From an uncultured Eubacteriales bacterium (GTDB lineage Bacteria > Bacillota > Clostridia > Oscillospirales > Acutalibacteraceae), in contig ONCP01000006.1 in the NCBI GenBank assembly GCA_900316385.1, forward strand, positions 62,001 to 126,000: DNA of 64,000 nucleotides, in the 5' to 3' direction. How positions within the stretch are numbered: the stretch's first letter is position 1; every line of letters starts with the position of its first letter. The notes below the pieces were generated by a model. The model was not told the origin of the DNA. It made no database searches and worked only from the letters and a program-made list of their open reading frames with translations. Below, one piece after another: positions 1 to 64,000 of this stretch. A program made the position numbers and the translations under genes.

Positions 1-2333
1 TGCTGCATCGCGTCCTTATAGCCCTGACCCGCCTGCAGGATCATTCTGAAATCAGCGTCGGTCGGGTCCATAAAGTGAACGTCGCAGGTCGCGACTACGG
101 GAATGTTGAGCTCCTCGCCGAGCTTGACGATCTGACAATTGAGGTATTCCAAATCCTTTTCCGATTTGTACATACCCTCGCGCAGCATAAACTCGTTATT
201 GCCCGTGGGCTGGATCTCGAGGTAATCGTGGAACCGCGCGATCTTGCGAATCTCCTCGGCTGATTTTCCGCCGATAATCGCCCTCATAAGCTGACCCGCC
301 TCGCACGCGGAGCCTATGAGAAGTCCCTCGCGGTGCTTGACAAGCAGTGATTTCGGGATCCTCGGCTTCTTATAGAAATAGTCGAGGTGGCTTGAGGAAA
401 TGAGCTTGTAGAGATTCTTCAAGCCCGTTTGATTCTTTACGAGAATTATCTGGTGATAGGTCGGGAGCTTTTTGAAGTCTCCGCCCTTTATTTTTGTGTT
501 GATCTCGTTCACCGTGAGGATCTTGTAATCCTCCTTGAGACGGCGGCAGAGCTCAACAAAAATTCTGGAGAGCATTTCCGCGTCGTCGCAGGCACGGTGA
601 TGGTTGAAATCTCCGAGACGAAGATATTTGGCGACCGTGTCGAGCTTTACCTTTTTGAGATCGGTCAAAATCGAACGGCAGATAACTACCGTGTCAATGG
701 AAACAAGCTTATACTCGACGCCCATATTCTCGCAAGCGACCCTAATAAAGCCCGTATCGAACGGGGCGTTGTGCGCGACGACAACGTCATCGCCGACAAA
801 GTCGAGAAAGGCTTTTACCGCCTCGCTCTGGGAGGGCGCGCCCTTGACCATCGCGTCGGTTATACCCGTAAGCTCGGTGATCTTGGCGGGAATAGGCATT
901 TCGGGATCGACAAAGGTAGAGAAGGTATCCGCTACCTCGCCGTTTCTGAGCCTTACGGCGCCGATCTCGGTGATTTTGTCGCGTCTCGCCGAAAGACCCG
1001 TTGTCTCGATATCAAAACAAACGAAGGTGCCGTCGAGGCTTTCGTCGCTGTTGCCGACAACGCTCTCGACAAGATCGTCCATAAAATACGCCTCGGTGCC
1101 GTAGAGTATCTTTATTTTCTGCTCGCCCTTGTTGAGCTTTTTCGCGGTGTTCATCGCCTCGGGGAACGCCTGAGCGACGCCGTGGTCGGTGATCGCGATA
1201 GCCTTGTGTCCCCATGACGCCGCGCGATTGATCAGATCCTTCGCGGAGGTAAGACCGTCCATTTGGGACATATTCGTATGCAGATGAAGCTCTACGCGCT
1301 TTTTGGGAGCCTTGTCAACGACCTTGACCATTTGAGCGGTGCCGATGCTCTTCGCGTTAATGACGATACCGCCCGCGAACTTGTCAAACTCGACATCGCC
1401 GTTGACGACGATCGCGTCTCCCCTCTTGATATCAGCTACGATCTCCGTCTGGTTGATCGGTCCGAAAACCTTGACGGTGATCGAGTTTGTATAATCCGTT
1501 ATATCGATAGTGATTATATTTTTATCGCCCGAGCGGGTGACCTTCTTGGTAAGCTCGATGACCTCGCCCCAGACGGCGACCTTGCCCGAATCGTACTGAA
1601 CCTTTTCTATCGGAATAAGCTTTGACTTTATCATCCTGCCGTAGAGCGGACGGATCGACTGACGGATGATCTGCGGCTTGAGAAATTCGCCCTTGCGTAT
1701 TTCGATTTCTTCGGTCACGTTTTCGGCGCGCTTTTCCGCGCTTTTGACCGCCGAAGCCTTCTCGTCCTCGAAAAGCTCGGCGAATTTTTCAAGGCTTTCG
1801 CGCTGAAGCTTCTTTTCCGTGTTGTGCTGAAGCTCGGTATAAGCCTGACTGTCGGCGTTGATCTCGGTTACTCCGTCATAAACGACCTTCACGGAGAGAT
1901 CGAACTCCTCGTTGATCATTCGTTGTAGCTCCACGTCGAATTTGATGTCGTCGAGCATCGCCTTGCCGCCGTTTTTGAGGCTGATCCTGAGCGTTTCGCC
2001 GTCATATTCCGTCTCGCAGCCGCCGAAGGTACCGTTGATCCTAGGAAAACGTCTGACCTTTAGATCGTCCACAAGCTCATGAAAATAGTCGGGAGTGAAA
2101 AGGCTCCCGCCGAAGAAGGGCTTTATCTCCGCGCTTCTCAGCGAAAACGCTCTTTTGACGAAGCTCTCCGCTTTATGGAGCTCTGTTCTTTTTACAAGCT
2201 CGTCCAGAGTAAGATACACTGTCACGCTTCTGTCCGCAGAGCAAAGGGCGGTCCTTTTGACCTCGCCGTTCAGGATCGCGGGGTCAAGCTCTTCCGTATT
2301 CAGATATTTTTCAAATACTTCCTTAAATGTCAT
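1..2333 (-). CDS. polC: DNA polymerase III PolC-type alpha subunit, N-terminal part (cut by window edge)
   Basis: Replicative DNA polymerase of low-GC Gram-positives, carrying its own proofreading exonuclease. About 777 codons are visible from the ATG at 2331-2333; the C-terminal polymerase half lies off the left edge (PolC is usually about 1,440 residues). Visible in order: the N-terminal PolC domain; an OB fold around residues 230-320; the start of the PHP domain (ELHLHTNMS, near residue 350); and a DnaQ-like exonuclease inserted in the PHP domain, with its DEDD motif FDIETTG near residue 440. PHP sequence (TCDVHFMDP) resumes after the exonuclease. This nested order is diagnostic of PolC rather than DnaE. 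The start is one base past the ispG stop, so it is the last visible gene of the rpsB/pyrH-side operon. Confidence 0.97.
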   Translation of the reverse strand, partial: MTFKEVFEKYLNTEELDPAILNGEVKRTALCSADRSVTVYLTLDELVKRTELHKAESFVKRAFSLRSAEIKPFFGGSLFTPDYFHELVDDLKVRRFPRINGTFGGCETEYDGETLRISLKNGGKAMLDDIKFDVELQRMINEEFDLSVKVVYDGVTEINADSQAYTELQHNTEKKLQRESLEKFAELFEDEKASAVKSAEKRAENVTEEIEIRKGEFLKPQIIRQSIRPLYGRMIKSKLIPIEKVQYDSGKVAVWGEVIELTKKVTRSGDKNIITIDITDYTNSITVKVFGPINQTEIVADIKRGDAIVVNGDVEFDKFAGGIVINAKSIGTAQMVKVVDKAPKKRVELHLHTNMSQMDGLTSAKDLINRAASWGHKAIAITDHGVAQAFPEAMNTAKKLNKGEQKIKILYGTEAYFMDDLVESVVGNSDESLDGTFVCFDIETTGLSARRDKITEIGAVRLRNGEVADTFSTFVDPEMPIPAKITELTGITDAMVKGAPSQSEAVKAFLDFVGDDVVVAHNAPFDTGFIRVACENMGVEYKLVSIDTVVICRSILTDLKKVKLDTVAKYLRLGDFNHHRACDDAEMLSRIFVELCRRLKEDYKILTVNEINTKIKGGDFKKLPTYHQIILVKNQTGLKNLYKLISSSHLDYFYKKPRIPKSLLVKHREGLLIGSACEAGQLMRAIIGGKSAEEIRKIARFHDYLEIQPTGNNEFMLREGMYKSEKDLEYLNCQIVKLGEELNIPVVATCDVHFMDPTDADFRMILQAGQGYKDAMQ

Positions 2334-2334
2334 A

Positions 2335-3381
2335 TTAACTGTCTTTCTCTATCACTTCGATCAAGGCGTCCACGAGTCTGTCCTCGGGAACCTTATACAA
2401 TATTTCTCCTTTTTTGAAAACAAGCCCGTTGCCGTCGCCGCCCGCGATTCCGTAGTCGGCTTCTCTTGCCTCTCCGGGGCCGTTGACGACGCAACCCATA
2501 ACAGCGACCTTTATATCGCGCTTGCAGTCCCTCAGTCTCTCCTGCACCTCGTTGGCAAGGGAAATCAAATCGACCTTCGTTCTTCCGCAGGTCGGACAGG
2601 ATACGAACCGGACCCCACCCTTTTCGATATCGAGGGCTTTGAGGATATCTCTGGCGGCGTAGACCTCGCGAACGGGGTCCGCGGTCAGAGAAACCCTGAT
2701 CGTGTCACCGATACCGTGAAGCAGAAGCGAGCCGATTCCTGCGGCTGATTTGATTATACCCATCCGCTCGGTACCCGCCTCGGTAACGCCGAGGTGAAGC
2801 GGATAGCCGCAACGCTCGTCGGCGAGCTCATACGCTCTGACCATCGAGCTTACAGTGGAGCTTTTCATCGACAAAACTATGTCGTTAAAATCAAATTTTT
2901 CAAGCAGTGAAGCGTGGTAAAGCGCGCTTTCGACCAACGCCTCGGGTGTGGGAGCGCCGTACTTTTTGAGTATCTCCTTCTCGAGCGAGCCGCTGTTCAC
3001 TCCGATCCTTATCGGAATATTTTTTGCCTTACACGCGTCAGCGACAGCCTTTACCCTGTCGTCGGAGCCGATGTTACCGGGGTTGATCCTGATTTTGTCA
3101 ACGCCCGCGTCAACCGCCGCGAGAGCAAGCCTGTAATCAAAATGAATATCCGCGACTATCGGAGCCTTCACGGCTTTTTTCAGCGCGGGAATAAGGCGCA
3201 CCGCGTCCATATTCGGGATCGCGGCTCTGATGATGTCGCAGCCCGCGTTTTCGAGCGCGACAGCCTGTTTTACGCTGTCCTCAATATTATCCGCGGGGAC
3301 GTTGAGCATAGATTGGATCGATATCCTCTCGCCGCCGCCAATTTTTACGTTGCCTGCCTTTACAATGATCTTGCCAGCCAT
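2335..3381 (-). CDS. ispG: 4-hydroxy-3-methylbut-2-enyl diphosphate synthase IspG (GcpE)
   Basis: Penultimate enzyme of the MEP isoprenoid pathway. It converts MEcPP to HMBPP with a 4Fe-4S cluster. The product is 348 residues with a TIM-barrel N-terminal half. The C-terminal iron-sulphur half carries CPTCGR near residue 264 and GCVVNGPGEA near residue 300, which supply the three cluster cysteines. I chose the ATG at 3379-3381 because GGAGG lies six bases upstream; a TTG two codons earlier overlaps that site and is unlikely. It follows rseP and dxr, so two MEP-pathway genes share this operon. Confidence 0.96.
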   Translation of the reverse strand: MAGKIIVKAGNVKIGGGERISIQSMLNVPADNIEDSVKQAVALENAGCDIIRAAIPNMDAVRLIPALKKAVKAPIVADIHFDYRLALAAVDAGVDKIRINPGNIGSDDRVKAVADACKAKNIPIRIGVNSGSLEKEILKKYGAPTPEALVESALYHASLLEKFDFNDIVLSMKSSTVSSMVRAYELADERCGYPLHLGVTEAGTERMGIIKSAAGIGSLLLHGIGDTIRVSLTADPVREVYAARDILKALDIEKGGVRFVSCPTCGRTKVDLISLANEVQERLRDCKRDIKVAVMGCVVNGPGEAREADYGIAGGDGNGLVFKKGEILYKVPEDRLVDALIEVIEKDS

Positions 3382-3383
3382 AA

Positions 3384-4751
3384 TCAACCTCCGAACGGCA
3401 ATAACTGCCAGATATCCTTCAATGTTATCAGCAAAATAAATGTCAAAAGAATGATGAGACCGACCGCGTTTACGATACGCTCGACCTTTCTGGGAATGGG
3501 CTTGCGGAACAGCGCCTCGATCAAAAGGAACACGAAGCGTCCGCCGTCAAGCGCGGGGAAAGGAAGCATATTGACAATGCCGAGGTTCACGGTGATCAGC
3601 ATCATCATAACAAGGATGTTGTTAAACGCGTCGAGGAAGCTCGTTTTGAGTCCGTCCGACGCTACCTGAGTGATCGCCGAGGTAATTCCGACGGGACCCG
3701 AAATGTCCTTGATAGAGAATTTTCCCTGAACCATTCCGATAAGCGAAGACCAAACCATTCTCACGGTGGAGACCGTCTGACTACCTGTCTGCGACAAAAC
3801 GGAGCCGACGTTCTTGGGAATAGAATCAACATAGAAATCAAGAGCCACCGAGGGCTTTTCCGCGTCCTTGCTTTCAAGATAGGTGTAGAACTGAACCTGC
3901 TTGAGCTCTTTGACCTCGCCGTTTCTTTCGACCTCGATATCGGCCGTGTAGCGTTTTCTTGTTTTGCGCTCCTCGATTTTAGGGAGCATGTAATCGTCAA
4001 TGCCGAGAAGCGAATTCATCTCGGCGTAATATTTCTTCATAAGTCCGAGGGCTTCGTCCTTGGAGGTCGCTTTGCTGATCTCCGAGGCGCCCTTCCTGAG
4101 GATCGCATATTCCTCGTCAAGCTGTTTGTCGGAGTATGACGCCTTTTTGTCGTTGAGAAAATCGCCGTAGAGCGCGCACAGCTCAAGCGCGCAGTCCTCC
4201 TTATAGATCACGGTAGTCGTACCGTCCACGTCCCTGCACTCGGTGGTGGCGACAGCAAAGGAAAGGTCGCGGGAATTCCAGATACTGTAATCGTTGAGCT
4301 TGAGTATTTTGTCGCCCGTTTCCAGTCCCGAATTTGCCGAGAAAGAAAGCTCGGAGAAGCCGTTGACTGTGGTTCCCGCGTACTCGGGGCTCTGCACTAC
4401 GATAACAAACATCATAATAAAACCGAGCAGGATGTTCATAACCGCGCCCGCGATAATAATTATCATCCGCTTCCAAACCTTGGCGTTATTGAACGCGCGC
4501 GGATTCTCGCTTTCCTCGTCCTCTCCCTCAAGAGCGCAGTAGCCTCCTATCGGGAAAAGCCTGAACGAATACTGTGTTTCGCCCTTCTTGAAGCCGAAGA
4601 GTCTCGGCCCCATACCGAGAGAAAACTCATTGACCTGAACTCCGCTTTTTTTGGCGGCAAGAAAGTGACCGCCCTCGTGGCAGAAGATGATCAGCTCAAA
4701 GAGCAACACGGCAATAATTACCAAAGCGATTGTTGTTAAGATTGAAACCAT
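3384..4751 (-). CDS. rseP: RIP site-2 metalloprotease RseP/RasP
   Basis: Intramembrane zinc metalloprotease that cleaves membrane-anchored anti-sigma factors and signal-peptide remnants. From the chosen ATG it is about 455 residues. The zinc motif HEGGH lies at residues 25-29 in the first membrane helix, a central PDZ-like region follows, and the second catalytic motif NMLPFPALDGG sits near residue 400 before the last membrane segments. The ATG at 4749-4751 has GGAG seven bases upstream. An in-frame TTG seven codons earlier lacks a ribosome site. The position between dxr and ispG is the standard Firmicutes arrangement. Confidence 0.95.
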   Translation of the reverse strand: MVSILTTIALVIIAVLLFELIIFCHEGGHFLAAKKSGVQVNEFSLGMGPRLFGFKKGETQYSFRLFPIGGYCALEGEDEESENPRAFNNAKVWKRMIIIIAGAVMNILLGFIMMFVIVVQSPEYAGTTVNGFSELSFSANSGLETGDKILKLNDYSIWNSRDLSFAVATTECRDVDGTTTVIYKEDCALELCALYGDFLNDKKASYSDKQLDEEYAILRKGASEISKATSKDEALGLMKKYYAEMNSLLGIDDYMLPKIEERKTRKRYTADIEVERNGEVKELKQVQFYTYLESKDAEKPSVALDFYVDSIPKNVGSVLSQTGSQTVSTVRMVWSSLIGMVQGKFSIKDISGPVGITSAITQVASDGLKTSFLDAFNNILVMMMLITVNLGIVNMLPFPALDGGRFVFLLIEALFRKPIPRKVERIVNAVGLIILLTFILLITLKDIWQLLPFGG

Positions 4752-4804
4752 AAAATTACTCCAATTAATCAAAAGTCATTACGACGCAAAAAGCCAAAAG
4801 GCGA

Positions 4805-5962
4805 TCAAAGCCTTTCCGCCCTCTCGGCAACAAGCTCTCTAGCTGTTCGGTCTGCTTCGAGAACGTCGTCGACCGTTTTGGGCTCGGCGTTTTCCTGATT
4901 GAGCATAGCCTCGTACACAAGATCGCCGATATCGAGAAAAGATATTTTTCTTTCTCTGAACAGCCTGTTCGCGACCTCGTTGGCGCCGTTCGCCGCTGCC
5001 ATACACAGTCCGCCCCGGTCAATGGCTTCCTTGCAGGCGCGAAGGCACTTGAAGGTGTCATAATCAGGCTCAAAGAAGGTGAGCTTGCCGTATTCCGTCA
5101 GGCTGAGCTGAGCGACAGGCGACGGAAAACGCTCGGGATAAGTGATCGCGTACTGGATAGGAATACGCATATCAGGAACGCCGAGCTGGGCGATCACCGA
5201 GTTGTCAACATACTCGATCATAGAGTGAATTACGCTTTCGCGGTGAACGACAACGTCGATCCTGTCGGCGGGCATATCAAAAAGCCAGCTCGCCTCGATT
5301 ATCTCAAGCCCCTTGTTCATCATTGTAGCGGAATCGATGGTTATTTTTGCTCCCATATCCCAGTTTGGATGATTGAGCGCCTGTTCAACTGTAACGTTTT
5401 TGAGTTCTTCGGCGGTCTTGCCAAAGAACGGTCCACCCGAGGCGGTCAGTATCAAACGCTTGAGCGCCTTATCCGAGGGCGAGCCCTGAAGACACTGAAA
5501 AATCGCCGAGTGCTCGCTGTCTACGGGATAAAGACTGACGCCGTTATCCGAGACCGCCTTCATCACAAGACTGCCGCCCGCTACGAGCGTTTCCTTGTTG
5601 GCGAGAGCGATATTCTTTTTCGCGTTCGCAGCCGCAAGCGTGGGGAGAAGTCCCACCATTCCTACCACGGAATTGAGCACCAGATCAGCGTCGGCAAACG
5701 TCGCGGCTTCAATAAGTCCGTCCATTCCCGCCGAGACCCTTGTGTCGGTATCGGCTACGCTCGACCTGAACTCGCTGAATTTACTTTCGTCAAAAACGAC
5801 CGCGAGAGCAGGCTTATATTTTCTGACCTGCTCCTCGAGTACTTTTATATTGGTGTTGGCGGTGATCGCCGACACTTTCAGATTATCACGGTTATCGACT
5901 ACATCCAGGGCTTGCGTGCCTATTGAGCCCGTAGAACCGAGGATACTGATATTATTTACCAT
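4805..5962 (-). CDS. dxr: 1-deoxy-D-xylulose 5-phosphate reductoisomerase
   Basis: Second enzyme of the MEP pathway, converting DXP to MEP with NADPH and a divalent metal. The product is 385 residues, normal for the family. The NADPH loop GSTGSIG is at residues 9-15. Metal and substrate motifs VDSEHSAIFQCL, ASGGPF and DSATMMNKGLE are intact. It sits between cdsA and rseP in the conserved uppS-cdsA-dxr-rseP-ispG order. Its partner dxs is about 31 kb away in the hprK operon. Confidence 0.97.
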   Translation of the reverse strand: MVNNISILGSTGSIGTQALDVVDNRDNLKVSAITANTNIKVLEEQVRKYKPALAVVFDESKFSEFRSSVADTDTRVSAGMDGLIEAATFADADLVLNSVVGMVGLLPTLAAANAKKNIALANKETLVAGGSLVMKAVSDNGVSLYPVDSEHSAIFQCLQGSPSDKALKRLILTASGGPFFGKTAEELKNVTVEQALNHPNWDMGAKITIDSATMMNKGLEIIEASWLFDMPADRIDVVVHRESVIHSMIEYVDNSVIAQLGVPDMRIPIQYAITYPERFPSPVAQLSLTEYGKLTFFEPDYDTFKCLRACKEAIDRGGLCMAAANGANEVANRLFRERKISFLDIGDLVYEAMLNQENAEPKTVDDVLEADRTARELVAERAERL

Positions 5963-5972
5963 AATTCACCTA

Positions 5973-6809
5973 TTAAACTTTTATCGTGAACAGCGGAAGA
6001 AGGCTCGCGACAAAATATACGATCGGAGCCGAGAAAATCACGCTGTCAAACCTGTCGAGCACGCCGCCGTGACCCGGAAAGATCGAGCCGTAGTCCTTGA
6101 TATCGCTGGCGCGCTTGATGACGGAGAAGCTCAGATCGCCGACAACCGACACCGCGGTTATAGCAGCGCCGAGCCCGAGCAGGATCGGATAATTAAAATC
6201 GATCTTGCGAAAAATTATTCCGCCGAAAACAAGACCTACTATCACCGTTGAGATCATTCCCGCGATTATTCCGCCGACAAAGCCCTCAACGGTTTTCTTG
6301 GGACTGATCTTGGGACAAAGCTTGTGCCTTCCCAGATAAACGCCCGCGAAATAGGCTCCGCCGTCGGCGCACCACGGGATTCCGAGGCACATAACAAAGA
6401 ACATCGAGAAATAACCGCCCATAGCGCTCGGGAGTATCAGTATTGAGGTCATTCCGAACACTATCATAACCGTTCCAAACAAGGCGAAGAACACCGAAAG
6501 GTAGTCTACGCTCTCGTGGAACGCCAGCATTACAATAAACATCAATACGGCAAAAACATAGGTCGGAAGCAATCCGAGCCTGAGCCAAACCAAGGCGGGC
6601 TGAGCCGCCGCGAAAAGCGCGCATGGGATCAGAACCCTCAGATCCTTGTGGAGCTTGCGCGCCGAAAGCAGCTCGTAAACCATCGCGACGCACAAGAGCG
6701 ACACGACCGTGTACATTATCCAGTGAAAATGCTCGCCGAGAATCAGCACTATTACCGCGGCGGGTATGCCGATCGCGGCAGTTAAAAGTCTCGATTTCAT
6801 TGAATCCAT
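5973..6809 (-). CDS. cdsA: Phosphatidate cytidylyltransferase (CDP-diglyceride synthase)
   Basis: Membrane enzyme that makes CDP-diacylglycerol from phosphatidic acid and CTP, the branch point for phospholipids. It has about eight hydrophobic helices. The complete family signature SxxKRxxDxKDxxxxxPGHGGxxDRFD lies near the C-terminus. I chose the ATG at 6807-6809 (278 residues) because GGGGA is eight bases upstream; an in-frame TTG five codons earlier overlaps that site. It follows uppS by 20 bases. Confidence 0.95.
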   Translation of the reverse strand: MDSMKSRLLTAAIGIPAAVIVLILGEHFHWIMYTVVSLLCVAMVYELLSARKLHKDLRVLIPCALFAAAQPALVWLRLGLLPTYVFAVLMFIVMLAFHESVDYLSVFFALFGTVMIVFGMTSILILPSAMGGYFSMFFVMCLGIPWCADGGAYFAGVYLGRHKLCPKISPKKTVEGFVGGIIAGMISTVIVGLVFGGIIFRKIDFNYPILLGLGAAITAVSVVGDLSFSVIKRASDIKDYGSIFPGHGGVLDRFDSVIFSAPIVYFVASLLPLFTIKV

Positions 6810-6829
6810 TTTTTCATTCCCCAAATTCC

Positions 6830-7573
6830 TTAAACTCCGCCGAAACGACGGTTGCGGCTGTTAAAGAGCCTGATAGCCTCGTCGAGGTCGTCCTTCGTAA
6901 AATCAGGCCAGAGCTTATTCATTATCACAAATTCGGTGTACGCCGCCTGCCAGAGCATAAAATTTGAGATCCTATACTCTCCCGAGGGTCTGATAATCAG
7001 ATCGGGATCGGGCTGACCCGCGGTATAAAGGCGCGAGGAGACTGTTGCCTCGTCAATATCGTCAACCGAAAGCTTTCCGTCCCTGACCTCCTGCGAGATC
7101 GTTTTTACAGCTCTGACCAACTCGTCACGGCTGCCGTAGTTCATCGCGATGTTAAGAACCATTCCGTCCCTGTCCCTGGAGCTTTCCTCGTTCTCGAGCA
7201 TAAGCTGTCTGAGATCGTCGCTGAACGGCGCTTTGTCACCGATAAAACGCACAACGATACTGTCGTCCTTAAAATCGCGCAGAGCCTCCTCAAGGTAATC
7301 CTTGAAGAGCTTCATCAACGAGTCGATCTCGTCCTTGGGACGGCGCCAGTTCTCTGTGGAAAAGGCGTAGACCGTGAGATATTTGATACCGATATCGGAG
7401 CAATAGCGGGTGATCGTGCGGAACACCTTGGCGCCCGCGCTGTGACCTGCCGAACGCGGCAGGAGACGCTTTTTCGCCCAGCGTCCGTTGCCGTCCATAA
7501 TGATACCGATATGCTCGGGCAGAACAAGCTCGGACGAAAGCCCAGAGCTTTTTTTCTTTCTGAAAACAGCCAT
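6830..7573 (-). CDS. uppS: Undecaprenyl diphosphate synthase (cis-prenyltransferase)
   Basis: Adds isopentenyl units to farnesyl diphosphate to make the C55 lipid carrier for peptidoglycan and wall polymers. The product is 247 residues. The catalytic motif HIGIIMDGNGRWAKKR is near residue 21, and the C-terminal motif RPSGEYRISNFMLWQ is close to the usual RTSGEQRISNFLLWQ. Its start lies just past the frr stop and it is followed by cdsA, the usual order. Its farnesyl substrate would come from ispA near 38 kb. Confidence 0.97.
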   Translation of the reverse strand: MAVFRKKKSSGLSSELVLPEHIGIIMDGNGRWAKKRLLPRSAGHSAGAKVFRTITRYCSDIGIKYLTVYAFSTENWRRPKDEIDSLMKLFKDYLEEALRDFKDDSIVVRFIGDKAPFSDDLRQLMLENEESSRDRDGMVLNIAMNYGSRDELVRAVKTISQEVRDGKLSVDDIDEATVSSRLYTAGQPDPDLIIRPSGEYRISNFMLWQAAYTEFVIMNKLWPDFTKDDLDEAIRLFNSRNRRFGGV

Positions 7574-7574
7574 A

Positions 7575-8129
7575 TCAGATTTCCATTATTTCCTTCTGCT
7601 TTTCGGCAGAGATTTTGTCCGCAAGCTTGATGTACTTGTCGGTCAGATCCTGAGCCTTTTTCTCGCCTTCCTTGAGGTCGTCCTCAGTAAGGTCGCCGTT
7701 CTTCTTCATCTTCTTTAAATCCTCGATGGCGTCGCGGCGGACGTTGCGGATCTGAACCTTTGTTCCCTCGGCGATCTTGTGTACGTCCTTAACGATCTCC
7801 TTACGTCTGTCCTCGGTGAGAGGCGGGAAAATAAGGCGGATTACCTTGCCGTCGTTCTGAGGATTGATGCCGATATCGGAGGTCTGGATCGCCTTGTTGA
7901 TCTTTCCGAGTATGGAAGCGTCCCAAGGCTGGATAGTGATCGTTCTCGCCTCGGGAACCGAAACGGAAGCGACCTGATTAACGGGAGTGGGAGTTCCGTA
8001 GTAGTCGACCTTCACCTTGTCAAGGATCGCGGGGTTAGCTCTGCCCGCTCTGATCGACTTGTATTCGTCGGTAAGATGGTCGATTCTTCTGCCCATTCTT
8101 TCTTCGGCTTTTTTGAGTAATTCTTTCAT
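7575..8129 (-). CDS. frr: Ribosome recycling factor
   Basis: Works with EF-G to split post-termination ribosomes. The product is 184 residues (family about 185). It has the typical hinge and three-helix-bundle sequence, including SIRAGRANPAILD near the N-terminus and the lysine-rich C-terminal helix. The ribosome site AGGAGG is eight to nine bases before the ATG. It is cotranscribed with pyrH upstream and uppS downstream. Confidence 0.97.
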   Translation of the reverse strand: MKELLKKAEERMGRRIDHLTDEYKSIRAGRANPAILDKVKVDYYGTPTPVNQVASVSVPEARTITIQPWDASILGKINKAIQTSDIGINPQNDGKVIRLIFPPLTEDRRKEIVKDVHKIAEGTKVQIRNVRRDAIEDLKKMKKNGDLTEDDLKEGEKKAQDLTDKYIKLADKISAEKQKEIMEI

Positions 8130-8155
8130 AGTGTATTCCTCCTGTATCTGATATA

Positions 8156-8863
8156 TTAATCGACGAGAGTGCCTATGGCCTCTCCGTGAACTGCCTTGTA
8201 GATATTGTTGGGGTCGTCGATAGAGAACACAATGATCCCGATGCCGTTGTCCTTACAAAGCGCCGAGGCGGTGCTGTCCATTACGGCGAGACCCTTCTCA
8301 AGAACCTCCTGATAAGAGATGTGATCGTACTTAACGGCGTCGGGGTTGGTCTTGGGATCACAATTGTAAACGCCGTCAACCATTGTCGCCTTCATAATGA
8401 TCTCCGCCTCGATCTCCGCCGCGCGAAGCGCCGCGGCTGTATCGGTGCTGAAGAAGGGATTGCCTGTTCCGCAACCGAACACGACAACTCTGCCCTTTTC
8501 AAGATGACGGATAGCCTTGCCCCTGATGTAGGGCTCCGCTACCTGACGCATAGAGATAGCTGTCTGAACCCTGACGTCTACGCCGAGCGCCTCAAGCGAA
8601 TCCGCAACGCCGAGCGCGTTGATCGCTGTGGCGAGCATACCTATATGATCGGCTCTGGTTCTGTCCATTGAGCCCGAGCTTCTGCCTCTCCAGAAGTTGC
8701 CGCCTCCGACAACGATTCCGATCTGAGCGCCCTCGTTCGTGAGGCGTTTGATCGGCTCAACGATCTTAGCTACCGTATCAAAGTCGATACCCATTTTTTT
8801 GTCGCCCGCAAGGCTTTCGCCCGAAAGCTTGATGAGAATTCTTTTGTACTTAAGTTCAGACAT
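8156..8863 (-). CDS. pyrH: UMP kinase
   Basis: Phosphorylates UMP to UDP. It is a hexameric amino-acid-kinase-fold enzyme. The product is 235 residues with the N-terminal nucleotide motif [10 protein letters not shown], the glycine-rich [10 protein letters not shown] and the UMP-binding DSTA region. The ATG at 8861-8863 has CGGAG nine bases upstream. An ATG three codons earlier is directly abutted by that site and cannot be the start. It heads the pyrH-frr-uppS group. Confidence 0.96.
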
Positions 8864-8872
8864 TATACACAT

Positions 8873-8950
8873 CTCCGTTTTACATAATTATAGTTATAAT
8901 AATTTTACTCTAACTCACGGTTATTATAACGCTATAAAGGAATTATAATA
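8873..8950 (-). promoter_or_regulatory. AT-rich region likely holding the pyrH promoter
   Basis: Read on the minus strand, this segment has two TATAAT hexamers (complement of 8887-8892 and of 8933-8938). No good TTGACA-like box stands 16-18 bases upstream of either. A promoter here is likely because a strong terminator closes tsf just upstream, but I cannot fix the exact one. The rest of the 8864-9040 gap holds nothing else I recognise. Confidence 0.3.
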
Positions 8951-9040
8951 TTTTTTTATGCCGAGCTCAGCATCGGTTCGGTTTTTTTGACAGGCTTTTT
9001 CCCCGTTTTTACCCGCTTGCTCACACAGCAAACGGACGCA

Positions 9041-9067
9041 AAAAAGGCTCCCGAATCGGGAGCCTTT
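9041..9067 (-). terminator. Intrinsic terminator of rpsB-tsf
   Basis: Perfect stem AAAGGCTCCCG/CGGGAGCCTTT with a short AT loop, followed on the minus strand by TTTTT. It lies 10 bases after the tsf stop and separates rpsB-tsf from pyrH-frr. Confidence 0.93.
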
Positions 9068-9076
9068 CGGAAAAAC

Positions 9077-9985
9077 TTATTTTGTCATTGAAGCGACCTC
9101 TGCCGCGAAGTCATCCTGACGCTTTTCAATTCCTTCGCCCTTCTCAAAGCGGGTGAATTCCTTGATTGTGATCGTGCCGCCGAGCGACTTTGCTACGGAA
9201 TCAACGTACTGCTTAACGGTCTGCTTGTTGTCCTTAACGAATTCCTGGTCAACGAGGCAGTTCTCCTTGTAGTACTTGTTGATCTTGCCCATAACGATCT
9301 TGTCGGCGATAGCCTCGGGCTTGCCTGAGTTGATAACCTCAGCCTTCATGATCTCTTTCTCATGCTCGATAACCTCAGCGGGTACGTCGTTGCGGTTGAG
9401 ATACTGTGTGCCGAGAGCGGCGATCTGCATGGCAACATCCTTGCCTGCCGTAACGAACTCGGGCTTGTCGGCAACGTCTGTGTCAAAGTTTACAAGTACG
9501 CCGATCTTACCGCCTGCGTGTACGTAAGAAACGCAGTTGCCCTCGTAGCGAACAAAGCGGCGGATCTTGATATTCTCGCCGATGACCTGGATCTTCTCGG
9601 TGAGAAGCTGGTCAACAGTCATCTCGGTGCCGACAGCGTTGCATGCCATAAGAGCGTCGACGTCAGCGGGAGCGTTCTCGATGATAGTCTTTGCTACTGT
9701 CTCAACAAAAGCCATAAAGTCAGCGTTCTTGGCAACGAAGTCTGTCTCGGCGTTGACCTCAACAACTACGCCCTTCTTGTTGTCATCGGAGGTTGTGGCG
9801 AAAGCTACGCCCTCCGCGGCAATTCTGGAAGCCTTCTTGGCAACCTTGGCGAGGCCCTGCTCACGAAGGATGTCAACAGCCTTGTCCATATCGCCGTCAG
9901 CCTCAACAAGAGCCTTTTTGCAGTCCATCATACCGCAGCCTGTCTTTTCTCTTAAAGCCTTAACGTCCTGAGCCGTAAAATTCAT
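9077..9985 (-). CDS. tsf: Translation elongation factor Ts
   Basis: Nucleotide exchange factor for EF-Tu. The product is 302 residues with an N-terminal UBA-like domain (ALREKTGCGMMDCKKAL near residue 10) and the signature EVNAETDFVAKN that contacts EF-Tu. It lies 30 bases after rpsB and ends at a strong terminator, so the two form a compact operon. Confidence 0.97.
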   Translation of the reverse strand: MNFTAQDVKALREKTGCGMMDCKKALVEADGDMDKAVDILREQGLAKVAKKASRIAAEGVAFATTSDDNKKGVVVEVNAETDFVAKNADFMAFVETVAKTIIENAPADVDALMACNAVGTEMTVDQLLTEKIQVIGENIKIRRFVRYEGNCVSYVHAGGKIGVLVNFDTDVADKPEFVTAGKDVAMQIAALGTQYLNRNDVPAEVIEHEKEIMKAEVINSGKPEAIADKIVMGKINKYYKENCLVDQEFVKDNKQTVKQYVDSVAKSLGGTITIKEFTRFEKGEGIEKRQDDFAAEVASMTK

Positions 9986-10015
9986 TTTATGTCAATCCTT
10001 TCGATAATTAGTAAA

Positions 10016-10753
10016 TTATTCTTCCACGGAAGCTTCCTCAGCCTCGTTGTCACGGGCTGCAGCGCCCATCTGACCCTCTCTGCCCTCGATCAGCGCGTCA
10101 GCCATTGCGCCTGCGATAAGCTTAACGGCACGGATAGCGTCGTCGTTACCGGGGATAACGAGATCGATCTCGTCAGGGTCACAGTTTGTATCTACGATAG
10201 CTACTACGGGGATACCGAGCTTTTTGGCCTCGGCTACGGCGATCTTCTCTTTTCTCGGGTCTACGATAAAGAGCGCGCCGGGCATCTCGGTCATATCCTT
10301 GATACCGCCCATAAATTTCTCGAGCTTCTCGATCTCTAAGTTGAGCTTGATGACCTCTTTCTTGGGAAGAAGATCGAAGGTACCGTCCTCCTGCATAGCT
10401 CTGAGCTGCTTAAGACGAGCGATTCTCTTGCGGATAGTCGAGAAGTTTGTGAGCATACCGCCGAGCCATCTGGCGTTTACATAGTAAGCGCCCGCTCTCT
10501 CAGCCTCTTCCTTGATGGAATCCTGAGCCTGCTTCTTTGTGCCTACGAAAAGCACGTTCTTGCCGTCCATGGCAAGTTCCTTAACGAAGTTGTAAGCCTC
10601 GTCGAGCTTCTTAACGGTCTTCTGAAGATCGATGATGTAGATACCGTTACGCTCGGTGAAGATGTACTCCGCCATTTTGGGGTTCCAGCGTCTTGTCTGG
10701 TGTCCGAAATGAACGCCTGCCTCAAGAAGCTGTTTCATTGATACTGCTGCCAT
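10016..10753 (-). CDS. rpsB: 30S ribosomal protein S2
   Basis: Small-subunit ribosomal protein. The product is 245 residues. Motifs include [15 protein letters not shown] at the N-terminus and the conserved [10 protein letters not shown] and [12 protein letters not shown] segments. The ribosome site AAGGAGG is eight bases before the ATG. The acidic C-terminus is normal for Firmicutes. It is transcribed from a near-consensus promoter through a structured leader and is followed by tsf. Confidence 0.97.
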
Positions 10754-10780
10754 TGTTATTCCTCCTTAGGTTAAAACCTC

Positions 10781-10854
10781 CGTCCGACCTTGATTTTTAT
10801 CGGTTAAAAACGCGGGCAGTACCTCCCGCGGCACCTCACCGATAGATACGGACG
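10781..10854 (-). ncRNA. Structured rpsB leader with terminator-like hairpin
   Basis: The 5' UTR can form three nested helices on the minus strand. The outer CGTCCG/CGGACG pairs 10849-10854 with 10781-10786. The middle 7-bp TATCGGT/ACCGATA pairs 10838-10844 with 10798-10804. The inner CGCGGG/CCCGCG pairs 10825-10830 with 10811-10816, and five U's follow it directly. That inner hairpin looks like an intrinsic terminator inside the leader. This fits autoregulation by S2 or attenuation, but I do not recognise a named RNA family. Confidence 0.55.
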
Positions 10855-10870
10855 TGCGAAATGCCTATAT

Positions 10871-10898
10871 ATTATACCACAAATTTTTAAAAAAGCAA
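10871..10898 (-). promoter_or_regulatory. SigA promoter of rpsB-tsf
   Basis: On the minus strand TTGCTT is followed after 16 bases by a perfect TATAAT. Transcription would start near 10864, giving a leader of about 110 bases that contains the nested helices. Confidence 0.8.
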
Positions 10899-10979
10899 GA
10901 GTTTTTAACGGTAAACGGAAAGAAAAATGTAAATAAAAAACGCAAAAGTATTTATTTTACTTTTTCATTTAGTGTTTAC

Positions 10980-11505
10980 TCGGCAAGCGCGCAGGTCAGC
11001 GGGAAACCGCATTTCTGACAGAGGCACACTGAGTGCGCCCGCGTTAGTGGGACAACGGACTTCTGACAGAGGCACACTGAGCCAGACGCGGAAAAATAAA
11101 AAAGATGAGCTTATCCTCCAGAAGCAAGTCGGTGAGTGCACCCACAAAAGTGGGACAACGGACTTCTGACAGAGCCGCACTGAGCCAGACGCGGAAAAAT
11201 AAAAAAGATGAGCTTATCCTCCAGAAGCAAGTCGGTGAGTGCACCCACAAAAGTGGGACAACGGACTTCTGACATAGCCGCACTGAGTGCGACGCAGAAA
11301 AATAAAAAGATGAACTTATCCTCCAGAAGCAAGTCGGTGAGTGCACCCACAAAAGTGGGACAACGGACTTCTGACAGAGCCGCACTGAGCCAGACGCAGA
11401 AAAATAAAAAGATGAGCTTATCCTCCAGAAGCAAGTCGGTGAGTGCACCCACAAAAGTGGGACAACGGACTTCTGACAGAGGCACACTGAGCCAGACGCG
11501 GACAT
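10980..11505. repeat. Tandem array 1 of ~102-bp intergenic repeats (about five and a half units)
   Basis: Direct repeats with a period of 102-103 bases; the string TTATCCTCC recurs at 11111, 11214, 11316 and 11418. Each unit has a small hairpin CCCAC-AAAA-GTGGG, then GACAACGGACTTCTGACA, a GCACTGAG segment, an A-rich stretch GGAAAAATAAAAA, and GATGAGCTTATCC. The lowest-coordinate unit is a variant (CAGGTCAGCGGGAAACCGCATTTCTGAC). The array fills the gap between the rpsB promoter and the terminator of the next gene. Apparent reading frames through it simply follow the repeat. Confidence 0.95.
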
Positions 11506-11510
11506 AATAA

Positions 11511-11536
11511 AAAACTCCCGATAAATCGGGAGCTTT
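11511..11536 (-). terminator. Terminator of the SleB-like gene
   Basis: Stem CTCCCGAT/ATCGGGAG with a two-base AA loop at 11515-11532. On the minus strand it is preceded by an A-run and followed by TTTT, so it is nearly symmetric and could stop transcription in both directions. It abuts the stop codon and repeat array 1. Confidence 0.85.
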
Positions 11537-11537
11537 T

Positions 11538-12371
11538 TTACCACTGGTCAAAGAATCTTACGTTTTCGCAGGATGTGATGAAGTTCTGGCTCTCATGCCA
11601 TGCGTCATCAACCATATCCTCGGCATAGAAATAAAGGATCCTGTGCTGAACGGCGTAGCCGTCGCAGTCAAAGATATAGGAAACCGCGTTTATAACGTCC
11701 TCGTTGGGCTCGTTGTCCGCGGAAGCGTCGTACTGATAGGACGCCATGATCTCCTCAACGGAGGTAGTTCCCGAAAGAACCATACTGTCTCTGATCGCCT
11801 GAGCTACCAGAGCGGCTCCATTGTAGCCTAAGGTACCTGCCTCGCCCATTACAAGACCCTCAAGGAGAGTTCTGTCATAGTCGGAAATCTCAACATGAAC
11901 GGGAGCGTAGTCGGTATCGACGTTCGCTGTGGAAACAAGTCCGTAGCTCTTTTCTACTTCTAAATCTGTTTCGGGCTCTGTTTCCTCCGCCTCTGTCTCG
12001 GTGGTTTCCTCTGTTGTTTCGGGCTCGGTCTCCTCAACTGCCTCGGTTTCCTCGACAGCCTCGGTCTCGGGCTCAGTCGCCTTTTCTTTCTTCTGCTCGG
12101 TCGCGGGGTCGGTTGCCTCGACCTTCTTTTCGGGAGCGATCACACTCCTGAACACATCGGAATCACCGATGCTGAAAGCGGAAAGCTTCTTACTGGTGAC
12201 CGCCTCAACGTTCTGAATAAGAGTTACGCTCGGGATCACCACAGCGGATAATACAACAAATGCGGTCGCGATCAATGAACCGAGCTTGGAAAACTTCTTA
12301 ACCTTGTTCTCGGGCTTCGCGCGCTTTAAGGTTGTATCGTTTTTTACATGCTTATAATTTGAACTTCTCAA
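11538..12371 (-). CDS. Membrane-anchored SleB-type cell wall hydrolase (Hydrolase_2 domain)
   Basis: A 277-residue protein with a lysine-rich cytoplasmic N-terminus, one membrane helix or uncleaved signal near residues 33-53, and a long Glu/Thr/Pro spacer near residues 80-140. The C-terminal domain of about 115 residues resembles the SleB/CwlJ lytic transglycosylase fold (DRTLLEGLVMGEAGTLGYNGAALVAQAI is split here as LLEGLVMGEAG plus ALVAQAIRDS). The family acts on peptidoglycan, often spore cortex. The glutamate in MGEAG would be catalytic. The start is TTG, with AGGAGG eight bases upstream. The spacer suggests the enzyme is held away from the membrane, in the wall. Confidence 0.75.
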   Translation of the reverse strand: MRSSNYKHVKNDTTLKRAKPENKVKKFSKLGSLIATAFVVLSAVVIPSVTLIQNVEAVTSKKLSAFSIGDSDVFRSVIAPEKKVEATDPATEQKKEKATEPETEAVEETEAVEETEPETTEETTETEAEETEPETDLEVEKSYGLVSTANVDTDYAPVHVEISDYDRTLLEGLVMGEAGTLGYNGAALVAQAIRDSMVLSGTTSVEEIMASYQYDASADNEPNEDVINAVSYIFDCDGYAVQHRILYFYAEDMVDDAWHESQNFITSCENVRFFDQW

Positions 12372-12463
12372 AATCTTTTCCTCCTATCGATTACGCTCTA
12401 AATCACTACGTATCTTTAGCAAGCAAATTATTTTCGTCAGTTCACACAAATTTCATTGACTGT

Positions 12464-12492
12464 ATTTAAACACATTTCACAAAAAAAATCAA
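12464..12492 (-). promoter_or_regulatory. Candidate SigA promoter of the SleB-like gene
   Basis: On the minus strand TTGATT is followed after 17 bases by TTAAAT. The leader would be about 85 bases. The remainder of the 12372-12633 gap is AT-rich and I see no gene in it. Confidence 0.45.
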
Positions 12493-12633
12493 GTCCGACC
12501 CCTCTGAAATCGGGTTACAAGCGTTACAAACTGTAATTTATAATTATTTTACAGAATAATACGTTGTGATATATGTACAAAAAATATCCTGTTCTTGAAA
12601 AACTAATTTTATATAGGCAGAAATACGGCTTTT

Positions 12634-12921
12634 TTAAAATTTCTTGAAAAACCTAGGTTTTTTGCGCTTTTTCGGGCGAAATTCGCCCTCTGAACCGACA
12701 AGGATCGCGTCCTCTCCGATGAGGTCGATCTGACTCCACGGGATAATGCAGTCGTCGCGTCTGCCGAGAAGCCCGAACAGCTTGAGCCTTCCGTAAATCA
12801 CCAGAGCGCAGATTTCCGCCGTGCGCGTATTGACCTCGAGATCGTCAACAAAACCGATCCTACACCCGTTTCTTGAGTTGATGACCTCCTTGCTGCGAAG
12901 CTCTGTCAAACTGCAATTCAT
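12634..12921 (-). CDS. ylmC: YlmC/YmxH family PRC-barrel protein
   Basis: A 95-residue PRC-barrel protein of the YlmC/YmxH sporulation-associated family. The motif LRSKEVINSRNGCRIGFVDD near the N-terminus and IPWSQIDLIGEDAILV are typical. Its molecular role is not settled. The basic tail (RPKKRKKPRFFKKF) may bind nucleic acid or phospholipid. The ATG at 12919-12921 has AAAGGAG six to eight bases upstream; a longer reading frame from 12945 would bury that site. In Bacillus the homologue lies beside sigE/sigG, and here it lies about 1.3 kb from spoIIGA-sigE. Confidence 0.85.
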   Translation of the reverse strand: MNCSLTELRSKEVINSRNGCRIGFVDDLEVNTRTAEICALVIYGRLKLFGLLGRRDDCIIPWSQIDLIGEDAILVGSEGEFRPKKRKKPRFFKKF

Positions 12922-12938
12922 AAAAATCGCTCCTTTTA

Positions 12939-12967
12939 TTGACATTTAATTACCTATTTATTATAAT
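12939..12967 (+). promoter_or_regulatory. Full-consensus SigA promoter of degV
   Basis: TTGACA, exactly 17 bases, then TATAAT: a complete match to the vegetative consensus. It starts 18 bases from the divergent ylmC ATG, so its -35 box lies in the ylmC leader. Confidence 0.88.
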
Positions 12968-13007
12968 TATATGAAAGAATATTATTTTATATACACAGGA
13001 GGTTCGT

Positions 13008-13895
13008 ATGAGCAAGTACGGCGATTATGTTTTAGTAACGGATTCAACCTGCGATCTGCCCGACCGCTACGCCGAGGAGTTCGGTCTTGAGGTTTTGCCT
13101 ATGGTTTTCCTTATGGAGGAAAAGGCGTATAATCACTATCTTGACGCCAGAGAAATGAGCCTCAAGGAGTTTTACTCAAAGCTCAAATCAGGCGTTCGCT
13201 CACAAACAACCCAGATCGGATACAACACATATATCGAGTTTTTTGAAAGAATACTGAAAAAAGGCAAGGATATTGTTTACATAGCTTTCACCTCGGGTCT
13301 CAGCGGAACCTACAACACAAGCAAGATCGCGGCAAGAGATGTGCTCGAGAATTATCCCGACAGAAAAATCGACATCATCGATTCACGCTGCGCCAGCGCG
13401 GGTCAGGGAACACTGATGTACTATATCGGAAAGAAATATAAGAACGACAAGCCCTCCAGTGAGGATATCATCAAATTTGCCGAGAACGTTAAAATGCGCG
13501 TTTGTCACTGGTTCGTTGTAGACGACATCGACCAGCTCAAAAGAGGCGGAAGGATCTCCTCCGTTACCGCTACCTTTGCAAAGGCGCTCCAGATCAAGCC
13601 CGTGCTCAGCGTAGACAATGACGGAAAGCTTGTTAACGTCGGCAAGATCAGAGGCTCCAACAACGTTTATGATCTTCTTATCAAAATGCTTGAGCGTGAC
13701 GGCGACGAGATCGACCGTCAGACGGTGATCGTAGCTCACGCCGACAATATCGACGGAGCGAAGGAGCTCAAGAAACGCGTCAAGGGCTTGGTCAAGAATG
13801 TCCATATTTTCGATATCGGCCCCGTCATCGGAACTCACGTCGGCTCGGGAATGCTGGCGCTGTGCTTCCTCGGAACCAGAAAAACGGAAATGTGA
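13008..13895 (+). CDS. DegV family fatty-acid-binding protein
   Basis: A 295-residue DegV-fold protein. Family members bind fatty acids and act as FakB-type partners of fatty acid kinase. Motifs: VLVTDSTCDLP at residues 8-18, FTSGLSGTYNTS near residue 95, IDSRCASAGQG near residue 125, and a glycine-rich C-terminus (GPVIGTHVGSGML). AGGAGG lies six bases before the ATG. It is the only plus-strand gene in its immediate neighbourhood and has its own consensus promoter. No FakA gene is in the window. Confidence 0.9.
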   Translation: MSKYGDYVLVTDSTCDLPDRYAEEFGLEVLPMVFLMEEKAYNHYLDAREMSLKEFYSKLKSGVRSQTTQIGYNTYIEFFERILKKGKDIVYIAFTSGLSGTYNTSKIAARDVLENYPDRKIDIIDSRCASAGQGTLMYYIGKKYKNDKPSSEDIIKFAENVKMRVCHWFVVDDIDQLKRGGRISSVTATFAKALQIKPVLSVDNDGKLVNVGKIRGSNNVYDLLIKMLERDGDEIDRQTVIVAHADNIDGAKELKKRVKGLVKNVHIFDIGPVIGTHVGSGMLALCFLGTRKTEM

Positions 13896-13900
13896 TTTTT

Positions 13901-14068
13901 TCACCCTCCGATCTCAAGCTTGTTAAGCTTGTCCTCGGTATATTTCATTGCCTTGTCGGCAAAATCATTTATAATCTCCACAGCGGAGCGTTCGCCTTTT
14001 TCGGGCTTGCGCTCCGCTTCTGTTTTTGCCGCCTTATAAATCATTTCCACTGTCTTGTCTATGTCCAT
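13901..14068 (-). CDS. Small hypothetical protein, 55 residues
   Basis: A short reading frame, ATG at 14066-14068 to TGA at 13901-13903, with AGGTGAG just upstream. The product is charged and probably helical (starts MDIDKTVEMIYKAA, ends EDKLNKLEIGG), with no membrane segment. It begins nine bases after the stop of the 27-residue membrane peptide, so the two are likely cotranscribed, divergent from spoIIGA and convergent with degV (five bases apart). I do not recognise the family. Confidence 0.6.
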   Translation of the reverse strand: MDIDKTVEMIYKAAKTEAERKPEKGERSAVEIINDFADKAMKYTEDKLNKLEIGG

Positions 14069-14076
14069 AAGCTCAC

Positions 14077-14160
14077 CTAATTAAAATAATTGATCATCGC
14101 CATTGTACCTGCTCCGATAAACATACCTATAAAAACACCTGTTATTACACTAAAAAACAT
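14077..14160 (-). CDS. 27-residue single-pass membrane micropeptide
   Basis: ATG at 14158-14160 to TAG at 14077-14079, with GGGGGAG six bases upstream. The product, MFFSVITGVFIGMFIGAG then TMAMINYFN, is almost entirely one glycine-patterned membrane helix. It loosely resembles the short Clostridia proteins of the DUF3789 type, though the peptide is too small to be sure. It is transcribed away from spoIIGA, from the same intergenic region as the Spo0A-type promoter. Confidence 0.55.
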   Translation of the reverse strand: MFFSVITGVFIGMFIGAGTMAMINYFN

Positions 14161-14175
14161 TTTACTCTCCCCCGT

Positions 14176-14209
14176 TTTGACAGAGTTTTGATTATCCGAA
14201 TGGGATAAT
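14176..14209 (+). promoter_or_regulatory. Spo0A-type promoter of spoIIGA-sigE
   Basis: A perfect TTGACA at 14177-14182 and GATAAT at 14204-14209 are 21 bases apart, too far for normal SigA. B. subtilis spoIIG likewise has an over-long spacer and needs Spo0A~P. TTTGACAGA at 14176-14184 matches eight of nine positions of the reverse 0A box TTYGACAAA and overlaps the -35. A 7-bp inverted repeat (ATTATCC/GGATAAT, 14191-14209) includes the -10. Confidence 0.68.
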
Positions 14210-14249
14210 ATGTACGAGGAAAAAGAAATAGTTAATCGGGTGGGCTCTG

Positions 14250-15047
14250 TTGATCGTTTATCTTGATGTGCTGATTATTATTAATATTTTTGAGGATTTT
14301 CTGCTTTTGCTCGCTGTAAAAAGAATACTGAGGCTCAACGCGCGCTATCACAGACTTCTGTTGGGAGCAGTCTCGGGCGGAGCTCTGAGCGTAATATCGC
14401 TTTGGAACGTCGGATTTTTTATCGGCTTGTTCGTAAAAATCCTTTGCGCCTGCGCCCTTACGCTTATCAGCTTCGGCTACAAAAGCAGAACGCTTTTTCT
14501 GAAAACATCGGGAACTCTTTTTACTGTGACTTTTCTGCTGAGCGGAGCACTGATTTGCTTTTGGCTTGCGCTGAGACCGAACGGAATGGCGGTGATCAAC
14601 GATGTCGTTTACTTTGATATCGCTCCGATACCGCTTATTATTCTTACCCTGATCGTGTATTTTATTCTGCTTTTATACCGAAGACTGTTCAAAAACCACG
14701 CAGGCTCGGGCTTGGTTCATAACATTATCATTCTTTACGAGAACAATAATGTTGAGGTAAAGTGCAAATCCGACAGCGGGCTGACGGCAAAGGAGCCTTT
14801 CTCAGGTGACAGCGTTATCGTGGTCGAGCGCTCCAGACTCGGCTTTGAGCCGAATGGTCAAAAGCTGAGAGCGGTTCCGTTTCAAAGTCTCGGAGGAAAC
14901 GGGATCATCCCTGCGTTCAGACCTGAAAAGGTCACGATCGACGGAAAGGAGCTTGCGAGCGAGGTTTACGTAGGACTGAGCGAGGGTCTGTTTAAAACGG
15001 AAATATCGGGGATCATACCCGAAACGATATTGGGAGAGGTAATATGA
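14250..15047 (+). CDS. spoIIGA: Sigma-E processing peptidase SpoIIGA
   Basis: Membrane aspartic protease that activates pro-SigE in the mother cell after a signal from the forespore. The product is 265 residues. Five hydrophobic helices fill the first 150 residues. A soluble C-terminal protease half follows, with the aspartic motif [14 protein letters not shown] near residue 174. The start is TTG, with [12 protein letters not shown] typical of the family. The stop overlaps the sigE ATG by four bases, the usual coupling of protease and substrate. Confidence 0.95.
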
Positions 15048-15742
15048 AGATTCAAATGCTGAAACGGCTTTTTATGAGGCTGTTCGTAACCGACGACGAA
15101 ATTTTTTATATAAACGGAAGCGAAACACTGCCTCCGCCTCTGAGCAAGGCTGAGGAGCAGAGTGTGGTCGAAAAGCTCAAAAACGGCGACAGCACGGGCA
15201 AGGACGAGCTTATAGTACATAATCTCAGGCTTGTGGTTTACATCGCGAAACGATTTGAAAGCGCGGGGGCAAACCTCGAGGATCTTATCTCGATCGGCAC
15301 GATAGGACTTATCAAGGCGGTGAACACCTTTAAGCCCGACAAAAACATTAAGCTGGCGACTTACGCCTCGCGTTGTATCGAGAATGAAATACTGATGTTC
15401 CTGCGAAAAAGCTCACAGCTAAAAAACGAGGTCAGCATTGACGAGCCGCTTAACACGGACTGGGACGGCAACGAGCTTTTGCTGTGCGACGTGCTCGGCT
15501 CCGAGCCTGATGTGATCAACCGCGACCTCGAATACGAGCTTGAATGCACACAGCTGCTTACAGCCGTTAAGAAGCTTTCCGATCGCGAAAGACTGATAAT
15601 GGAGCTGAGATTCGGTCTGAACGGCAAAAAGGAACGAACTCAAAAGGAGGTTGCCGACAAGCTGGGTATCTCGCAGTCATACATATCAAGACTGGAAAAG
15701 AAAATAATAAAAAAGCTGAAAAAAGAGTTGGAAAAGATGTAG
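15044..15742 (+). CDS. sigE: RNA polymerase sporulation sigma factor SigE (pro-form)
   Basis: Mother-cell sigma factor, made with a short pro-peptide removed by SpoIIGA. The product is 232 residues. The first 25 or so form the hydrophobic/basic pro-region, followed by [14 protein letters not shown] as in other SigE proteins. Regions 2 ([25 protein letters not shown]) and 4 ([13 protein letters not shown] helix-turn-helix) are intact. No sigG follows; a terminator comes directly after the stop. Confidence 0.96.
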
Positions 15743-15746
15743 GAGC

Positions 15747-15796
15747 GAGGGCTCACCTTCGGTCGTAACCGCCGTTTGGGGAGCCCTCTGTTTTTT
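15747..15796 (+). terminator. Terminator of spoIIGA-sigE
   Basis: Stem GAGGGCTC/GAGCCCTC with a 26-base loop that may fold internally (CGGT/ACCG), followed by TGTTTTTT. It starts four bases after the sigE stop. The gap to 15876 holds nothing else I recognise. Confidence 0.82.
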
Positions 15797-15875
15797 GACG
15801 TTTTTTGGTCTTATGACAACGTCGGGAATTATATAAATGTTTTGAGCCGACAGGCGTGAATTGATCAGCGAACGA

Positions 15876-16079
15876 TTAATTATCACCTATCAAGCCGTCG
15901 CCGTCTGTAACGTCTCCGTCAGTGCTGTCCATCATATCGCTCACCTTATCGGAGACCGTTTCGGCGGCGTCGGTGGCGAGCTTGGCGCTCTGATCTACCG
16001 CTTCCTGTGTTTCGTTGCAGCCCGCAAAAGAGAGCAACGCAATTATTACCGCGAAAATCGCGGCGAAAAGCTTTTTCAA
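15876..16079 (-). CDS. Small lipoprotein, 67 residues
   Basis: A TTG start at 16077-16079 with AAGGAG eight bases upstream gives a clean lipoprotein signal: KK, a hydrophobic core, then FAGC at residues 18-21. The mature part is short, acidic and helical, ending in a repetitive D/G tail (TDGDVTDGDG). I do not recognise a family. It is convergent with sigE and preceded by the terminator of the MORN gene. Confidence 0.75.
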   Translation of the reverse strand: MKKLFAAIFAVIIALLSFAGCNETQEAVDQSAKLATDAAETVSDKVSDMMDSTDGDVTDGDGLIGDN

Positions 16080-16097
16080 TGTAATAACTCCTTCACA

Positions 16098-16128
16098 TAA
16101 AAAATTACCGTCCATACAGGACGGTAAT
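16098..16128 (-). terminator. Terminator of the MORN-repeat gene
   Basis: Perfect 10-bp stem ATTACCGTCC/GGACGGTAAT with a five-base loop at 16104-16128, followed on the minus strand by TTTTTT. Confidence 0.9.
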
Positions 16129-16150
16129 AGTGTTTGCAATTATAAAAAAA

Positions 16151-17437
16151 TTATTCTGACGCGTTTTCGAGAAGATCATCAACGCGGTACGAGGCAACGA
16201 CCCTGTCGTCCTCAAAAACCGAAACAACGAATGAGCCGTCGTCGTCAAGGGTGATGCCCTTGCCCTCCTTCTTCCCGTCGCGGTAAGTTCCGAGGAAGAT
16301 AAAGCCGCCGTTTTTGTCGAAACGTGCGCCCAGCCCGTTCGGTGAGTTAGCGTTCCATTTTCCGATGTGAGCCGAGCCGTCAGAGCCTCGGAAGCCGACC
16401 CCGAAGCCTTCGCGAACGTTGCTTTTCCACTCGCCGACATAGTTCAGCCTGCCGTCCTTGTAATAGAACGCGCCGAAGCCGTCGCGACGGTCATTTTTGT
16501 AGCTTCCCTCATATGCCGTGAGCCCATCGGCAGTCACGGTTCTGCCCAAGCCCTCGCGTTTGCCGTCTACAACGGAGCCGAAATAGCGGTAGCTCTCGCC
16601 CGCGCTTTCGATGACCTCGTCGGGATCGACGGAATCGGGATCAATGATACTGACGTCCTCTTTGGTCTCCTCCTCGGTGAATTCGGTCGGAACCGAAGTG
16701 TTGAACGGTTCGTTCGTGTATACGTGGACAGGGTTCCCGTTGTCCTGAGTCAGATACTCCGCCTCGGTGATATCGAAGGTGGTGTTGAGATTACGGGCAA
16801 GGTTAAAATCGACAAGATCGAAGTTAAAGCCGCCGTGCTCGCTCACGGAGGAATCTTTGATGACCGTCTTGGAGAAGAACCTGTCGTTGGGAACGTTGTT
16901 AAAATACACAAATCCGCTTTCGCAGAAGGCGAGCGCCGAATAATCTCCGTTGTCGGGCATTTCAGACTTGGGATAGAGGTAAGACTCAACTCTCGCGTCG
17001 AAAGCGTTGTGAATTTTGAGCACAACGGGCTTGCCGTCGAGAAGCGTAGGCGAAAAAACAAACTCGGGATAAAGGCTGTCCCTGTCAAAATACTCGGTTT
17101 TCAGCCAGTTGTGGTCAAGGTCAAAGTACATACGCTTGAACACCCTGCCGTTTTTGCCGAAGGTGTTCACACGGTACGTGGAGGCGTCGACGTTTTCGAC
17201 GTTCTGATAAACCGCGCCGTTCTTGTTGACCTTCCAGCTCATCGCTCTGCCGCGGCTGAGATTAAAGATAAAGAAAAACTCGTTTTCGCCGATATACTGA
17301 ACGCTTCTGCCCGACTGAGGCTCAAGTCCGCTGTTGAAATAGTTTGACCTTACGCCCGCGAGCATATCGTCGGTAAAATCAAGAATATCATATTTTTCAA
17401 AGGTAAATCCAAAATAAAGGATACTGTCCATACTCAT
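16151..17437 (-). CDS. MORN-repeat protein with a novel N-terminal domain
   Basis: A 428-residue protein without an obvious signal peptide. Residues 1-260 form a beta-rich aromatic domain I do not recognise. An acidic linker follows near residues 245-275 (EEETKEDVSIIDPDSVDPDE). About five C-terminal MORN units of 21-23 residues come next, each with the pattern Y-x-G-x-W/Y-x(5)-G-x-G (for example YEGSYKNDRRDGFGAFYYKDG). MORN arrays bind lipids or proteins or act as scaffolds. No ribosome site precedes the ATG, and the pfkA terminator lies only 18 bases upstream, so its expression is unclear. Confidence 0.8.
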   Translation of the reverse strand: MSMDSILYFGFTFEKYDILDFTDDMLAGVRSNYFNSGLEPQSGRSVQYIGENEFFFIFNLSRGRAMSWKVNKNGAVYQNVENVDASTYRVNTFGKNGRVFKRMYFDLDHNWLKTEYFDRDSLYPEFVFSPTLLDGKPVVLKIHNAFDARVESYLYPKSEMPDNGDYSALAFCESGFVYFNNVPNDRFFSKTVIKDSSVSEHGGFNFDLVDFNLARNLNTTFDITEAEYLTQDNGNPVHVYTNEPFNTSVPTEFTEEETKEDVSIIDPDSVDPDEVIESAGESYRYFGSVVDGKREGLGRTVTADGLTAYEGSYKNDRRDGFGAFYYKDGRLNYVGEWKSNVREGFGVGFRGSDGSAHIGKWNANSPNGLGARFDKNGGFIFLGTYRDGKKEGKGITLDDDGSFVVSVFEDDRVVASYRVDDLLENASE

Positions 17438-17442
17438 AACGG

Positions 17443-17477
17443 TAAAAGAAAAAAGAGGCTATCAAAGCGACAGCCTC
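17443..17477 (-). terminator. Terminator of pfkA
   Basis: Stem GAGGCTGTC/GATAGCCTC with one G-U pair at 17455-17477, followed on the minus strand by TTTTTT. It leaves only 5-18 bases before the next gene. Confidence 0.88.
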
Positions 17478-17489
17478 ATTATTATTTGT

Positions 17490-18458
17490 TTAGATAGAGA
17501 TTGTCTTTGCGATATTGTAAAGATCCTCGTTGAAAACTCTGGGCATTTCGAGAGCTTCGGTAATGTCGAAGTCAACGATCTGACCGTTCTTCATGGCTAC
17601 AACGCGGTTGCCCTTGCCCTCGGCAAGCAGATCGACCGCCTTGTGACCCATCAGCGAGGCTACAACTCTGTCGCGAAGCGTCGGCGAGCCTCCGCGCTGA
17701 ACGTGACCGAGAATAGTGGCTCTTGTTTCGATCCCGAGACGTCTCTCGACATACTTGGCGAGGTCAACAACTCCGCCTACGCCCTCGGCTACGATAACGA
17801 TAAAGTGCTGTTTGCCTGTTTTCTTTGTAGTCAGGATACGCTCAACAACATCGGTCTCGATGTTAAAGCCTACCTCGGGAACGAGGATAGCGGTAGCTCC
17901 GCAGGCGATACCGACCTGAAGCGCGATGTCGCCGCAACGTCTGCCCATTACCTCAACGATCGAGCAGCGGTCGTGGGACTGAGCCGTGTCGCGGATACGG
18001 TCTATCATCTGGATAGCCGTGTTCATAGCTGTATCAAAGCCGATCGTGTACTCGGAACACGCGATATCGTTATCGATAGTACCGGGAACTCCGATGCAGT
18101 TGATGCCTGCGTTGGTCAAAGCTCTCGCGCCCGCGAAGGAGCCGTCGCCGCCGATAACAACAACGCCGCTGATACCAAGCTCCTCACAGTGCTTAGCCGC
18201 CTTTTTCTGACCCTCAAGAGTCTTGAATTCCTCGGAACGCGCGGTGTAAAGCATTGTACCGCCGTTGCCGATGATATCGGATACCGAGCGAAGATTCATT
18301 TGCTCAACGTCGCCGTTAAGAAGGCCGTTGTAGCCGCGATATACGCCGTAAACGTCCATTCCTTTCGCGATAGCCGATCGAACTACCGCTCTCACCGCGG
18401 CGTTCATACCGGGAGCGTCTCCTCCGCTGGTTAAAACTGCAATCTTCTTTTTACTCAT
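17490..18458 (-). CDS. pfkA: ATP-dependent 6-phosphofructokinase
   Basis: Glycolytic enzyme that phosphorylates fructose 6-phosphate to the 1,6-bisphosphate. The product is 322 residues, normal for the bacterial ATP type. TSGGDAPGMNAAVR at residues 10-23, the catalytic GTIDND near residue 124 and MGRRCGDIA near residue 170 are intact. It is monocistronic, with its own promoter and terminator. Confidence 0.97.
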   Translation of the reverse strand: MSKKKIAVLTSGGDAPGMNAAVRAVVRSAIAKGMDVYGVYRGYNGLLNGDVEQMNLRSVSDIIGNGGTMLYTARSEEFKTLEGQKKAAKHCEELGISGVVVIGGDGSFAGARALTNAGINCIGVPGTIDNDIACSEYTIGFDTAMNTAIQMIDRIRDTAQSHDRCSIVEVMGRRCGDIALQVGIACGATAILVPEVGFNIETDVVERILTTKKTGKQHFIVIVAEGVGGVVDLAKYVERRLGIETRATILGHVQRGGSPTLRDRVVASLMGHKAVDLLAEGKGNRVVAMKNGQIVDFDITEALEMPRVFNEDLYNIAKTISI

Positions 18459-18492
18459 ATCAAACCCTCCTACGGGATATTCTTTCCTTTAC

Positions 18493-18521
18493 ATTATAAT
18501 ACATATTTTGTCTAAATACAA
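18493..18521 (-). promoter_or_regulatory. SigA promoter of pfkA
   Basis: On the minus strand TTGTAT is followed after 17 bases by a perfect TATAAT, about 35 bases before the pfkA ATG, which itself has GGAGGG upstream. Confidence 0.78.
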
Positions 18522-18536
18522 TATATTTTTTATTTT

Positions 18537-19658
18537 TTATAACCCCTTAAACAAATAAACCTGACACTTAAGCGTACCGTTGTAGAGCTTGCGGCGTTTG
18601 TCGGCTCTTCTGCCGAAGAGCTTCTCAAAATCGTCGTCGGGAGTGATAACGGCGCAGGTTTTCCCCTTTGAAGGGACGAGCTTCTTCCCCATTATCCTGT
18701 AAAGCTCCTCCGCCTCGTCAAGATCGAGAAGTCTTTCACCGTAGGGCGGGTTGCAAATCACCGTCTCATAGTCCGCGTCGTAGACGAAATCACGGATATC
18801 GCGTTTGATAAAGGTGATCCTGTCGCCGACTCCCGCCTTTTCGGCGTTGCTCCTCGCGATCTCAAGCGCCGATTCGTCGATATCATAGCCGATAGCCCTG
18901 AACGAGCAGTTGCTGTTGACCAAAGAACTCGCACGTTCCCTTTCCTCAGACCAAACGGTTGGAGGAATCTGAGCCCATTTTTCGGCAGAGAAAGTCCTGT
19001 TGAGCCCCGGGGCGGTTTTGGTCGCCTTCAAAGCAGCCTCTATCGGGATAGTTCCGCTTCCGCACATCGGATCAACAACAAAATGATTCGCCCTTACACC
19101 CGCAAGCTCCGTCATAGCGGCGGCAAGCGTTTCCTTGATCGGCGCGTCGTTGGCGTCGGCTCGGTAGCCGCGCTTGTGAAGCCCCTCGCCCGAGGTGTCG
19201 AGCATAACGCTGACGCGATCGTTCATAATAAGGAATCTGATTTTATGAACGGCTCCGCTCTCCTCAAACCAGCGTATGCCGTATTTTGACGACAGCCTGT
19301 CAACGACCGCTTTTTTAATTATTTTTTGACAGTCCGAAACAGAATGCAGCCTTGAGCCGAGGCAGCGTCCCTGAACAGGGAAAGTGTCGGTTTTGCCGAT
19401 ATAATTCTCCCAAGGAATTTTGTTTACGGTTGTAAAAAGCTGTTCAAAGTCAAGCACCTCACCTTCCGCAAGCAAAAGAAGGATCCTCTCGCTGTATCTT
19501 GAGATCAGGTTAGCCCGCGCGAGGATGTTGAGGTCGCCCTCAAAGACGACCCTGCCGTTCACAGCACGAGGAGAAGGTATTCCGTTGTATTTAAAATCGT
19601 TTGCGCAAATCCCCTCAAGTCCGAGGATGCAAGGCGCAACAAAGGTAAGCTTTTTCAT
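18537..19658 (-). CDS. THUMP-domain class I RNA methyltransferase (RlmL/YpsC type)
   Basis: A 373-residue SAM-dependent methyltransferase that probably modifies 23S rRNA guanine N2. An N-terminal THUMP/ferredoxin-like RNA-binding part spans residues 1-160. The Rossmann domain has the SAM loop DPMCGSGTIPIEAA near residue 195 and the catalytic NPPYGER near residue 300. It corresponds to the methylase half of RlmL and to B. subtilis YpsC. The ATG at 19656-19658 has AAGGAG four bases upstream; an earlier in-frame start would enter the repeat array. Confidence 0.9.
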   Translation of the reverse strand: MKKLTFVAPCILGLEGICANDFKYNGIPSPRAVNGRVVFEGDLNILARANLISRYSERILLLLAEGEVLDFEQLFTTVNKIPWENYIGKTDTFPVQGRCLGSRLHSVSDCQKIIKKAVVDRLSSKYGIRWFEESGAVHKIRFLIMNDRVSVMLDTSGEGLHKRGYRADANDAPIKETLAAAMTELAGVRANHFVVDPMCGSGTIPIEAALKATKTAPGLNRTFSAEKWAQIPPTVWSEERERASSLVNSNCSFRAIGYDIDESALEIARSNAEKAGVGDRITFIKRDIRDFVYDADYETVICNPPYGERLLDLDEAEELYRIMGKKLVPSKGKTCAVITPDDDFEKLFGRRADKRRKLYNGTLKCQVYLFKGL

Positions 19659-19671
19659 AGAACTCCTTAAT

Positions 19672-20064
19672 TTGATGAGTACGCCCACGTCAGTGGGATA
19701 ACGGACTTTTGATAATGCCGCACTGAGTGCGACGCGGAAAAGTAAAAAGATGAGCTTATCCTACCGCAACAAGTCGGTGAGTGAACCCACGTCAGTGGGA
19801 TAACGGACTTTTGATACTGCCGCACTGAGTGCGACACGGAAAAGAAAAAGATGAACTTATCCTACCGCAAGATGAACTTATCCTACCGCAGCAAGTCGGT
19901 GAGTGAACCCACATCAGTGGGATAACGGACTTTTGATAATGCCGCACTGAGTGCGACACGGAAAAGTAAAAAGATGAACTTATCCTACCGCAGCAAGTCG
20001 GTGAGTGAACGCAGGTCAGTGAGAAACCGCATTTCTGACCGAGCCGCACTGAGTGCGACGCGGA
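19672..20064. repeat. Tandem array 2 of the same ~101-bp repeat family (about four units)
   Basis: Units with a period near 101 bases; TTATCCTACCGCA recurs at 19756, 19857, 19878 and 19980. The unit matches array 1 along its length but differs at fixed positions: hairpin CCCAC-GTCA-GTGGG instead of CCCAC-AAAA-GTGGG, GGATAACGG for GGACAACGG, TACCGCA for TCCAGAA. A 21-base local duplication sits at about 19850-19891. The highest-coordinate unit is the GAAACCGCATTTCTGAC variant also seen at the edge of array 1. It fills the gap between the yabR terminator and the methyltransferase gene. Confidence 0.95.
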
Positions 20065-20097
20065 AAAATAAAAAGAGTCGGCTCACCGAACCGACCC
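20065..20097 (-). terminator. Terminator of the yabR operon
   Basis: Eight-pair stem GGGTCGGT/GCCGACTC (two G-U type pairs) with a short loop, followed on the minus strand by TTTTTATTTTT. It directly abuts repeat array 2. Confidence 0.8.
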
Positions 20098-20104
20098 TGA
20101 ACAG

Positions 20105-20587
20105 TTATTTTTTAGAGCCGTGACCTCTGCGGCTGTATCCGCGGGACTCGCCCGAGGCGCGCTTGAGGTCGGACATCTTATCCTCGCTTGTCTTTTTGAA
20201 GGAGGACATCATATCCTCAAAGCTCGAAGGAGCGTCGGGGCGGGCGCTCTGCCACTCAAAATCTCCGGGAGAGGTAACGGGAGGCGCAGGAACATAAGGC
20301 TTGCGCTGAGGCTTTGGCTTGGGCTTTGCGGATTTTTCCGACTTTGGCTGAGTTTGCTTGATAGAAAGCGCGACCTTGCCCTTCTCACAGGAAAGCACCT
20401 TAGCCTTAACGCTGTCGCCGACCTTGAGAAAGTCGTTGATGTCGTTGACATAAGAGCGCGAAACCTCCGAGATATGTACCATTCCCGTGACGTTGTCAGA
20501 CAACTCGACAAAGGCTCCAAACTTTGTGATGCCCGTAACCTTTCCTTCGACTATTGAGTTTACTTCGATTTTCATTCCGTTCCCCAT
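20105..20587 (-). CDS. yabR: S1 RNA-binding domain protein YabR
   Basis: A 160-residue protein with one S1 OB fold (residues 5-75; GKVTGITKFGAFVEL and VHISEVS are classic) and a basic, proline-rich, disordered tail. The position after divIC identifies it as the YabR counterpart. It probably binds RNA or ribosomes. GGAG lies eight bases before the ATG at 20587; an ATG four codons later is also possible. Confidence 0.88.
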   Translation of the reverse strand: MGNGMKIEVNSIVEGKVTGITKFGAFVELSDNVTGMVHISEVSRSYVNDINDFLKVGDSVKAKVLSCEKGKVALSIKQTQPKSEKSAKPKPKPQRKPYVPAPPVTSPGDFEWQSARPDAPSSFEDMMSSFKKTSEDKMSDLKRASGESRGYSRRGHGSKK

Positions 20588-20590
20588 TTT

Positions 20591-20950
20591 CTAATCTCCG
20601 GAGATATTTATGAATACCCTCTCTCCGTTTTTTACATAGTCGAGATCCTCTCTGGCTATATTCTCGATATAGTCGCTGAGGTCGTCGCCCGAGTAGTTCT
20701 TGACCTCGTTGAGATATTCGTTCTCGATCTCTACGATCTCGATATCGTGCTTGAGATTCTTGAGCTGCTCACGCTTCGAGTTTATCTCGACGCTCTGGCT
20801 GATTATTGTAAAAGAAGCGTACACTAAAAACGCAAATGCCGCAACATAAAGAATAAAAAACTTCTTATTGCGTTTTCTTTTTTTCGGACTTACTTCTTCT
20901 ATTTTCGCCTCGGTCTCCGCGACGGGAGCTTCCTTTTTCAGTTCTTCCAT
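20591..20950 (-). CDS. divIC: Cell division protein DivIC (FtsB-like)
   Basis: A bitopic septum protein of 119 residues that works with FtsL and DivIB to recruit septal peptidoglycan synthases. It has an acidic then lysine-rich cytoplasmic N-terminus, one membrane helix near residues 31-50, an extracytoplasmic coiled coil (SREQLKNLKHDIEIVEIE-like heptads) and the short C-terminal DivIC domain (EDLDYVKNGERVF). The annotated start overlaps yabQ by 86 bases and has no good ribosome site, so the true start may be further inside. Confidence 0.85.
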   Translation of the reverse strand: MEELKKEAPVAETEAKIEEVSPKKRKRNKKFFILYVAAFAFLVYASFTIISQSVEINSKREQLKNLKHDIEIVEIENEYLNEVKNYSGDDLSDYIENIAREDLDYVKNGERVFINISGD

Positions 20951-21368
20951 AAATCATTACCCGTTTACTTACAGATTCGCATATACTTTTACTTATAGCA
21001 ATTATATTATACAATAGCTTGCTCGCAGATTTCAAGAGCTTTTTAACAAAAAAATTAAAAAATTTTATCAACGGTGCATAAATTTTATTCACAACGGGTC
21101 GCACTGCAAGGGCAAAGACGGAAAAGCCGAGAATTTCGCCGATAATAACGAAAAACCTGACGCTTCCCTCGAGCATTGCCAGAGAAAAAAAGAAAGTAAG
21201 AAACGCGCAGATCACCATAAAAATCGCGTCGGTAAAAAAGTACCAAAGCCTGCCTGCAAGTCCGAACGCGCGCAGCAGACGGACGGGCTCGTACAGAATA
21301 CCCTCGGAAAAGCCCAGCAAAAGCGAAAACAAAAACGCCCGAAGCAGCTCGGGAAAGGTAAATTCCAT
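20865..21368 (-). CDS. yabQ: Spore cortex biosynthesis protein YabQ
   Basis: A membrane protein needed for spore cortex formation in B. subtilis. The product is 167 residues. Several hydrophobic helices fill residues 8-105, including the family start FLFSLLLGFSEGILYEPVRLLR. A basic, low-complexity tail overlaps the divIC start region by 86 bases in another frame. The ATG overlaps the yabP stop. In B. subtilis the yabP-yabQ pair is under SigE control. Confidence 0.88.
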   Translation of the reverse strand: MEFTFPELLRAFLFSLLLGFSEGILYEPVRLLRAFGLAGRLWYFFTDAIFMVICAFLTFFFSLAMLEGSVRFFVIIGEILGFSVFALAVRPVVNKIYAPLIKFFNFFVKKLLKSASKLLYNIIAISKSICESVSKRVMIYGRTEKGSSRRGDRGENRRSKSEKKKTQ

Positions 21369-21637
21369 CAGCTGAGAAGCCTTTGCACAAGTGATTTGCG
21401 ACCCTTGGCCGCCGAATATCTCAGCGAGCTGATCTCTCCGTTTATCTCTACCTCGCCCGTCTCGAGGCTCAGCCTGTCGATACGCAGCGACGAGCCTCCG
21501 ATTATCAGCGCGCCCATAGAGGTGGTTACGCTGACGTTCTCCTCATTAAAGACGGGTACGTCCTCCACGCCCGTAAGGCAAAGGCGCTTTCGGTTATCCA
21601 GCGTGAGGGTGTGGGGTTTGTTAAAGCTTTCAGACAT
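21368..21637 (-). CDS. yabP: Sporulation protein YabP
   Basis: An 89-residue beta-rich protein of the YabP/YqfC family. The motif GVEDVPVFNEENVSVTT and the IGGSSLRIDRLSLETGEVEINGEI region (quoted in parts) are typical. It is required for cortex assembly in B. subtilis; the molecular role is unknown. GGAGGG sits six to seven bases before the ATG, and that site can be paired by upstream sequence (see the promoter entry). Confidence 0.9.
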   Translation of the reverse strand: MSESFNKPHTLTLDNRKRLCLTGVEDVPVFNEENVSVTTSMGALIIGGSSLRIDRLSLETGEVEINGEISSLRYSAAKGRKSLVQRLLS

Positions 21638-21642
21638 AAAAA

Positions 21643-21689
21643 GTCCCTCCGTTTCTGTACATTATATGGAGGGAGCTTTAAAATTATGA
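21643..21689 (-). promoter_or_regulatory. SigE-type promoter of yabP with SD-sequestering inverted repeat
   Basis: On the minus strand TCATAAT (complement of 21683-21689) is followed after 14 bases by CATATAAT (complement of 21661-21668). These match the SigE consensus KMATATT-N14-CATACAHT at six of seven and seven of eight positions. The -10 lies in the 17-base loop of a 7-bp stem, TCCCTCC (21668-21674) with GGAGGGA (21644-21650), and the second arm is the yabP ribosome site. Read-through RNA would hide that site. RNA started here would lack the first arm. Confidence 0.65.
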
Positions 21690-21926
21690 TGTTGTTTCGT
21701 ACATATCGGCGGCGTTGTCCTTTGTGGCGTGCTCATTGACCTCTTTCACTCTGATTTTGAGCTCGCGCGAGCCGAAGGATATCTCGATCACGTCGCCGAC
21801 CTTCACCGCGTAGGAGGCTCTGGCAGGGTTGCCGTTGACAAGCACTCTGCCCGCGTCACACGCCTCGTTAGCGACAGTCCTGCGTTTTATTATTCGCGAA
21901 ACCTTCAAATATTTGTCAAGTCTCAT
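21684..21926 (-). CDS. rqcP: S4-domain RNA-binding protein RqcP/YabO (HslR-like)
   Basis: An 80-residue single S4 domain (MRLDKYLKVSRIIKRRTVA, AGRVLVNG) that, by homology, binds the large ribosomal subunit in ribosome-associated quality control. The ATG at 21924-21926 begins the S4 motif. Its last codons overlap the -35 box of the yabP promoter. The order yabN(mazG)-yabO-yabP-yabQ-divIC-yabR matches B. subtilis, with hup inserted. Confidence 0.9.
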   Translation of the reverse strand: MRLDKYLKVSRIIKRRTVANEACDAGRVLVNGNPARASYAVKVGDVIEISFGSRELKIRVKEVNEHATKDNAADMYETTS

Positions 21927-21940
21927 TTGATCACCTTTAC

Positions 21941-21978
21941 AAAAAATACGGCTCAAAACCCGAGAGAGCTTTGAGCCG
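21941..21978 (-). terminator. Terminator of hup
   Basis: Stem CGGCTCAAA/TTTGAGCCG with an 11-12 base loop at 21949-21978, followed by TATTTTTT on the minus strand. It separates hup from rqcP, which then needs partial read-through or its own start. Confidence 0.85.
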
Positions 21979-21994
21979 AACAGATTCGAAATAA

Positions 21995-22270
21995 TTACTT
22001 ATTAACGATATCCTTGAAAGCCTTGCCTGCCTTGAAAGCGGGAACCTTGGAAGCGGCAATATCAATCTTGTTGCCTGTTCTGGGATCAACGCCCTGACGA
22101 GCGTTTCTCTGACGCTGCTCAAATGTGCCGAAGCCTACGATCTGAACCTTTTCGCCGTTAGCGATAGCGGTGATGATTGTATCGATTGTAGCGGAAACCG
22201 CCTTTTCAACGTCCTTCTTAGCAACTCCTGTTGATTCCGCTACTGCGGCAATTAATTCTGTCTTGTTCAT
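21995..22270 (-). CDS. hup: HU family DNA-binding protein
   Basis: A nucleoid protein of 91 residues. The N-terminal [15 protein letters not shown] and the signature [18 protein letters not shown] are complete. It lies between mazG and rqcP, inside an otherwise canonical yab cluster, and is closed by its own terminator, consistent with high separate expression. Confidence 0.96.
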
Positions 22271-22293
22271 AATTCAATCCTCCAAAAAATTTT

Positions 22294-23082
22294 TTATTTT
22301 TTAACTTCATCCCATAAGGAATTAAGTTGATCTGACCCTGCTGATTTTACGTCTATACCTCTCTCTTCGGCAAGCGCCTCAAGAGAAGCAAAACGCGCGG
22401 TGAACTTATCGCATGCGTCGTAAAGCGCCTTTTCGCCGTCAGTCTTAAGGAGTCTCGCGACGTTCACAACGGAAAAGAGCAGGTCTCCGAGTTCCTCGGA
22501 AATCCTTGCGCTGTCTCCGCCCGAAACCGCTTCCTTAAGCTCGGAAAGCTCCTCGGGGATCTTCTGCATAGCGTCCTCGGCACAAGCCCAGTCAAAGCCG
22601 ACCTTAGCCGCCTTCTTCTGGATCTTCTCGGCTCTCATAAGTGACGGAAGCGCTCTTGAAACGCCCAGCATAGCCTCGCTTTGCTTTTCCTGCGATTTGG
22701 TTTCCATCTTGACGTCGTCCCAGCTCTTGAGGGCATCCTCGCTGTTTTCAGCCTTAACGTCGCCGAAAACGTGAGGGTGACGAACGATCAGCTTGCGGCA
22801 CAGCTCGTCGATCACGTCGCCTATATTGAAGGCGTTATCCTCCTCAGCCATTTCGCTGTGGAAAACCACCTGCAAAAGCACGTCGCCGAGCTCCTCGCGC
22901 ATCAGCTCATTGTCCTTTGTGTCGATCGCCTCGATAACCTCATAGGTCTCCTCAATAAGGTTTGAGCGGATACTCTCGTGGGTCTGAACCCTGTCCCAAG
23001 GGCAGCCGTCGGGAGCTCTGAGAAACTTCATGATCCTTACCAGATCATCAAACGTGTAAAAATCCTTGCTTGGAAAATCCAC
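22294..23082 (-). CDS. mazG: Nucleoside triphosphate pyrophosphohydrolase MazG (YabN C-terminal type)
   Basis: House-cleaning NTP pyrophosphatase. The product is 262 residues with tandem MazG domains. The metal motif EETYEVIEAID...REELGDVLLQVVFH is near residues 45-70 and a second EELGDLLFSVVN near residue 190. PWDRVQTHES is the usual N-terminal motif. B. subtilis YabN has an extra N-terminal methylase-like domain that is absent here. The start is GTG, with GAGGAG upstream. Confidence 0.94.
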   Translation of the reverse strand: MDFPSKDFYTFDDLVRIMKFLRAPDGCPWDRVQTHESIRSNLIEETYEVIEAIDTKDNELMREELGDVLLQVVFHSEMAEEDNAFNIGDVIDELCRKLIVRHPHVFGDVKAENSEDALKSWDDVKMETKSQEKQSEAMLGVSRALPSLMRAEKIQKKAAKVGFDWACAEDAMQKIPEELSELKEAVSGGDSARISEELGDLLFSVVNVARLLKTDGEKALYDACDKFTARFASLEALAEERGIDVKSAGSDQLNSLWDEVKK

Positions 23083-23139
23083 GGCTCTTCTCCTCTCTCG
23101 CCTTTCTGAATTGGATAAAATCGCATCAGCATTGATATT

Positions 23140-24960
23140 TTACCCTATAAGGTTGTATTTTTCAAGTATAGTTACAATTTTTTCACCTTTTGGTATGAAT
23201 TTAAGCTCATTTCGGGTGAATGTTTTTAAAATTAACAAGAATGTAACATATATAACTCCCGCGACTATCACTGAAATAAGCGTCGCGATAAGCATCGGAA
23301 CAAATTTTGAGAACAGCATATAGCTGAAATAAGCTCCCACGGCGCACAAAACCGCCGAAACAGCGGGCTTGACCGCGGTGGAAATGAAGTTTGGCATTAC
23401 GCCGGAATGCTTGACGAGCAGATACATCGCCGCGACAAGCATAAACGCGTGTGAAACGAGCGTTCCCACAGCGCCGCCCTGGATATTGATAGACGGAACG
23501 CGAACAAAAAGCCACGTCGTTACTACCTTGATCACAATGCCCACGCAGAACAGCTTTAGCGGAAGATCGACCCTGCCGATACCCTGAAGCATTGAGCAAA
23601 GCGGAGTCAGGCACGCGACCACAAGCGCGGCAAATCCCATAACCTTGAGCACCTGAGCGCCTATAATAGCCTGTGTGGAGCTTACGTAGACGATATCCAT
23701 AATCGGCTCCGCCAAAGCGACAAGTCCGAGCGAAGCAGGCAACGCAAACAGCGTTGTGAGCCTGAGAACCGTCTCTATCGAGGTTTTCAGCTCGTTTCGG
23801 TCGCCCTTTGTCCATGCGCTCGCGACGTTGGGCATAGCTGAGGTTCCAAACACCTGAGTTACCGCCGTTACAAGCTGCATAAGCGGCGTAGCGGCTCCGT
23901 AGCAGCCCCAGAGAGTGGTATGGAGGGTGATTTTATCCACGTCCTTAGGGAGAGTGTCGGTCAGATCCACCCCGAGTCCTTTGTACTGGTGGATGATCTC
24001 ACCGCCGTTTGAAAGCGCCAGAGAATGGAGCACGTTCTGAATGATCAGCGAATCAAAGAAAGTTCCGATATTCATTACAAGCGCCGTCAGTCCGATCGGA
24101 ATAGCGAGCTTGACCATAAGGAAAAAGGTCTGCTTCTTCGTTTTCGCGTCAATCGAGCTCTCGTAGTATTCCTCGGGAATACCGTCGCCGCCGATCTTGT
24201 AGCGCAACACAAGGAAAATGAGCGCGGCTACGCTGCCGAGCACGATTCCCGCGATAGCTCCCGCGACGGAGAAAGCCATTATCGTGTTATACGCCTCGTT
24301 CTCGGCGCCCTTGGCAAAGGTCAGACCGAACACCGTACCCGACGCATCAAACTCCGACTTGCCTATCTTGAGGATGGCAAAGGCGATCAACAGCCCGAAA
24401 ACGAGCTTGCCCGCTGCCTCGAAGATCTCGGAGATCGCGGTCGGGAACATATTTCTCTGACCCTCAAAGTATCCTCTGTAAATTGAGACGAAGCAACCGA
24501 CGAGGATCGACGGAGCAAGCATAAGCATTGCGTAGATGGAATACGGCGATTGGATCGTCCTGACGTAAATAAAGCTTCCGAAAACCATAATCAGACAGCA
24601 AAGCGTGCCCATTACCGCGAAGAACGGAATGCTGACTTTATAAATCTGCTTAACGTCCTTGTAGCGTTTTTCGGTTATGCTTTCGGATATCATTCTGGAG
24701 ATAGCGATAGGAAATCCCGCGGTAGCGACAGTGAAGATCGGGATATAGATTTCATATGCGTTGTTATAAAGACCCGTACCGAAGGCGGCGTAGCTGTCTC
24801 CGAAGAAGCTGAAGAGGTTGCTGAGCAGGATCTTGTCCGCGAAGCCCAGAACCTTGACGACTATCATACTGAAGGTCAGCACCGCCGCGCCCTTCAGAAA
24901 GGTCTGTGACGCGTCACTTTTAGCGGTTTCTATCGCGTTATACTTTTTCCTTTTAGCCAA
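23140..24960 (-). CDS. SpoVB/MurJ-family polysaccharide flippase (YabM-like)
   Basis: A 606-residue polytopic protein of the MOP superfamily with about 14 hydrophobic helices, likely moving lipid-linked wall or spore-coat precursors. Family motifs include SRMISESI near residue 105 and GYFEGQRNMFPTAISE near residue 170. Its place before mazG/yabO matches B. subtilis YabM. MurJ or SpoVB orthology cannot be separated by eye. A long loop near residues 185-260 is larger than in typical SpoVB. Confidence 0.88.
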   Translation of the reverse strand: MAKRKKYNAIETAKSDASQTFLKGAAVLTFSMIVVKVLGFADKILLSNLFSFFGDSYAAFGTGLYNNAYEIYIPIFTVATAGFPIAISRMISESITEKRYKDVKQIYKVSIPFFAVMGTLCCLIMVFGSFIYVRTIQSPYSIYAMLMLAPSILVGCFVSIYRGYFEGQRNMFPTAISEIFEAAGKLVFGLLIAFAILKIGKSEFDASGTVFGLTFAKGAENEAYNTIMAFSVAGAIAGIVLGSVAALIFLVLRYKIGGDGIPEEYYESSIDAKTKKQTFFLMVKLAIPIGLTALVMNIGTFFDSLIIQNVLHSLALSNGGEIIHQYKGLGVDLTDTLPKDVDKITLHTTLWGCYGAATPLMQLVTAVTQVFGTSAMPNVASAWTKGDRNELKTSIETVLRLTTLFALPASLGLVALAEPIMDIVYVSSTQAIIGAQVLKVMGFAALVVACLTPLCSMLQGIGRVDLPLKLFCVGIVIKVVTTWLFVRVPSINIQGGAVGTLVSHAFMLVAAMYLLVKHSGVMPNFISTAVKPAVSAVLCAVGAYFSYMLFSKFVPMLIATLISVIVAGVIYVTFLLILKTFTRNELKFIPKGEKIVTILEKYNLIG

Positions 24961-24971
24961 CAGCCTTCACC

Positions 24972-25418
24972 TTATTCGGCTGCTTTTTCGGCCACGGGAG
25001 TTCCGCACTTGTAGCAGAACTCTGCGTCCTTGACAAGCTCCGTACCGCACTTCTTACAAACCGGGGCAGGCTCTGTGGGAACGGGAGTTCCGCAAATATA
25101 GCAGAACTGAGCGTTCTTCTGGAGCTTTTCACCGCAATTCGGGCAGATCACCGTGTTGCGGGCAGAGGCAAGAACCTTCTCGATATCCTCGATGTTCTGC
25201 TTAACCTCGGCTATATTGGCCTTGATAGCGTCTGTTTCATCGGCGGGTTCGTTGTTAAAAACAGCCTCTCCGAGTGCCTGATACTGCTTATTGAGCTCGG
25301 AGCGAAGGCTCGCGAGTGAGATTCTGAGCTTGGATAAATCGTAGATTTCTCCCGCTTTCTTTCCGACTGCCGCCGCAGCGGACTTTGCGTTAACTACTAC
25401 ATCATCAAAAATTGCCAT
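24972..25418 (-). CDS. Double zinc-ribbon protein with N-terminal coiled coil
   Basis: A 148-residue protein. The N-terminal 85 residues are helical (coiled coil near 30-80). Two C-terminal zinc ribbons follow: CPNCG/CYICG near residues 88-110 and CKKCG/CYKCG near residues 117-140. Such proteins are common in Clostridia and function is unassigned. The ATG at 25416-25418 has AAAGGAAG seven bases upstream. It lies 11 bases before the flippase gene and may be cotranscribed with it. Confidence 0.8.
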   Translation of the reverse strand: MAIFDDVVVNAKSAAAAVGKKAGEIYDLSKLRISLASLRSELNKQYQALGEAVFNNEPADETDAIKANIAEVKQNIEDIEKVLASARNTVICPNCGEKLQKNAQFCYICGTPVPTEPAPVCKKCGTELVKDAEFCYKCGTPVAEKAAE

Positions 25419-25451
25419 AGTATAACTTCCTTTCAAAATTATTTATTTGTA

Positions 25452-25473
25452 TTTTAGCACCGAAGCGCTAAAA
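25452..25473 (-). terminator. Stem-loop with UUCG tetraloop at the hemZ 3' end
   Basis: On the minus strand TTTTAGCGC-TTCG-GTGCTAAAA makes a 9-bp stem (one G-U) around a UUCG tetraloop. It overlaps the hemZ stop. The following U-tract is poor (TACAAATAAATAATTTT), so it may be a weak terminator or an RNA-stabilising end. Confidence 0.55.
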
Positions 25474-26919
25474 ATTCAATCCGTATTTGTCATAAAATGT
25501 ATATATGCCGTTCTTCCTGTCGATAAGCTCCTCAAAACGGTCAATATATTCATATGGATATTTAAAATTAAATATACGCTCCAGATAATTTGTTCCGAAA
25601 CGCTTGAGCTTTGTCACAGCTCCCGCTCCGCAGCCGAGGATCGTGTGGGTCTCGTCCATTACATAAATATTATAGAGGCTTTCGAAGCCCTTTTTCGACC
25701 AGCCCGTATTCTCAAGATTGCCGACCATTCGGCTCTGACGGTAGAGATAGTACGGGATATATTTGCTGTCTGTCAGCCTATTCGCGGCGTAGGAAAGCAT
25801 TTCGCCCGCTCTGAGCGCGTCGTCGCGGTCGATCGAGGTTCCGTCCTGCGTCAAGGTAGCCGAACGCTTCATAGAGAGCGCGTGAACCGTGATACACTCG
25901 GGGTCAAGCGCGATAACTCCGTCGAGGGAGCTCCTGAAGCCCTCGACCGTATCGGTCGGTAGCCCCGCAATAAGATCGGTATTTATACTGTCGAAGCCGA
26001 TTTTTCTCGCAAGCTCAAAGGCTCGGAAAAACTGCTCCGCGGTGTGTCTTCTTCCGACTGCTTCCAGCACACTGTCGCTCAGCGTCTGAGGATTTATCGA
26101 GATCCTTTTGACTTTATTTTCTTTTATGGAAATAAGCTTCTCGGCAGTGACCGTATCGGGTCTGCCCGCCTCAACGGTAAACTCACGCAAGCCCGAAACG
26201 TCAAAACTGCGATTCACGGCAGAGAGCACCGTATCCATCTGTTCGGGAGAAAGCGTCGTAGGCGTTCCTCCGCCCATATAAACGGTCTCGAGCCGCAGAT
26301 CAAGTCCCGAAACGATCTCGGCGGTACGCTCGATCTCCTCGCAAAGCAGCTTTACGTAAGGCTCGATCAGCTTAGCCGATCGCTCGGTAGAGCTCTGCAC
26401 AAAGGAGCAATAGCGGCATCTGGACGGGCAAAACGGGATCGCAATATACAAGCTGAACGATTTTGGTGAAGAAAGATCGATGATCCTCTTTTCCACCTTC
26501 TCGGTTATCTTAACGAGCCTGAGCTTTTCGTCGCTGACAAAAAGCTTATCGCGGTAGTATTTGTCGGCGTTTTCCTCTCCCTCTGCGCTTTTGAGAGCGC
26601 GGTAGAGCTTGACGGGTCGAACGCCCGTTATCATACCCCACGGAGGAGTAATTTCCGTGAGGTCAACAAGTATTTTATACAGCATTTCACAGAGCATACG
26701 CTCGTTTTCGACGTCGCCGCCGAGAGCGGCAGAGGAGCTTCTCTGATATTCTCCTATTTTGACAGAAACAGACAGCTTGTCCGAAAGCTCTGTCGCGATA
26801 TATGGCGGTTCGAGCGCTTCGGGGCTTTTTATCACCGTTATCTTTTCGTTGGGATAAAACAACCTCGCGAGATTCTCGAGCTCATAGTGAAAGCCGTGGT
26901 TGATTATATACAGATTCAT
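25468..26919 (-). CDS. hemZ: Coproporphyrinogen dehydrogenase-like radical SAM protein HemZ
   Basis: A 483-residue radical SAM protein. The cluster motif is PFCPSRCRYCSF with cysteines at residues 164, 168 and 171; GGGTPT follows near residue 216. The long N-terminal domain of about 150 residues before the radical SAM core is characteristic of HemZ rather than HemN. The true substrate in anaerobes is uncertain. Its ATG overlaps the stop of the MBL gene by four bases; dtd, the MBL gene and hemZ form the tail of the relA operon. Confidence 0.9.
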   Translation of the reverse strand: MNLYIINHGFHYELENLARLFYPNEKITVIKSPEALEPPYIATELSDKLSVSVKIGEYQRSSSAALGGDVENERMLCEMLYKILVDLTEITPPWGMITGVRPVKLYRALKSAEGEENADKYYRDKLFVSDEKLRLVKITEKVEKRIIDLSSPKSFSLYIAIPFCPSRCRYCSFVQSSTERSAKLIEPYVKLLCEEIERTAEIVSGLDLRLETVYMGGGTPTTLSPEQMDTVLSAVNRSFDVSGLREFTVEAGRPDTVTAEKLISIKENKVKRISINPQTLSDSVLEAVGRRHTAEQFFRAFELARKIGFDSINTDLIAGLPTDTVEGFRSSLDGVIALDPECITVHALSMKRSATLTQDGTSIDRDDALRAGEMLSYAANRLTDSKYIPYYLYRQSRMVGNLENTGWSKKGFESLYNIYVMDETHTILGCGAGAVTKLKRFGTNYLERIFNFKYPYEYIDRFEELIDRKNGIYTFYDKYGLNF

Positions 26920-27548
26920 AGTCTTTTCATTAAGGGATTATGCTTTCTTTCGCGCTCAAGGGTAGTTGTCATTCCGTGTCCCGGGAGAACATTGAAGTCG
27001 CCTTCAAGCTCTTTGAGGCGTTTCAGCGAGCTTATCATCTCGTAATCGTCGCCTGTGGGAAGGTCCGTACGGCCGTAGCTGTCGCGGAAAAGCGTGTCGC
27101 CCGAAAGAATAACGTCATCGAAGATATAACAGCCCGAATCCTTAGTGTGTCCGGGCGTTGAGATATACCTGATCTCCGTCTCGCCGAGCGTGAAGCTGTC
27201 GCCGTCGGAGAGCAGGATATCGCCCGAAAACGGCTCGATAACAGGCAGATCAAGATGATACGCCGAGTGATTAAGCTCGTTATCGGAGAGAAAGCGGTCG
27301 GTCAGCTTGCCGCAGATCAGCTTTGCGCCGTAACGCTCCTTTAGCTGTCTGGCGTAGCCGATGTGATCATAGTGACCGTGAGTAATAATAATGTATTTTA
27401 ATTCTTTATTTGAATTATCCAGAAAATCCAGAAGCTTTTCGCTCTTGTACCCCGGGTCGACGACAGCCATCTCGCCCGACTTTTCGTCGCTCAGTATATA
27501 GCAGTTCGTCATAATCGGTCCGACAGGCAAAACAGAGATCTCTATCAT
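26916..27548 (-). CDS. MBL-fold metallo-hydrolase (glyoxalase II-like)
   Basis: A 210-residue metallo-beta-lactamase-fold protein with the metal motif THGHYDHIG near residue 56, TPGHTKDSGCY near residue 130, SGDTLF near residue 148 and a C-terminal PGHGMTT. It is similar to the YcbL/glyoxalase II branch; the substrate is unknown. It overlaps dtd and hemZ by four bases each, so all three are translationally coupled. Confidence 0.88.
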   Translation of the reverse strand: MIEISVLPVGPIMTNCYILSDEKSGEMAVVDPGYKSEKLLDFLDNSNKELKYIIITHGHYDHIGYARQLKERYGAKLICGKLTDRFLSDNELNHSAYHLDLPVIEPFSGDILLSDGDSFTLGETEIRYISTPGHTKDSGCYIFDDVILSGDTLFRDSYGRTDLPTGDDYEMISSLKRLKELEGDFNVLPGHGMTTTLERERKHNPLMKRL

Positions 27549-27997
27549 TTCAGCTCCTCCGAATCAATAACAAGAGTAACGGGGCCGTCGTTGAGCAGAC
27601 TGACCTTCATATCCGCTCCGAACTCTCCCGTCAGAACCTCGCTTACGCCGTTTTTTCTGAGCTCGTCGCAGAAAAACCTGTAAAGCGGCTCAGATACCTC
27701 GGGTCTGGCGGCTTCGATAAAGCTGGGCCGCCTGCCGTGGGAGCAATCGGCGCAAAGCGTGAAGTTGGATACAACGAGCACCTTGCCGCCAACGTCCGAG
27801 AGAGAAAGATTCATTTTATCGTTTTCATCGCAGAAAATACGCAGCCCCGAGATTTTCTTCGCGAGCTTGGAGGCGTCGTTCTGCGTGTCTCCGTTTTTTA
27901 CTCCGAGAAGGAGCAGAAAGCCCTTGCCGATCGAGGCGGTCTCGGTTCCGTCGATCTCCACCTTACAAGAGCTGACAAGCTGTAAAACTACCTTCAT
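27545..27997 (-). CDS. dtd: D-aminoacyl-tRNA deacylase
   Basis: Removes D-amino acids (and glycine) mischarged onto tRNA. The product is 150 residues. SNFTLCADCSHGRRPSF near residue 78 corresponds to the SQFTL active-site motif, and NDGPVTLVID near residue 137 is the gatekeeper GP motif. AAAGG lies upstream of the ATG. It follows relA as in many Firmicutes. Confidence 0.95.
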   Translation of the reverse strand: MKVVLQLVSSCKVEIDGTETASIGKGFLLLLGVKNGDTQNDASKLAKKISGLRIFCDENDKMNLSLSDVGGKVLVVSNFTLCADCSHGRRPSFIEAARPEVSEPLYRFFCDELRKNGVSEVLTGEFGADMKVSLLNDGPVTLVIDSEELK

Positions 27998-28006
27998 AAA
28001 ACACCT

Positions 28007-30214
28007 TTAAAATCTGTTAATTGAAATAATGTCCTTGATCTGATTCAGTCGCGATATCACCGACTCAAGGTGCTCGCGGCTGGTGATGTCAATCGTCGCG
28101 GTAATAATCGCGCGGTCGTTTGAAATCGGACGAGTGTTGAGCGTGTGGATAAAAATATGCATTGAAGAAAGCGCCAGAGTGACCTCCGCGAGCACGCCCG
28201 TCTTATCCTTGCAGATTATATCGAGAGTGGAGCGGAAATTATCCTTGACCTCGTCCTCCCAATAAACGCTGACATAACGGTTCGGCTCCTCCGCCTTTGA
28301 AATATCCTCGGGGATATTGTGGCAGGAGCGCTTGTGGATCGAAACGCCGTAGCCTCGGGTGATATAGCCGATGATATCGTCGCCCGGGAGAGGATTACAG
28401 CAATGCGAGAACTTGATAAGACAGTCGTCCATTCCCTCTACCCTAACGCCCGAATGAATCCTTTTGCGTTTCTGAGGCTGAGGATTGATTATAACAGGCT
28501 GCTCCTCCTCATCATTTTTGAACAGCGCGTTGTACTCCTCGCGTATCCTCGGGAGCACCTTCCACAGCTGGATTCCGCCGTAGCCGATCGAGGCGTAAAG
28601 ATCCTCTACCGTGTTGAACTTGTTTTTCTTGAGCATAAACTGGAGAAGCTGAGTAAGCTCCTCGTCGGACAAGGTGATATTGCTGCGCTTCAGCTCGCGC
28701 TCTATCATCTGCTTGCCCTCGACGATATTCTCGTCCCGCTTTTCCTTTTTGAACCACTGGCGAATCTTGGAACGGGCTGACGAGGTCTTGCAGATATCAA
28801 GCCAATCTCGCCTCGGATGGCTGTCCTTCTGGGTCAGGATCTCGCAGATCTCGCCCGTGTTGAGCTTGTAATCTATCGGAACTATTCTCTTGTCGACCTT
28901 GGCTCCGACCATATGATGGCCGACCTCGGTATGGATAAGATACGCAAGGTCGATAACCGTCGAGCCCGCCGGAAGATTGAAAACGTCGCCCTTCGGTGAG
29001 AAAACATAGACCTCGTTCTGGTCGAAGTCGTTGCGGATATTGCGGATGATATCGGTGGAATCGTCGGTGTCGATCTGAGCGGCGAGCACGTCCTTGATAC
29101 GGTTGATGTTATCGTCGAGCTCCTTCGCCTTTTTATTGTTGACGATCCTTGTAAAGCCGAGCTTATACTTCCAGTGCGCCGCGATTCCGTTTTCGGCGGT
29201 GTTATGCATTTCCCACGTGCGTATCTGAACCTCAAACGGGATTCCGTCGCTGTCGATCACGGTAGTGTGAAGCGACTGGTACATATTCGGCTTCGGAGTG
29301 GAGATATAGTCCTTAAAGCGGTTAGGGATCGGCTTGTAAAGGTCGTGGATAACTCCGAGAAGATTGTAACAATCCTTGATCTCGTCCACGATTATGCGAA
29401 GGGCAAAGACGTCATATATCTGGTCGATCGTCTTACCCCGCACGATCGTCTTGCGGTAAATGCTGTTGATGCTCTTTACTCTGCCGTAGACGGTGATCTT
29501 GGAGTGGCTCATATGAGAAGCCTTGATTATCTCCTTTTTCTTGCGCTCGATAAATCTTTCGCGTTCGTCCTCGCGGAGCAACAGCGCGTGCTCGATCTCA
29601 TTGTAGCCGATCGGGTCGAGGTAACGAAGGGACAAATCCTCCAGCTCTTCCTTGACGGCTTTCATACCGAGCCTGTGAGCTATCGGAGCGAAAACCTCCA
29701 TATTCTCGCGGGATTTATCGCGGCGCTTCTGCTCGGGCATACACTCGATCGTACGCATATTGTGCAGTCTGTCGGCGAGCTTAACGATTATAACGCGGAT
29801 ATCATTTGACATCGCGATAAGCATTTTTCTTACGTTCTCCGCCTGCTGTTCCTCGCGGGAGTAGAGCTTGATCTTTGAAATCTTAGTAACGCCGTCAACG
29901 ATATTCGCAACGTCCTTGCCGAACTCCTTACGGACAAAATCAAGAGTATACTCCGTATCCTCGACAACATCGTGCAACAGCGACGAAATAATGCTGTCCG
30001 TGTCCATACCCCACTGAGCGATGATACACGCCACCGAGGTAGGATGAAGAATAAACGGTATACCCGAAATTCGGCGCTGGTCGCCGTGGGCCTTTTCGGC
30101 TATCGCGTAAGCCTTCTGGATTTTGCGGGTGTCATAGTTATTGTTGCTTTTCTTGATAATGCTCATCAGCTCTTCAAAGTCCTGATAGTGAGCTACCTCG
30201 TCATATTTGCCCAT
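28007..30214 (-). CDS. relA: Bifunctional (p)ppGpp synthetase/hydrolase RelA/SpoT (Rel)
   Basis: Stringent-response enzyme of 735 residues. Order: an HD hydrolase domain with LLHDVVEDT near residue 83; a synthetase domain with RFKDYISTPKPNMYQSLHTTV (split) near residues 300-320; a TGS domain near 400; and a C-terminal ACT domain. HD residues and the RxKD form of the synthetase motif point to a bifunctional Rel. GGAGG is nine bases before the ATG, inside the recJ 3' end (14-base overlap). Confidence 0.97.
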   Translation of the reverse strand: MGKYDEVAHYQDFEELMSIIKKSNNNYDTRKIQKAYAIAEKAHGDQRRISGIPFILHPTSVACIIAQWGMDTDSIISSLLHDVVEDTEYTLDFVRKEFGKDVANIVDGVTKISKIKLYSREEQQAENVRKMLIAMSNDIRVIIVKLADRLHNMRTIECMPEQKRRDKSRENMEVFAPIAHRLGMKAVKEELEDLSLRYLDPIGYNEIEHALLLREDERERFIERKKKEIIKASHMSHSKITVYGRVKSINSIYRKTIVRGKTIDQIYDVFALRIIVDEIKDCYNLLGVIHDLYKPIPNRFKDYISTPKPNMYQSLHTTVIDSDGIPFEVQIRTWEMHNTAENGIAAHWKYKLGFTRIVNNKKAKELDDNINRIKDVLAAQIDTDDSTDIIRNIRNDFDQNEVYVFSPKGDVFNLPAGSTVIDLAYLIHTEVGHHMVGAKVDKRIVPIDYKLNTGEICEILTQKDSHPRRDWLDICKTSSARSKIRQWFKKEKRDENIVEGKQMIERELKRSNITLSDEELTQLLQFMLKKNKFNTVEDLYASIGYGGIQLWKVLPRIREEYNALFKNDEEEQPVIINPQPQKRKRIHSGVRVEGMDDCLIKFSHCCNPLPGDDIIGYITRGYGVSIHKRSCHNIPEDISKAEEPNRYVSVYWEDEVKDNFRSTLDIICKDKTGVLAEVTLALSSMHIFIHTLNTRPISNDRAIITATIDITSREHLESVISRLNQIKDIISINRF

Positions 30215-32258
30215 TCGGATACACCTCCTTTAATCGTTTTATTATCAAAGCGTTCCCGAGGTCGACCTTTGTGCGGACCTCGTTCATTTTAACGGATAAA
30301 CGCTTCATATCCTCATATATAGCGATGAGCCCCAAATCGTTCATCGCTTCCAGAATCACCCTGAGCCTGCCGAGAGAAACGGCTCCGCGAAGGTCGCGCA
30401 GAATAACCTCGGGGTGAACATAACCGCGGTTTTTGAGCTGTCTGAGATATCGGTAGACCATGGCAAAGTCCTCTCTCGTCGGGATAAGAGAATCGATCTC
30501 CTCCTTTGAAAGGCTCGCGCCCGAGCAGAAATCCTCAAACAGTCGCTGGCTTTTGATATAACCCGCGTTATCAGCTCCGCTGAAGCGGATATCGCGTATA
30601 TATACGGACAAGCTCTCAACACCGCGGAACTCGTTTGTATCGAGCGAAACGGCGATATCGACCGTATCTCCGACTTTGTACGGAAAAGATTCGGCTCTCT
30701 CCCTGAATCTCATAGCGGTTACCGTCGCGTCGACCTTTGAAAAGGTGATCCGCAGGTGAGCGTTGTTCTTGACGGGAGATATCGACGTGATCCTCAGCTC
30801 GGACAGCATAAACAGCGGAGAGGGATTGCCCGCTCCGAACGGCTCCATAAGCCTGAGCTGCTTTACGATTTCCACGGAAAGCGCGGCGGGATTGAGCTTG
30901 CAGTCGATCCTGAGCTTAGGGATCGGAAGCTCCTTTGCCGCGGCAAAGGAATTGACGCGTTCTCTGAAAAGCTCTATATTTTCGCTTTTGAGCCCGAGTC
31001 CGCATGCCATTTTATGACCTCCGAAGTGAGTCAGAAGCTCCGAGCAGGAGCTTATCACCTGCCAAAGATCGAAGCCCTCGACGCTTCTGCCCGAGCCGCT
31101 CGCCTCGTCTCCGTCGCGGGATATGATGACGCACGGCTTCCCGTAGCGCTCCTTTATTCTGGAGCTTACGATCCCGACGACGCCTTTTTTCCAGCCGTCG
31201 CCGTCTATGATAATGACCCTGTCCTGTACAAGAGAGGGGTCCTCGGCAACCATAACGTTGATTTCCTCAAGGATCTCGCGCTCGATCCGCTGCCTTTCGG
31301 CGTTTTCCTCGGAGAGCTTGCGGGCGATTTCACGCGCCTCGCTTTGATCCTCGGTGAGGAGCAGAGTCAGGCTGTCCTTTGACCGACCGAGTCTGCCTAC
31401 CGCGTTGATACGCGGCACCAGCGAATAGCTGATACCGCCCGAGGTGATCTCTCTGTCCTTACAGCCCGAAGCCTCGCACAGAGCTCTCACGCCCGTTCTG
31501 TCGCCGTTCGAAATGCTTTTAAGTCCGCGCTTCACAAAAACTCTGTTCTCGTCTCTGAGATCGACGATATCGCCGATCGTACCGATACAAACGAGGTCAG
31601 AGTAATTGTCGAGCAGCATATCCACATCGGCGTATTCGCCCTCGATCGCCATGATCAGCTTGAAAGCTACTCCGACGCCCGAGATAAGCTTAAAACGGCT
31701 TTTGCAGTCGGGACGGTGAAGGTCAACGACCGCACACGCGTCGGGAAGCTCGCTTCCGACAACATGGTGATCGGTCACAACGGTATCAATCCCGAGTTTT
31801 TTTGCGTAGGCGATCTCCTCAATTGCGGAAATACCAGTATCGACCGTTACGATCAGTCGAACGCTCATCGCCTTGATCGTGTCGACGGCGCTTTTGTTCA
31901 TTCCGTAGCCCTCGGATTCACGGTCGGGAATGTAACAGCACACGTCGGCTCCGACAGTCTCAAGGTAAGAGAAAAGCAAAGCGGTAGCAGAAACGCCGTC
32001 GGCGTCAAAATCGCCGTAGATACAGATTTTCTCGCCGTTTTCAACCGCCGATCTGATCCTTTTGACCGCCTTGTCCATATCCTTGATTTCAAAGGGGTCG
32101 TCAACAGTACCGCCGTTGCCGATAAAGTCGGAGATTTCCCTGTCCGAGCTTATTCCTCTGGCGTTCAGCAGACCCGCTACAAGCTGAGGAATCCCGAATT
32201 TTTCGGAGATCTCTCTGGCATTTTCCTTATTCAGTTTTGCAACTGACCAATCCTTCAT
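30201..32258 (-). CDS. recJ: Single-stranded-DNA-specific exonuclease RecJ
   Basis: A 5'-3' exonuclease in repair and recombination, 685 residues. The DHH domain carries DFDADGVSA near residue 82 and TDHHVVGSELPDA near residue 160; the DHHA1 part carries GSGRSVEGF and THFGGHKMACG near residues 385-415. An OB-like domain and a C-terminal RecJ extension follow. It is tightly packed between recN and relA. Confidence 0.95.
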   Translation of the reverse strand: MKDWSVAKLNKENAREISEKFGIPQLVAGLLNARGISSDREISDFIGNGGTVDDPFEIKDMDKAVKRIRSAVENGEKICIYGDFDADGVSATALLFSYLETVGADVCCYIPDRESEGYGMNKSAVDTIKAMSVRLIVTVDTGISAIEEIAYAKKLGIDTVVTDHHVVGSELPDACAVVDLHRPDCKSRFKLISGVGVAFKLIMAIEGEYADVDMLLDNYSDLVCIGTIGDIVDLRDENRVFVKRGLKSISNGDRTGVRALCEASGCKDREITSGGISYSLVPRINAVGRLGRSKDSLTLLLTEDQSEAREIARKLSEENAERQRIEREILEEINVMVAEDPSLVQDRVIIIDGDGWKKGVVGIVSSRIKERYGKPCVIISRDGDEASGSGRSVEGFDLWQVISSCSELLTHFGGHKMACGLGLKSENIELFRERVNSFAAAKELPIPKLRIDCKLNPAALSVEIVKQLRLMEPFGAGNPSPLFMLSELRITSISPVKNNAHLRITFSKVDATVTAMRFRERAESFPYKVGDTVDIAVSLDTNEFRGVESLSVYIRDIRFSGADNAGYIKSQRLFEDFCSGASLSKEEIDSLIPTREDFAMVYRYLRQLKNRGYVHPEVILRDLRGAVSLGRLRVILEAMNDLGLIAIYEDMKRLSVKMNEVRTKVDLGNALIIKRLKEVYPNGQI

Positions 32259-32260
32259 AC

Positions 32261-33925
32261 TTATTCCTTATTATATTCCATCAGCCTCTCGGCGTGAGCG
32301 AGAGCTGTGTCGGTAACATTAACGCCGTCGAGTATCCTCGCCAGCTCGGATAGTCTGCCGCTGTGATCGAGCAGACTGATGTCCGTAAAAGTTCTGCCGT
32401 CCGAGACGGTCTTTTTAATCAGAAAATGGCTGTCCGCAAGCGCCGCGATCTGCGCCTGATGCGTTACGCAAATCACCTGACGAGACTTGGAGACCTCCTT
32501 GAGCTTGAGCCCGACCTTCTGAGCCGCCGAGCCTGAAACTCCCGTGTCGACCTCGTCAAAAATCAGCGTATCGATTACGTCTGTCGATGCAAGAACAGTC
32601 TTGATCGCGAGCATCATACGCGACAACTCACCGCCCGAGGCGATCTTTGCGACGGGCTTAGGCTCCTCACCGGGGTTAGCCGAGATCAAAAGCTCGATAT
32701 CATCCTGACCGTCGTCCGAGAGAGGCTTTTCTCTGCGGCTGACGATCAACTCAACGTTCGGCATATCAAGGAAGCTCATCTCCTCCTTGACGCGTTTTTC
32801 AAAATCACGAGCGGTGGCAAGTCGGGTTTCGGTGAGCTTATCGGCGAGACGCTGAACTCTCTTTTTCGCTTCGTCGCGCTTTTCTCTGAGCGCCTCCGCG
32901 TTCTCCTCAAAATCGGTAAGAGCCTTCAGTTCTTTTTTTGCGTTCTCGAGAAACTCCAGCATATCAGCTTCGGTTTTGCCGTATTTACGGGACAGCTTGT
33001 TGAGAAGATCAAGCCTTTCCTCTATCTCCTCCAAACGGTAAGGGTTCTCCTCGCTTTCGTCGATCGCGATTGAAATATCGTTATCCGCGTCCTGAATTTC
33101 GTAATACAGATCGTTCAAACGGTTGAAAATCGGCTCTACGGCAGGATTGAGGTTGCTCGCCTTTCCAAGCGCCGTAACAGCGTCGTCAAGAATATCGAGC
33201 GCTCCCGCTGAGCCTTCGCCCTCCAAAAGCGACTTCGCGCGGTGCAGAGATGCCGCGATCTTCTCCGCGTTCATCAGAACGCGGCGTTCGTCGCCGAGAG
33301 CCTCCAGCTCGCCGTCGTAAATCTCGGCGTTCTCAAGCTCGTCCACCTGATAGGTAAGCAAATCTATTTTTCGCTCGCGGTCCGTGACCGATTTCAGGAA
33401 AGCCGAAAGCTCCCTGTCGAGCTCTCTGTAATTCGAGTATTCCTCGGCATATTCCGCCAGAAGCGCCGAATCGTCGGCAAGATTATCTATATATGTGATA
33501 TGAGTATCGGGTGAAAAAAGCTCGTAGCTTTCGTGCTGACCGTGGATATTTATTAGATTGAGTCCAAGCTCCCTGAGAAGCGTAACGTTGGCGGGTCTGC
33601 CGTTGATACGGCAGGTGTTTTTACCCGAAGCGGAGAGCGTTCGGCTCAGAACGAGCTCGTCGTCTTCGTCGGGATAGCCGTTATCGCGCAGTCTCGCCTT
33701 TACCTCCTCGTTGATATCGGTAAACGTCGCGAAAACCGTCGCGGACTGAGCGCCCGAGCGGATGATCTCCTTGCTCGTGCGCTGACCCATAACGGCGTTG
33801 ATAGCGTCTATAACAATACTTTTTCCCGCGCCCGTCTCGCCTGTTAGAACATTGAGCCCTGAATACAGCTCTATCTCCGACCGCTCGATCACGGCGATAT
33901 TTTCAATATACAAGCTTTTCAACAT
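32261..33925 (-). CDS. recN: DNA repair protein RecN
   Basis: SMC-like ATPase for double-strand break repair, 554 residues. Walker A GETGAGKS is at residues 29-36, long coiled coils span about 150-360, the signature GGELSRMMLAIK is near residue 430 and Walker B LIFDEVDTGVSG near residue 460. It follows argR, as in B. subtilis. A near-perfect palindrome lies in the 77-base gap upstream. Confidence 0.96.
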   Translation of the reverse strand: MLKSLYIENIAVIERSEIELYSGLNVLTGETGAGKSIVIDAINAVMGQRTSKEIIRSGAQSATVFATFTDINEEVKARLRDNGYPDEDDELVLSRTLSASGKNTCRINGRPANVTLLRELGLNLINIHGQHESYELFSPDTHITYIDNLADDSALLAEYAEEYSNYRELDRELSAFLKSVTDRERKIDLLTYQVDELENAEIYDGELEALGDERRVLMNAEKIAASLHRAKSLLEGEGSAGALDILDDAVTALGKASNLNPAVEPIFNRLNDLYYEIQDADNDISIAIDESEENPYRLEEIEERLDLLNKLSRKYGKTEADMLEFLENAKKELKALTDFEENAEALREKRDEAKKRVQRLADKLTETRLATARDFEKRVKEEMSFLDMPNVELIVSRREKPLSDDGQDDIELLISANPGEEPKPVAKIASGGELSRMMLAIKTVLASTDVIDTLIFDEVDTGVSGSAAQKVGLKLKEVSKSRQVICVTHQAQIAALADSHFLIKKTVSDGRTFTDISLLDHSGRLSELARILDGVNVTDTALAHAERLMEYNKE

Positions 33926-33962
33926 TTTTTAATTTCCTCGTGTTGTTTTTTGCCTATGTAAC

Positions 33963-33982
33963 TAATGCGGTTAACCGCCTTA
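33963..33982. promoter_or_regulatory. 20-bp near-perfect palindrome between argR and recN
   Basis: TAATGCGGTTAACCGCCTTA contains a perfect 12-base core GCGGTTAACCGC and outer TAA/TTA arms. It could be an operator for a dimeric regulator acting on recN. It does not resemble the Firmicutes LexA box (CGAAC-N4-GTTCG). No U-tract follows, so it is not a terminator. Confidence 0.4.
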
Positions 33983-34002
33983 CGCTTTTATCTTTCAACA
34001 GA

Positions 34003-34449
34003 TCAAAGGTGTTTTTTTAAATCTATTACAAGCGAATCCGCTTTGGCGTTATCGGCGCAGACAATGAAGATCGTATCGTCGCCCGCAAGCGTTCCGACGA
34101 TCCCCTTGATATCCATTGAATCTATGGACGCGCAGATCGCGTTTGCCATACCCGCGAGAGTTTTTATCACGACCATATTCTGAGCGGACTTGACCGAGAT
34201 AACGGAGCTGTTAAAGAAGCCGCCCATATTGTCCTTTGCGTCGATCACGGAGCCGGAAAACGAGGTGTAACGGTATCTGTTGTCTCCCGAGCGTGATTTT
34301 AAAAGCCCCAGCTCCTTGATATCGCGCGACACAGTCGCCTGAGTTACGTTAAAGCCGTTCTCTCTTAACCGATAGAGAAGCTCCTCCTGAGTTTCAATGG
34401 GATATTCGCTGATAAGATCGAGTATAGTTGCCTGACGTCTTGTTTTCAT
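34003..34449 (-). CDS. argR: Arginine repressor ArgR
   Basis: Hexameric arginine-responsive regulator of 148 residues. The N-terminal winged helix carries VTQATVSRDIKELGLLK near residues 36-52. The C-terminal oligomerisation domain has the arginine-binding GTLAGDDTIF region. It starts at the last base of the nadK stop and precedes recN, a conserved Firmicutes order. Confidence 0.95.
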   Translation of the reverse strand: MKTRRQATILDLISEYPIETQEELLYRLRENGFNVTQATVSRDIKELGLLKSRSGDNRYRYTSFSGSVIDAKDNMGGFFNSSVISVKSAQNMVVIKTLAGMANAICASIDSMDIKGIVGTLAGDDTIFIVCADNAKADSLVIDLKKHL

Positions 34450-35288
34450 TAGGATTTTCTCTCCTTTAGTTTCTCGTTCAAGAGCTGATAGAAGTTGCGG
34501 TCATAAAGCGTTATGAGCTTGAGCGACTTGTCGGATTTTTTTATTGTGACAACGTCGTCGGGAGTAATGCGGATATTACGCTCTCCGTCGATCGAAAGCA
34601 CCGCGGGATTATTGTCGTTGACCTTGACCCTTGCGGTAAGCACAGCCTCGCTTCCGAACACAACAGAGCGCGAGATCAGCGAATGCGGACACACGGGCGT
34701 CAGCAGCAGACACTGCATTTCGGGATAGATAACGGGTCCTCCCGCAGAAAGCGCGTAAGCCGTTGAGCCCGTAGGAGTTGAAAAAAGAAGCCCGTCGGCG
34801 TGATAGGATGAGATCGGGGAATTATCGAGCGAAACGGAAATGTCGATCATTCTCGAAAGCTGACCTCTGGCGATGTTCGCCTCGTTAACGGCGAGATATG
34901 TCTTTCCGCCGACGCTGACATCGAGCAGCATTCTGTTCTGAACGGTGAAATCGCCCGTCAGAAGGCGTTTGAGATCGCCGATGTTATCGGGCTCGACCTC
35001 CGCCGCAAAGCCCAGACGGCCGACGTTCACGCCTATCATCGGCTTATCGAACTTAGCCGCGTACTTCGCGGAATGGATTATTGTTCCGTCTCCGCCGACA
35101 GTCACGGCAAGGTCGCATTTTTTGAACAGCGAGCCGTAGCTTTGAGCCGATTCAAGCCCCGTGTCCAGCACCTGATGATCCTTCAAAGCTATCACCTCGG
35201 CGCCCTCGGAAAGCAGCAAAGTCGCGATATTATAGGCGCAGGAGATCGCCTTTTCTTTACTTGTGTTTACAATCAACGCAATTTTCAT
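34449..35288 (-). CDS. nadK: NAD kinase
   Basis: Makes NADP from NAD and ATP, supplying among others Dxr. The product is 279 residues. GGDGTIIHSAK near residue 64, NVGRLGF near residue 88 and PTGSTAYALSAGGP near residue 170 are the family motifs. It lies between tlyA and argR. Confidence 0.96.
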   Translation of the reverse strand: MKIALIVNTSKEKAISCAYNIATLLLSEGAEVIALKDHQVLDTGLESAQSYGSLFKKCDLAVTVGGDGTIIHSAKYAAKFDKPMIGVNVGRLGFAAEVEPDNIGDLKRLLTGDFTVQNRMLLDVSVGGKTYLAVNEANIARGQLSRMIDISVSLDNSPISSYHADGLLFSTPTGSTAYALSAGGPVIYPEMQCLLLTPVCPHSLISRSVVFGSEAVLTARVKVNDNNPAVLSIDGERNIRITPDDVVTIKKSDKSLKLITLYDRNFYQLLNEKLKERKS

Positions 35289-35291
35289 AAG

Positions 35292-36095
35292 CTATTTATC
35301 AAGCGCCTCGTGGGAGCTTTTTACAAGTTCTTCGGGCGTAACCGCGGTAAAAGAGCGCGGCTCGTCGGATTTTCTTAGATGTATGAGATATTCGATGTTG
35401 CCCTCGGGGCCTTTTATCGGAGAAAAGTCCAGGTTCAGAACGCTGTAACCGTTTTCGAGGCAAAAATCGTAGATCGATCTGACCACCTCAACGTGAACCT
35501 CGGGGTCGCGCACGACGCCCTTTTTTCCGACCTTTCCCTTGCCCGCCTCAAACTGAGGCTTAATCAGGCAGACAGCCTCGGCGTTTTCGGACAGAAGTCT
35601 TCTCGCGACGGGTAAAAGCAGCTTCAGCGAAATGAAGCTGACGTCTATCGAGAAGAAATCGATCTTATCGGGGACAAGCTCTTCGGTAACGTTGCGCATA
35701 TTTGTGCGCTCAAGATTAACCACTCGCTCATCATTTCTGAGCTTCCACGCAAGCTGACCGTAGCCGACGTCGACGGAATAAACCTTTTTGGCTCCGTTTT
35801 GAAGCATACAATCGGTAAAGCCGCCCGTGGACGCGCCGATATCCATTGTTATCTTGTCCCTTAAATCAAGGTCAAAGCTGTTAACAGCCTTTTCGAGCTT
35901 CAGCCCGCCTCGGCTGACGTATTTCGGCGCCTTGCCGCGAAACTCGATAACGGCGTTTTCGTCGTAGCTCTGCCCTGCCTTGTCGGCCTTTTGGTTGGCG
36001 ACATAGATCTCGCCTGCCATTATGAGCGCCTTAGCCTTTTCGCGGCTGTCGGCAAAGCCCCGTTCGAAAACAAGTATGTCAAGTCGTTTTTTCAT
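35292..36095 (-). CDS. tlyA: TlyA-family rRNA methyltransferase/hemolysin (YqxC)
   Basis: A 267-residue protein with an N-terminal S4 domain (RLDILVFERGFADSREKAK) and an FtsJ-like SAM domain (DIGASTGGFTDCMLQNGA near residue 87). TlyA proteins 2'-O-methylate rRNA; the hemolysin name is historical. Its ATG overlaps the dxs stop by four bases. The order ispA-dxs-tlyA-nadK-argR-recN is the standard Firmicutes one. Confidence 0.94.
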   Translation of the reverse strand: MKKRLDILVFERGFADSREKAKALIMAGEIYVANQKADKAGQSYDENAVIEFRGKAPKYVSRGGLKLEKAVNSFDLDLRDKITMDIGASTGGFTDCMLQNGAKKVYSVDVGYGQLAWKLRNDERVVNLERTNMRNVTEELVPDKIDFFSIDVSFISLKLLLPVARRLLSENAEAVCLIKPQFEAGKGKVGKKGVVRDPEVHVEVVRSIYDFCLENGYSVLNLDFSPIKGPEGNIEYLIHLRKSDEPRSFTAVTPEELVKSSHEALDK

Positions 36096-37954
36096 ATGTT
36101 TTCCTTTATTATTTTCATCATTCCGCTGTCGTCGAGCTCCAGCTCCTCAAGCGCCTGAAGCACTGTCTCGTGACGAACGAAGCGGTCCTTTATACCATGG
36201 ATCTTATAGTAAAAGCTCTTGCCCGTCTTTTTCAGCTCATAGCCGAAGGATTCGCCGATACCACCCGCAACAAGGCTTTCCTCAAAGAAGAATATCCTCG
36301 GGCTCATCGACGCGAGCTCTACTGCCTTGGGATCGATCGGCTTGATGCGGCAAAGCTTTATAATATTTATCTTTATCCCCTCTTTTTCAAGCCTTTCCTT
36401 TGCTCTGCACGCGAAGGAAAACAGCCTTCCGTAGGTAACGAGAGTGATACCTGCGTTCTCGTCGCCGTAAAGGTCGAAATCTATGCTGTGATTGTCATAA
36501 TCGAACGGCTTGTAAAGCTCTCCGCCTCTCGGATAGCGCACGGCGACCAGACCGTCACACATATACGCCGCGGCGTTGAGAGAGTGCTTGAGCTCCGTGA
36601 AATAGCACGGTGAAAAGATAGTCGTGTTCGGGATCGTGTTGAGCATACTGACGTCGAATGTTCCCTGATGGGTCTCGCCGTCATCGCCGACGATCCCCGC
36701 GCGGTCTACCGCAATAACTACGTGAAGATTCTGGATAGCCGCGTCGTGAATGAGCTGGTCAAAGCCCCTCTGCAAAAACGACGAATACACCGCGAAAACA
36801 GGGATGATCCCCTTTGAGGCAAGTCCGCTGGCAAAGGTGATAGCGTGTTCCTCGGCGATGCCGACGTCGAAGAAGCGGTTTTTGTACAGACGGGAAAATT
36901 CCGAAAGCCCCGTTCCCAGCGTCATCGCGGCGGTTATAGCGACGATTTTTTTGTTTTTTTCCGCCATTCGGCAGAGCTGTTTTCCGAAAATCGCGGAGAA
37001 GCCCTGATGACTGGACGACGGCTCGCCCGTGTTGATATCAAATTTCCCGATCCCGTGGAACTCCTTGGGATGAGTCTCGGCAGGCTCATAGCCCTTACCC
37101 TTTTTAGTGACAACGTGGACAAGCACGGGCTCGTTGCACTTTTTCGCGAGCGCGAGCGCGTTGTTGAGCTCGTCCATATCATGACCGTCTACGGGACCGA
37201 TGTATGTATAGCCCAGCGCGTCAAAAAGCGTGTTTTTGTAAATCAGGTTCTTGAGCTTTGACTTGCTTCGCTTGAGCACCTTTTTGAAAAACTTTCCGAC
37301 AAACGGAATGTAGGAAAGTATCTTCTCGGTGCGGCGTTTTGTTCTGATATACGCGGGCTTTATGCGCATATGAGAAAGGTGCATGGCAAGCCCGCCGACG
37401 TTGTTGGAGATCGACATTTTGTTGTCGTTGAGAACAACGATAAAGTTTTTCTTGAAGCGCCCCGCGTTGTTAAGGCCCTCGAACGCAAGGCCTCCCGTCA
37501 TCGAGCCGTCGCCTATAACGGCGATCGTGTAGGACGTTTCTCCCCTCAAAAGCTTCGCCCTCGCGATACCGTACGCGGCTGAGATCGAGGTGGACGCGTG
37601 TCCCGCGTTGAAAGCGTCATACTTACTCTCACTGCGCTGGGGAAATCCCGCAAGGCCGTCCTTCTTACGAATGGTGTCGATCTCATCATAGCGACCCGTG
37701 AGCATTTTGTGGACATAGCTCTGATGTCCGACATCCCAAACGATACTGTCCTTGGGGCAGTTGAAGCTGCGGTGAAGCATTACGGTGAGTTCAACGATGC
37801 CGAGGTTAGAGGCAAGGTGTCCGCCGTTTTCCGAGACGACCTCGATCAGCTTTTCGCGTATCTCGGCGCAGAGCTCCTTCAGCTCATCTTCGGAGAGAGC
37901 TTTGAGGTCATAAGGCTGTTTAATTGTAGAAAGGATCTTAAACTCTGTTTCCAT
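36092..37954 (-). CDS. dxs: 1-deoxy-D-xylulose-5-phosphate synthase
   Basis: First enzyme of the MEP pathway, joining pyruvate and glyceraldehyde 3-phosphate with thiamine diphosphate. From the ATG at 37952-37954 (GGAAGGA six bases upstream) it is 620 residues. Motifs: GHQSYVHKMLTGR near residue 70, the thiamine motif GDGSMTGGLAFEGLNNAG near residue 145, and VAVDRAGIVGDDGETHQG-type sequence (here IAVDRAGIVGDDGE) near residue 435. Confidence 0.97.
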   Translation of the reverse strand: METEFKILSTIKQPYDLKALSEDELKELCAEIREKLIEVVSENGGHLASNLGIVELTVMLHRSFNCPKDSIVWDVGHQSYVHKMLTGRYDEIDTIRKKDGLAGFPQRSESKYDAFNAGHASTSISAAYGIARAKLLRGETSYTIAVIGDGSMTGGLAFEGLNNAGRFKKNFIVVLNDNKMSISNNVGGLAMHLSHMRIKPAYIRTKRRTEKILSYIPFVGKFFKKVLKRSKSKLKNLIYKNTLFDALGYTYIGPVDGHDMDELNNALALAKKCNEPVLVHVVTKKGKGYEPAETHPKEFHGIGKFDINTGEPSSSHQGFSAIFGKQLCRMAEKNKKIVAITAAMTLGTGLSEFSRLYKNRFFDVGIAEEHAITFASGLASKGIIPVFAVYSSFLQRGFDQLIHDAAIQNLHVVIAVDRAGIVGDDGETHQGTFDVSMLNTIPNTTIFSPCYFTELKHSLNAAAYMCDGLVAVRYPRGGELYKPFDYDNHSIDFDLYGDENAGITLVTYGRLFSFACRAKERLEKEGIKINIIKLCRIKPIDPKAVELASMSPRIFFFEESLVAGGIGESFGYELKKTGKSFYYKIHGIKDRFVRHETVLQALEELELDDSGMMKIIKENI

Positions 37955-37988
37955 AGCTAATCCTTCCTTTCCGTAAATCAATAGTTAA

Positions 37989-38858
37989 TCAATAGTTTCT
38001 TTTTGCCAGGCTCAACGCCAGCTCCGCGAGAGCGGTCGTGTCTCCGTCAAATTTATTCAGAGCGGAGATCGCCTCGCCCGTGAGCTCATCAACCATTTCG
38101 CGGCATCTGTCTATGCCGAAAAGAGTAAGATAGGTGGATTTATGGTTCTGGGCGTCAGAGCCTACGGGTTTTCCGAGCTTCTCGTCGGTCGAGGTCACGT
38201 CGAGGATATCGTCAACGACCTGAAACGCGATTCCGATCGCTCTGCCGTATTCCTCGGCGAGCTTCACCTTTTCCTCATCGGCTCCGCCGATGATCGCTCC
38301 CATCGCACACGCGGCCTTGATAAGTCCGCCTGTTTTAAGGTCGTTGCAGGAATAAACCTCCTCGTAGGTCGCTGTTTTTGTCTCATTTTCCAGATCGATG
38401 ATCTGACCGCCGACCATTCCCTTGGCTCCGCAATAAAACGCAAGCTTTGAGATACAGCGCACAGCCCTGTCGGCTCCTGCCTTGCTTACGGTTTGGGGAA
38501 GCGACATAACCTCAAACGCGAGACTCTGGAGAGCGTCGCCCGCAAGCAGCGCGGTATCCTCGCCGAAAGCCTTATGGTTCGAGGGCTTGCCGCGGCGCAT
38601 ATCATCATCGTCCATACAGGGCAGATCGTCGTGAATAAGCGAATAGGTATGTATATACTCAACAGCGCACGCGAAAGGCATCGCCGCCTCGTCGCTGCCG
38701 CCGCACAGTCTGGAAAACTCGAGCACCAGTCTGGGGCGGACGCGCTTGCCGCCGGCCTCCACGCTGTATCGCATTGAGTTGAACAGCTTGTCTATATACA
38801 GATATTTTTCGGGAATATATCCATAAAGCGATTTTTCTATCAAAGAAATATCATTCAT
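37989..38858 (-). CDS. ispA: Polyprenyl (farnesyl) diphosphate synthase
   Basis: Condenses IPP and DMAPP to farnesyl (or geranylgeranyl) diphosphate. The product is 289 residues. The first aspartate-rich motif DDLPCMDDDDMRRG is near residue 80 and the second DDILD near residue 217. Chain length cannot be fixed by eye, but the position next to xseB and dxs is that of farnesyl synthase. It overlaps xseB by eight bases. Confidence 0.95.
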   Translation of the reverse strand: MNDISLIEKSLYGYIPEKYLYIDKLFNSMRYSVEAGGKRVRPRLVLEFSRLCGGSDEAAMPFACAVEYIHTYSLIHDDLPCMDDDDMRRGKPSNHKAFGEDTALLAGDALQSLAFEVMSLPQTVSKAGADRAVRCISKLAFYCGAKGMVGGQIIDLENETKTATYEEVYSCNDLKTGGLIKAACAMGAIIGGADEEKVKLAEEYGRAIGIAFQVVDDILDVTSTDEKLGKPVGSDAQNHKSTYLTLFGIDRCREMVDELTGEAISALNKFDGDTTALAELALSLAKRNY

Positions 38859-39075
38859 CCGTCATTCCACCTTTTTCGATAATCGTGTATTCCTCGCGAG
38901 CCTTGTCAACGCGCTCGCGGTATCCGTCAAGGCTTTTATAGCAAAAGGCAAGAAGCTCGCAGACCTCCTCGTAACGCTTTATAAAATCATCAATATCGAC
39001 GTTCTTATCCTGCATTTCGGTTACAGCTTCCTCCAGTCTTTTGTTCGCCTCGGCAAATGTTATATTCTCAATCAT
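38851..39075 (-). CDS. xseB: Exodeoxyribonuclease VII small subunit
   Basis: A 74-residue helical protein with the family pattern ENITFAEANKRLEEAVTEMQ and a long coiled coil. It needs the large subunit XseA, which is not in this window although xseA normally sits directly upstream. The gene overlaps whiA by eight bases at its start and ispA by eight at its end. Confidence 0.92.
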   Translation of the reverse strand: MIENITFAEANKRLEEAVTEMQDKNVDIDDFIKRYEEVCELLAFCYKSLDGYRERVDKAREEYTIIEKGGMTDE

Positions 39076-39994
39076 CTTTTTCTCCTGTTCTTTCTGCCAG
39101 TTTGTAAAGCCGCTCTATTCTGTGATTAACGCCGCTGCGAGAAATATTGAGCTGCTTGGAAAGCTCGGTCAGCGACATTTCGGGATTGTTGAGCCTGAGC
39201 TCGCACAGCTCGCGCAGCTCCGCGGGCAACGACTCGAGCACTCCCGCGCGGCGAAGCTTTTCTATCGCGTTGATCTGCTTAGCCGAAGCGTCGGCAAGCT
39301 TGCGGATATTGGATAGCTCCGAGTTCTGTCGGCGTGTAAGCGTATTGATCATATCCTTATACGCGCTGGTCTTTATTATCCTCATAACCGAGTTGCCGGC
39401 GCCGATATATCCGAGAAAATCACAGATATTCTCGCTTCCCTTTAGATATACAAGATACGAGCCCTTTCTCGGAGTGACCTTCGCATTGACCGAAAAGACC
39501 TCGATCTCACCGATAAAATGCATAAGATTATCGGCGAGCGTTTTGTGACGAACCATAATCTCAAGGTGGTAGCCCTTTTCAGGATCGGTCACGGAGCCTG
39601 AGCTCATAAAAACGCCCTTCAAAAACGGAGCGTAGCTGTCTTCGGAGTCAAGGTTCGCGCGGTTGATGCGAAGCTTGATATCCTTTTGCGAATGTCCGAA
39701 AAACTCAAAGATCCTCTTGCAGTCAGATGGAAGCGGAACTGAGAGCTTGTACAGCCCCGAGCCCGATTTTTTTGGTGAAAGGTCGGATTTTTTCTCGATT
39801 ATCGGGTTAAAAAACTCCGAAAGCAGGCTCTCAAAGCGAAGCGCGGAACAGCGGTTCTCGGTTTTGAACACGATCTCGCGTTGTGAGAATCTGCTCGAAA
39901 ACAACAGCATTCCGTAAAGCTCGCAGACTCTCTCTGATTTTTCAGTTGTGGAAATGTTGTAGAGCTCACGCTTTACGTCTGATGAAAATGACAT
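39068..39994 (-). CDS. whiA: DNA-binding protein WhiA
   Basis: Widely conserved Gram-positive regulator linked to division and sporulation. The product is 308 residues. The N-terminal LAGLIDADG-like fold is followed by a C-terminal helix-turn-helix (MSLTELSKQLNISRSGVNHRI near residue 275, split). In most Firmicutes rapZ, glmR (yvcK) and whiA are adjacent; glmR is missing between rapZ and whiA here. Confidence 0.95.
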   Translation of the reverse strand: MSFSSDVKRELYNISTTEKSERVCELYGMLLFSSRFSQREIVFKTENRCSALRFESLLSEFFNPIIEKKSDLSPKKSGSGLYKLSVPLPSDCKRIFEFFGHSQKDIKLRINRANLDSEDSYAPFLKGVFMSSGSVTDPEKGYHLEIMVRHKTLADNLMHFIGEIEVFSVNAKVTPRKGSYLVYLKGSENICDFLGYIGAGNSVMRIIKTSAYKDMINTLTRRQNSELSNIRKLADASAKQINAIEKLRRAGVLESLPAELRELCELRLNNPEMSLTELSKQLNISRSGVNHRIERLYKLAERTGEKDD

Positions 39995-39997
39995 AGG

Positions 39998-40861
39998 TTA
40001 TTTATTCATATCGCGGTGATAAACCGTGGATTTATAGCCTTTTTTTACAAAGTAATTCTTATAATACTCGGCGATCGCGACCGAACGGTGCTTTCCGCCC
40101 GTACAGCCAAAGCCGACAACAAGCTCCGCCTTGCCCTCTTTTATGTAAAGCGGAACGGCGACGTCCAGAAACGCTGAAAGTGTCGCGAGGAACCTGTCGG
40201 TATCCTCGGAATCAAAAACATAACCGCGCACATCCTCGTCGAGCCCTGTTTTTTCCTTGAGCTCGGAAACATAAAAGGGATTCGGCAGACATCTGGCGTC
40301 AAAGATCGTGTCGCAGTCGGTAGGTGCGCCGAACTTGAAGCCGAACGACGTAAAGGTGAGGATGATCGACTTTGCGTTGTCGCCCAGATAGATCTTTGTG
40401 ATCCTCTCCTTTAACAGCTTTGTTGAAAAGCCCGTTGTGTTGATCGAATAATCGGCGAGCTTCTTGAACGGCTCAAGATAGGATATCTCGAGCAGCAAGG
40501 CGCTCTCGATGGTATTGTCGGGCACAAGATCGGCAAGAGGATGACGACGCCGCGTTTCCTTGAAGCGTCTTATCAGCACGCCCTCGTCCGCGTCAAGGAA
40601 CACAAGACTGAACGGCTTGCGCTCGTTGCGGAAGCTCTGAATATCGCCGTACAATCCCGAGAGGTCTCCTCCGCCCCTCGCGTCGATAACGACGGCGACT
40701 CGCGTCATATTCTCATCCGTCGAGGTCTCACATAGCTTATAGAAGGTTTTAAGCAACGCTCCGGGGAGATTGTCGACGCAGTAAAAGCCGATATCCTCCA
40801 AAGCGTGAAGCGCGGAGGTTTTTCCCGCGCCGGAAAGTCCCGTAATAATAACAAAATCCAT
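39998..40861 (-). CDS. rapZ: RapZ/YvcJ nucleotide-binding protein
   Basis: A P-loop protein of 287 residues. In E. coli it controls RNase E cleavage of GlmZ; in Firmicutes (YvcJ) it affects competence and UDP-sugar signalling. Walker A GLSGAGKT is at residues 8-15; the C-terminal signature VGFGCTGGKHRSV is near residue 255. It lies between murB and whiA. Confidence 0.95.
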   Translation of the reverse strand: MDFVIITGLSGAGKTSALHALEDIGFYCVDNLPGALLKTFYKLCETSTDENMTRVAVVIDARGGGDLSGLYGDIQSFRNERKPFSLVFLDADEGVLIRRFKETRRRHPLADLVPDNTIESALLLEISYLEPFKKLADYSINTTGFSTKLLKERITKIYLGDNAKSIILTFTSFGFKFGAPTDCDTIFDARCLPNPFYVSELKEKTGLDEDVRGYVFDSEDTDRFLATLSAFLDVAVPLYIKEGKAELVVGFGCTGGKHRSVAIAEYYKNYFVKKGYKSTVYHRDMNK

Positions 40862-40870
40862 ATAGCGCCT

Positions 40871-41785
40871 TTAATTCTTATTGAGAAAAATAATTTCTCT
40901 CTGCAAATCATATCCTGTTTCTTTTTTTACAGTGCTCTGAATAAGCTCAACAAGGTTTTTCACATCCTCGGCGGTAGCTCCGCCGATGTTGACGATAAAG
41001 CCCGCGTGCTTTGGGCTGACCTGAGCGCCGCCGACAGACTTGCCCTTCAGTCCGCACTGCTCTATCAAGGCGCCCGCAAAGGCTCCCTCGGGTCTGCGGA
41101 AAACAGAACCCGCGGACGGGAACTCAAGGGGCTGCTTATCCTTGCGTCTTCCCATAAAATCGTCCATTCTGTTGCGTATCTCGGTTCGGTTGTCGAGCTT
41201 AAGACGGAAGGTCGCGCCGATAATGGTAAAGCCGTTCTCCTTATATACGCTGTGACGATATCCGAAATCGAGATCGGCTCCCTTTATAGTGCCGATCTTT
41301 CCGTCACGGTCAATGTGAGTGACGGAGAACACTACGTCCTTGATTTCTCCTCCGTAGGCTCCCGCGTTCATAAACACAGCGCCGCCGACAGAGCCGGGTA
41401 TGCCCCACGCGAACTCAAGCCCCGAAAGGCTCTTGTTCTCGGCTTCTCTGCAAAGTCCCGCGAGCGAGAGCCCCGCGCCGCAATGCAGCGTTGTGTCGTC
41501 AAGCCTTGTAACTCTGGCAAGATCGCCTGTAAGCCTGATAACGAGCTTGTCAAGCCCCTTGTCATCTACTACGATATTGCTTCCCTTGCCGATAACTATG
41601 TACTCGATTCCGAGCTTGCGGCAAGCGCGCATGAGCTCGCTTACCTGTGAGGAATTTGCCGCCTCGGCACAGAGCGCGGCGGGTCCTCCTATTTTAAAGG
41701 TCGTGAGTGTCTTCATAGGAACATTCTTTTTGGCGGATATCCCTTTTTCCTCGCAGATTTTTAAAAGCTTATCAAAATTATCCAT
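40871..41785 (-). CDS. murB: UDP-N-acetylenolpyruvoylglucosamine reductase MurB
   Basis: FAD enzyme giving UDP-MurNAc in peptidoglycan synthesis. The product is 304 residues. TTFKIGGPAALCAEA near residue 28, the FAD loop GKGSNIVVDDKG near residue 61, GIPGSVGGAVFMNAGAYGGE (split) near residue 128 and SAGSVFRRP near residue 220 are intact. The last fits the shorter type II MurB of Gram-positives. The hprK-murB-rapZ order is common in Clostridia. Confidence 0.96.
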   Translation of the reverse strand: MDNFDKLLKICEEKGISAKKNVPMKTLTTFKIGGPAALCAEAANSSQVSELMRACRKLGIEYIVIGKGSNIVVDDKGLDKLVIRLTGDLARVTRLDDTTLHCGAGLSLAGLCREAENKSLSGLEFAWGIPGSVGGAVFMNAGAYGGEIKDVVFSVTHIDRDGKIGTIKGADLDFGYRHSVYKENGFTIIGATFRLKLDNRTEIRNRMDDFMGRRKDKQPLEFPSAGSVFRRPEGAFAGALIEQCGLKGKSVGGAQVSPKHAGFIVNIGGATAEDVKNLVELIQSTVKKETGYDLQREIIFLNKN

Positions 41786-41826
41786 AAAATTATCCTTTAC
41801 AATTTATCCGAGCTGTTCGCGCGGCT

Positions 41827-42792
41827 TTAATCCCAGTTGTCAATAACGCGCTTCTCGATCATCTCGCTGTCGATCTCCATACCGAGGCTTGTGAGAAGAT
41901 CCTGAGCGGCGTTGTAGCCCATCTTCTTCTGACGGTTGTTCATAGCGGCGACCTCGATGATATTCGAAAGGTTTCTGCCCGGCTTGACGGGGATCGTCAT
42001 AATCGGGACGTCGATACCGAGGATCTCCATATATTCGTTTTCAAGACCCATTCGGTCATAGACCTTCTTTGAATCCCAAAGCTCAAGGTTGATGACCATA
42101 TCGATCTTTTCGGTCAGCTTTATGGCACCCATACCAAAGAGGTTTCTGGCGTTTATGATACCTACGCCTCTGAGCTCCACAAAATGGCGGATGTTCTGAG
42201 GCGACTGACCCATCAGCGTTCTGCTGTTGATCTTTCTGATCTCGACAGCGTCGTCGGCGATAAGGCGGTGGCCGCGCTTTATAAGCTCGATCGCGGTCTC
42301 GCTCTTACCTACTCCGCTGTCGCCTATGATGAGACAACCCTCGCCGTATACCTCAACGAGAACGCCGTGGCGCGTGATCCTCGGAGCAAGCTCCGCGCTG
42401 AGGAAGGTTACAAGACTCGCTACAAGTGCCGAGGTCATATCCTCGGAACGGAGCACGGGTATCTTATGTTCCTCGGCGGCGTGAAGCATAGCGTCGCTCG
42501 CCTCATAGCCGCGCGCGAGAATTACAGCGGGAGGACCGAAACGAAACAGCGAGTTTATTACGTGGTACTGCTGTTCCGCGCCGAAGCGGCCGAGGAACGA
42601 AAACTCCGTGTGACCAAATACTAGAATACGAGTTTTGTCAAAGAAATCAAAATAACCCGTAAGCTGGAGCCCGGGACGACTGACGCTGTAATTGGTTATC
42701 ATCAGCTCCTCGGGGTCGCAGGGCAAATAAATAGCTTCAAGTGAAAGCTCATCAATAATACTTTTGATCGGAACAGAATATTCGCCAGCCAT
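41827..42792 (-). CDS. hprK: HPr kinase/phosphorylase
   Basis: Sensor kinase of carbon catabolite repression that phosphorylates HPr on Ser46 and reverses it. The product is 321 residues. Walker A GDSGVGKS is at 157-164, followed by the HLIADDAVEI loop; the signature ELRGVGIINARNLFGMGAI is near residue 205. It heads the long operon running down to hemZ and has its own promoter. Confidence 0.96.
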   Translation of the reverse strand: MAGEYSVPIKSIIDELSLEAIYLPCDPEELMITNYSVSRPGLQLTGYFDFFDKTRILVFGHTEFSFLGRFGAEQQYHVINSLFRFGPPAVILARGYEASDAMLHAAEEHKIPVLRSEDMTSALVASLVTFLSAELAPRITRHGVLVEVYGEGCLIIGDSGVGKSETAIELIKRGHRLIADDAVEIRKINSRTLMGQSPQNIRHFVELRGVGIINARNLFGMGAIKLTEKIDMVINLELWDSKKVYDRMGLENEYMEILGIDVPIMTIPVKPGRNLSNIIEVAAMNNRQKKMGYNAAQDLLTSLGMEIDSEMIEKRVIDNWD

Positions 42793-42837
42793 AACAAACC
42801 CACCTTTGTAGTTTTTTGATATTAATATACAGAATTT

Positions 42838-42866
42838 ATTATACTACAAATTATACGTTTTGAAAA
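42838..42866 (-). promoter_or_regulatory. SigA promoter of the hprK operon
   Basis: On the minus strand TTTTCA is followed after 17 bases by a perfect TATAAT, about 45 bases before the hprK ATG. No other clear promoter is seen until the end of the operon. Confidence 0.6.
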
Positions 42867-42896
42867 GTCTGTTTAGGAATTATTTTGTATTTTTAT

Positions 42897-43688
42897 TCAT
42901 ATTTTGCAATACAAAAATACAACCGCCGCGGCAAACACAGCGCCGAGAAAAACAGCCGCCAAAAGCTCGCGCTTTTTCGTATTGCCGACGACAGCCTGCG
43001 CGCACGTTGACAGCGAATATGCCGAGGCTACGCTTAAAACCGCCGAAAGCAATCCGTCGGCTCCCTTGAATATGCCGACAGCCGCCTTGTCGTCGGGCAA
43101 AAGATAATAAAACACGATTACCGCAAGCAGGATCCCGAAGAGAATATAAGGAATATATTTCTTTTCGGGAATTATATTATCATACAGCAATACATATACA
43201 GCCGCGGGCAAAAGCAAAGAAAACGGCAACGAAAAGCCCGAAAAGCCGTCAAATTCAAACTCAGGCTCAACCTTGAACAGCGAGAGCACCGTTACGTAGA
43301 TCAAAGCCGCAAACACAAAGACAGATATTATCACCGAGGCTCTGGCGAGCGGCTCTATTCCTTTGACCGAGCAGAAATACGCAAAGCCGACAGAAACGAG
43401 CGCGAGCCCCCAGTAGGGTCCGTAGCCGAGGTCCTTATACAGGAAACGGCAGAAGCTCACCGCGACCAGCACGCAGTACGCGAACATGTAAGCAGCCAGC
43501 GCCGCCTTGACCGCGATCGGCGCTCCGCCCTTATAAAACGCGACGATCAAAAGGTCGATCGCGAGGGGAGCCACAGCGGCGGCGAGGTTCGGCACGGACG
43601 GCTTTCCTTTGATGAACATCAAAGCTGACAACAGCGACAGAAACATCGAAAAGCTAAACTGTGAGAGCGTTATCCTGTCATTTTTCAT
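42897..43688 (-). CDS. Short GerAB-like spore germination permease
   Basis: A 263-residue integral membrane protein with about eight hydrophobic helices. The N-terminal ITLSQFSFSMFLSLLSALMF resembles the start of GerAB/Spore_permease proteins, and the gene overlaps gerA by 11 bases, the position of gerAB. GerAB is normally about 360 residues with ten helices, so this copy is short or reduced. Assignment rests mainly on context and topology. Confidence 0.6.
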   Translation of the reverse strand: MKNDRITLSQFSFSMFLSLLSALMFIKGKPSVPNLAAAVAPLAIDLLIVAFYKGGAPIAVKAALAAYMFAYCVLVAVSFCRFLYKDLGYGPYWGLALVSVGFAYFCSVKGIEPLARASVIISVFVFAALIYVTVLSLFKVEPEFEFDGFSGFSLPFSLLLPAAVYVLLYDNIIPEKKYIPYILFGILLAVIVFYYLLPDDKAAVGIFKGADGLLSAVLSVASAYSLSTCAQAVVGNTKKRELLAAVFLGAVFAAAVVFLYCKI

Positions 43689-45132
43689 ACGCGCTTCCGC
43701 CTTTCAGATTCTGCACGTTCATCTCATACTTGCTGAGCTTTTTCCAGCCTAAACGGACAAAAACATCACGCATATGACGCTGAGAAAACGGCGTGAGTGG
43801 ACTCATATAAACAACTCCGAGGGTAGATTTTGAGCACATAAAAACGAGCACGACCGCCGACAGCGAGGCAACGCCGAAAATGCCGAGCATTCCTCCGACG
43901 ACGATAAACGACAGCCTCAGGACCGTGACCTGAGGGTAAAGATCGGGAATTACGTAGCTGCATATCGCCGCTATTGCGACCGACATCAGCGTCGGCGCGC
44001 CGATGATACCCGCGTTGATCGCGCAGTCGCCGATCACCAGTGCCCCGACTATGCTGACAGCGTGACCGAGCACCTTCGGAAGCCGCAGACCCGACTCCCT
44101 CATCACCTCATAGATGAAATCGATCACCAGAACCTCTAGGATCAGCGGAAGCGGAGTGTGATCGATGCTTTCCCTGATGTTTTTGAGCAACTCCTTCGGA
44201 AAATAATCGGGATGAAAATTAACGAGCGCGATATATATCCCCGGGAAAAGAACCGCCGCAAAGTAGGAAATGTATTTTAAGATTCGAATTATCGCGGCGA
44301 AATAGGGGCGGTTCGAGTAATCGTCTACCGACTGGAAGTTCTCAACAAACAAATGAGGAATAACCAGCACCGACGGAGTTCCGTCAACGATGATCCCGAT
44401 CCTGCCCTCCGTCAGCTTTCCGCAGAGCGTATCGGGACGCTCGGTGATCCCGACGCCCGTAAAAACCTCGTTTTTTCCGCTGTCCTCAAGATAAGGGACA
44501 AGATAGCCGCTGCCGAGGACTGTCTTGATATCGCACGCTTTCAGGCGCTTGCGCACCTCGTCCACAGAGCTTTTTGTAGCCTTTTTTTCGAGGTAAACGA
44601 GCACCAGCTCGGTTTTTGACACGGAACCGACTGTCATTGTCTCAAACACAAGGTCAGGCGTCTTCATCCGTCGGCGAATGAGCGTCATATTTATCCTCGA
44701 AGCCTCGGTAAAGCCCTCGCGGCTTCCGCGCTGTACAAGCTCGCTTTCGGGCTCGGATACGCTTCTGTGCGAGTAGCCCTGAACGCCTATCGCCAGCATA
44801 CGAAGGCTTTGGTCAACCATTAGCACCGCAAAGCCCGACATTGAAAATCTCAGCGCGTCGACGAGAGTATCGACAGGTATGACCTCGCCTGCGGATAGGA
44901 CGTTTTCAACGAGATAATCAAATAGCTCCTCTCCCCTTTTTTTCTTTGGATCACAGCCCAGCATAGGGTTTACCACAGAGATCGCGAGGCTCTCCTTGTC
45001 GCTCATACCCTCGGTCGTGATTATCGCGACGCTCTCACCGTTTCTGAGTCGCAGTTCCCTGACAGTAAAGTCGGCAGAACCCGAGGTTTTTGTTTTCAGC
45101 GTGTTTATATTTTCTTTTAAAGAAATATTCAT
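43678..45132 (-). CDS. gerA: Spore germination protein GerA family (GerAA/SpoVAF)
   Basis: A 484-residue germinant-receptor A subunit of the spore inner membrane. It has a large hydrophilic N-terminal half. The conserved GRIGIIVDGTPSVLVIPHLFVENFQ (split) is near residue 240, and four or five membrane helices follow in 270-440. Upstream, TGAATA with an imperfect AAAAATA 16 bases on could be a SigG promoter, but the -10 is weak. No gerAC-type lipoprotein follows. Confidence 0.92.
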   Translation of the reverse strand: MNISLKENINTLKTKTSGSADFTVRELRLRNGESVAIITTEGMSDKESLAISVVNPMLGCDPKKKRGEELFDYLVENVLSAGEVIPVDTLVDALRFSMSGFAVLMVDQSLRMLAIGVQGYSHRSVSEPESELVQRGSREGFTEASRINMTLIRRRMKTPDLVFETMTVGSVSKTELVLVYLEKKATKSSVDEVRKRLKACDIKTVLGSGYLVPYLEDSGKNEVFTGVGITERPDTLCGKLTEGRIGIIVDGTPSVLVIPHLFVENFQSVDDYSNRPYFAAIIRILKYISYFAAVLFPGIYIALVNFHPDYFPKELLKNIRESIDHTPLPLILEVLVIDFIYEVMRESGLRLPKVLGHAVSIVGALVIGDCAINAGIIGAPTLMSVAIAAICSYVIPDLYPQVTVLRLSFIVVGGMLGIFGVASLSAVVLVFMCSKSTLGVVYMSPLTPFSQRHMRDVFVRLGWKKLSKYEMNVQNLKGGSAYEK

Positions 45133-45208
45133 TAAATCACCACTGTTATTTTTCCCGCTATAAAAGTATTATTCAGCGCAAAAAACGAATAATATAGTCG
45201 GTGATCCA

Positions 45209-45880
45209 ATGTTTGTGACAATAATCAGAACCATCATTCTCTACGCGCTGATAGTGTTTGCCGTAAGGCTAATGGGAAAACGTCAGCTCAGTGATATGCA
45301 GCCCTCGGAGCTTGTGATAACGCTTATAATCGCCGACATTGCCTCTATCCCGATGGAGGACACCGAGCGTCCGATGCTGTCGGGCTTCATACCTATGGTG
45401 ATACTCGTTTCGCTCGAGATAATCGTCAGCGCCCTGATGATGAAAAGTCCGCGCTTTCGCAAGCTTTTGTGCGGCAGTCCCGTAATGATTATCGAGGACG
45501 GAAAGCTTAAGCAAAGCGAAATGAAGCGGCTTAGGCTGACAACGGAAGACTTGTGCGTTCAGCTCAGACAGCAGGGGGTGTTCTCGCTTGACGAAGCGAG
45601 CTACTGCATAGCAGAGACGAACGGCAAGCTCAGCGTGCTTCAGAAACCCGAAAAAAGGACCCCGACGCTCGGTGATCTGAATATCGTTATACCCGACGAC
45701 GGGATAGAGGTCGTCGTGATCAATGACGGGAATTTTCTTGACAACTCGATCAAGCTCGTAAACGCCGACAAAAATGTTCTTAAAAAGCTTTTAAAAAGAA
45801 AACATCTGGAGGAAAAGGATGTTTTTATTATGACCTGGGACAAAAGCGGAAACTACAAGATCGTGAGGAAAGAGAAATGA
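45209..45880 (+). CDS. DUF421 (YetF-like) membrane protein
   Basis: A 223-residue protein with three N-terminal membrane helices (residues 1-80) and a soluble two-part C-terminal domain. Family motifs: RLMGKRQLSDMQPSELVITL near residue 21 and the soluble part PVMIIEDGKLKQSEMKRLRLT (split) near residue 92. DUF421 proteins occur in spore inner membranes, and some raise spore heat resistance. The position head-to-head with gerA supports a spore role. The next gene overlaps it by four bases. Confidence 0.88.
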   Translation: MFVTIIRTIILYALIVFAVRLMGKRQLSDMQPSELVITLIIADIASIPMEDTERPMLSGFIPMVILVSLEIIVSALMMKSPRFRKLLCGSPVMIIEDGKLKQSEMKRLRLTTEDLCVQLRQQGVFSLDEASYCIAETNGKLSVLQKPEKRTPTLGDLNIVIPDDGIEVVVINDGNFLDNSIKLVNADKNVLKKLLKRKHLEEKDVFIMTWDKSGNYKIVRKEK

Positions 45881-46260
45881 AACGTATCTACATCGCCGCG
45901 GCACTGATCGCGCTATGCCTGACGCTGGGCTTTGTACAGCTCAGCTCGGTGAGCTTCGCCGTTGACAGAGCGATCGAGGGGCTTGACAGGACTGAAAAGC
46001 TGGTAAGAGAAAAGAAAACGAAAAACGCCGAACAGCTCGCCAAGGATACAGCCGACGAATTCAGCGCGTACAGCGAATCGGCGCTATACTGCTTTTACCG
46101 TCACGACGACCTCTCGGCGATTTCGGACACGCTGTACAGCATCGAGGATTTTCTGGACGACAATCGGCTTGAGGATTTTCACGAAAAGTGCCACTACGCA
46201 AAAAAACAGCTCCTCTTCATCAAAGAAAAGGAGCCGTTGAGCATACAGAATATTTTGTGA
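45877..46260 (+). CDS. DUF4363 family protein
   Basis: A 127-residue protein with an N-terminal membrane anchor or signal (residues 3-25) and a helical extracytoplasmic domain. DUF4363 proteins are frequent partners of DUF421 genes; function is unknown. The ATGA overlap with the DUF421 stop implies coupled translation. It is convergent with the metal transporter, with one base between stop codons. Confidence 0.82.
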   Translation: MKRIYIAAALIALCLTLGFVQLSSVSFAVDRAIEGLDRTEKLVREKKTKNAEQLAKDTADEFSAYSESALYCFYRHDDLSAISDTLYSIEDFLDDNRLEDFHEKCHYAKKQLLFIKEKEPLSIQNIL

Positions 46261-46261
46261 T

Positions 46262-47074
46262 TTACATCATCAGCTTCATTCTGATCTTTGAAATCACAAA
46301 GAAGATCAGAAGCACGGCGCAGTTGAAAAGCACGACCGTGGGTCCTGTCGGTATATCGAAGTAATAGCTCAATATCAAACCGAAAATAAAACAGAACACA
46401 GAAAGTATACCCGAAACAATAATTACAGATTTGAAGGACTTGCACAGTCTCATAGCCGACAACGCGGGGAAAATTATCAGAGCGGAAATTAGCAGAGTAC
46501 CCATTATCCGCATACCGATCACGATCGTGAGCGCGGTAAGCGCGGCGATGATCATATTGTAAAGCGCGGGGCGAGTGCCTGTTGCCGCCGCGAAATTCTC
46601 GTCGAAGGTAACTGAAAAAATCTTATTATAGAAAACAAGGAAAACGGCGATAACAACAACGGCAAGAACCACGCAGAAAACAGCGTCGGTATCGGTTGTG
46701 GCGAGGATCGAGCCGAACAGATAGGAATTGAGGTCGGTGTTGAGCCCCGAAACGCTCGCGACAATCACGCCCACGGCAAGCGCGGAGCTTGATATCACCG
46801 CGATAGCCGCGTCGCCGTTAAGCTTTGATTTTTTTGAGAGCCTGAGAAGACAGAACGCGGCGATCAAAACCACGGGCACCGCTACCTGAAGCGGAGCGAT
46901 ATTCGCCGCAGCCGCGACTGCCAGCGCGCCGAAGCCGACGTGCGAAAGTCCGTCGCCGATCATCGAATAACGCTTCAACACAAGAATAACGCCGAGAAGC
47001 GCCGCGCAAAGCGACACAAGTGTTCCGACAATCAACGCTCTGACCATAAAATCATAGGAGAATATCTCAAGCAT
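46262..47074 (-). CDS. znuB: Metal ABC transporter permease (ZnuB type)
   Basis: Membrane subunit of a Zn/Mn importer with about eight helices, 270 residues from the ATG at 47072-47074. AAAGGAGG is nine bases upstream; a much longer frame runs back into znuC and is spurious. Motifs: RYSMIGDGLSHVGFG near residue 40 and GTLLISALIIFPALSA near residue 205. It overlaps znuC by eight bases. Confidence 0.93.
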   Translation of the reverse strand: MLEIFSYDFMVRALIVGTLVSLCAALLGVILVLKRYSMIGDGLSHVGFGALAVAAAANIAPLQVAVPVVLIAAFCLLRLSKKSKLNGDAAIAVISSSALAVGVIVASVSGLNTDLNSYLFGSILATTDTDAVFCVVLAVVVIAVFLVFYNKIFSVTFDENFAAATGTRPALYNMIIAALTALTIVIGMRIMGTLLISALIIFPALSAMRLCKSFKSVIIVSGILSVFCFIFGLILSYYFDIPTGPTVVLFNCAVLLIFFVISKIRMKLMM

Positions 47075-47810
47075 TATCGGATACCTCCTTTTGATGGCGG
47101 CAATCGTCGCACGGACAATCCGTGATGAGGAACTTCTCTCCGTAAGGAGAACGTACATACTTGTGGGTCGTGCCGTAAAAATAGCTCTCGCCCGAAAGAT
47201 GGAGAATGTGAGAGGCGTGAGTGACGGCTGAGTTAATGTCGTGCGACACCATAACAACGGTTATCCCGTCCTTATTAAGCGTCTTAACAAGATCATAAAG
47301 CTCCTGCGAGGCGAGCGGGTCAAGACCCGTGATCGGCTCGTCAAGAATTATAAGCTTCGTTGTGGCGCACAGGGCTCTGGCGAGCAGAACGCGCTGCTGC
47401 TGACCTCCCGAAAGCTCCTGAAAGCACTTATTCTTTATATCGGAAATCCCGACCCTATCCATATTTTCAAAGGCGGTTTTCTTTTGACTTTTTGAGTAGA
47501 ACGGCAGCTTTCGCAGGCTGAGAGTGCCCGAAAGCACAACCTCGTACACAGAAGCGGGAAAATCGGACTGAATGTCCGTCTGCTGAGGAAGATAGCCGAT
47601 ACCCTTTTTTTCAAGGCCGTCGCCGTATTCGATAGCACCGCTGAGCGGAGAGACTAAGCCCAGAAGTCCCTTCATCAGCGTGGATTTTCCGCTTCCGTTC
47701 TCGCCGACTATGCAAAGATAGTCGCCCTTGTTAACGGAAAAGCTGAGATTCTCAAATACCACTCCGTCCTCGTAGCCCATTTTCAGATCCGTGCATTTAA
47801 TATAGGACAT
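47067..47810 (-). CDS. znuC: Metal ABC transporter ATP-binding protein (ZnuC type) with C-terminal Cys motif
   Basis: ATPase subunit of 247 residues. Walker A GENGSGKST is near residue 37, the Q-loop follows, the signature LSGGQQQR is near residue 133 and Walker B LIILDEP near residue 153. The C-terminal extension ends TDCPCDDCRHQKE, a compact Cys/His cluster that could bind metal and sense cytosolic zinc. The first base overlaps the znuA stop. Confidence 0.93.
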   Translation of the reverse strand: MSYIKCTDLKMGYEDGVVFENLSFSVNKGDYLCIVGENGSGKSTLMKGLLGLVSPLSGAIEYGDGLEKKGIGYLPQQTDIQSDFPASVYEVVLSGTLSLRKLPFYSKSQKKTAFENMDRVGISDIKNKCFQELSGGQQQRVLLARALCATTKLIILDEPITGLDPLASQELYDLVKTLNKDGITVVMVSHDINSAVTHASHILHLSGESYFYGTTHKYVRSPYGEKFLITDCPCDDCRHQKEVSDNA

Positions 47811-48715
47811 CAGCCTAGCGCCTCCTTGAGAGCGTCTGAGTTTAATTCCATAAGAGAAATATATGTTGCTTTCTTATCAAACTGCTCCTTTGTTACATTA
47901 TGGAGCGAATAAAGTGTTTTTACATTGTCTCCGCCGAGGATCGTTTTTCCGAGCGAGTCCGAGGATGTGTCGATCTTGAAAACAACACTGATGTTGTTAT
48001 CCTTTACAAACTCGGAGAGCTTCGCGACCGTTTTAGGCGAAGGCTGGGTTTCCGAAGTACAACCGGGAAATGCGCTCTCAAACTCGATACCGAACTGCTT
48101 GAAAAGATAAAGAAGCGGAAAACGGTCGGCGATCACGATCGGCTTTTTAGCGGAAGCTTCAACCATTGCCTCAAAGCTGCTTTCAAGCTTTCCGAGCTCC
48201 TTCTTATATTTCTCAGCGTTTGCAGCAAACTGCTTTACGTTGTTCTTATCAAGCTTTTCAAGCTCTTCCGTAACAGAATCGACGAAAAGCGTCATATTCC
48301 CGATCGAAGTCCAGATATGCTCGTCGCTTTCGTCGCCCTCGTTGTGGTTAATATCCTCCTCGGGCAAAAGCTCGGCGTAATCGAACATCTTGATAACTCT
48401 TACCTTTGAGCCTACGGAGCCGAGGATATTCTCGACCCACTCGTCGCTTTCTCCGCCGTTGTAGATAAACAGATCGGCTTCCTTGATCTTGACTATATCC
48501 TTAGGAGTCGGCTCAAAGTTGTGGGGCTCCGAGCCCGGGGAGATCAGCATTGTAACGTCCGCCTTGTCCCCCGCGATACGCTCGGTGAGATCGTAATACG
48601 GAAATATCGTTGTAACTATACTGAGCTTGTCCGATTTTTTTTCGGCGCCCGTACAGCCCGAAAACGCGCACACAGCAAGCGCAAGCGCGAGAACGGCGCA
48701 GATAAGCTTCTTCAT
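47810..48715 (-). CDS. znuA: Metal-binding lipoprotein of Zn/Mn ABC transporter (ZnuA-like)
   Basis: Solute-binding lipoprotein, 301 residues from the ATG at 48713-48715. The signal peptide ends in the lipobox FSGC near residue 20. Metal ligands expected from the family are seen in SEPHNFEPTPKD near residue 66 and DEHIWTS near residue 132, after a short acidic loop. The third ligand region reads ADRFPLLYLFKQFG instead of the usual His-containing motif; a later LYSLHNVT may supply a histidine. The terminator of secF lies only about 22 bases upstream. Confidence 0.9.
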   Translation of the reverse strand: MKKLICAVLALALAVCAFSGCTGAEKKSDKLSIVTTIFPYYDLTERIAGDKADVTMLISPGSEPHNFEPTPKDIVKIKEADLFIYNGGESDEWVENILGSVGSKVRVIKMFDYAELLPEEDINHNEGDESDEHIWTSIGNMTLFVDSVTEELEKLDKNNVKQFAANAEKYKKELGKLESSFEAMVEASAKKPIVIADRFPLLYLFKQFGIEFESAFPGCTSETQPSPKTVAKLSEFVKDNNISVVFKIDTSSDSLGKTILGGDNVKTLYSLHNVTKEQFDKKATYISLMELNSDALKEALG

Positions 48716-48736
48716 AAAATCACCCTGACACTTAGC

Positions 48737-48767
48737 AAAAAGGCTGTCCCACGCTGAGACAGCCTTT
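48737..48767 (-). terminator. Terminator between secF and znuA
   Basis: Stem AAAAGGCTGTC/GACAGCCTTTT with a nine-base loop, ending in TTTTT on the minus strand. It is close enough to the znuA ATG that a separate znuA promoter cannot lie between them. Confidence 0.88.
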
Positions 48768-48785
48768 TGTCTGTATGATAAATTA

Positions 48786-49769
48786 TTATTTATCTTTAGT
48801 TTCTCTCTTTTTCCACACAACCCAGAGCGGACCTGCGATACAAAGCGAGGAATAACAGCCCGAAACCAGACCGACGATCATCGGCAGCGCGAACGCCTTA
48901 ACGGAATCGAGGTTGTAGATGAAAGCAACAATGTATACGATAACGACCGCTGCGATAGTGGTGATCGAAGTGATGATCGTACGACGCATAACCTTTGTAG
49001 CCGCAACGTTGAACACGTCCTTGATATCAGCCTTGTAGCCGAGTCTCTTTCTCTCCTCACGAACACGGTCGTAAACAACGACTGTATCGTTGAGGGAGTA
49101 ACCGAGGATCATAAGCGCGACCGCCATAAAGCTCGAGTCGATCGGCATACGGAAGATAACATAGAAGAAGTAGATGATAGCAATATCGTGGAAGAGCGCC
49201 ACAAGGCCGAACACACCTGCGGAAAGACCGCCGATCTTCTTGAATCGGATCGTAACGTAAAGCACCATCAGTACCGCGGCGATAGCAACGGCGAAGAGAC
49301 ACTTGAGCAGGAAGCTGAAGCCCATTGTCGCGTCTACGGAGGAGTTCTGCTCAAGAACGAAATTATTCTCGGGGAACTTATCCTGAATAGACTTTGTGAT
49401 GCTCTTCTGGAGCTTTGTTGTGATCGTGTCTGTACCGGAGAACTGTACCGTCAGCACGTTCTTGTTGTTTACCATATCCTTTGAATCGGAGAATGTAACA
49501 ACATCGTCGGGAGTCACCTTCTGGACGAGAGCTTTAAGATCGTCAAGCTTGAAGTCCTTTGTCTCGGTATAGCTGTACTTGATCATGGAACCGCCTGTGA
49601 ACTGAATGTCGAGCGTTGTTCCGAAGATGAAATTACAGATAAGTCCGATACCGATAATTGCCAGCGAAAGGATAAAGAATATCTTGCGATGTCCAATAAA
49701 ATCCTTTGCGGGCTTGCCCTTTACAAGCAGCTTTTCTTCATCGGTCAACCTAACAAAATTATTTGCCAT
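48786..49769 (-). CDS. secF: Protein translocase subunit SecF
   Basis: Membrane partner of SecD that uses the ion gradient to help pull proteins through SecYEG. The product is 327 residues from the ATG at 49767-49769 (GGAGG eight bases upstream, within the secD end). Six membrane helices. DIQFTGGSMIKY near residue 57 is the SecF form of the D-x-x-G-G motif; GYSLNDTVVVYDRVRE near residue 225 is conserved. Confidence 0.95.
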   Translation of the reverse strand: MANNFVRLTDEEKLLVKGKPAKDFIGHRKIFFILSLAIIGIGLICNFIFGTTLDIQFTGGSMIKYSYTETKDFKLDDLKALVQKVTPDDVVTFSDSKDMVNNKNVLTVQFSGTDTITTKLQKSITKSIQDKFPENNFVLEQNSSVDATMGFSFLLKCLFAVAIAAVLMVLYVTIRFKKIGGLSAGVFGLVALFHDIAIIYFFYVIFRMPIDSSFMAVALMILGYSLNDTVVVYDRVREERKRLGYKADIKDVFNVAATKVMRRTIITSITTIAAVVIVYIVAFIYNLDSVKAFALPMIVGLVSGCYSSLCIAGPLWVVWKKRETKDK

Positions 49770-51174
49770 CCTTAACACCTCCGAAAAGCCACTTATGACG
49801 GGCAAACTTGAATCCCGCAACAGAGCGGAGCATTACACGGCTCAAGCCTACGCCCATAATGAAGTTCGAGATAACACCAATAAGGAGTGTATAGCCGAAC
49901 GAGTAGATTGTACCTGTTGTGGACTGACCGAAGATCCATGAAAGGATGTTGGTAGGTCCGAATACGAGGAGAAGAATGATCGCTACGATAACGATGGTCA
50001 TATTACCGTCGATAATAGCGGAGAGCGAGCTCTTTGTTCCTCGGTCAAGCGCGCCGTCAAGAGTACGTCCCGAACGCATTTCCTCGATGATACGCTCCGA
50101 TGTGATAACGTTCGCGTCAACACCCATACCGATTGAAAGGATGAGACCCGCGATACCGGGAAGCGTCATTGTAAAGGAATTGAACGCGGGGAAATAACCC
50201 GAGATAGCAGCGATGGTTATACCCATCTGACCGATGAGCGCGATAACGGCGACAACACCGGGGAGACGGTACATAATGATCATAAAGATCGCGATAAGAA
50301 TAAACGCGATGATACCCGCGATACCCATAGCGGTAAGAGAGTTCTCTCCGAGGGAAGCGGACACGGAACCGAAGGACGAGGTTTCGAGCTTGAAGGGAAG
50401 CGCACCTGCCTGAATTTTATTGGCGAGCGCGGTTGCCTCGGCAGCCGTAAAGTTACCTGTGATCTGAGCCTTGCCGCCCGTGATAACCGCCTGAATAGTA
50501 GGCGCGGAAAGCATAATATCATCCATCCAGATGGAAACGATCTGTCCGTTGTACTTCTCGGTGATGTCCGCAAACTTCTTGGCGCCTTCGTCGTTGAATT
50601 CAAGATAAACGAGATACTGGGAGCCGCTGGAGCTTGAAGCCTCCTGATCAACGCCCGCCTTAGCGGATTTGACGTAAGAGCCGTCCATCAATACCTCCTC
50701 GGTATCGCCTGTCGGAACAGAGTACACAGGCTGACCGTCGGAGCCGATCGAAGTCTCGGAATAGCTGTTTCCGGGACGGAAGGTGAGCTGAGCTGTCGAG
50801 CTGATTTCCTCGATAGCCGCCTCAACGTCGTGCTTCTTGTCATCATTTTTCCAGGGATAACGTACAATAATACGGTCGGTATTATAGTCCGCATAAAGCT
50901 CGTAATCGGTAATACCCGAGCTAACCATACGGGTTTCGATAATAGCCTTAGCGGAGTCGAGCTGTTTATCGGTCGCGTTGTAGCCGTCTGCGGGCTCGAA
51001 CGTCGCCTCTACGCCGCCTCGAATATCGGTGCCCCATCTGATGTCAAAAATACCCTTGAGCGAGGTTTCCTTGTTATCTCCTACATAGTAGGAAACGCCG
51101 AAAATAGCCGTAAAGGAAAACGCGAGGATAAGAATGGCAACAATGAAAAACACCGGCTTTGGGATTCGTTTCAT
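49759..51174 (-). CDS. secD: Protein translocase subunit SecD
   Basis: A 471-residue SecD with one N-terminal helix, a large extracytoplasmic P1-like domain with GTDIRGGVEATFEP near residue 49, and five C-terminal helices with GMGVDANVITSERI near residue 345. Separate secD and secF genes, rather than a fused secDF, are common in Clostridia. GGAGG lies nine bases before the ATG. Confidence 0.95.
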   Translation of the reverse strand: MKRIPKPVFFIVAILILAFSFTAIFGVSYYVGDNKETSLKGIFDIRWGTDIRGGVEATFEPADGYNATDKQLDSAKAIIETRMVSSGITDYELYADYNTDRIIVRYPWKNDDKKHDVEAAIEEISSTAQLTFRPGNSYSETSIGSDGQPVYSVPTGDTEEVLMDGSYVKSAKAGVDQEASSSSGSQYLVYLEFNDEGAKKFADITEKYNGQIVSIWMDDIMLSAPTIQAVITGGKAQITGNFTAAEATALANKIQAGALPFKLETSSFGSVSASLGENSLTAMGIAGIIAFILIAIFMIIMYRLPGVVAVIALIGQMGITIAAISGYFPAFNSFTMTLPGIAGLILSIGMGVDANVITSERIIEEMRSGRTLDGALDRGTKSSLSAIIDGNMTIVIVAIILLLVFGPTNILSWIFGQSTTGTIYSFGYTLLIGVISNFIMGVGLSRVMLRSVAGFKFARHKWLFGGVKDGK

Positions 51175-51205
51175 GCCATAAGACCTCCAAATGTTTATAA
51201 ATTCC

Positions 51206-51248
51206 GTACGTATAGATGAAATAAATCCATAAACGATTGCATACGTAC
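51206..51248 (-). promoter_or_regulatory. Stem-loop in the secD leader
   Basis: GTACGTAT (51206-51213) and ATACGTAC (51241-51248) can pair into an 8-bp stem with a 27-base loop in the about 80-base secDF leader. No U-run follows. I do not recognise a known RNA motif. Confidence 0.35.
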
Positions 51249-51263
51249 AGACGTAACAGAGTT

Positions 51264-51292
51264 ATTATACGTTTTTTTGCCAAAAAAGTCAA
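51264..51292 (-). promoter_or_regulatory. SigA promoter of secDF
   Basis: On the minus strand TTGACT is followed after exactly 17 bases by TATAAT. Confidence 0.85.
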
Positions 51293-51322
51293 TGATTTAT
51301 AAAAGATTTAGTAATATTTTTT

Positions 51323-51355
51323 GTAAAAAAAGAAACCGCCGAATAAATCGGCGGT
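51323..51355 (-). terminator. Terminator of the aminotransferase gene
   Basis: Perfect stem ACCGCCGA/TCGGCGGT with a five-base loop at 51335-51355, followed on the minus strand by TTTCTTTTTTT. Confidence 0.92.
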
Positions 51356-51366
51356 CAAAAATCTTT

Positions 51367-52641
51367 TTACGAGAGCTTCTCCGCTGCCGCGAGCTTAGCG
51401 CAGACGCAGAAAATATCCATAGCCTTTGTTAGCTCCTCAACAGACGGGAAGGAAGGCGCGATCCTGATGTTGCTGTCGTCGGGATCGTTGCCGTAAGGGA
51501 AGGTAGCTCCCGCGCCCGTAAGCACTACGCCCGCTTCTCTGCAAAGCTCCACTACCCTCTTGGCGGTCCCGTTCAGAACGTTGACGCTGACAAAGTAACC
51601 GCCGTTGGGATTTGTCCAGCTTGCGATCTCGGCGTCGGCAAGCTGTGAGGTGAGCTTTTCGAGAACCACATTGAACTTGGGCTCGAGTATCGCTCTGTGC
51701 TTCGCCATATGAGCCTTGATTCCGTCAAAATTCTTAAAAAACTTGGTGTGACGTAGCATATTGACCTTATCAAAGCCGATCGTCGCGAAATTATATCTTC
51801 TCTTGAAGAAGTCCATATTATATTTCGAGGCCGCCATAGCCGCTACGCCTCCGCCCGAAAAGGTTACCTTGGAGGTTGAGCAGAACATAACGGGAAGATC
51901 CTCGTTTCCTGTCTTTTCGCACTCGTCCATAAGATTGAGAAGAGTGTCGGGCGTGTCGCTGATATCATGGATACAGTAAGCGTTATCCCACATGATCCTG
52001 AAATCCTTGGCGGCGGGCTTCAAAGCGGCAAAGCGCTTTACTACCTCGTCGGAATATGTGATACCCGTGGGATTCGAGTATTTGGGAACGCACCAGATAC
52101 CCTTGATCGAGCTGTCGGAGCTGACGAGCTTTTCAACGACGTCCATATCGGGACCGTCGGAATTCATCGGAACGGGGATCATCTCAAAGCCGTAGAATCC
52201 CGTAATACCGAAATGGCGGTCATAACCGGGAACGGGACAGATAAATTTTCTGTCGGGAACGTTAAGCCACGGTGTTGTATCCTCATAAAGAGGAGTTGTC
52301 ATAAAGGTTGTAATTGCGTCGAACATCATATTAAGGCTGGAGTTACCGCCTACGAATACGTTGTCGGGGTTTACTCCGAGAAGATCGGAAAAGAGCATAC
52401 GGCACTCAAAAATGCCCTCGAGCTCGCCGTAGTTACGGCAGTCGAGTCCGTCCTCGGCGCTGCATTCAACCGCGCTGTGAATGGAGTCAAGCATAGGCAT
52501 AGCGAGGTCAAGCTGCTCGGGAGAGGGCTTTCCTCTCGCCATATTGAGGCTGAGCCCCTGAGCCTTGTAGCTCTCATAAGCCTTCAAAAGCGCCTCCTTC
52601 TCCTTTGCGAGCGCTTCCTTTGAACAATTCAGATAACCCAT
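51367..52641 (-). CDS. PLP-dependent aminotransferase (aspartate aminotransferase subgroup Ic type)
   Basis: A 424-residue fold-type I aminotransferase. The N-terminal LNMARGKPSPEQLDLA and GNSSLNMMFDA segments, PKYSNPTG near residue 195 and the lysine in STSKVTFSGGG near residue 265 fit the MocR-like/aspartate aminotransferase Ic group that also has members annotated simply as aminotransferase. Amino-acid specificity cannot be read from sequence. It is monocistronic, with its own promoter and terminator. Confidence 0.88.
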   Translation of the reverse strand: MGYLNCSKEALAKEKEALLKAYESYKAQGLSLNMARGKPSPEQLDLAMPMLDSIHSAVECSAEDGLDCRNYGELEGIFECRMLFSDLLGVNPDNVFVGGNSSLNMMFDAITTFMTTPLYEDTTPWLNVPDRKFICPVPGYDRHFGITGFYGFEMIPVPMNSDGPDMDVVEKLVSSDSSIKGIWCVPKYSNPTGITYSDEVVKRFAALKPAAKDFRIMWDNAYCIHDISDTPDTLLNLMDECEKTGNEDLPVMFCSTSKVTFSGGGVAAMAASKYNMDFFKRRYNFATIGFDKVNMLRHTKFFKNFDGIKAHMAKHRAILEPKFNVVLEKLTSQLADAEIASWTNPNGGYFVSVNVLNGTAKRVVELCREAGVVLTGAGATFPYGNDPDDSNIRIAPSFPSVEELTKAMDIFCVCAKLAAAEKLS

Positions 52642-52684
52642 TTTATGATTACTCCTTGTCTAAAAAGTTTCATTTAGCTCTAAT

Positions 52685-52713
52685 ATAATACTACACAAAC
52701 CCGAAAAATGCAA
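52685..52713 (-). promoter_or_regulatory. SigA promoter of the aminotransferase gene
   Basis: On the minus strand TTGCAT is followed after 17 bases by TATTAT. The -35 overlaps one arm of a GCAAGTT/AACTTGC inverted repeat (52710-52733), which could also be a weak terminator. Confidence 0.65.
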
Positions 52714-52814
52714 GTTTTTTGCGGCTAACTTGCGTTTTCTGTAACAATACACAAATTAACTTTTTGAACAGAGAGTTTTTTTGTTCAGGGCATTACGCGC
52801 ATTCGTCAAAAGAT

Positions 52815-52842
52815 AACGGCTGCCCGTTGAAGGACAGCCGTT
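52815..52842. terminator. Hairpin after the BY-kinase gene
   Basis: Strong stem AACGGCTGCCC/GGACAGCCGTT (one mismatch or wobble). The U-run is good on the plus strand (TTTTTGTT) but only TTATCTTTT on the minus strand, where the upstream gene needs it. Confidence 0.65.
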
Positions 52843-52849
52843 TTTGTTA

Positions 52850-53611
52850 TTAATAATACTGATAGTAGTAGTAATAGTAGTAGCCTCTCTTGCCGCGTTT
52901 GCCCTCGCGGGTAACGCCTACTCGGATAAAGCCGAGGGGCTTTGAGTTGGTTACCTTGATATTTTGGATAAGCTTCTCGATATCGCCGTGAGTTGTTTTG
53001 CGCTCACGTGTAACAAGAATATATCCCGCTATATACTCCTTGAGCAGAAGCGCGTCGGCTACAACGCCGACAGGCGGCGAGTCAAAGATGATATAGTCAT
53101 ACTCGCGCTCGAGACGCTCGATAAATCTTGTGACCTCGGGCGAACAGATAAGCTCGGAGGGGTTCGGAGGGATCGTGCCCGCTGTGAGAACATCGAGACA
53201 CGGAAGCACGTCGCGGTGAACAACGTCATCGAACACTACCATTCGACCTACCATATCGGAGAAGCCCGCCTTGTTCTCGAGCTTAAGGATATTATGGATA
53301 TTGGGTCGGCGAAGGTCGCAGTCGATAAGAATAACCTTCTTGCCCATTTTTGAGAACGAGATAGCGAGGTTGGCGGCTACGGTACTTTTTCCGTCGCCCT
53401 TTGAGTACGAGGTTACGCAGAAAGCCTTTTTATCCGTGGCCGAGAGCGAGAACATGATATTGGTTCGCGCAGCCTTGTATGCCTCAACGATAGCAAACTT
53501 ACTTTTTTCGGAAAGGACGTTTTTGCCCTTCTTTTCGTTCTTTTTCTTATCGGTATCAGCCTTTACAGCCTTGTTTTCTCTGATTTTCTGTCCGGGTAAT
53601 TTAATTTTCAT
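52850..53611 (-). CDS. BY-family tyrosine kinase (CpsD/YwqD type)
   Basis: Bacterial tyrosine kinase of 253 residues controlling capsule or exopolysaccharide chain assembly. Walker A SKGDGKST is near residues 70-77, Walker A' VILIDCDLRRP near 95 and Walker B YIIFDSPPVGVV near 175. The C-terminus is a run of nine tyrosines broken by one glutamine, the autophosphorylation tail. The membrane activator (Wzz-type) gene is directly upstream, six bases away. No glycosyltransferase genes follow. Confidence 0.92.
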   Translation of the reverse strand: MKIKLPGQKIRENKAVKADTDKKKNEKKGKNVLSEKSKFAIVEAYKAARTNIMFSLSATDKKAFCVTSYSKGDGKSTVAANLAISFSKMGKKVILIDCDLRRPNIHNILKLENKAGFSDMVGRMVVFDDVVHRDVLPCLDVLTAGTIPPNPSELICSPEVTRFIERLEREYDYIIFDSPPVGVVADALLLKEYIAGYILVTRERKTTHGDIEKLIQNIKVTNSKPLGFIRVGVTREGKRGKRGYYYYYYYQYY

Positions 53612-53617
53612 ATCGCG

Positions 53618-54307
53618 TTACCCCTCTCTCTCAAAGTCAACAATCTCGGCGAATACAGGCAGTCCGTAGAGCTTGGCGAGGTCATCGCCGGGCTTGAGGG
53701 TAGTATCGATGATCTCAAGGAAGAACGCGAGAAGCACACCGAGAGCAAGACCGATAAACAAGCCGTAGAGCGTATTCTGGTTGATGTTAGGCGAAACGGG
53801 AGACGAAGGAGCAGAGGCGCTCTGGATTGTGTCGACCTTACCCTTATCTGCAAAGAACTGCTTAAAGGTCTTGGGAGCCTGCTCCGCGAGCTGGTTGGCT
53901 ACATTTGCCGCAACCTGAGGATTGGAGGAAGACGCGGTAAAACGAAGGAAATTACTATCGTCTACCTGACTGATATCGACAGACGCGTTGGACATAAGCG
54001 CCGTCATCTCGGGAACATTCTGAAAAAGTGTAACGCAGCTTGCCGCGATCGTTGAGGACGCTGTGATCCTGCTGGTATCGATCCTTCGCGAATTGTTGTT
54101 ATAGCTAGCCGTGGGCTGCTGTTGGCTCGAAAAATCCTCGTTCGTATCTTGAACCATAATAAGAGACGACGCGGAATAGACGGGCGTAATGAAAAAGCTG
54201 GAATAGCCGTAGGCGATCAGCGTAACCAAAGCCGCGATCAGGATGATGAGCTTTACGTGACGCAAGAGCATATTCAGTATTTTTTGAGGAGTCAAATCCT
54301 TTGGCAT
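53618..54307 (-). CDS. Wzz/YveK-type chain-length determinant, kinase activator
   Basis: A 229-residue protein with two membrane helices (residues 18-40 and 180-200) flanking an extracytoplasmic helical domain, and a short cytoplasmic tail that activates the BY-kinase. The first helix is followed by TPVYSASSLIMV, and a PxxP region (SAPSSPVSPN) precedes the second helix. The ATG at 54305-54307 has GGGAGGG six bases upstream. Confidence 0.9.
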   Translation of the reverse strand: MPKDLTPQKILNMLLRHVKLIILIAALVTLIAYGYSSFFITPVYSASSLIMVQDTNEDFSSQQQPTASYNNNSRRIDTSRITASSTIAASCVTLFQNVPEMTALMSNASVDISQVDDSNFLRFTASSSNPQVAANVANQLAEQAPKTFKQFFADKGKVDTIQSASAPSSPVSPNINQNTLYGLFIGLALGVLLAFFLEIIDTTLKPGDDLAKLYGLPVFAEIVDFEREG

Positions 54308-54412
54308 AACATACCCTCCCAAAATTGTATATAAACATACAAAATTATTATATACTATCAACTATTTTTTATATTTCTAAATTAGAATTATAATAAAATA
54401 TCAGTATTTGGC

Positions 54413-54447
54413 AAAAAAGAAGCCTTTCCCCCGTCGGGAAAGACTTC
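54413..54447 (-). terminator. Terminator of oadG-oadB
   Basis: Twelve-pair stem GAAGTCTTTCCC/GGGAAAGGCTTC (one G-U pair) with a five-base loop, followed by TTTTTT on the minus strand. Confidence 0.92.
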
Positions 54448-54465
54448 CTGTAAAAACATATTATT

Positions 54466-55698
54466 TTATTTCAAAACACTGAGCAATACGCCCGCGGCTA
54501 CGGCGGAGCCTATAACACCCGCAACGTTCGGACCCATCGCGTGCATCAAAAGGAAGTTGCCGGGATTTTCTTCCTGACCTACCTTCTGAGACACTCTCGC
54601 CGCCATCGGTACCGCGGAAACACCCGCCGAACCAATCAGCGGATTGACCTTGCCGCCGGTGAACTTGTACATAACCTTTCCGAACAGCACGCCGAAAGCG
54701 GTGCCCATCATAAACGCGATGAGGCCCAGCGCGATAATCTTGAGAGTTGAGAACGAAAGGAAGTTTTCGCCCGTCGCCGTCGCTCCGACGGTGGTTCCGA
54801 GGAAGATCGTTATGATATTCATCAGCTCGTTCTGAGCAGTCTTTGAGAGTCTGTCACACACGCCCGATTCCTTGAGCAGATTACCGAACATCAGCATTCC
54901 GACAAGCGGAGCCGCGTCGGGAAGAAGGATTGAGATAACCACAACGATAAGAACGGGGAAAATAATCTTTTCAAGCTTCGATACGGGGCGGAGCTGCTCC
55001 ATAACGACCGCTCTTTCCTTCTTTGTAGTCAGCGCTCGCATTATCGGGGGCTGAATGATGGGGACAAGCGCCATATACGAATACGCGGCAATAGCGATCG
55101 AGCCGAGCAGATGAGGCGCGAGCTTTGTGGTGACGAATATCGCGGTCGGACCGTCGGCGCCGCCGATGATACCGATAGCGCCCGCTTCCTGACCTGTAAA
55201 GCCGAGAAAAACAGCGCCGATAAATGTAACGAAGATACCGATCTGAGCGGCAGCTCCGAGAATAAAGCTCTTCGGGTTTGCGATAAGAGGACCGAAGTCG
55301 GTCATCGCTCCTACGCCAAGGAATATAAGCGGCGGATAAATTCCGAGCTTTACTCCCTGATAGAGGTAGAAGAACAAGCCTCCGCTCGTGGGCTTACTGA
55401 CATAGATCTGATCGCCGATAACTGTTTTCGCGTAATTCGCGTAGTGATCAAGCTCATCAGGCTTGACGGGTATCATATCGGTCGTCGGTCCCGCGACAAT
55501 AGCGGGAAAAAGATTAACAAGCAGCATACCGAACGCGATAGGCAGAAGCAAAAGCGGCTCAAACTGCTTTTTTATCGCGAGGAAGAACAGCACGCACGCA
55601 ATCGCTATCATCAAATAATTGCGCCAGTCAAGGTTCATCAGACCAGAACCCTTATAAATCCCGACAAGCGCGTCCCAGAATCCGTTTAATATTTCCAT
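54466..55698 (-). CDS. oadB: Sodium-pumping decarboxylase, beta subunit (OadB/GcdB type)
   Basis: Membrane subunit that couples decarboxylation of carboxybiotin to sodium export. From the ATG at 55696-55698 (GGAGG eight bases upstream) it has 410 residues and about ten helices. IGGADGPTAIFVT near residue 185 holds the conserved aspartate of the sodium/carboxybiotin site. oadG is upstream, but no alpha subunit or biotin carrier is nearby. Confidence 0.93.
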   Translation of the reverse strand: MEILNGFWDALVGIYKGSGLMNLDWRNYLMIAIACVLFFLAIKKQFEPLLLLPIAFGMLLVNLFPAIVAGPTTDMIPVKPDELDHYANYAKTVIGDQIYVSKPTSGGLFFYLYQGVKLGIYPPLIFLGVGAMTDFGPLIANPKSFILGAAAQIGIFVTFIGAVFLGFTGQEAGAIGIIGGADGPTAIFVTTKLAPHLLGSIAIAAYSYMALVPIIQPPIMRALTTKKERAVVMEQLRPVSKLEKIIFPVLIVVVISILLPDAAPLVGMLMFGNLLKESGVCDRLSKTAQNELMNIITIFLGTTVGATATGENFLSFSTLKIIALGLIAFMMGTAFGVLFGKVMYKFTGGKVNPLIGSAGVSAVPMAARVSQKVGQEENPGNFLLMHAMGPNVAGVIGSAVAAGVLLSVLK

Positions 55699-55710
55699 CA
55701 GCGGCACCTC

Positions 55711-56115
55711 CTAAAACGGTCTCGTATTATCGAGAATGCCCGCGTTTGCCCACGCGGAGCGTTTTCTTGAGCGTTTAACGCTCCTGATACGAACCTTTTC
55801 CTTTGAGCCGTACATAGAATAAACCGCTGCCGAGATCACCGCGATAACCTCGTCGGGAATACCCTCGGTCACAGGCTCCGCCTTGCTTTCCGAAACGGCG
55901 GACATAACTACGGCGTCGGGGATCTCGGGGTTGTCGCTGCGGATTTTTTCAAGCTCTTTTTTTCTTTTTCGCTCGGAATACTTTGTCTGAGCGGTAGACA
56001 CGATCTTTCCGTAGCCCCAGATAATGAATATCAGGAACAGGAGCACCGAGAATACTATCGCGAAGCCCGTAAGAAGGATCGTGGCGGAAAGATTGAACTT
56101 TCCAAGCAAATCCAT
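55711..56115 (-). CDS. oadG: Sodium-pumping decarboxylase, gamma subunit (OadG)
   Basis: A 134-residue bitopic protein. One membrane helix is at residues 12-35, followed by a charged linker and the C-terminal segment EVIAVISAAVYSMYGSKEKVRI...SAWANAGILDNTRPF, typical of Firmicutes OadG. It stabilises the beta-alpha complex. It is followed after 12 bases by oadB. Its ribosome site GGGGG is one arm of an inverted repeat around the promoter. Confidence 0.85.
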   Translation of the reverse strand: MDLLGKFNLSATILLTGFAIVFSVLLFLIFIIWGYGKIVSTAQTKYSERKRKKELEKIRSDNPEIPDAVVMSAVSESKAEPVTEGIPDEVIAVISAAVYSMYGSKEKVRIRSVKRSRKRSAWANAGILDNTRPF

Positions 56116-56120
56116 AAAAA

Positions 56121-56182
56121 TACCCCCATATTAAACATAATCATACATAGATAATTATACTTAATTGGGGGTAAAACTTCAA
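56121..56182 (-). promoter_or_regulatory. SigA promoter of oadG-oadB within an SD-pairing inverted repeat
   Basis: On the minus strand TTGAAG (complement of 56177-56182) is followed after 17 bases by TATAAT (complement of 56154-56159). A perfect 8-bp inverted repeat, TACCCCCA (complement of 56166-56173) and TGGGGGTA (complement of 56121-56128), brackets the -10; the second arm is the oadG ribosome site. Only RNA entering from upstream would contain both arms. Confidence 0.65.
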
Positions 56183-56266
56183 CGGTCTGGTTTTATTTTT
56201 TTCATTTTTGTGGTTTTGAACAGTTTTCCCATATCGTGATTTAAATATTTGTGTTATATTTGAGAA

Positions 56267-57745
56267 TCAAAGAATAATACAGATAAGCCCGTTACAGCCG
56301 TTGTTGATGATTTTCTCTATCGTTTCGCCGATCTTGGCTCTTGCGTCCGAGGGCATACGATAGAGCTTGTTGCGCAAGCCCTCGTTCACAAGCTCGTGAA
56401 CGCTCTTGCCGAAAATATTTGATTCCCATATTTTGACGGGGTTTTCCTCAAACTCCTTGAGCATATACGCCACAAGCTCCTGACTCTGCTGTTCCGAACC
56501 GACGATCGGCGTGACCTCGGTCTTGGTGTTGACTCTCATCATATGGATCGAAGGAGCGGAAGCTCTGAGACGTATTCCGTATTTGCCCGACTGACGGATT
56601 ATCTGTGGTTCCTCAAGGCTGAGTTCATCCATTGTCGGCATTACGATGCCGTAGCCCGTTTCCTGAACCTGCTTATACGCTGCCGCGAGCTTATCGAACT
56701 CCCGCTGCTTGTCGGACAGCTCGGAAACACAGTTAAGAAGCGTACACTCATCCTTGATTTCCAGTCCCGTACGCTCCGAGAGTGTCTTGTAGAACAGCGC
56801 GGAGGGAACGGCGACGGCGATCGACGCCTGCCCCTTGCCGAGGTTAAGATCCGTAAGCCTCGAGTACTCGACGCTGTCGCAATCGGCGATTTCCGTTAGC
56901 GCGTCCTGAACCTCGCGTATCTTTTCGATTTTCCCGGCCGATTCCTTTATCACTGAGAATATCTCGCGTTTGAGCTCGTTGTCCGATGGAAGCGAAACGA
57001 CCCAGCCCGGGATATCCACCTCGATCTCCCTGATAGGAAATTCAAAAAGAAGCTGGGCGAGAATACGCTTGATCTCGTTCTCATCAAGCTCCATACAGCT
57101 GACCGGGATCACGGGAACGCCGTACTGAGCGCTTAGCTCGTTGGCGAGCTCAACACTTGAGGGGCTTTTCGGCTCCACACAGTTAAGAAGAGCGATAAAC
57201 GGCTTGTTGATCGCCTTCAGCTCGTCGATCACACGCCTTTCCGCCGCGGCATATTCCTCGCGCGGAATGTCCGAGATCGAACCGTCGGTAGTTATCACCA
57301 GTCCGATGGTGCTGTGGTCGGTGATGACCTTTCTGGTGCCGAGCTCCGCAGCCTCTCCGAACGGTATCTCCTCCTCAAACCACGGAGTTTTGACCATTCT
57401 CGGAGTTTCCTCCTCGATATATCCGAGCGCGCTTTCAACGATATATCCGACGCAGTCAACCATTCTGACGTTGAGGTTCGCCTTGTCGGAAAGCGTTATC
57501 CTGACGCTCTCTTCGGGGATGAATTTCGGCTCGGTGGTCATAATCGTTCTGCCGCCCGAGCTCTGCGGAAGCTCGTCAACGGTACGCGCAAGCACGCCCT
57601 CGTCCTTTATGTTAGGCAGTACGACGGTATCCATAAATCGCTTGATAAAGGTGCTCTTGCCCGTTCGGACGGGACCGACGACTCCTATGTATACATCGCC
57701 GTTGGTACGGCGCGAAATATCCTTGTAAACTGATCTTTCTTCCAT
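56267..57745 (-). CDS. spoIVA: Stage IV sporulation protein A (SpoIVA)
   Basis: ATP-driven cytoskeletal protein that polymerises on the forespore surface as the basement layer of the spore coat. The product is 492 residues, normal for the family. Walker A GPVRTGKS is at residues 24-31, with the TRAFAC-like switch DCVGYIVESALG near residue 95. The conserved C-terminus (NNGCNGLICIIL), which contacts SpoVM in Bacillus, is complete. It lies 12 bases after the sipL-like gene. Confidence 0.97.
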   Translation of the reverse strand: MEERSVYKDISRRTNGDVYIGVVGPVRTGKSTFIKRFMDTVVLPNIKDEGVLARTVDELPQSSGGRTIMTTEPKFIPEESVRITLSDKANLNVRMVDCVGYIVESALGYIEEETPRMVKTPWFEEEIPFGEAAELGTRKVITDHSTIGLVITTDGSISDIPREEYAAAERRVIDELKAINKPFIALLNCVEPKSPSSVELANELSAQYGVPVIPVSCMELDENEIKRILAQLLFEFPIREIEVDIPGWVVSLPSDNELKREIFSVIKESAGKIEKIREVQDALTEIADCDSVEYSRLTDLNLGKGQASIAVAVPSALFYKTLSERTGLEIKDECTLLNCVSELSDKQREFDKLAAAYKQVQETGYGIVMPTMDELSLEEPQIIRQSGKYGIRLRASAPSIHMMRVNTKTEVTPIVGSEQQSQELVAYMLKEFEENPVKIWESNIFGKSVHELVNEGLRNKLYRMPSDARAKIGETIEKIINNGCNGLICIIL

Positions 57746-57757
57746 TTTCGTTCTCCT

Positions 57758-59290
57758 TTACACTGTTGGGATCAGAAGCATCGCGGACTTGGGGAGACGC
57801 TCCGCGTCAAGACTGTTTTCAAAGGCGATCACACTCATCGGCGTACCGTACAGCTTGGCAATCTCCCACAGGCTCTCCCCCGCCTCGGCATAGTACAGCG
57901 TCAGCGCGCACTGCTTTTTTACCGCGGGTCTGTCGTCAAAGCAATTGAGTGAGCTGACGATATTGAGGCTCTGCCTTTCGCTTGTCAGAACGCTGTAATT
58001 AAGCTCGCACCTGATCTCGAGCGCGTTGTTCTCCGCGAGGCGGAAGCTGAGACTGACAACGGAAAGCTCGGAGCATTCCACGGAATTGAAACGAAAATCG
58101 GTCTCGGTCTCGCGGTTAACCTCAACGCTCCGCTCCAGATATATCGGCTCGTTGTCCTCGTTGAACGCCAGAATGCAGATGTTGAGCTTAGAGCAGAGCG
58201 TAAGCTTATTATCCGCGGCAGTGACGGTGATCGGACATTTTTCCGCCGTGATATCGATTATCTCGGAAAGCTTAACGTCATCAAGCGAAAGCGCGTCCTT
58301 GAGCATAAAGGTCTCGCTGATTTTGCGTGTGTCCTTCGGCGCGGCGACACGTGTAAGCTCAGGCTCACAGACATTCTCTGTCCCGAAAGCGTCGAGCGCG
58401 ACCGTGTACTCCTTCTGCTTGTATCCCGAAACGGTGCAGGAAAGTCGGGCGTCCACATTTACAACGGGCTTCTCGGAAAGAATATCGTTTTTCAGCTTGA
58501 CGTCGTAGGACATTACGTCAAGATTCACACAGACAGTACAATCCTCGCTTAATCCCGCACAGTCTATGACCTCGGAAAACGGAATGATATAATCAAGCCT
58601 TTCGGGCTTTGGGCTGTCCGCGTCGGAGAGATAAAGCAAGCGCGCGCAAAGCTCGCCCGAAAGCATAAGCTTGTCGGGGATAGTCCGCGTTTGGGTTATT
58701 CTCGCGTTAACGTCGGAATCGAGAACCAGCTCCACGGGCGGCTTGCCCGACACGATCACCTCGTCGCCTACCCCGAACTGAGCTCCTCCGAGAGCGGAAA
58801 GCGACGAAAGGCTTACATCGCGCGTCAGAAACTCGGCGTTTTCAATATCCTCAGGCGAAAAAAGGTCGGTTTCCTCCTTTTTAAGCAGCCTCGCGCAAAG
58901 CGAAAACGCCCCGTGGACCGTCATTCTCCTGCGGGACAACGCCCGACAATTAACATACTCGCACTTTGCGCCCGTTTCCATAACGTAATCCTCGGGCGTT
59001 TCCTTAAGCCTGAAAACAGCGGAAAACGGCACCGTCTGCTCCGCTACTCTTACGTGACCGTTTTCGCTGTCGGCATAAAGCACGGAAACAACAGTGTTTC
59101 CCTCAAGCTGGAGCTGTCCTCCGCTGAGATTTCTGCTGTAAATCTTCGGCGTAAGCTTACAGCGAAGAAGCTTTTCGATATCGGGGCAGTAATCGGGCAG
59201 AGTGAAGTCGATATCCACAGGCTGCTCGCTGACGGCGTCAAGCGCCGCCGAAAGCGAAGCCAGCGGAGTTCTTTTGAGATTCAATTCCAT
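57758..59290 (-). CDS. sipL: SipL-like coat morphogenesis protein (DUF3794 repeats plus LysM)
   Basis: A 510-residue protein with an N-terminal SPOCS/DUF3794 region (DIDFTLPDYCPDIEKLLRC near residue 28), further DUF3794 segments near 190-260 and 330-420, and a C-terminal LysM domain (residues about 462-508; YYAEAGESLWEIAKLYGT). This architecture is that of C. difficile SipL, whose LysM domain binds SpoIVA. Direct linkage to spoIVA supports the same role. Candidate -10 AATATAAT lies upstream, but no clear SigE -35. Confidence 0.85.
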   Translation of the reverse strand: MELNLKRTPLASLSAALDAVSEQPVDIDFTLPDYCPDIEKLLRCKLTPKIYSRNLSGGQLQLEGNTVVSVLYADSENGHVRVAEQTVPFSAVFRLKETPEDYVMETGAKCEYVNCRALSRRRMTVHGAFSLCARLLKKEETDLFSPEDIENAEFLTRDVSLSSLSALGGAQFGVGDEVIVSGKPPVELVLDSDVNARITQTRTIPDKLMLSGELCARLLYLSDADSPKPERLDYIIPFSEVIDCAGLSEDCTVCVNLDVMSYDVKLKNDILSEKPVVNVDARLSCTVSGYKQKEYTVALDAFGTENVCEPELTRVAAPKDTRKISETFMLKDALSLDDVKLSEIIDITAEKCPITVTAADNKLTLCSKLNICILAFNEDNEPIYLERSVEVNRETETDFRFNSVECSELSVVSLSFRLAENNALEIRCELNYSVLTSERQSLNIVSSLNCFDDRPAVKKQCALTLYYAEAGESLWEIAKLYGTPMSVIAFENSLDAERLPKSAMLLIPTV

Positions 59291-59356
59291 ATATTTGTCT
59301 CTCCTTATATTTTTGGTAAATTATATTTTGGCATAATAGATTTTAGAACCATTTTT

Positions 59357-59397
59357 AAAAAAGCAGATGAGCCGTCCGCTTATTCAGCGACGGCTCA
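59357..59397 (-). terminator. Terminator of the spoVM unit
   Basis: Stem TGAGCCGTC/GACGGCTCA with a 12-base loop that can pair further (GCTGAATAAGC), followed by TCTGCTTTTTT on the minus strand. It separates spoVM from sipL-spoIVA. Confidence 0.87.
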
Positions 59398-59419
59398 CCG
59401 ATGTTATCATATTTGAATC

Positions 59420-59506
59420 TCAGCTTTCGGGCTGCTTCTTTATCCCGAAGATCTTTCTCAGGAAAAAAGACAGAAATTTCGGATTTTCAATAAGTACTAC
59501 TTTCAT
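59420..59506 (-). CDS. spoVM: SpoVM, amphipathic spore-coat anchor peptide (28 residues)
   Basis: A 28-residue peptide: MKVVLIENPKFLSFFLRK, then IFGIKKQPES. It matches the layout of B. subtilis SpoVM (26 residues): Met-Lys start, Ile6, Pro9-Lys-Phe-Leu, Arg17 and Gly21 all fall at the same positions. SpoVM is an amphipathic helix that marks the convex forespore membrane and anchors SpoIVA. AGGAGG is six bases before the ATG and lies within the stop region of the upstream 47-residue gene. The sipL-spoIVA unit follows. Confidence 0.88.
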   Translation of the reverse strand: MKVVLIENPKFLSFFLRKIFGIKKQPES

Positions 59507-59509
59507 AAG

Positions 59510-59653
59510 CTACCTCCTGCACAGTGACCATGCGAGTAAAATTACGGTGACTAACGATATTATCAGCACCCATCTGCAGGGCAGTATTGTCGCGAGAAAA
59601 AGCCCGAACCCAAACGCGAGGGCGAGCGAGATTTGCTGTCGATAAGTATTCAT
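59510..59653 (-). CDS. 47-residue two-helix membrane protein upstream of spoVM
   Basis: ATG at 59651-59653 to TAG at 59510-59512, with AAAGGGTG seven bases upstream. The product has two hydrophobic segments (about residues 9-24 and 28-44) joined by a tight PCRW turn, and ends CRR. The spoVM ribosome site overlaps its last codons, so the two are translationally coupled. I do not recognise the family; context points to forespore membrane or coat assembly. Confidence 0.7.
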   Translation of the reverse strand: MNTYRQQISLALAFGFGLFLATILPCRWVLIISLVTVILLAWSLCRR

Positions 59654-59669
59654 TTAATCACCCTTTAGC

Positions 59670-59698
59670 AGTATATCCTACAAGACGAAAAGTGTTAC
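59670..59698 (-). promoter_or_regulatory. Candidate promoter of the 47-residue ORF-spoVM unit
   Basis: On the minus strand GTAACA is followed after 17 bases by TATACT, giving a very short leader. This is SigA-like; I find no good SigE pair although SigE control would be expected. Confidence 0.3.
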
Positions 59699-59703
59699 AA
59701 ATA

Positions 59704-59732
59704 TTGCGTTTTTCAAAATTTTCTATTATAAT
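59704..59732 (+). promoter_or_regulatory. SigA promoter of the pseudouridine synthase gene
   Basis: TTGCGT, 17 bases, then a perfect TATAAT, 15 bases before the ATG; GGTGAT serves as ribosome site. Confidence 0.75.
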
Positions 59733-59747
59733 CAAAGCGGTGATACT

Positions 59748-60686
59748 ATGAGAACTATCGAAATAAAGGAGAACGACGGCGGTCAGAGGCTCGACAAGTA
59801 CCTGTCCAAAAGGTTCAAGGCCATGCCCAAGTCGCTGATGTATAAGTATATTCGCACCAAATACATCAAGCTCAACGGCAAAAAATGCGACAAAAGCGAT
59901 TTTATCAAAGCAGGCGACGTTCTCACTCTCTATATAAAGGATGAATTTTTTGAGCAAAGCGCGGAGAAAAACTACGAATTCCTCAAGGCGCCCGACAAGC
60001 TCGAGATAATTTACGAGGACGAAAATATCATTATTCTTGACAAAAAGCCGGGACTGATCGTGCACCAGGACAAGAGCTACCATTTCGACTGTCTCGTTAT
60101 GAGGGTGTTGCACTATCTTTACAAAAAGGAAGAATACGACCCCGAAAGCGAAAAAAGCTTTACTCCCGCGCTGGTCAACAGAATAGACAGAAACACGGGC
60201 GGGATCGTGATAGCGGCGAAAAACGCCGAAAGCCTCAGAATACTGAACGCAAAAATCAAGAGCAGAGAGGTCGAAAAATACTACCTTGCGCTTCTCAGCG
60301 GATGTCCGAAGAAAGAAAGCGGCATACTGCGCGATCACCTTGTTAAGAACAACTCGACAAACACCGTAAGGGTAACAAAAAAGCCCGTTGAGGGCTCAAA
60401 GGAAATAATTACCGAATACAGGATCGTGGAAAAGCGCGACAAGACCTCGCTTGCCGAAATCAAGCTTCACACGGGCAGGACACATCAGATAAGGGCGCAT
60501 ATGGCGTCTATCGGTTGCCCTCTCGCGGGAGACTCCAAGTACGGCAAGGGCAAAAAAGGCTTTGTTAACGACAGAAAATATCAGGCGCTCTACGCTTACA
60601 AGATCAAATTCGCCTTTACGTCCGACGCGGGAAGGCTTTCTTATCTTAACGGAAAAGAGTTTGAAGTAAAAAACGTCGGATTATGA
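59748..60686 (+). CDS. RluA-family pseudouridine synthase
   Basis: A 312-residue enzyme isomerising uridines in rRNA (RluC/RluD branch) or tRNA. An N-terminal S4 domain (GGQRLDKYLSKRFKAMPKSLMYKYI, split) spans residues 10-60. The catalytic motif RIDRNTGGIVIAA near residue 145 contains the essential aspartate (family HRLDRxTSG), and LHTGRTHQIRAHMA follows near 240. It has its own promoter and a shared terminator. Confidence 0.94.
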   Translation: MRTIEIKENDGGQRLDKYLSKRFKAMPKSLMYKYIRTKYIKLNGKKCDKSDFIKAGDVLTLYIKDEFFEQSAEKNYEFLKAPDKLEIIYEDENIIILDKKPGLIVHQDKSYHFDCLVMRVLHYLYKKEEYDPESEKSFTPALVNRIDRNTGGIVIAAKNAESLRILNAKIKSREVEKYYLALLSGCPKKESGILRDHLVKNNSTNTVRVTKKPVEGSKEIITEYRIVEKRDKTSLAEIKLHTGRTHQIRAHMASIGCPLAGDSKYGKGKKGFVNDRKYQALYAYKIKFAFTSDAGRLSYLNGKEFEVKNVGL

Positions 60687-60694
60687 AAACATCA

Positions 60695-60730
60695 AAAAAG
60701 GGAGCTGATTCAACTCAGCTCCCTTTTCTT
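60695..60730. terminator. Bidirectional terminator between convergent genes
   Basis: Perfect stem GGGAGCTGA/TCAGCTCCC with a six-base loop at 60701-60724, A-run on the left and TTTTCTTTT on the right. It serves both the pseudouridine synthase (plus) and the beta-helix gene (minus). Confidence 0.93.
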
Positions 60731-60738
60731 TTCGCGTC

Positions 60739-63075
60739 TTACTTTACCGTCATGGGGATTCCGTAGAATCTGATATTGCCGTGAACGATGAAGGGGATCA
60801 CGGTGTAGTTTTCTCCTGTCGAGGCGGCGGTAAAGTTCTTTTCGGAGATATCGGCGAGGAAGGCGTCACCTCTGAGGATCCTGTAACCCGATACCTTTGC
60901 GGCGGGCTTGATAACGAGATTGTCAACGCCGTCGGACGTTTCAAGCGTTACGCTGTCAAGCGAAAGCTCACCCGAAACAGTCTTGTAGGAATTCATAGCG
61001 TCGCCCTTACAGCGGTATCTGACCGCGGTTCCGTCGGAGCGGAAGTTTGTGAGCGCGGTAGCGTCAAGGTTCTCGTAGAACAGCCTGACTCCCGTATAGT
61101 CGCCGCCTGTGTCGAGAGAGTTGCCCGAGATCAACAGGCTTTTCGCGATATTCTTATTTGAGGAAGCTCCGTTGAGGTAAATCGCTTCCTTTTCCGACTT
61201 CACGTTGTTTTCGATTATACCCGTCGACATACAGTTCGCGGCGAGCCTTACTCCGTAAGAATCACTGTAAATATCATTCTTCACAAGGTTGAGAGAACCG
61301 ATATTTGCCGCGTACACGCCGTTTGTTTTTGCTTTCACCGTGTTCTCCTCGGCATATACGCTGTCAGCGGAATTGATATAGATCCCGTTTTCGGGTCTTG
61401 TCAACGAATTGTTCCTCAGCGATACAGACGTTTCGCTTCCGTTGATATATGCTCCGTTTTTAGCGGCGCTGAAAACGTTGTATTCCGCGACAGCCAATCG
61501 CGAGGCGTTGAGCTTCAAAGCGGTAACGCCGCAGTTCGTGACGATATTGTTATAGAGCTCGGAATAATCCGATTTGTTGATATTGATAGCGACGTTCGTG
61601 ATTTTGTCCAGCAAATTATTGGAAAGATTTATCGAGTTGTTTCCAAAGCCTGCGGCAGTAGTAGTCAGCGTTATCCCGTAGGAATCGGAACGCTTGCTGT
61701 TGATGATCGAATTTGAGGCCGCGGTCACGCGCTCACAGCCCTTGAGCTCGATCCCGTTCGCCGAATCGTCGGCAGCGCTCTCGGAGAGGTCAATGGTATT
61801 GTACTTGATCAGAGAATTCACGCCGTAGTTGAGCTGGATACCGACGGAAAGGTTGCCCGAGATAGCGTTCGGCTTTGCTTTTTTATTCTCGTCAAGCCCG
61901 ATAAAAACATTATAAATCTTATAGGTTCCCGATTTTGTGCCTGTTGTCTTATCGTCCGCAGAGTAATGGTCGCCCATAACGCGGATACCGCATTCACGGG
62001 TAAAGATGTTGTTCTCGACCCTGACGCGGATATTGTTATCGTAAATATGGCAGGTCGAATCTCTAACTGCGGACTCGCAGCGCGAATAGCTGAGATTGCT
62101 TTTATTATAGAAGTTAAGACCTGCGCCGCTGGTCATATTTCTCATATCGATACCGAGTCCGACGTCGCGCATAACGTTAGAATAAATCTTTGAGTTTGTC
62201 CAGTAAACAGCGTAGACCGATATTCCGCCGATATTCTCCATAACGTTATTGTGTACCGAAATATTCTCAAACGGTTTGCCGAGCACGGCGTGATGGCTGC
62301 CGATCGCGCGGAATTTATTTTTGAAGCGGTTGTTGAATATCTCGATATTCTTGCAGGGCGTGAGGTCGTAAGCGGGAAAATACGGCATAGCGGAGCTGTC
62401 GTTGAGGTCGATCTGGAGCGACTCTCGTCCGCCGTCGTTAGTCAGGCCGTTGACAGACTTCGTATTATAAAAGCGGCAATCATAGATTTTCGCCTTGTTT
62501 ACACCCGCGATCTCGATATCGTGACAATTGTAGTTGTTTTTAAACGCCGCGTTCTTCACCTTGAGGTTTGTCATATGGGCAAAACGGAAGGTTGAGTGCA
62601 TTTTGGTTGTGTCTGTCGAATTTGCGTACTTATAGTCGATCAACTGCTCCCATTCGCCGCCCTTGATCGTGATATTCTTTGCCGAAGAATAGCCGTAACC
62701 CGAGCTTTGCCTGTTATCGAAGCCGTTTCTGAGCAGGTTTCCGTAATACTGAAAGTACGAGCCTGTCGTATCGAGGATAGTGTTTGAAAAAACCTTGATG
62801 GTTCTGTCGAGCTTGTAATGACCTTTTTCTACCGTGACCCTTGCGGGGGTTTTGGCGGTCGCCTTCTTTCCCGCCGTCTCGAGCGCCGTATTGAGCGCTA
62901 TCGAAAAATTGTTGAAATATTTTTTTGCAGTAAAGGTCTTGCGGTAGGAACCGCACGCCACAGTCGCCGAGCCTGTATTATTGACATACTTTACCGCCGC
63001 GGAAACGTTGAGCGAACCGAGCGAAAGCAAAAACAGCGACGAAAGCAGCACGGGAATTGTTTTCAATTTTTTCAT
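60739..63075 (-). CDS. Secreted right-handed parallel beta-helix protein
   Basis: A 778-residue exported protein. The signal peptide is about residues 1-26 (cleavage after NVSA). A very long run of beta-helix coils with N-rich turns follows (IKYNTIDLSESAADDSANGIEL-like rungs, NNLLDKITNVAINI, residues about 110-680). A C-terminal beta domain of about 90 residues follows. No pectate-lyase or other catalytic triad is obvious, so it may bind or cleave carbohydrate. No sortase or S-layer anchor is seen. It is likely monocistronic. Confidence 0.85.
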   Translation of the reverse strand: MKKLKTIPVLLSSLFLLSLGSLNVSAAVKYVNNTGSATVACGSYRKTFTAKKYFNNFSIALNTALETAGKKATAKTPARVTVEKGHYKLDRTIKVFSNTILDTTGSYFQYYGNLLRNGFDNRQSSGYGYSSAKNITIKGGEWEQLIDYKYANSTDTTKMHSTFRFAHMTNLKVKNAAFKNNYNCHDIEIAGVNKAKIYDCRFYNTKSVNGLTNDGGRESLQIDLNDSSAMPYFPAYDLTPCKNIEIFNNRFKNKFRAIGSHHAVLGKPFENISVHNNVMENIGGISVYAVYWTNSKIYSNVMRDVGLGIDMRNMTSGAGLNFYNKSNLSYSRCESAVRDSTCHIYDNNIRVRVENNIFTRECGIRVMGDHYSADDKTTGTKSGTYKIYNVFIGLDENKKAKPNAISGNLSVGIQLNYGVNSLIKYNTIDLSESAADDSANGIELKGCERVTAASNSIINSKRSDSYGITLTTTAAGFGNNSINLSNNLLDKITNVAININKSDYSELYNNIVTNCGVTALKLNASRLAVAEYNVFSAAKNGAYINGSETSVSLRNNSLTRPENGIYINSADSVYAEENTVKAKTNGVYAANIGSLNLVKNDIYSDSYGVRLAANCMSTGIIENNVKSEKEAIYLNGASSNKNIAKSLLISGNSLDTGGDYTGVRLFYENLDATALTNFRSDGTAVRYRCKGDAMNSYKTVSGELSLDSVTLETSDGVDNLVIKPAAKVSGYRILRGDAFLADISEKNFTAASTGENYTVIPFIVHGNIRFYGIPMTVK

Positions 63076-63091
63076 TATACCTTCTCCACTT

Positions 63092-63919
63092 TTATCCGAT
63101 GATTCCCATCATCGCGCACATTGTACCGCGCTGACCGTTTGTAGCGCGGTGAGACCAGAGCAGATCGCTGTTGCAACGGGTGCAAAGGTCGCTGACCGTG
63201 ATGTTACTCTCCCTTACTCCCGCCTTGATCAATATTTGGCGATTGGTCTCAAGCAGATCGATCATATACTTATTATTCTCTTTTGGAAAAATAAATTTCG
63301 AATTATCCAAATCTTCAAGCTGATAAAATTCATCGGCGCACGATTTATCAACCTCGTAACAGCATTTTGAGATCGCAGGACCGACGGCGCATACCAAATC
63401 CTCGGGGTTGGTGCCAAACTCGGCGGTCATTTTTTCAATAACCTTTTCGCCGATCCTTCCCACGGTTCCGCGCCAGCCCGCGTGAGCGAGGCCGATCGCC
63501 TTTTTCTCGATATCGACAAAGAAAAGCGGTGTGCAATCGGCATAATAAGTAACGAGCGTAACACCCTTTTCGTTTGTGATCAGCGCGTCCACGCTCTCCA
63601 TATCGCGCGGCTTGCGGATCCCGACGCCGACGTTTTCCTTTCCCACTCTTCTGACAAAGGTATGATGATCCTGAGCCGAGGCAACCAGACTTTCGTAATC
63701 AAGCCCGATCGAGGAGCACAGTCTTTTGTAGTTCTCGGTCACGCGGTCGGGGTCGTCTCCTCGGTTAAACGCGAGATTCATTGAGGAAAAAATCCCCTCG
63801 CTTACTCCGCCGAGTCTGGTAGAAAAGCCGTGCCTGATAAAATTTATTTCTTCAAGAGAATTATAAGTTAAATACGGTACCGTATTCACGTTTTTTAACG
63901 TCATAGTTTTACTGTTCAT
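63092..63919 (-). CDS. pgeF: YfiH/PgeF laccase-domain protein (purine nucleosidase/phosphorylase type)
   Basis: A 275-residue member of the YfiH/DUF152 family, zinc enzymes acting on purine nucleosides and linked to wall editing. Metal and active-site motifs HGFSTRLGGVSEG near residue 30, YADCTPLFF near residue 125, GLAHAGWRGTV near residue 142 and the C-terminal CTRCNSDLLWSHR are intact. The ATG at 63917-63919 is favoured (GGTGA eight bases upstream); a GTG start five codons earlier lies in that site. Confidence 0.9.
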   Translation of the reverse strand: MNSKTMTLKNVNTVPYLTYNSLEEINFIRHGFSTRLGGVSEGIFSSMNLAFNRGDDPDRVTENYKRLCSSIGLDYESLVASAQDHHTFVRRVGKENVGVGIRKPRDMESVDALITNEKGVTLVTYYADCTPLFFVDIEKKAIGLAHAGWRGTVGRIGEKVIEKMTAEFGTNPEDLVCAVGPAISKCCYEVDKSCADEFYQLEDLDNSKFIFPKENNKYMIDLLETNRQILIKAGVRESNITVSDLCTRCNSDLLWSHRATNGQRGTMCAMMGIIG

Positions 63920-63938
63920 CAAAATAATCACCAAAATT

Positions 63939-63990
63939 AGTATAGACTATTATTTGAAATCTTGCAAGATAAAATGATTTTTGCTATAAT
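63939..63990. promoter_or_regulatory. Divergent SigA promoters sharing one -35 box
   Basis: The self-complementary TTGCAA at 63962-63967 stands 17 bases from TATACT on the minus strand (complement of 63939-63944, toward pgeF) and 17 bases from TATAAT on the plus strand (63985-63990, toward a gene beyond the window). Both pairs are good SigA promoters and would compete for one -35. Confidence 0.65.
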
Positions 63991-64000
63991 AAAGCCAAGA

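Follow-up and report, generated by a model that had tools for sequence, protein, structure and literature searches.

SpoVM is a tiny protein that starts assembly of the spore coat, and it is the textbook reader of micron-scale membrane curvature, with Pro9 held to be its key residue. The stretch of DNA analysed here (64,000 nt; the window) carries a 28-codon ORF on the reverse strand (nt 59420–59506) that was described, in a preliminary description, as an unusually divergent spoVM whose altered helix face may change curvature sensing. The questions raised by this locus are whether so short a frame is a genuine spoVM, whether its product is unusual, and what accompanies it.

The encoded peptide, MKVVLIENPKFLSFFLRKIFGIKKQPES, carries Ile6, Pro9-Lys-Phe-Leu, Arg17 and Gly21 at the same positions as in B. 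subtilis SpoVM, just as claimed, and Lys2 is likewise in its B. subtilis position; a function has been shown for Pro9, Lys2 and Ile6 of the B. subtilis protein (PMC5607322). The proposed ribosome site is also present, as AGGAGG 6 nt 5' of the ATG. The peptide matches NCBIfam NF033436 (SpoVM_broad) with 47.6 bits (E 1.2e-12; curated cut-off 31) and is the sole significant match to this model in its own genome. Among 60 genomes of the same genus, its own counted, 54 have a SpoVM match, and the genus-wide dN/dS of ~0.10 (0.101) indicates purifying selection; frame-shifted controls gave pN/pS values of 1.9 and 2.2. That the peptide is a chance ORF might be suggested by its shortness and by the lack of a match to Pfam PF08183, but this model is narrow, does not match the SpoVM of Ruminococcus bromii either, and puts that of C. 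difficile under its cut-off, so it was dropped as a test of family membership. Given the unique NF033436 match, the conservation within the genus and the dN/dS value, a chance origin retains next to no probability; the dN/dS and family tests already suffice to reject it. The remark that genes of this size often escape annotation is true, yet already published, since Galperin (2012) tabulated 70 genomes with an overlooked spoVM (PMC3533761).

The supposed divergence, on the other hand, did not hold. The window SpoVM lies 16 bits above the NF033436 cut-off, and scores higher than those of R. bromii (46.0 bits) and a C. difficile-like genome (29.1 bits). What speaks for a functionally divergent protein with altered curvature sensing is the sequence Ser-Phe-Phe-Leu at positions 13–16, which places Phe14 and Phe15 where Bacillus has Gly14 and Ile15. 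However, the identical four residues occur in six others among the 169 distinct SpoVMs sampled, close relatives included, and Phe is found at position 14 in 25/169 and at position 15 in 20/169. Ile15 is functionally important in B. subtilis, but occurs in 98 of the 169 and is hence not family-defining. Residues 10–23 have a hydrophobic moment of 0.47, close to the 0.49 of B. subtilis, and so do not point to a change in curvature sensing. The helix face, being common to relatives and part of a helix with an ordinary moment, was therefore dropped as a special feature and, with Pro9 retained and the family score high, a change in curvature sensing is very improbable. The window and B. subtilis proteins share an amphipathic helix and are similar in length (28 and 26 aa), and both have a SpoIVA with Gly486, encoded nearby in the window. 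The gene is a normal clostridial spoVM. More unusual are a partner gene and, in relatives, SpoVMs that lack the proline, neither of which was noted in the preliminary description.

In keeping with the earlier placement of the gene beside sipL–spoIVA, both of these lie 3' of spoVM on the same strand, whereas the B. subtilis gene adjoins rpmB. The sipL gene (nt 57758–59290, reverse strand) encodes a SPOCS domain and a C-terminal LysM-like domain (Pfam SipL, E 1.9e-29), and spoIVA (nt 56267–57745, reverse strand) encodes 492 aa (TIGR02836, 698 bits). A genetic partnership between Gly486 of SpoIVA and Ile6 of SpoVM has been reported (PMC5607322), and the window sequence keeps both residues. Between spoVM and sipL is a strong intrinsic terminator (nt 59350–59400, reverse strand; a hairpin followed by U6, -24.5 kcal/mol, z -4.7), so that the two genes, while neighbours, are probably on separate transcription units. 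By its SpoIVA relatives the window belongs to the R. bromii group: among named matches the best come mostly from uncultured Ruminococcus MAGs (82–84%), and R. bromii 5AMG, the SpoVM of which is MKVVLIEKPKFISAILRKIYGIKKETKPE, stands at 73%. Thirteen related loci have both spoVM and spoIVA, and in these the start of spoVM is 1.8–5.0 kb 5' of spoIVA on the same strand. Elsewhere in the class the neighbours of spoVM can be rsgA–thiN or rpmB; Caproicibacter (L285) and the C. difficile-like genome (L173) are examples. The sipL–spoIVA position therefore looks like a lineage arrangement. In these and the other relatives, neighbouring genes were named by reading ORFs by eye. Two other parts of the window, also read by eye, may be mentioned here. 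A gene at nt 52850–53611 (reverse strand) would encode a polysaccharide-type tyrosine kinase with a C-terminal tyrosine run, YYYYYYYQYY, and adjoins a gene for a Wzz-like chain-length protein, while nt 60739–63075 (reverse strand) appears to encode a large secreted protein resembling a right-handed beta-helix built from numerous short repeats.

The partner gene is a 47-codon ORF lying directly upstream of spoVM (nt 59510–59653, reverse strand), which had been overlooked. Conservation, profile homology, dN/dS and a structural model all point to a two-helix membrane protein, MNTYRQQISLALAFGFGLFLATILPCRWVLIISLVTVILLAWSLCRR, and the ORF is here called the hairpin gene. Its stop codon is 3 nt 5' of the spoVM ATG, and its end reads AGG AGG TAG, so that the Shine-Dalgarno sequence of spoVM (AGGAGG, nt 59513–59518, reverse strand) is formed by its last two sense codons (Arg-Arg). 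Genus members typically have CGGAGG or AGGAGG and then a stop at this point. The hairpin gene has its own ribosome site, AAAGGGTGAT (nt 59657–59666, reverse strand), of which most genus members carry close variants of the form AGGGTGAT. Further 5' is a promoter-like element, GTAACA-N15-GATATA (nt 59672–59698, reverse strand). Of 34 upstream regions from the genus, 31 contain the pattern GTAAC/[GT]CAC-N12-20-TATA, where 1.2 would be expected, and its -10-like GTATA is a loose fit to sigma-E or sigma-K. AlphaFold models the protein, with moderate confidence (pLDDT 70, pTM 0.35), as helices at residues 3–22 and 28–46 joined by a short Pro-bearing loop. Across 24 divergent hairpin proteins Pro25 is invariant and Gly17 nearly so, and the dN/dS of the gene within the genus is 0.156 (16 usable pairs). 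The window protein fits the traits of the family, namely ~46–62 aa, two helices, a proline at the turn and a glycine eight residues earlier. A scan of Pfam and NCBIfam assigned it to no family, its relatives giving weak noise below the cut-offs, and a fold search against viral models found nothing.

The association with spoVM extends throughout the class. When 98 spoVM loci were sampled from the genus, order and class, counting as hairpin any small hydrophobic ORF that ended not more than ~60 nt 5' of spoVM, 72 had such an ORF, compared with 2.4% of random positions. About a quarter had none by this criterion, and the gene seems to be missing from some clades that have SpoVM, and would then not be obligatory. 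Genome G059 had been listed as the sole exception in the genus, but this was set aside, as the gene is present and is parted from spoVM by a ~140-bp insert. At locus L017 (~1350–1500; same genome as L034), such an insert of ~140 bp, with the inverted repeat AAATAAGTGTTA...TAACACTTATTT, lies between the two genes and takes away the usual spoVM ribosome site; it was seen in one genus member. Comparison of the genus profile with the distant upstream ORFs by hhalign gave a probability of 97% (E 3e-11; reversed decoy 0.6%). By subgroup most comparisons were strong and those for families f26 and f68 weak, where the upstream ORF could be a replacement.

The reverse search, with hairpin profile A1 alone as query (24 rows, E 1e-3), returned matches in 124 of 393 class genomes, exactly one in each, a count that is partly circular as the rows of A1 were drawn in part from the class sample. 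The presence of spoVM downstream in genomes outside the A1 build is free of this circularity. Of 90 hairpin places examined, 70 had a SpoVM micro-ORF of strict pattern directly 3' (random places 0.36%), and at least 56 of these 70 SpoVMs were in genomes without an NF033436 match at E 1e-4. The other 20 comprised 15 with a recognisable SpoVM that has Pro8 or is proline-less, and 5 without a SpoVM. For the genomes behind 19 named loci, the hairpin was found in 17, with spoVM directly 3' in all 17. In the phylum sample beyond the class matches were few, but all six in family f180 precede SpoVM (L293–L298, e.g. MRIMVFKMPRFLSKLIKKLFKISDDK; an rpmB-like ORF is near in L293). Most hairpin genomes also have spoIVA (117/124; Fisher p 4e-12). 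The profile is short and hydrophobic, and matches near E 1e-3, such as those in G334 and G337, look spurious. Matches without a recognisable spoVM 3' were recorded at L242, L246, L248, L257 and L272, possibly a paralogue or a decoupled gene; four of them share the form SYKKK..xGLL..S.G.G.LL..TMP..GW.

One upstream partner has been described before. By RNA-seq, Ribis et al. (2017) found C. difficile spoVM to be cotranscribed with, and 3' of, CD25622, which encodes a 50-aa protein reported to be restricted to Peptostreptococcaceae, and showed spoVM to be sigma-E dependent (PMC5607322); this was the only open-licence paper found on an upstream spoVM partner. When CD25622 was disrupted by an insertion, which was polar on spoVM, the phenotype was like that of a spoVM mutant alone, and no worse (PMC5607322). 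No extra role for CD25622 was thus seen. In genome G353 of the sample studied here, a fragment of RpoB shows 99% identity to PDB 7l7b, taken here as C. difficile RNA polymerase. The spoVM of G353 adjoins rpmB and has a 50-aa hairpin directly 5', in agreement with the published description (PMC5607322). This hairpin is recovered even by a profile built without it (22.3 bits, E 4e-4 at Z=1e5), a modest significance for a hydrophobic sequence, and E values of 4e-7 and 1e-5 were obtained for two other genomes of family f75. The assignment of family f59 to Peptostreptococcaceae was rejected, its RpoB fragments being just ~66–70% identical to 7l7b. It is highly likely from these profile matches that CD25622 is a member of the hairpin family. 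Like the window gene, it encodes a small protein directly 5' of spoVM on the same strand; it differs in its low identity to the window protein (21%, using the G353 hairpin) and in its reported confinement to one bacterial family, where the present data make it one branch of a Clostridia-wide family.

We regard it as probable that the hairpin gene and spoVM form a two-gene mother-cell micro-operon, in that order. This reading, which concerns the operon and not the role of the hairpin, rests on the constraint on both frames, the tight Clostridia-wide linkage, the shared promoter-like element, the spoVM ribosome site within the end of the first gene, and the terminator 3' of spoVM. The mother cell would make both proteins together, the probable sigma factor being sigma-E, as reported for the C. 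difficile pair. SpoVM would then rest on the outer forespore membrane in the form of an amphipathic helix and recruit SpoIVA. The hairpin protein may sit in the same membrane and aid SpoVM, perhaps as a stabiliser or as a link to the assembly of coat or cortex. A comparable case is CmpA, a small Bacillus protein that monitors SpoVM–SpoIVA. The resemblance, that of a tiny sporulation protein tied to SpoVM–SpoIVA and cortex assembly, is by analogy only, and CmpA is reported to be absent from Clostridia (PMC5607322).

Whether the hairpin protein has a role of its own is a separate matter. The upstream ORF could be a leader peptide, irrelevant as a product, that serves through its translation to open up the mRNA and to bring ribosomes to spoVM. 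The position of the spoVM ribosome site in the last codons of the ORF, the 3-nt gap, the similar gaps across the genus and the lack of any phenotype beyond SpoVM loss in the C. difficile insertion mutant are all as expected of a leader. Such a peptide would have no need to span a membrane, however, and the constraint acts at the protein level over the hairpin core, with its invariant Pro and near-invariant Gly; beyond the genus, moreover, the gap is often 10–60 nt, and in G059, with its insert, ~140 nt, and still the hairpin is kept. We consider a leader function unlikely on this evidence. It is similarly doubtful that the protein is an unrelated membrane microprotein, concerned with stress or the envelope, that is hitch-hiking in the spoVM operon. 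The spoVM loci without a hairpin would fit such a history, but the linkage holds at family-level distances within Clostridia and in f180 beyond the class, is seen in both thiN/rpmB (L285, L173, L293) and R. bromii-clade sipL–spoIVA neighbourhoods, and the distribution of the hairpin tracks that of spoIVA. That the hairpin protein helps SpoVM at the forespore membrane may be put forward tentatively, at somewhat less than an even chance; a purely translational, leader-like role is improbable, and another membrane role takes up the rest. The more specific proposal, that it is an ancestral clostridial partner that places or holds SpoVM on the forespore membrane, is rather speculative but, if true, would help to explain the loss of Pro9 from some Oscillospirales SpoVMs.

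These losses came to light with the hairpin gene used as a beacon. Pro9 was given by Ribis et al. as the sole completely conserved residue of SpoVM (PMC5607322), and the substitution P9A abolishes curvature discrimination by the B. subtilis protein (PMC12004969). The window SpoVM itself retains Pro9. Caproicibacter fermentans EA1 (MKVVVVHSSKFWSFLLRRMFNIKKEQ) and Clostridia bacterium UC5.1-1E11 both have Ser9. Six genomes from the family to which the window belongs, all with spoIVA, have Ser, Lys, Thr or His as residue 9. The Pro9-less genes at L277, L285, L206–L208, L235, L240 and L263 each lie behind a hairpin gene. In nine further distinct SpoVMs the proline is residue 8 and is followed by Gly, Lys or Ser (L210, L220, L223, L225, L226, L231, L244, L245 and L256). 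In published P9A variants a proline was put back at positions 7–13 (PMC12004969), and the natural Pro8 proteins can be compared with these.

A gene paired with spoVM across Clostridia has thus been without a profile family in Pfam or NCBIfam. Its use as a beacon finds SpoVM genes that the current model misses, a gap left by the earlier survey of Galperin (2012; PMC3533761). Peptides based on the natural SpoVMs that have Pro8, or in which residue 9 is Ser, Thr, His or Lys, allow a direct test of the curvature model, and the hairpin protein is a concrete candidate for how Clostridia start coat assembly without the SpoVID and CmpA of Bacillus.
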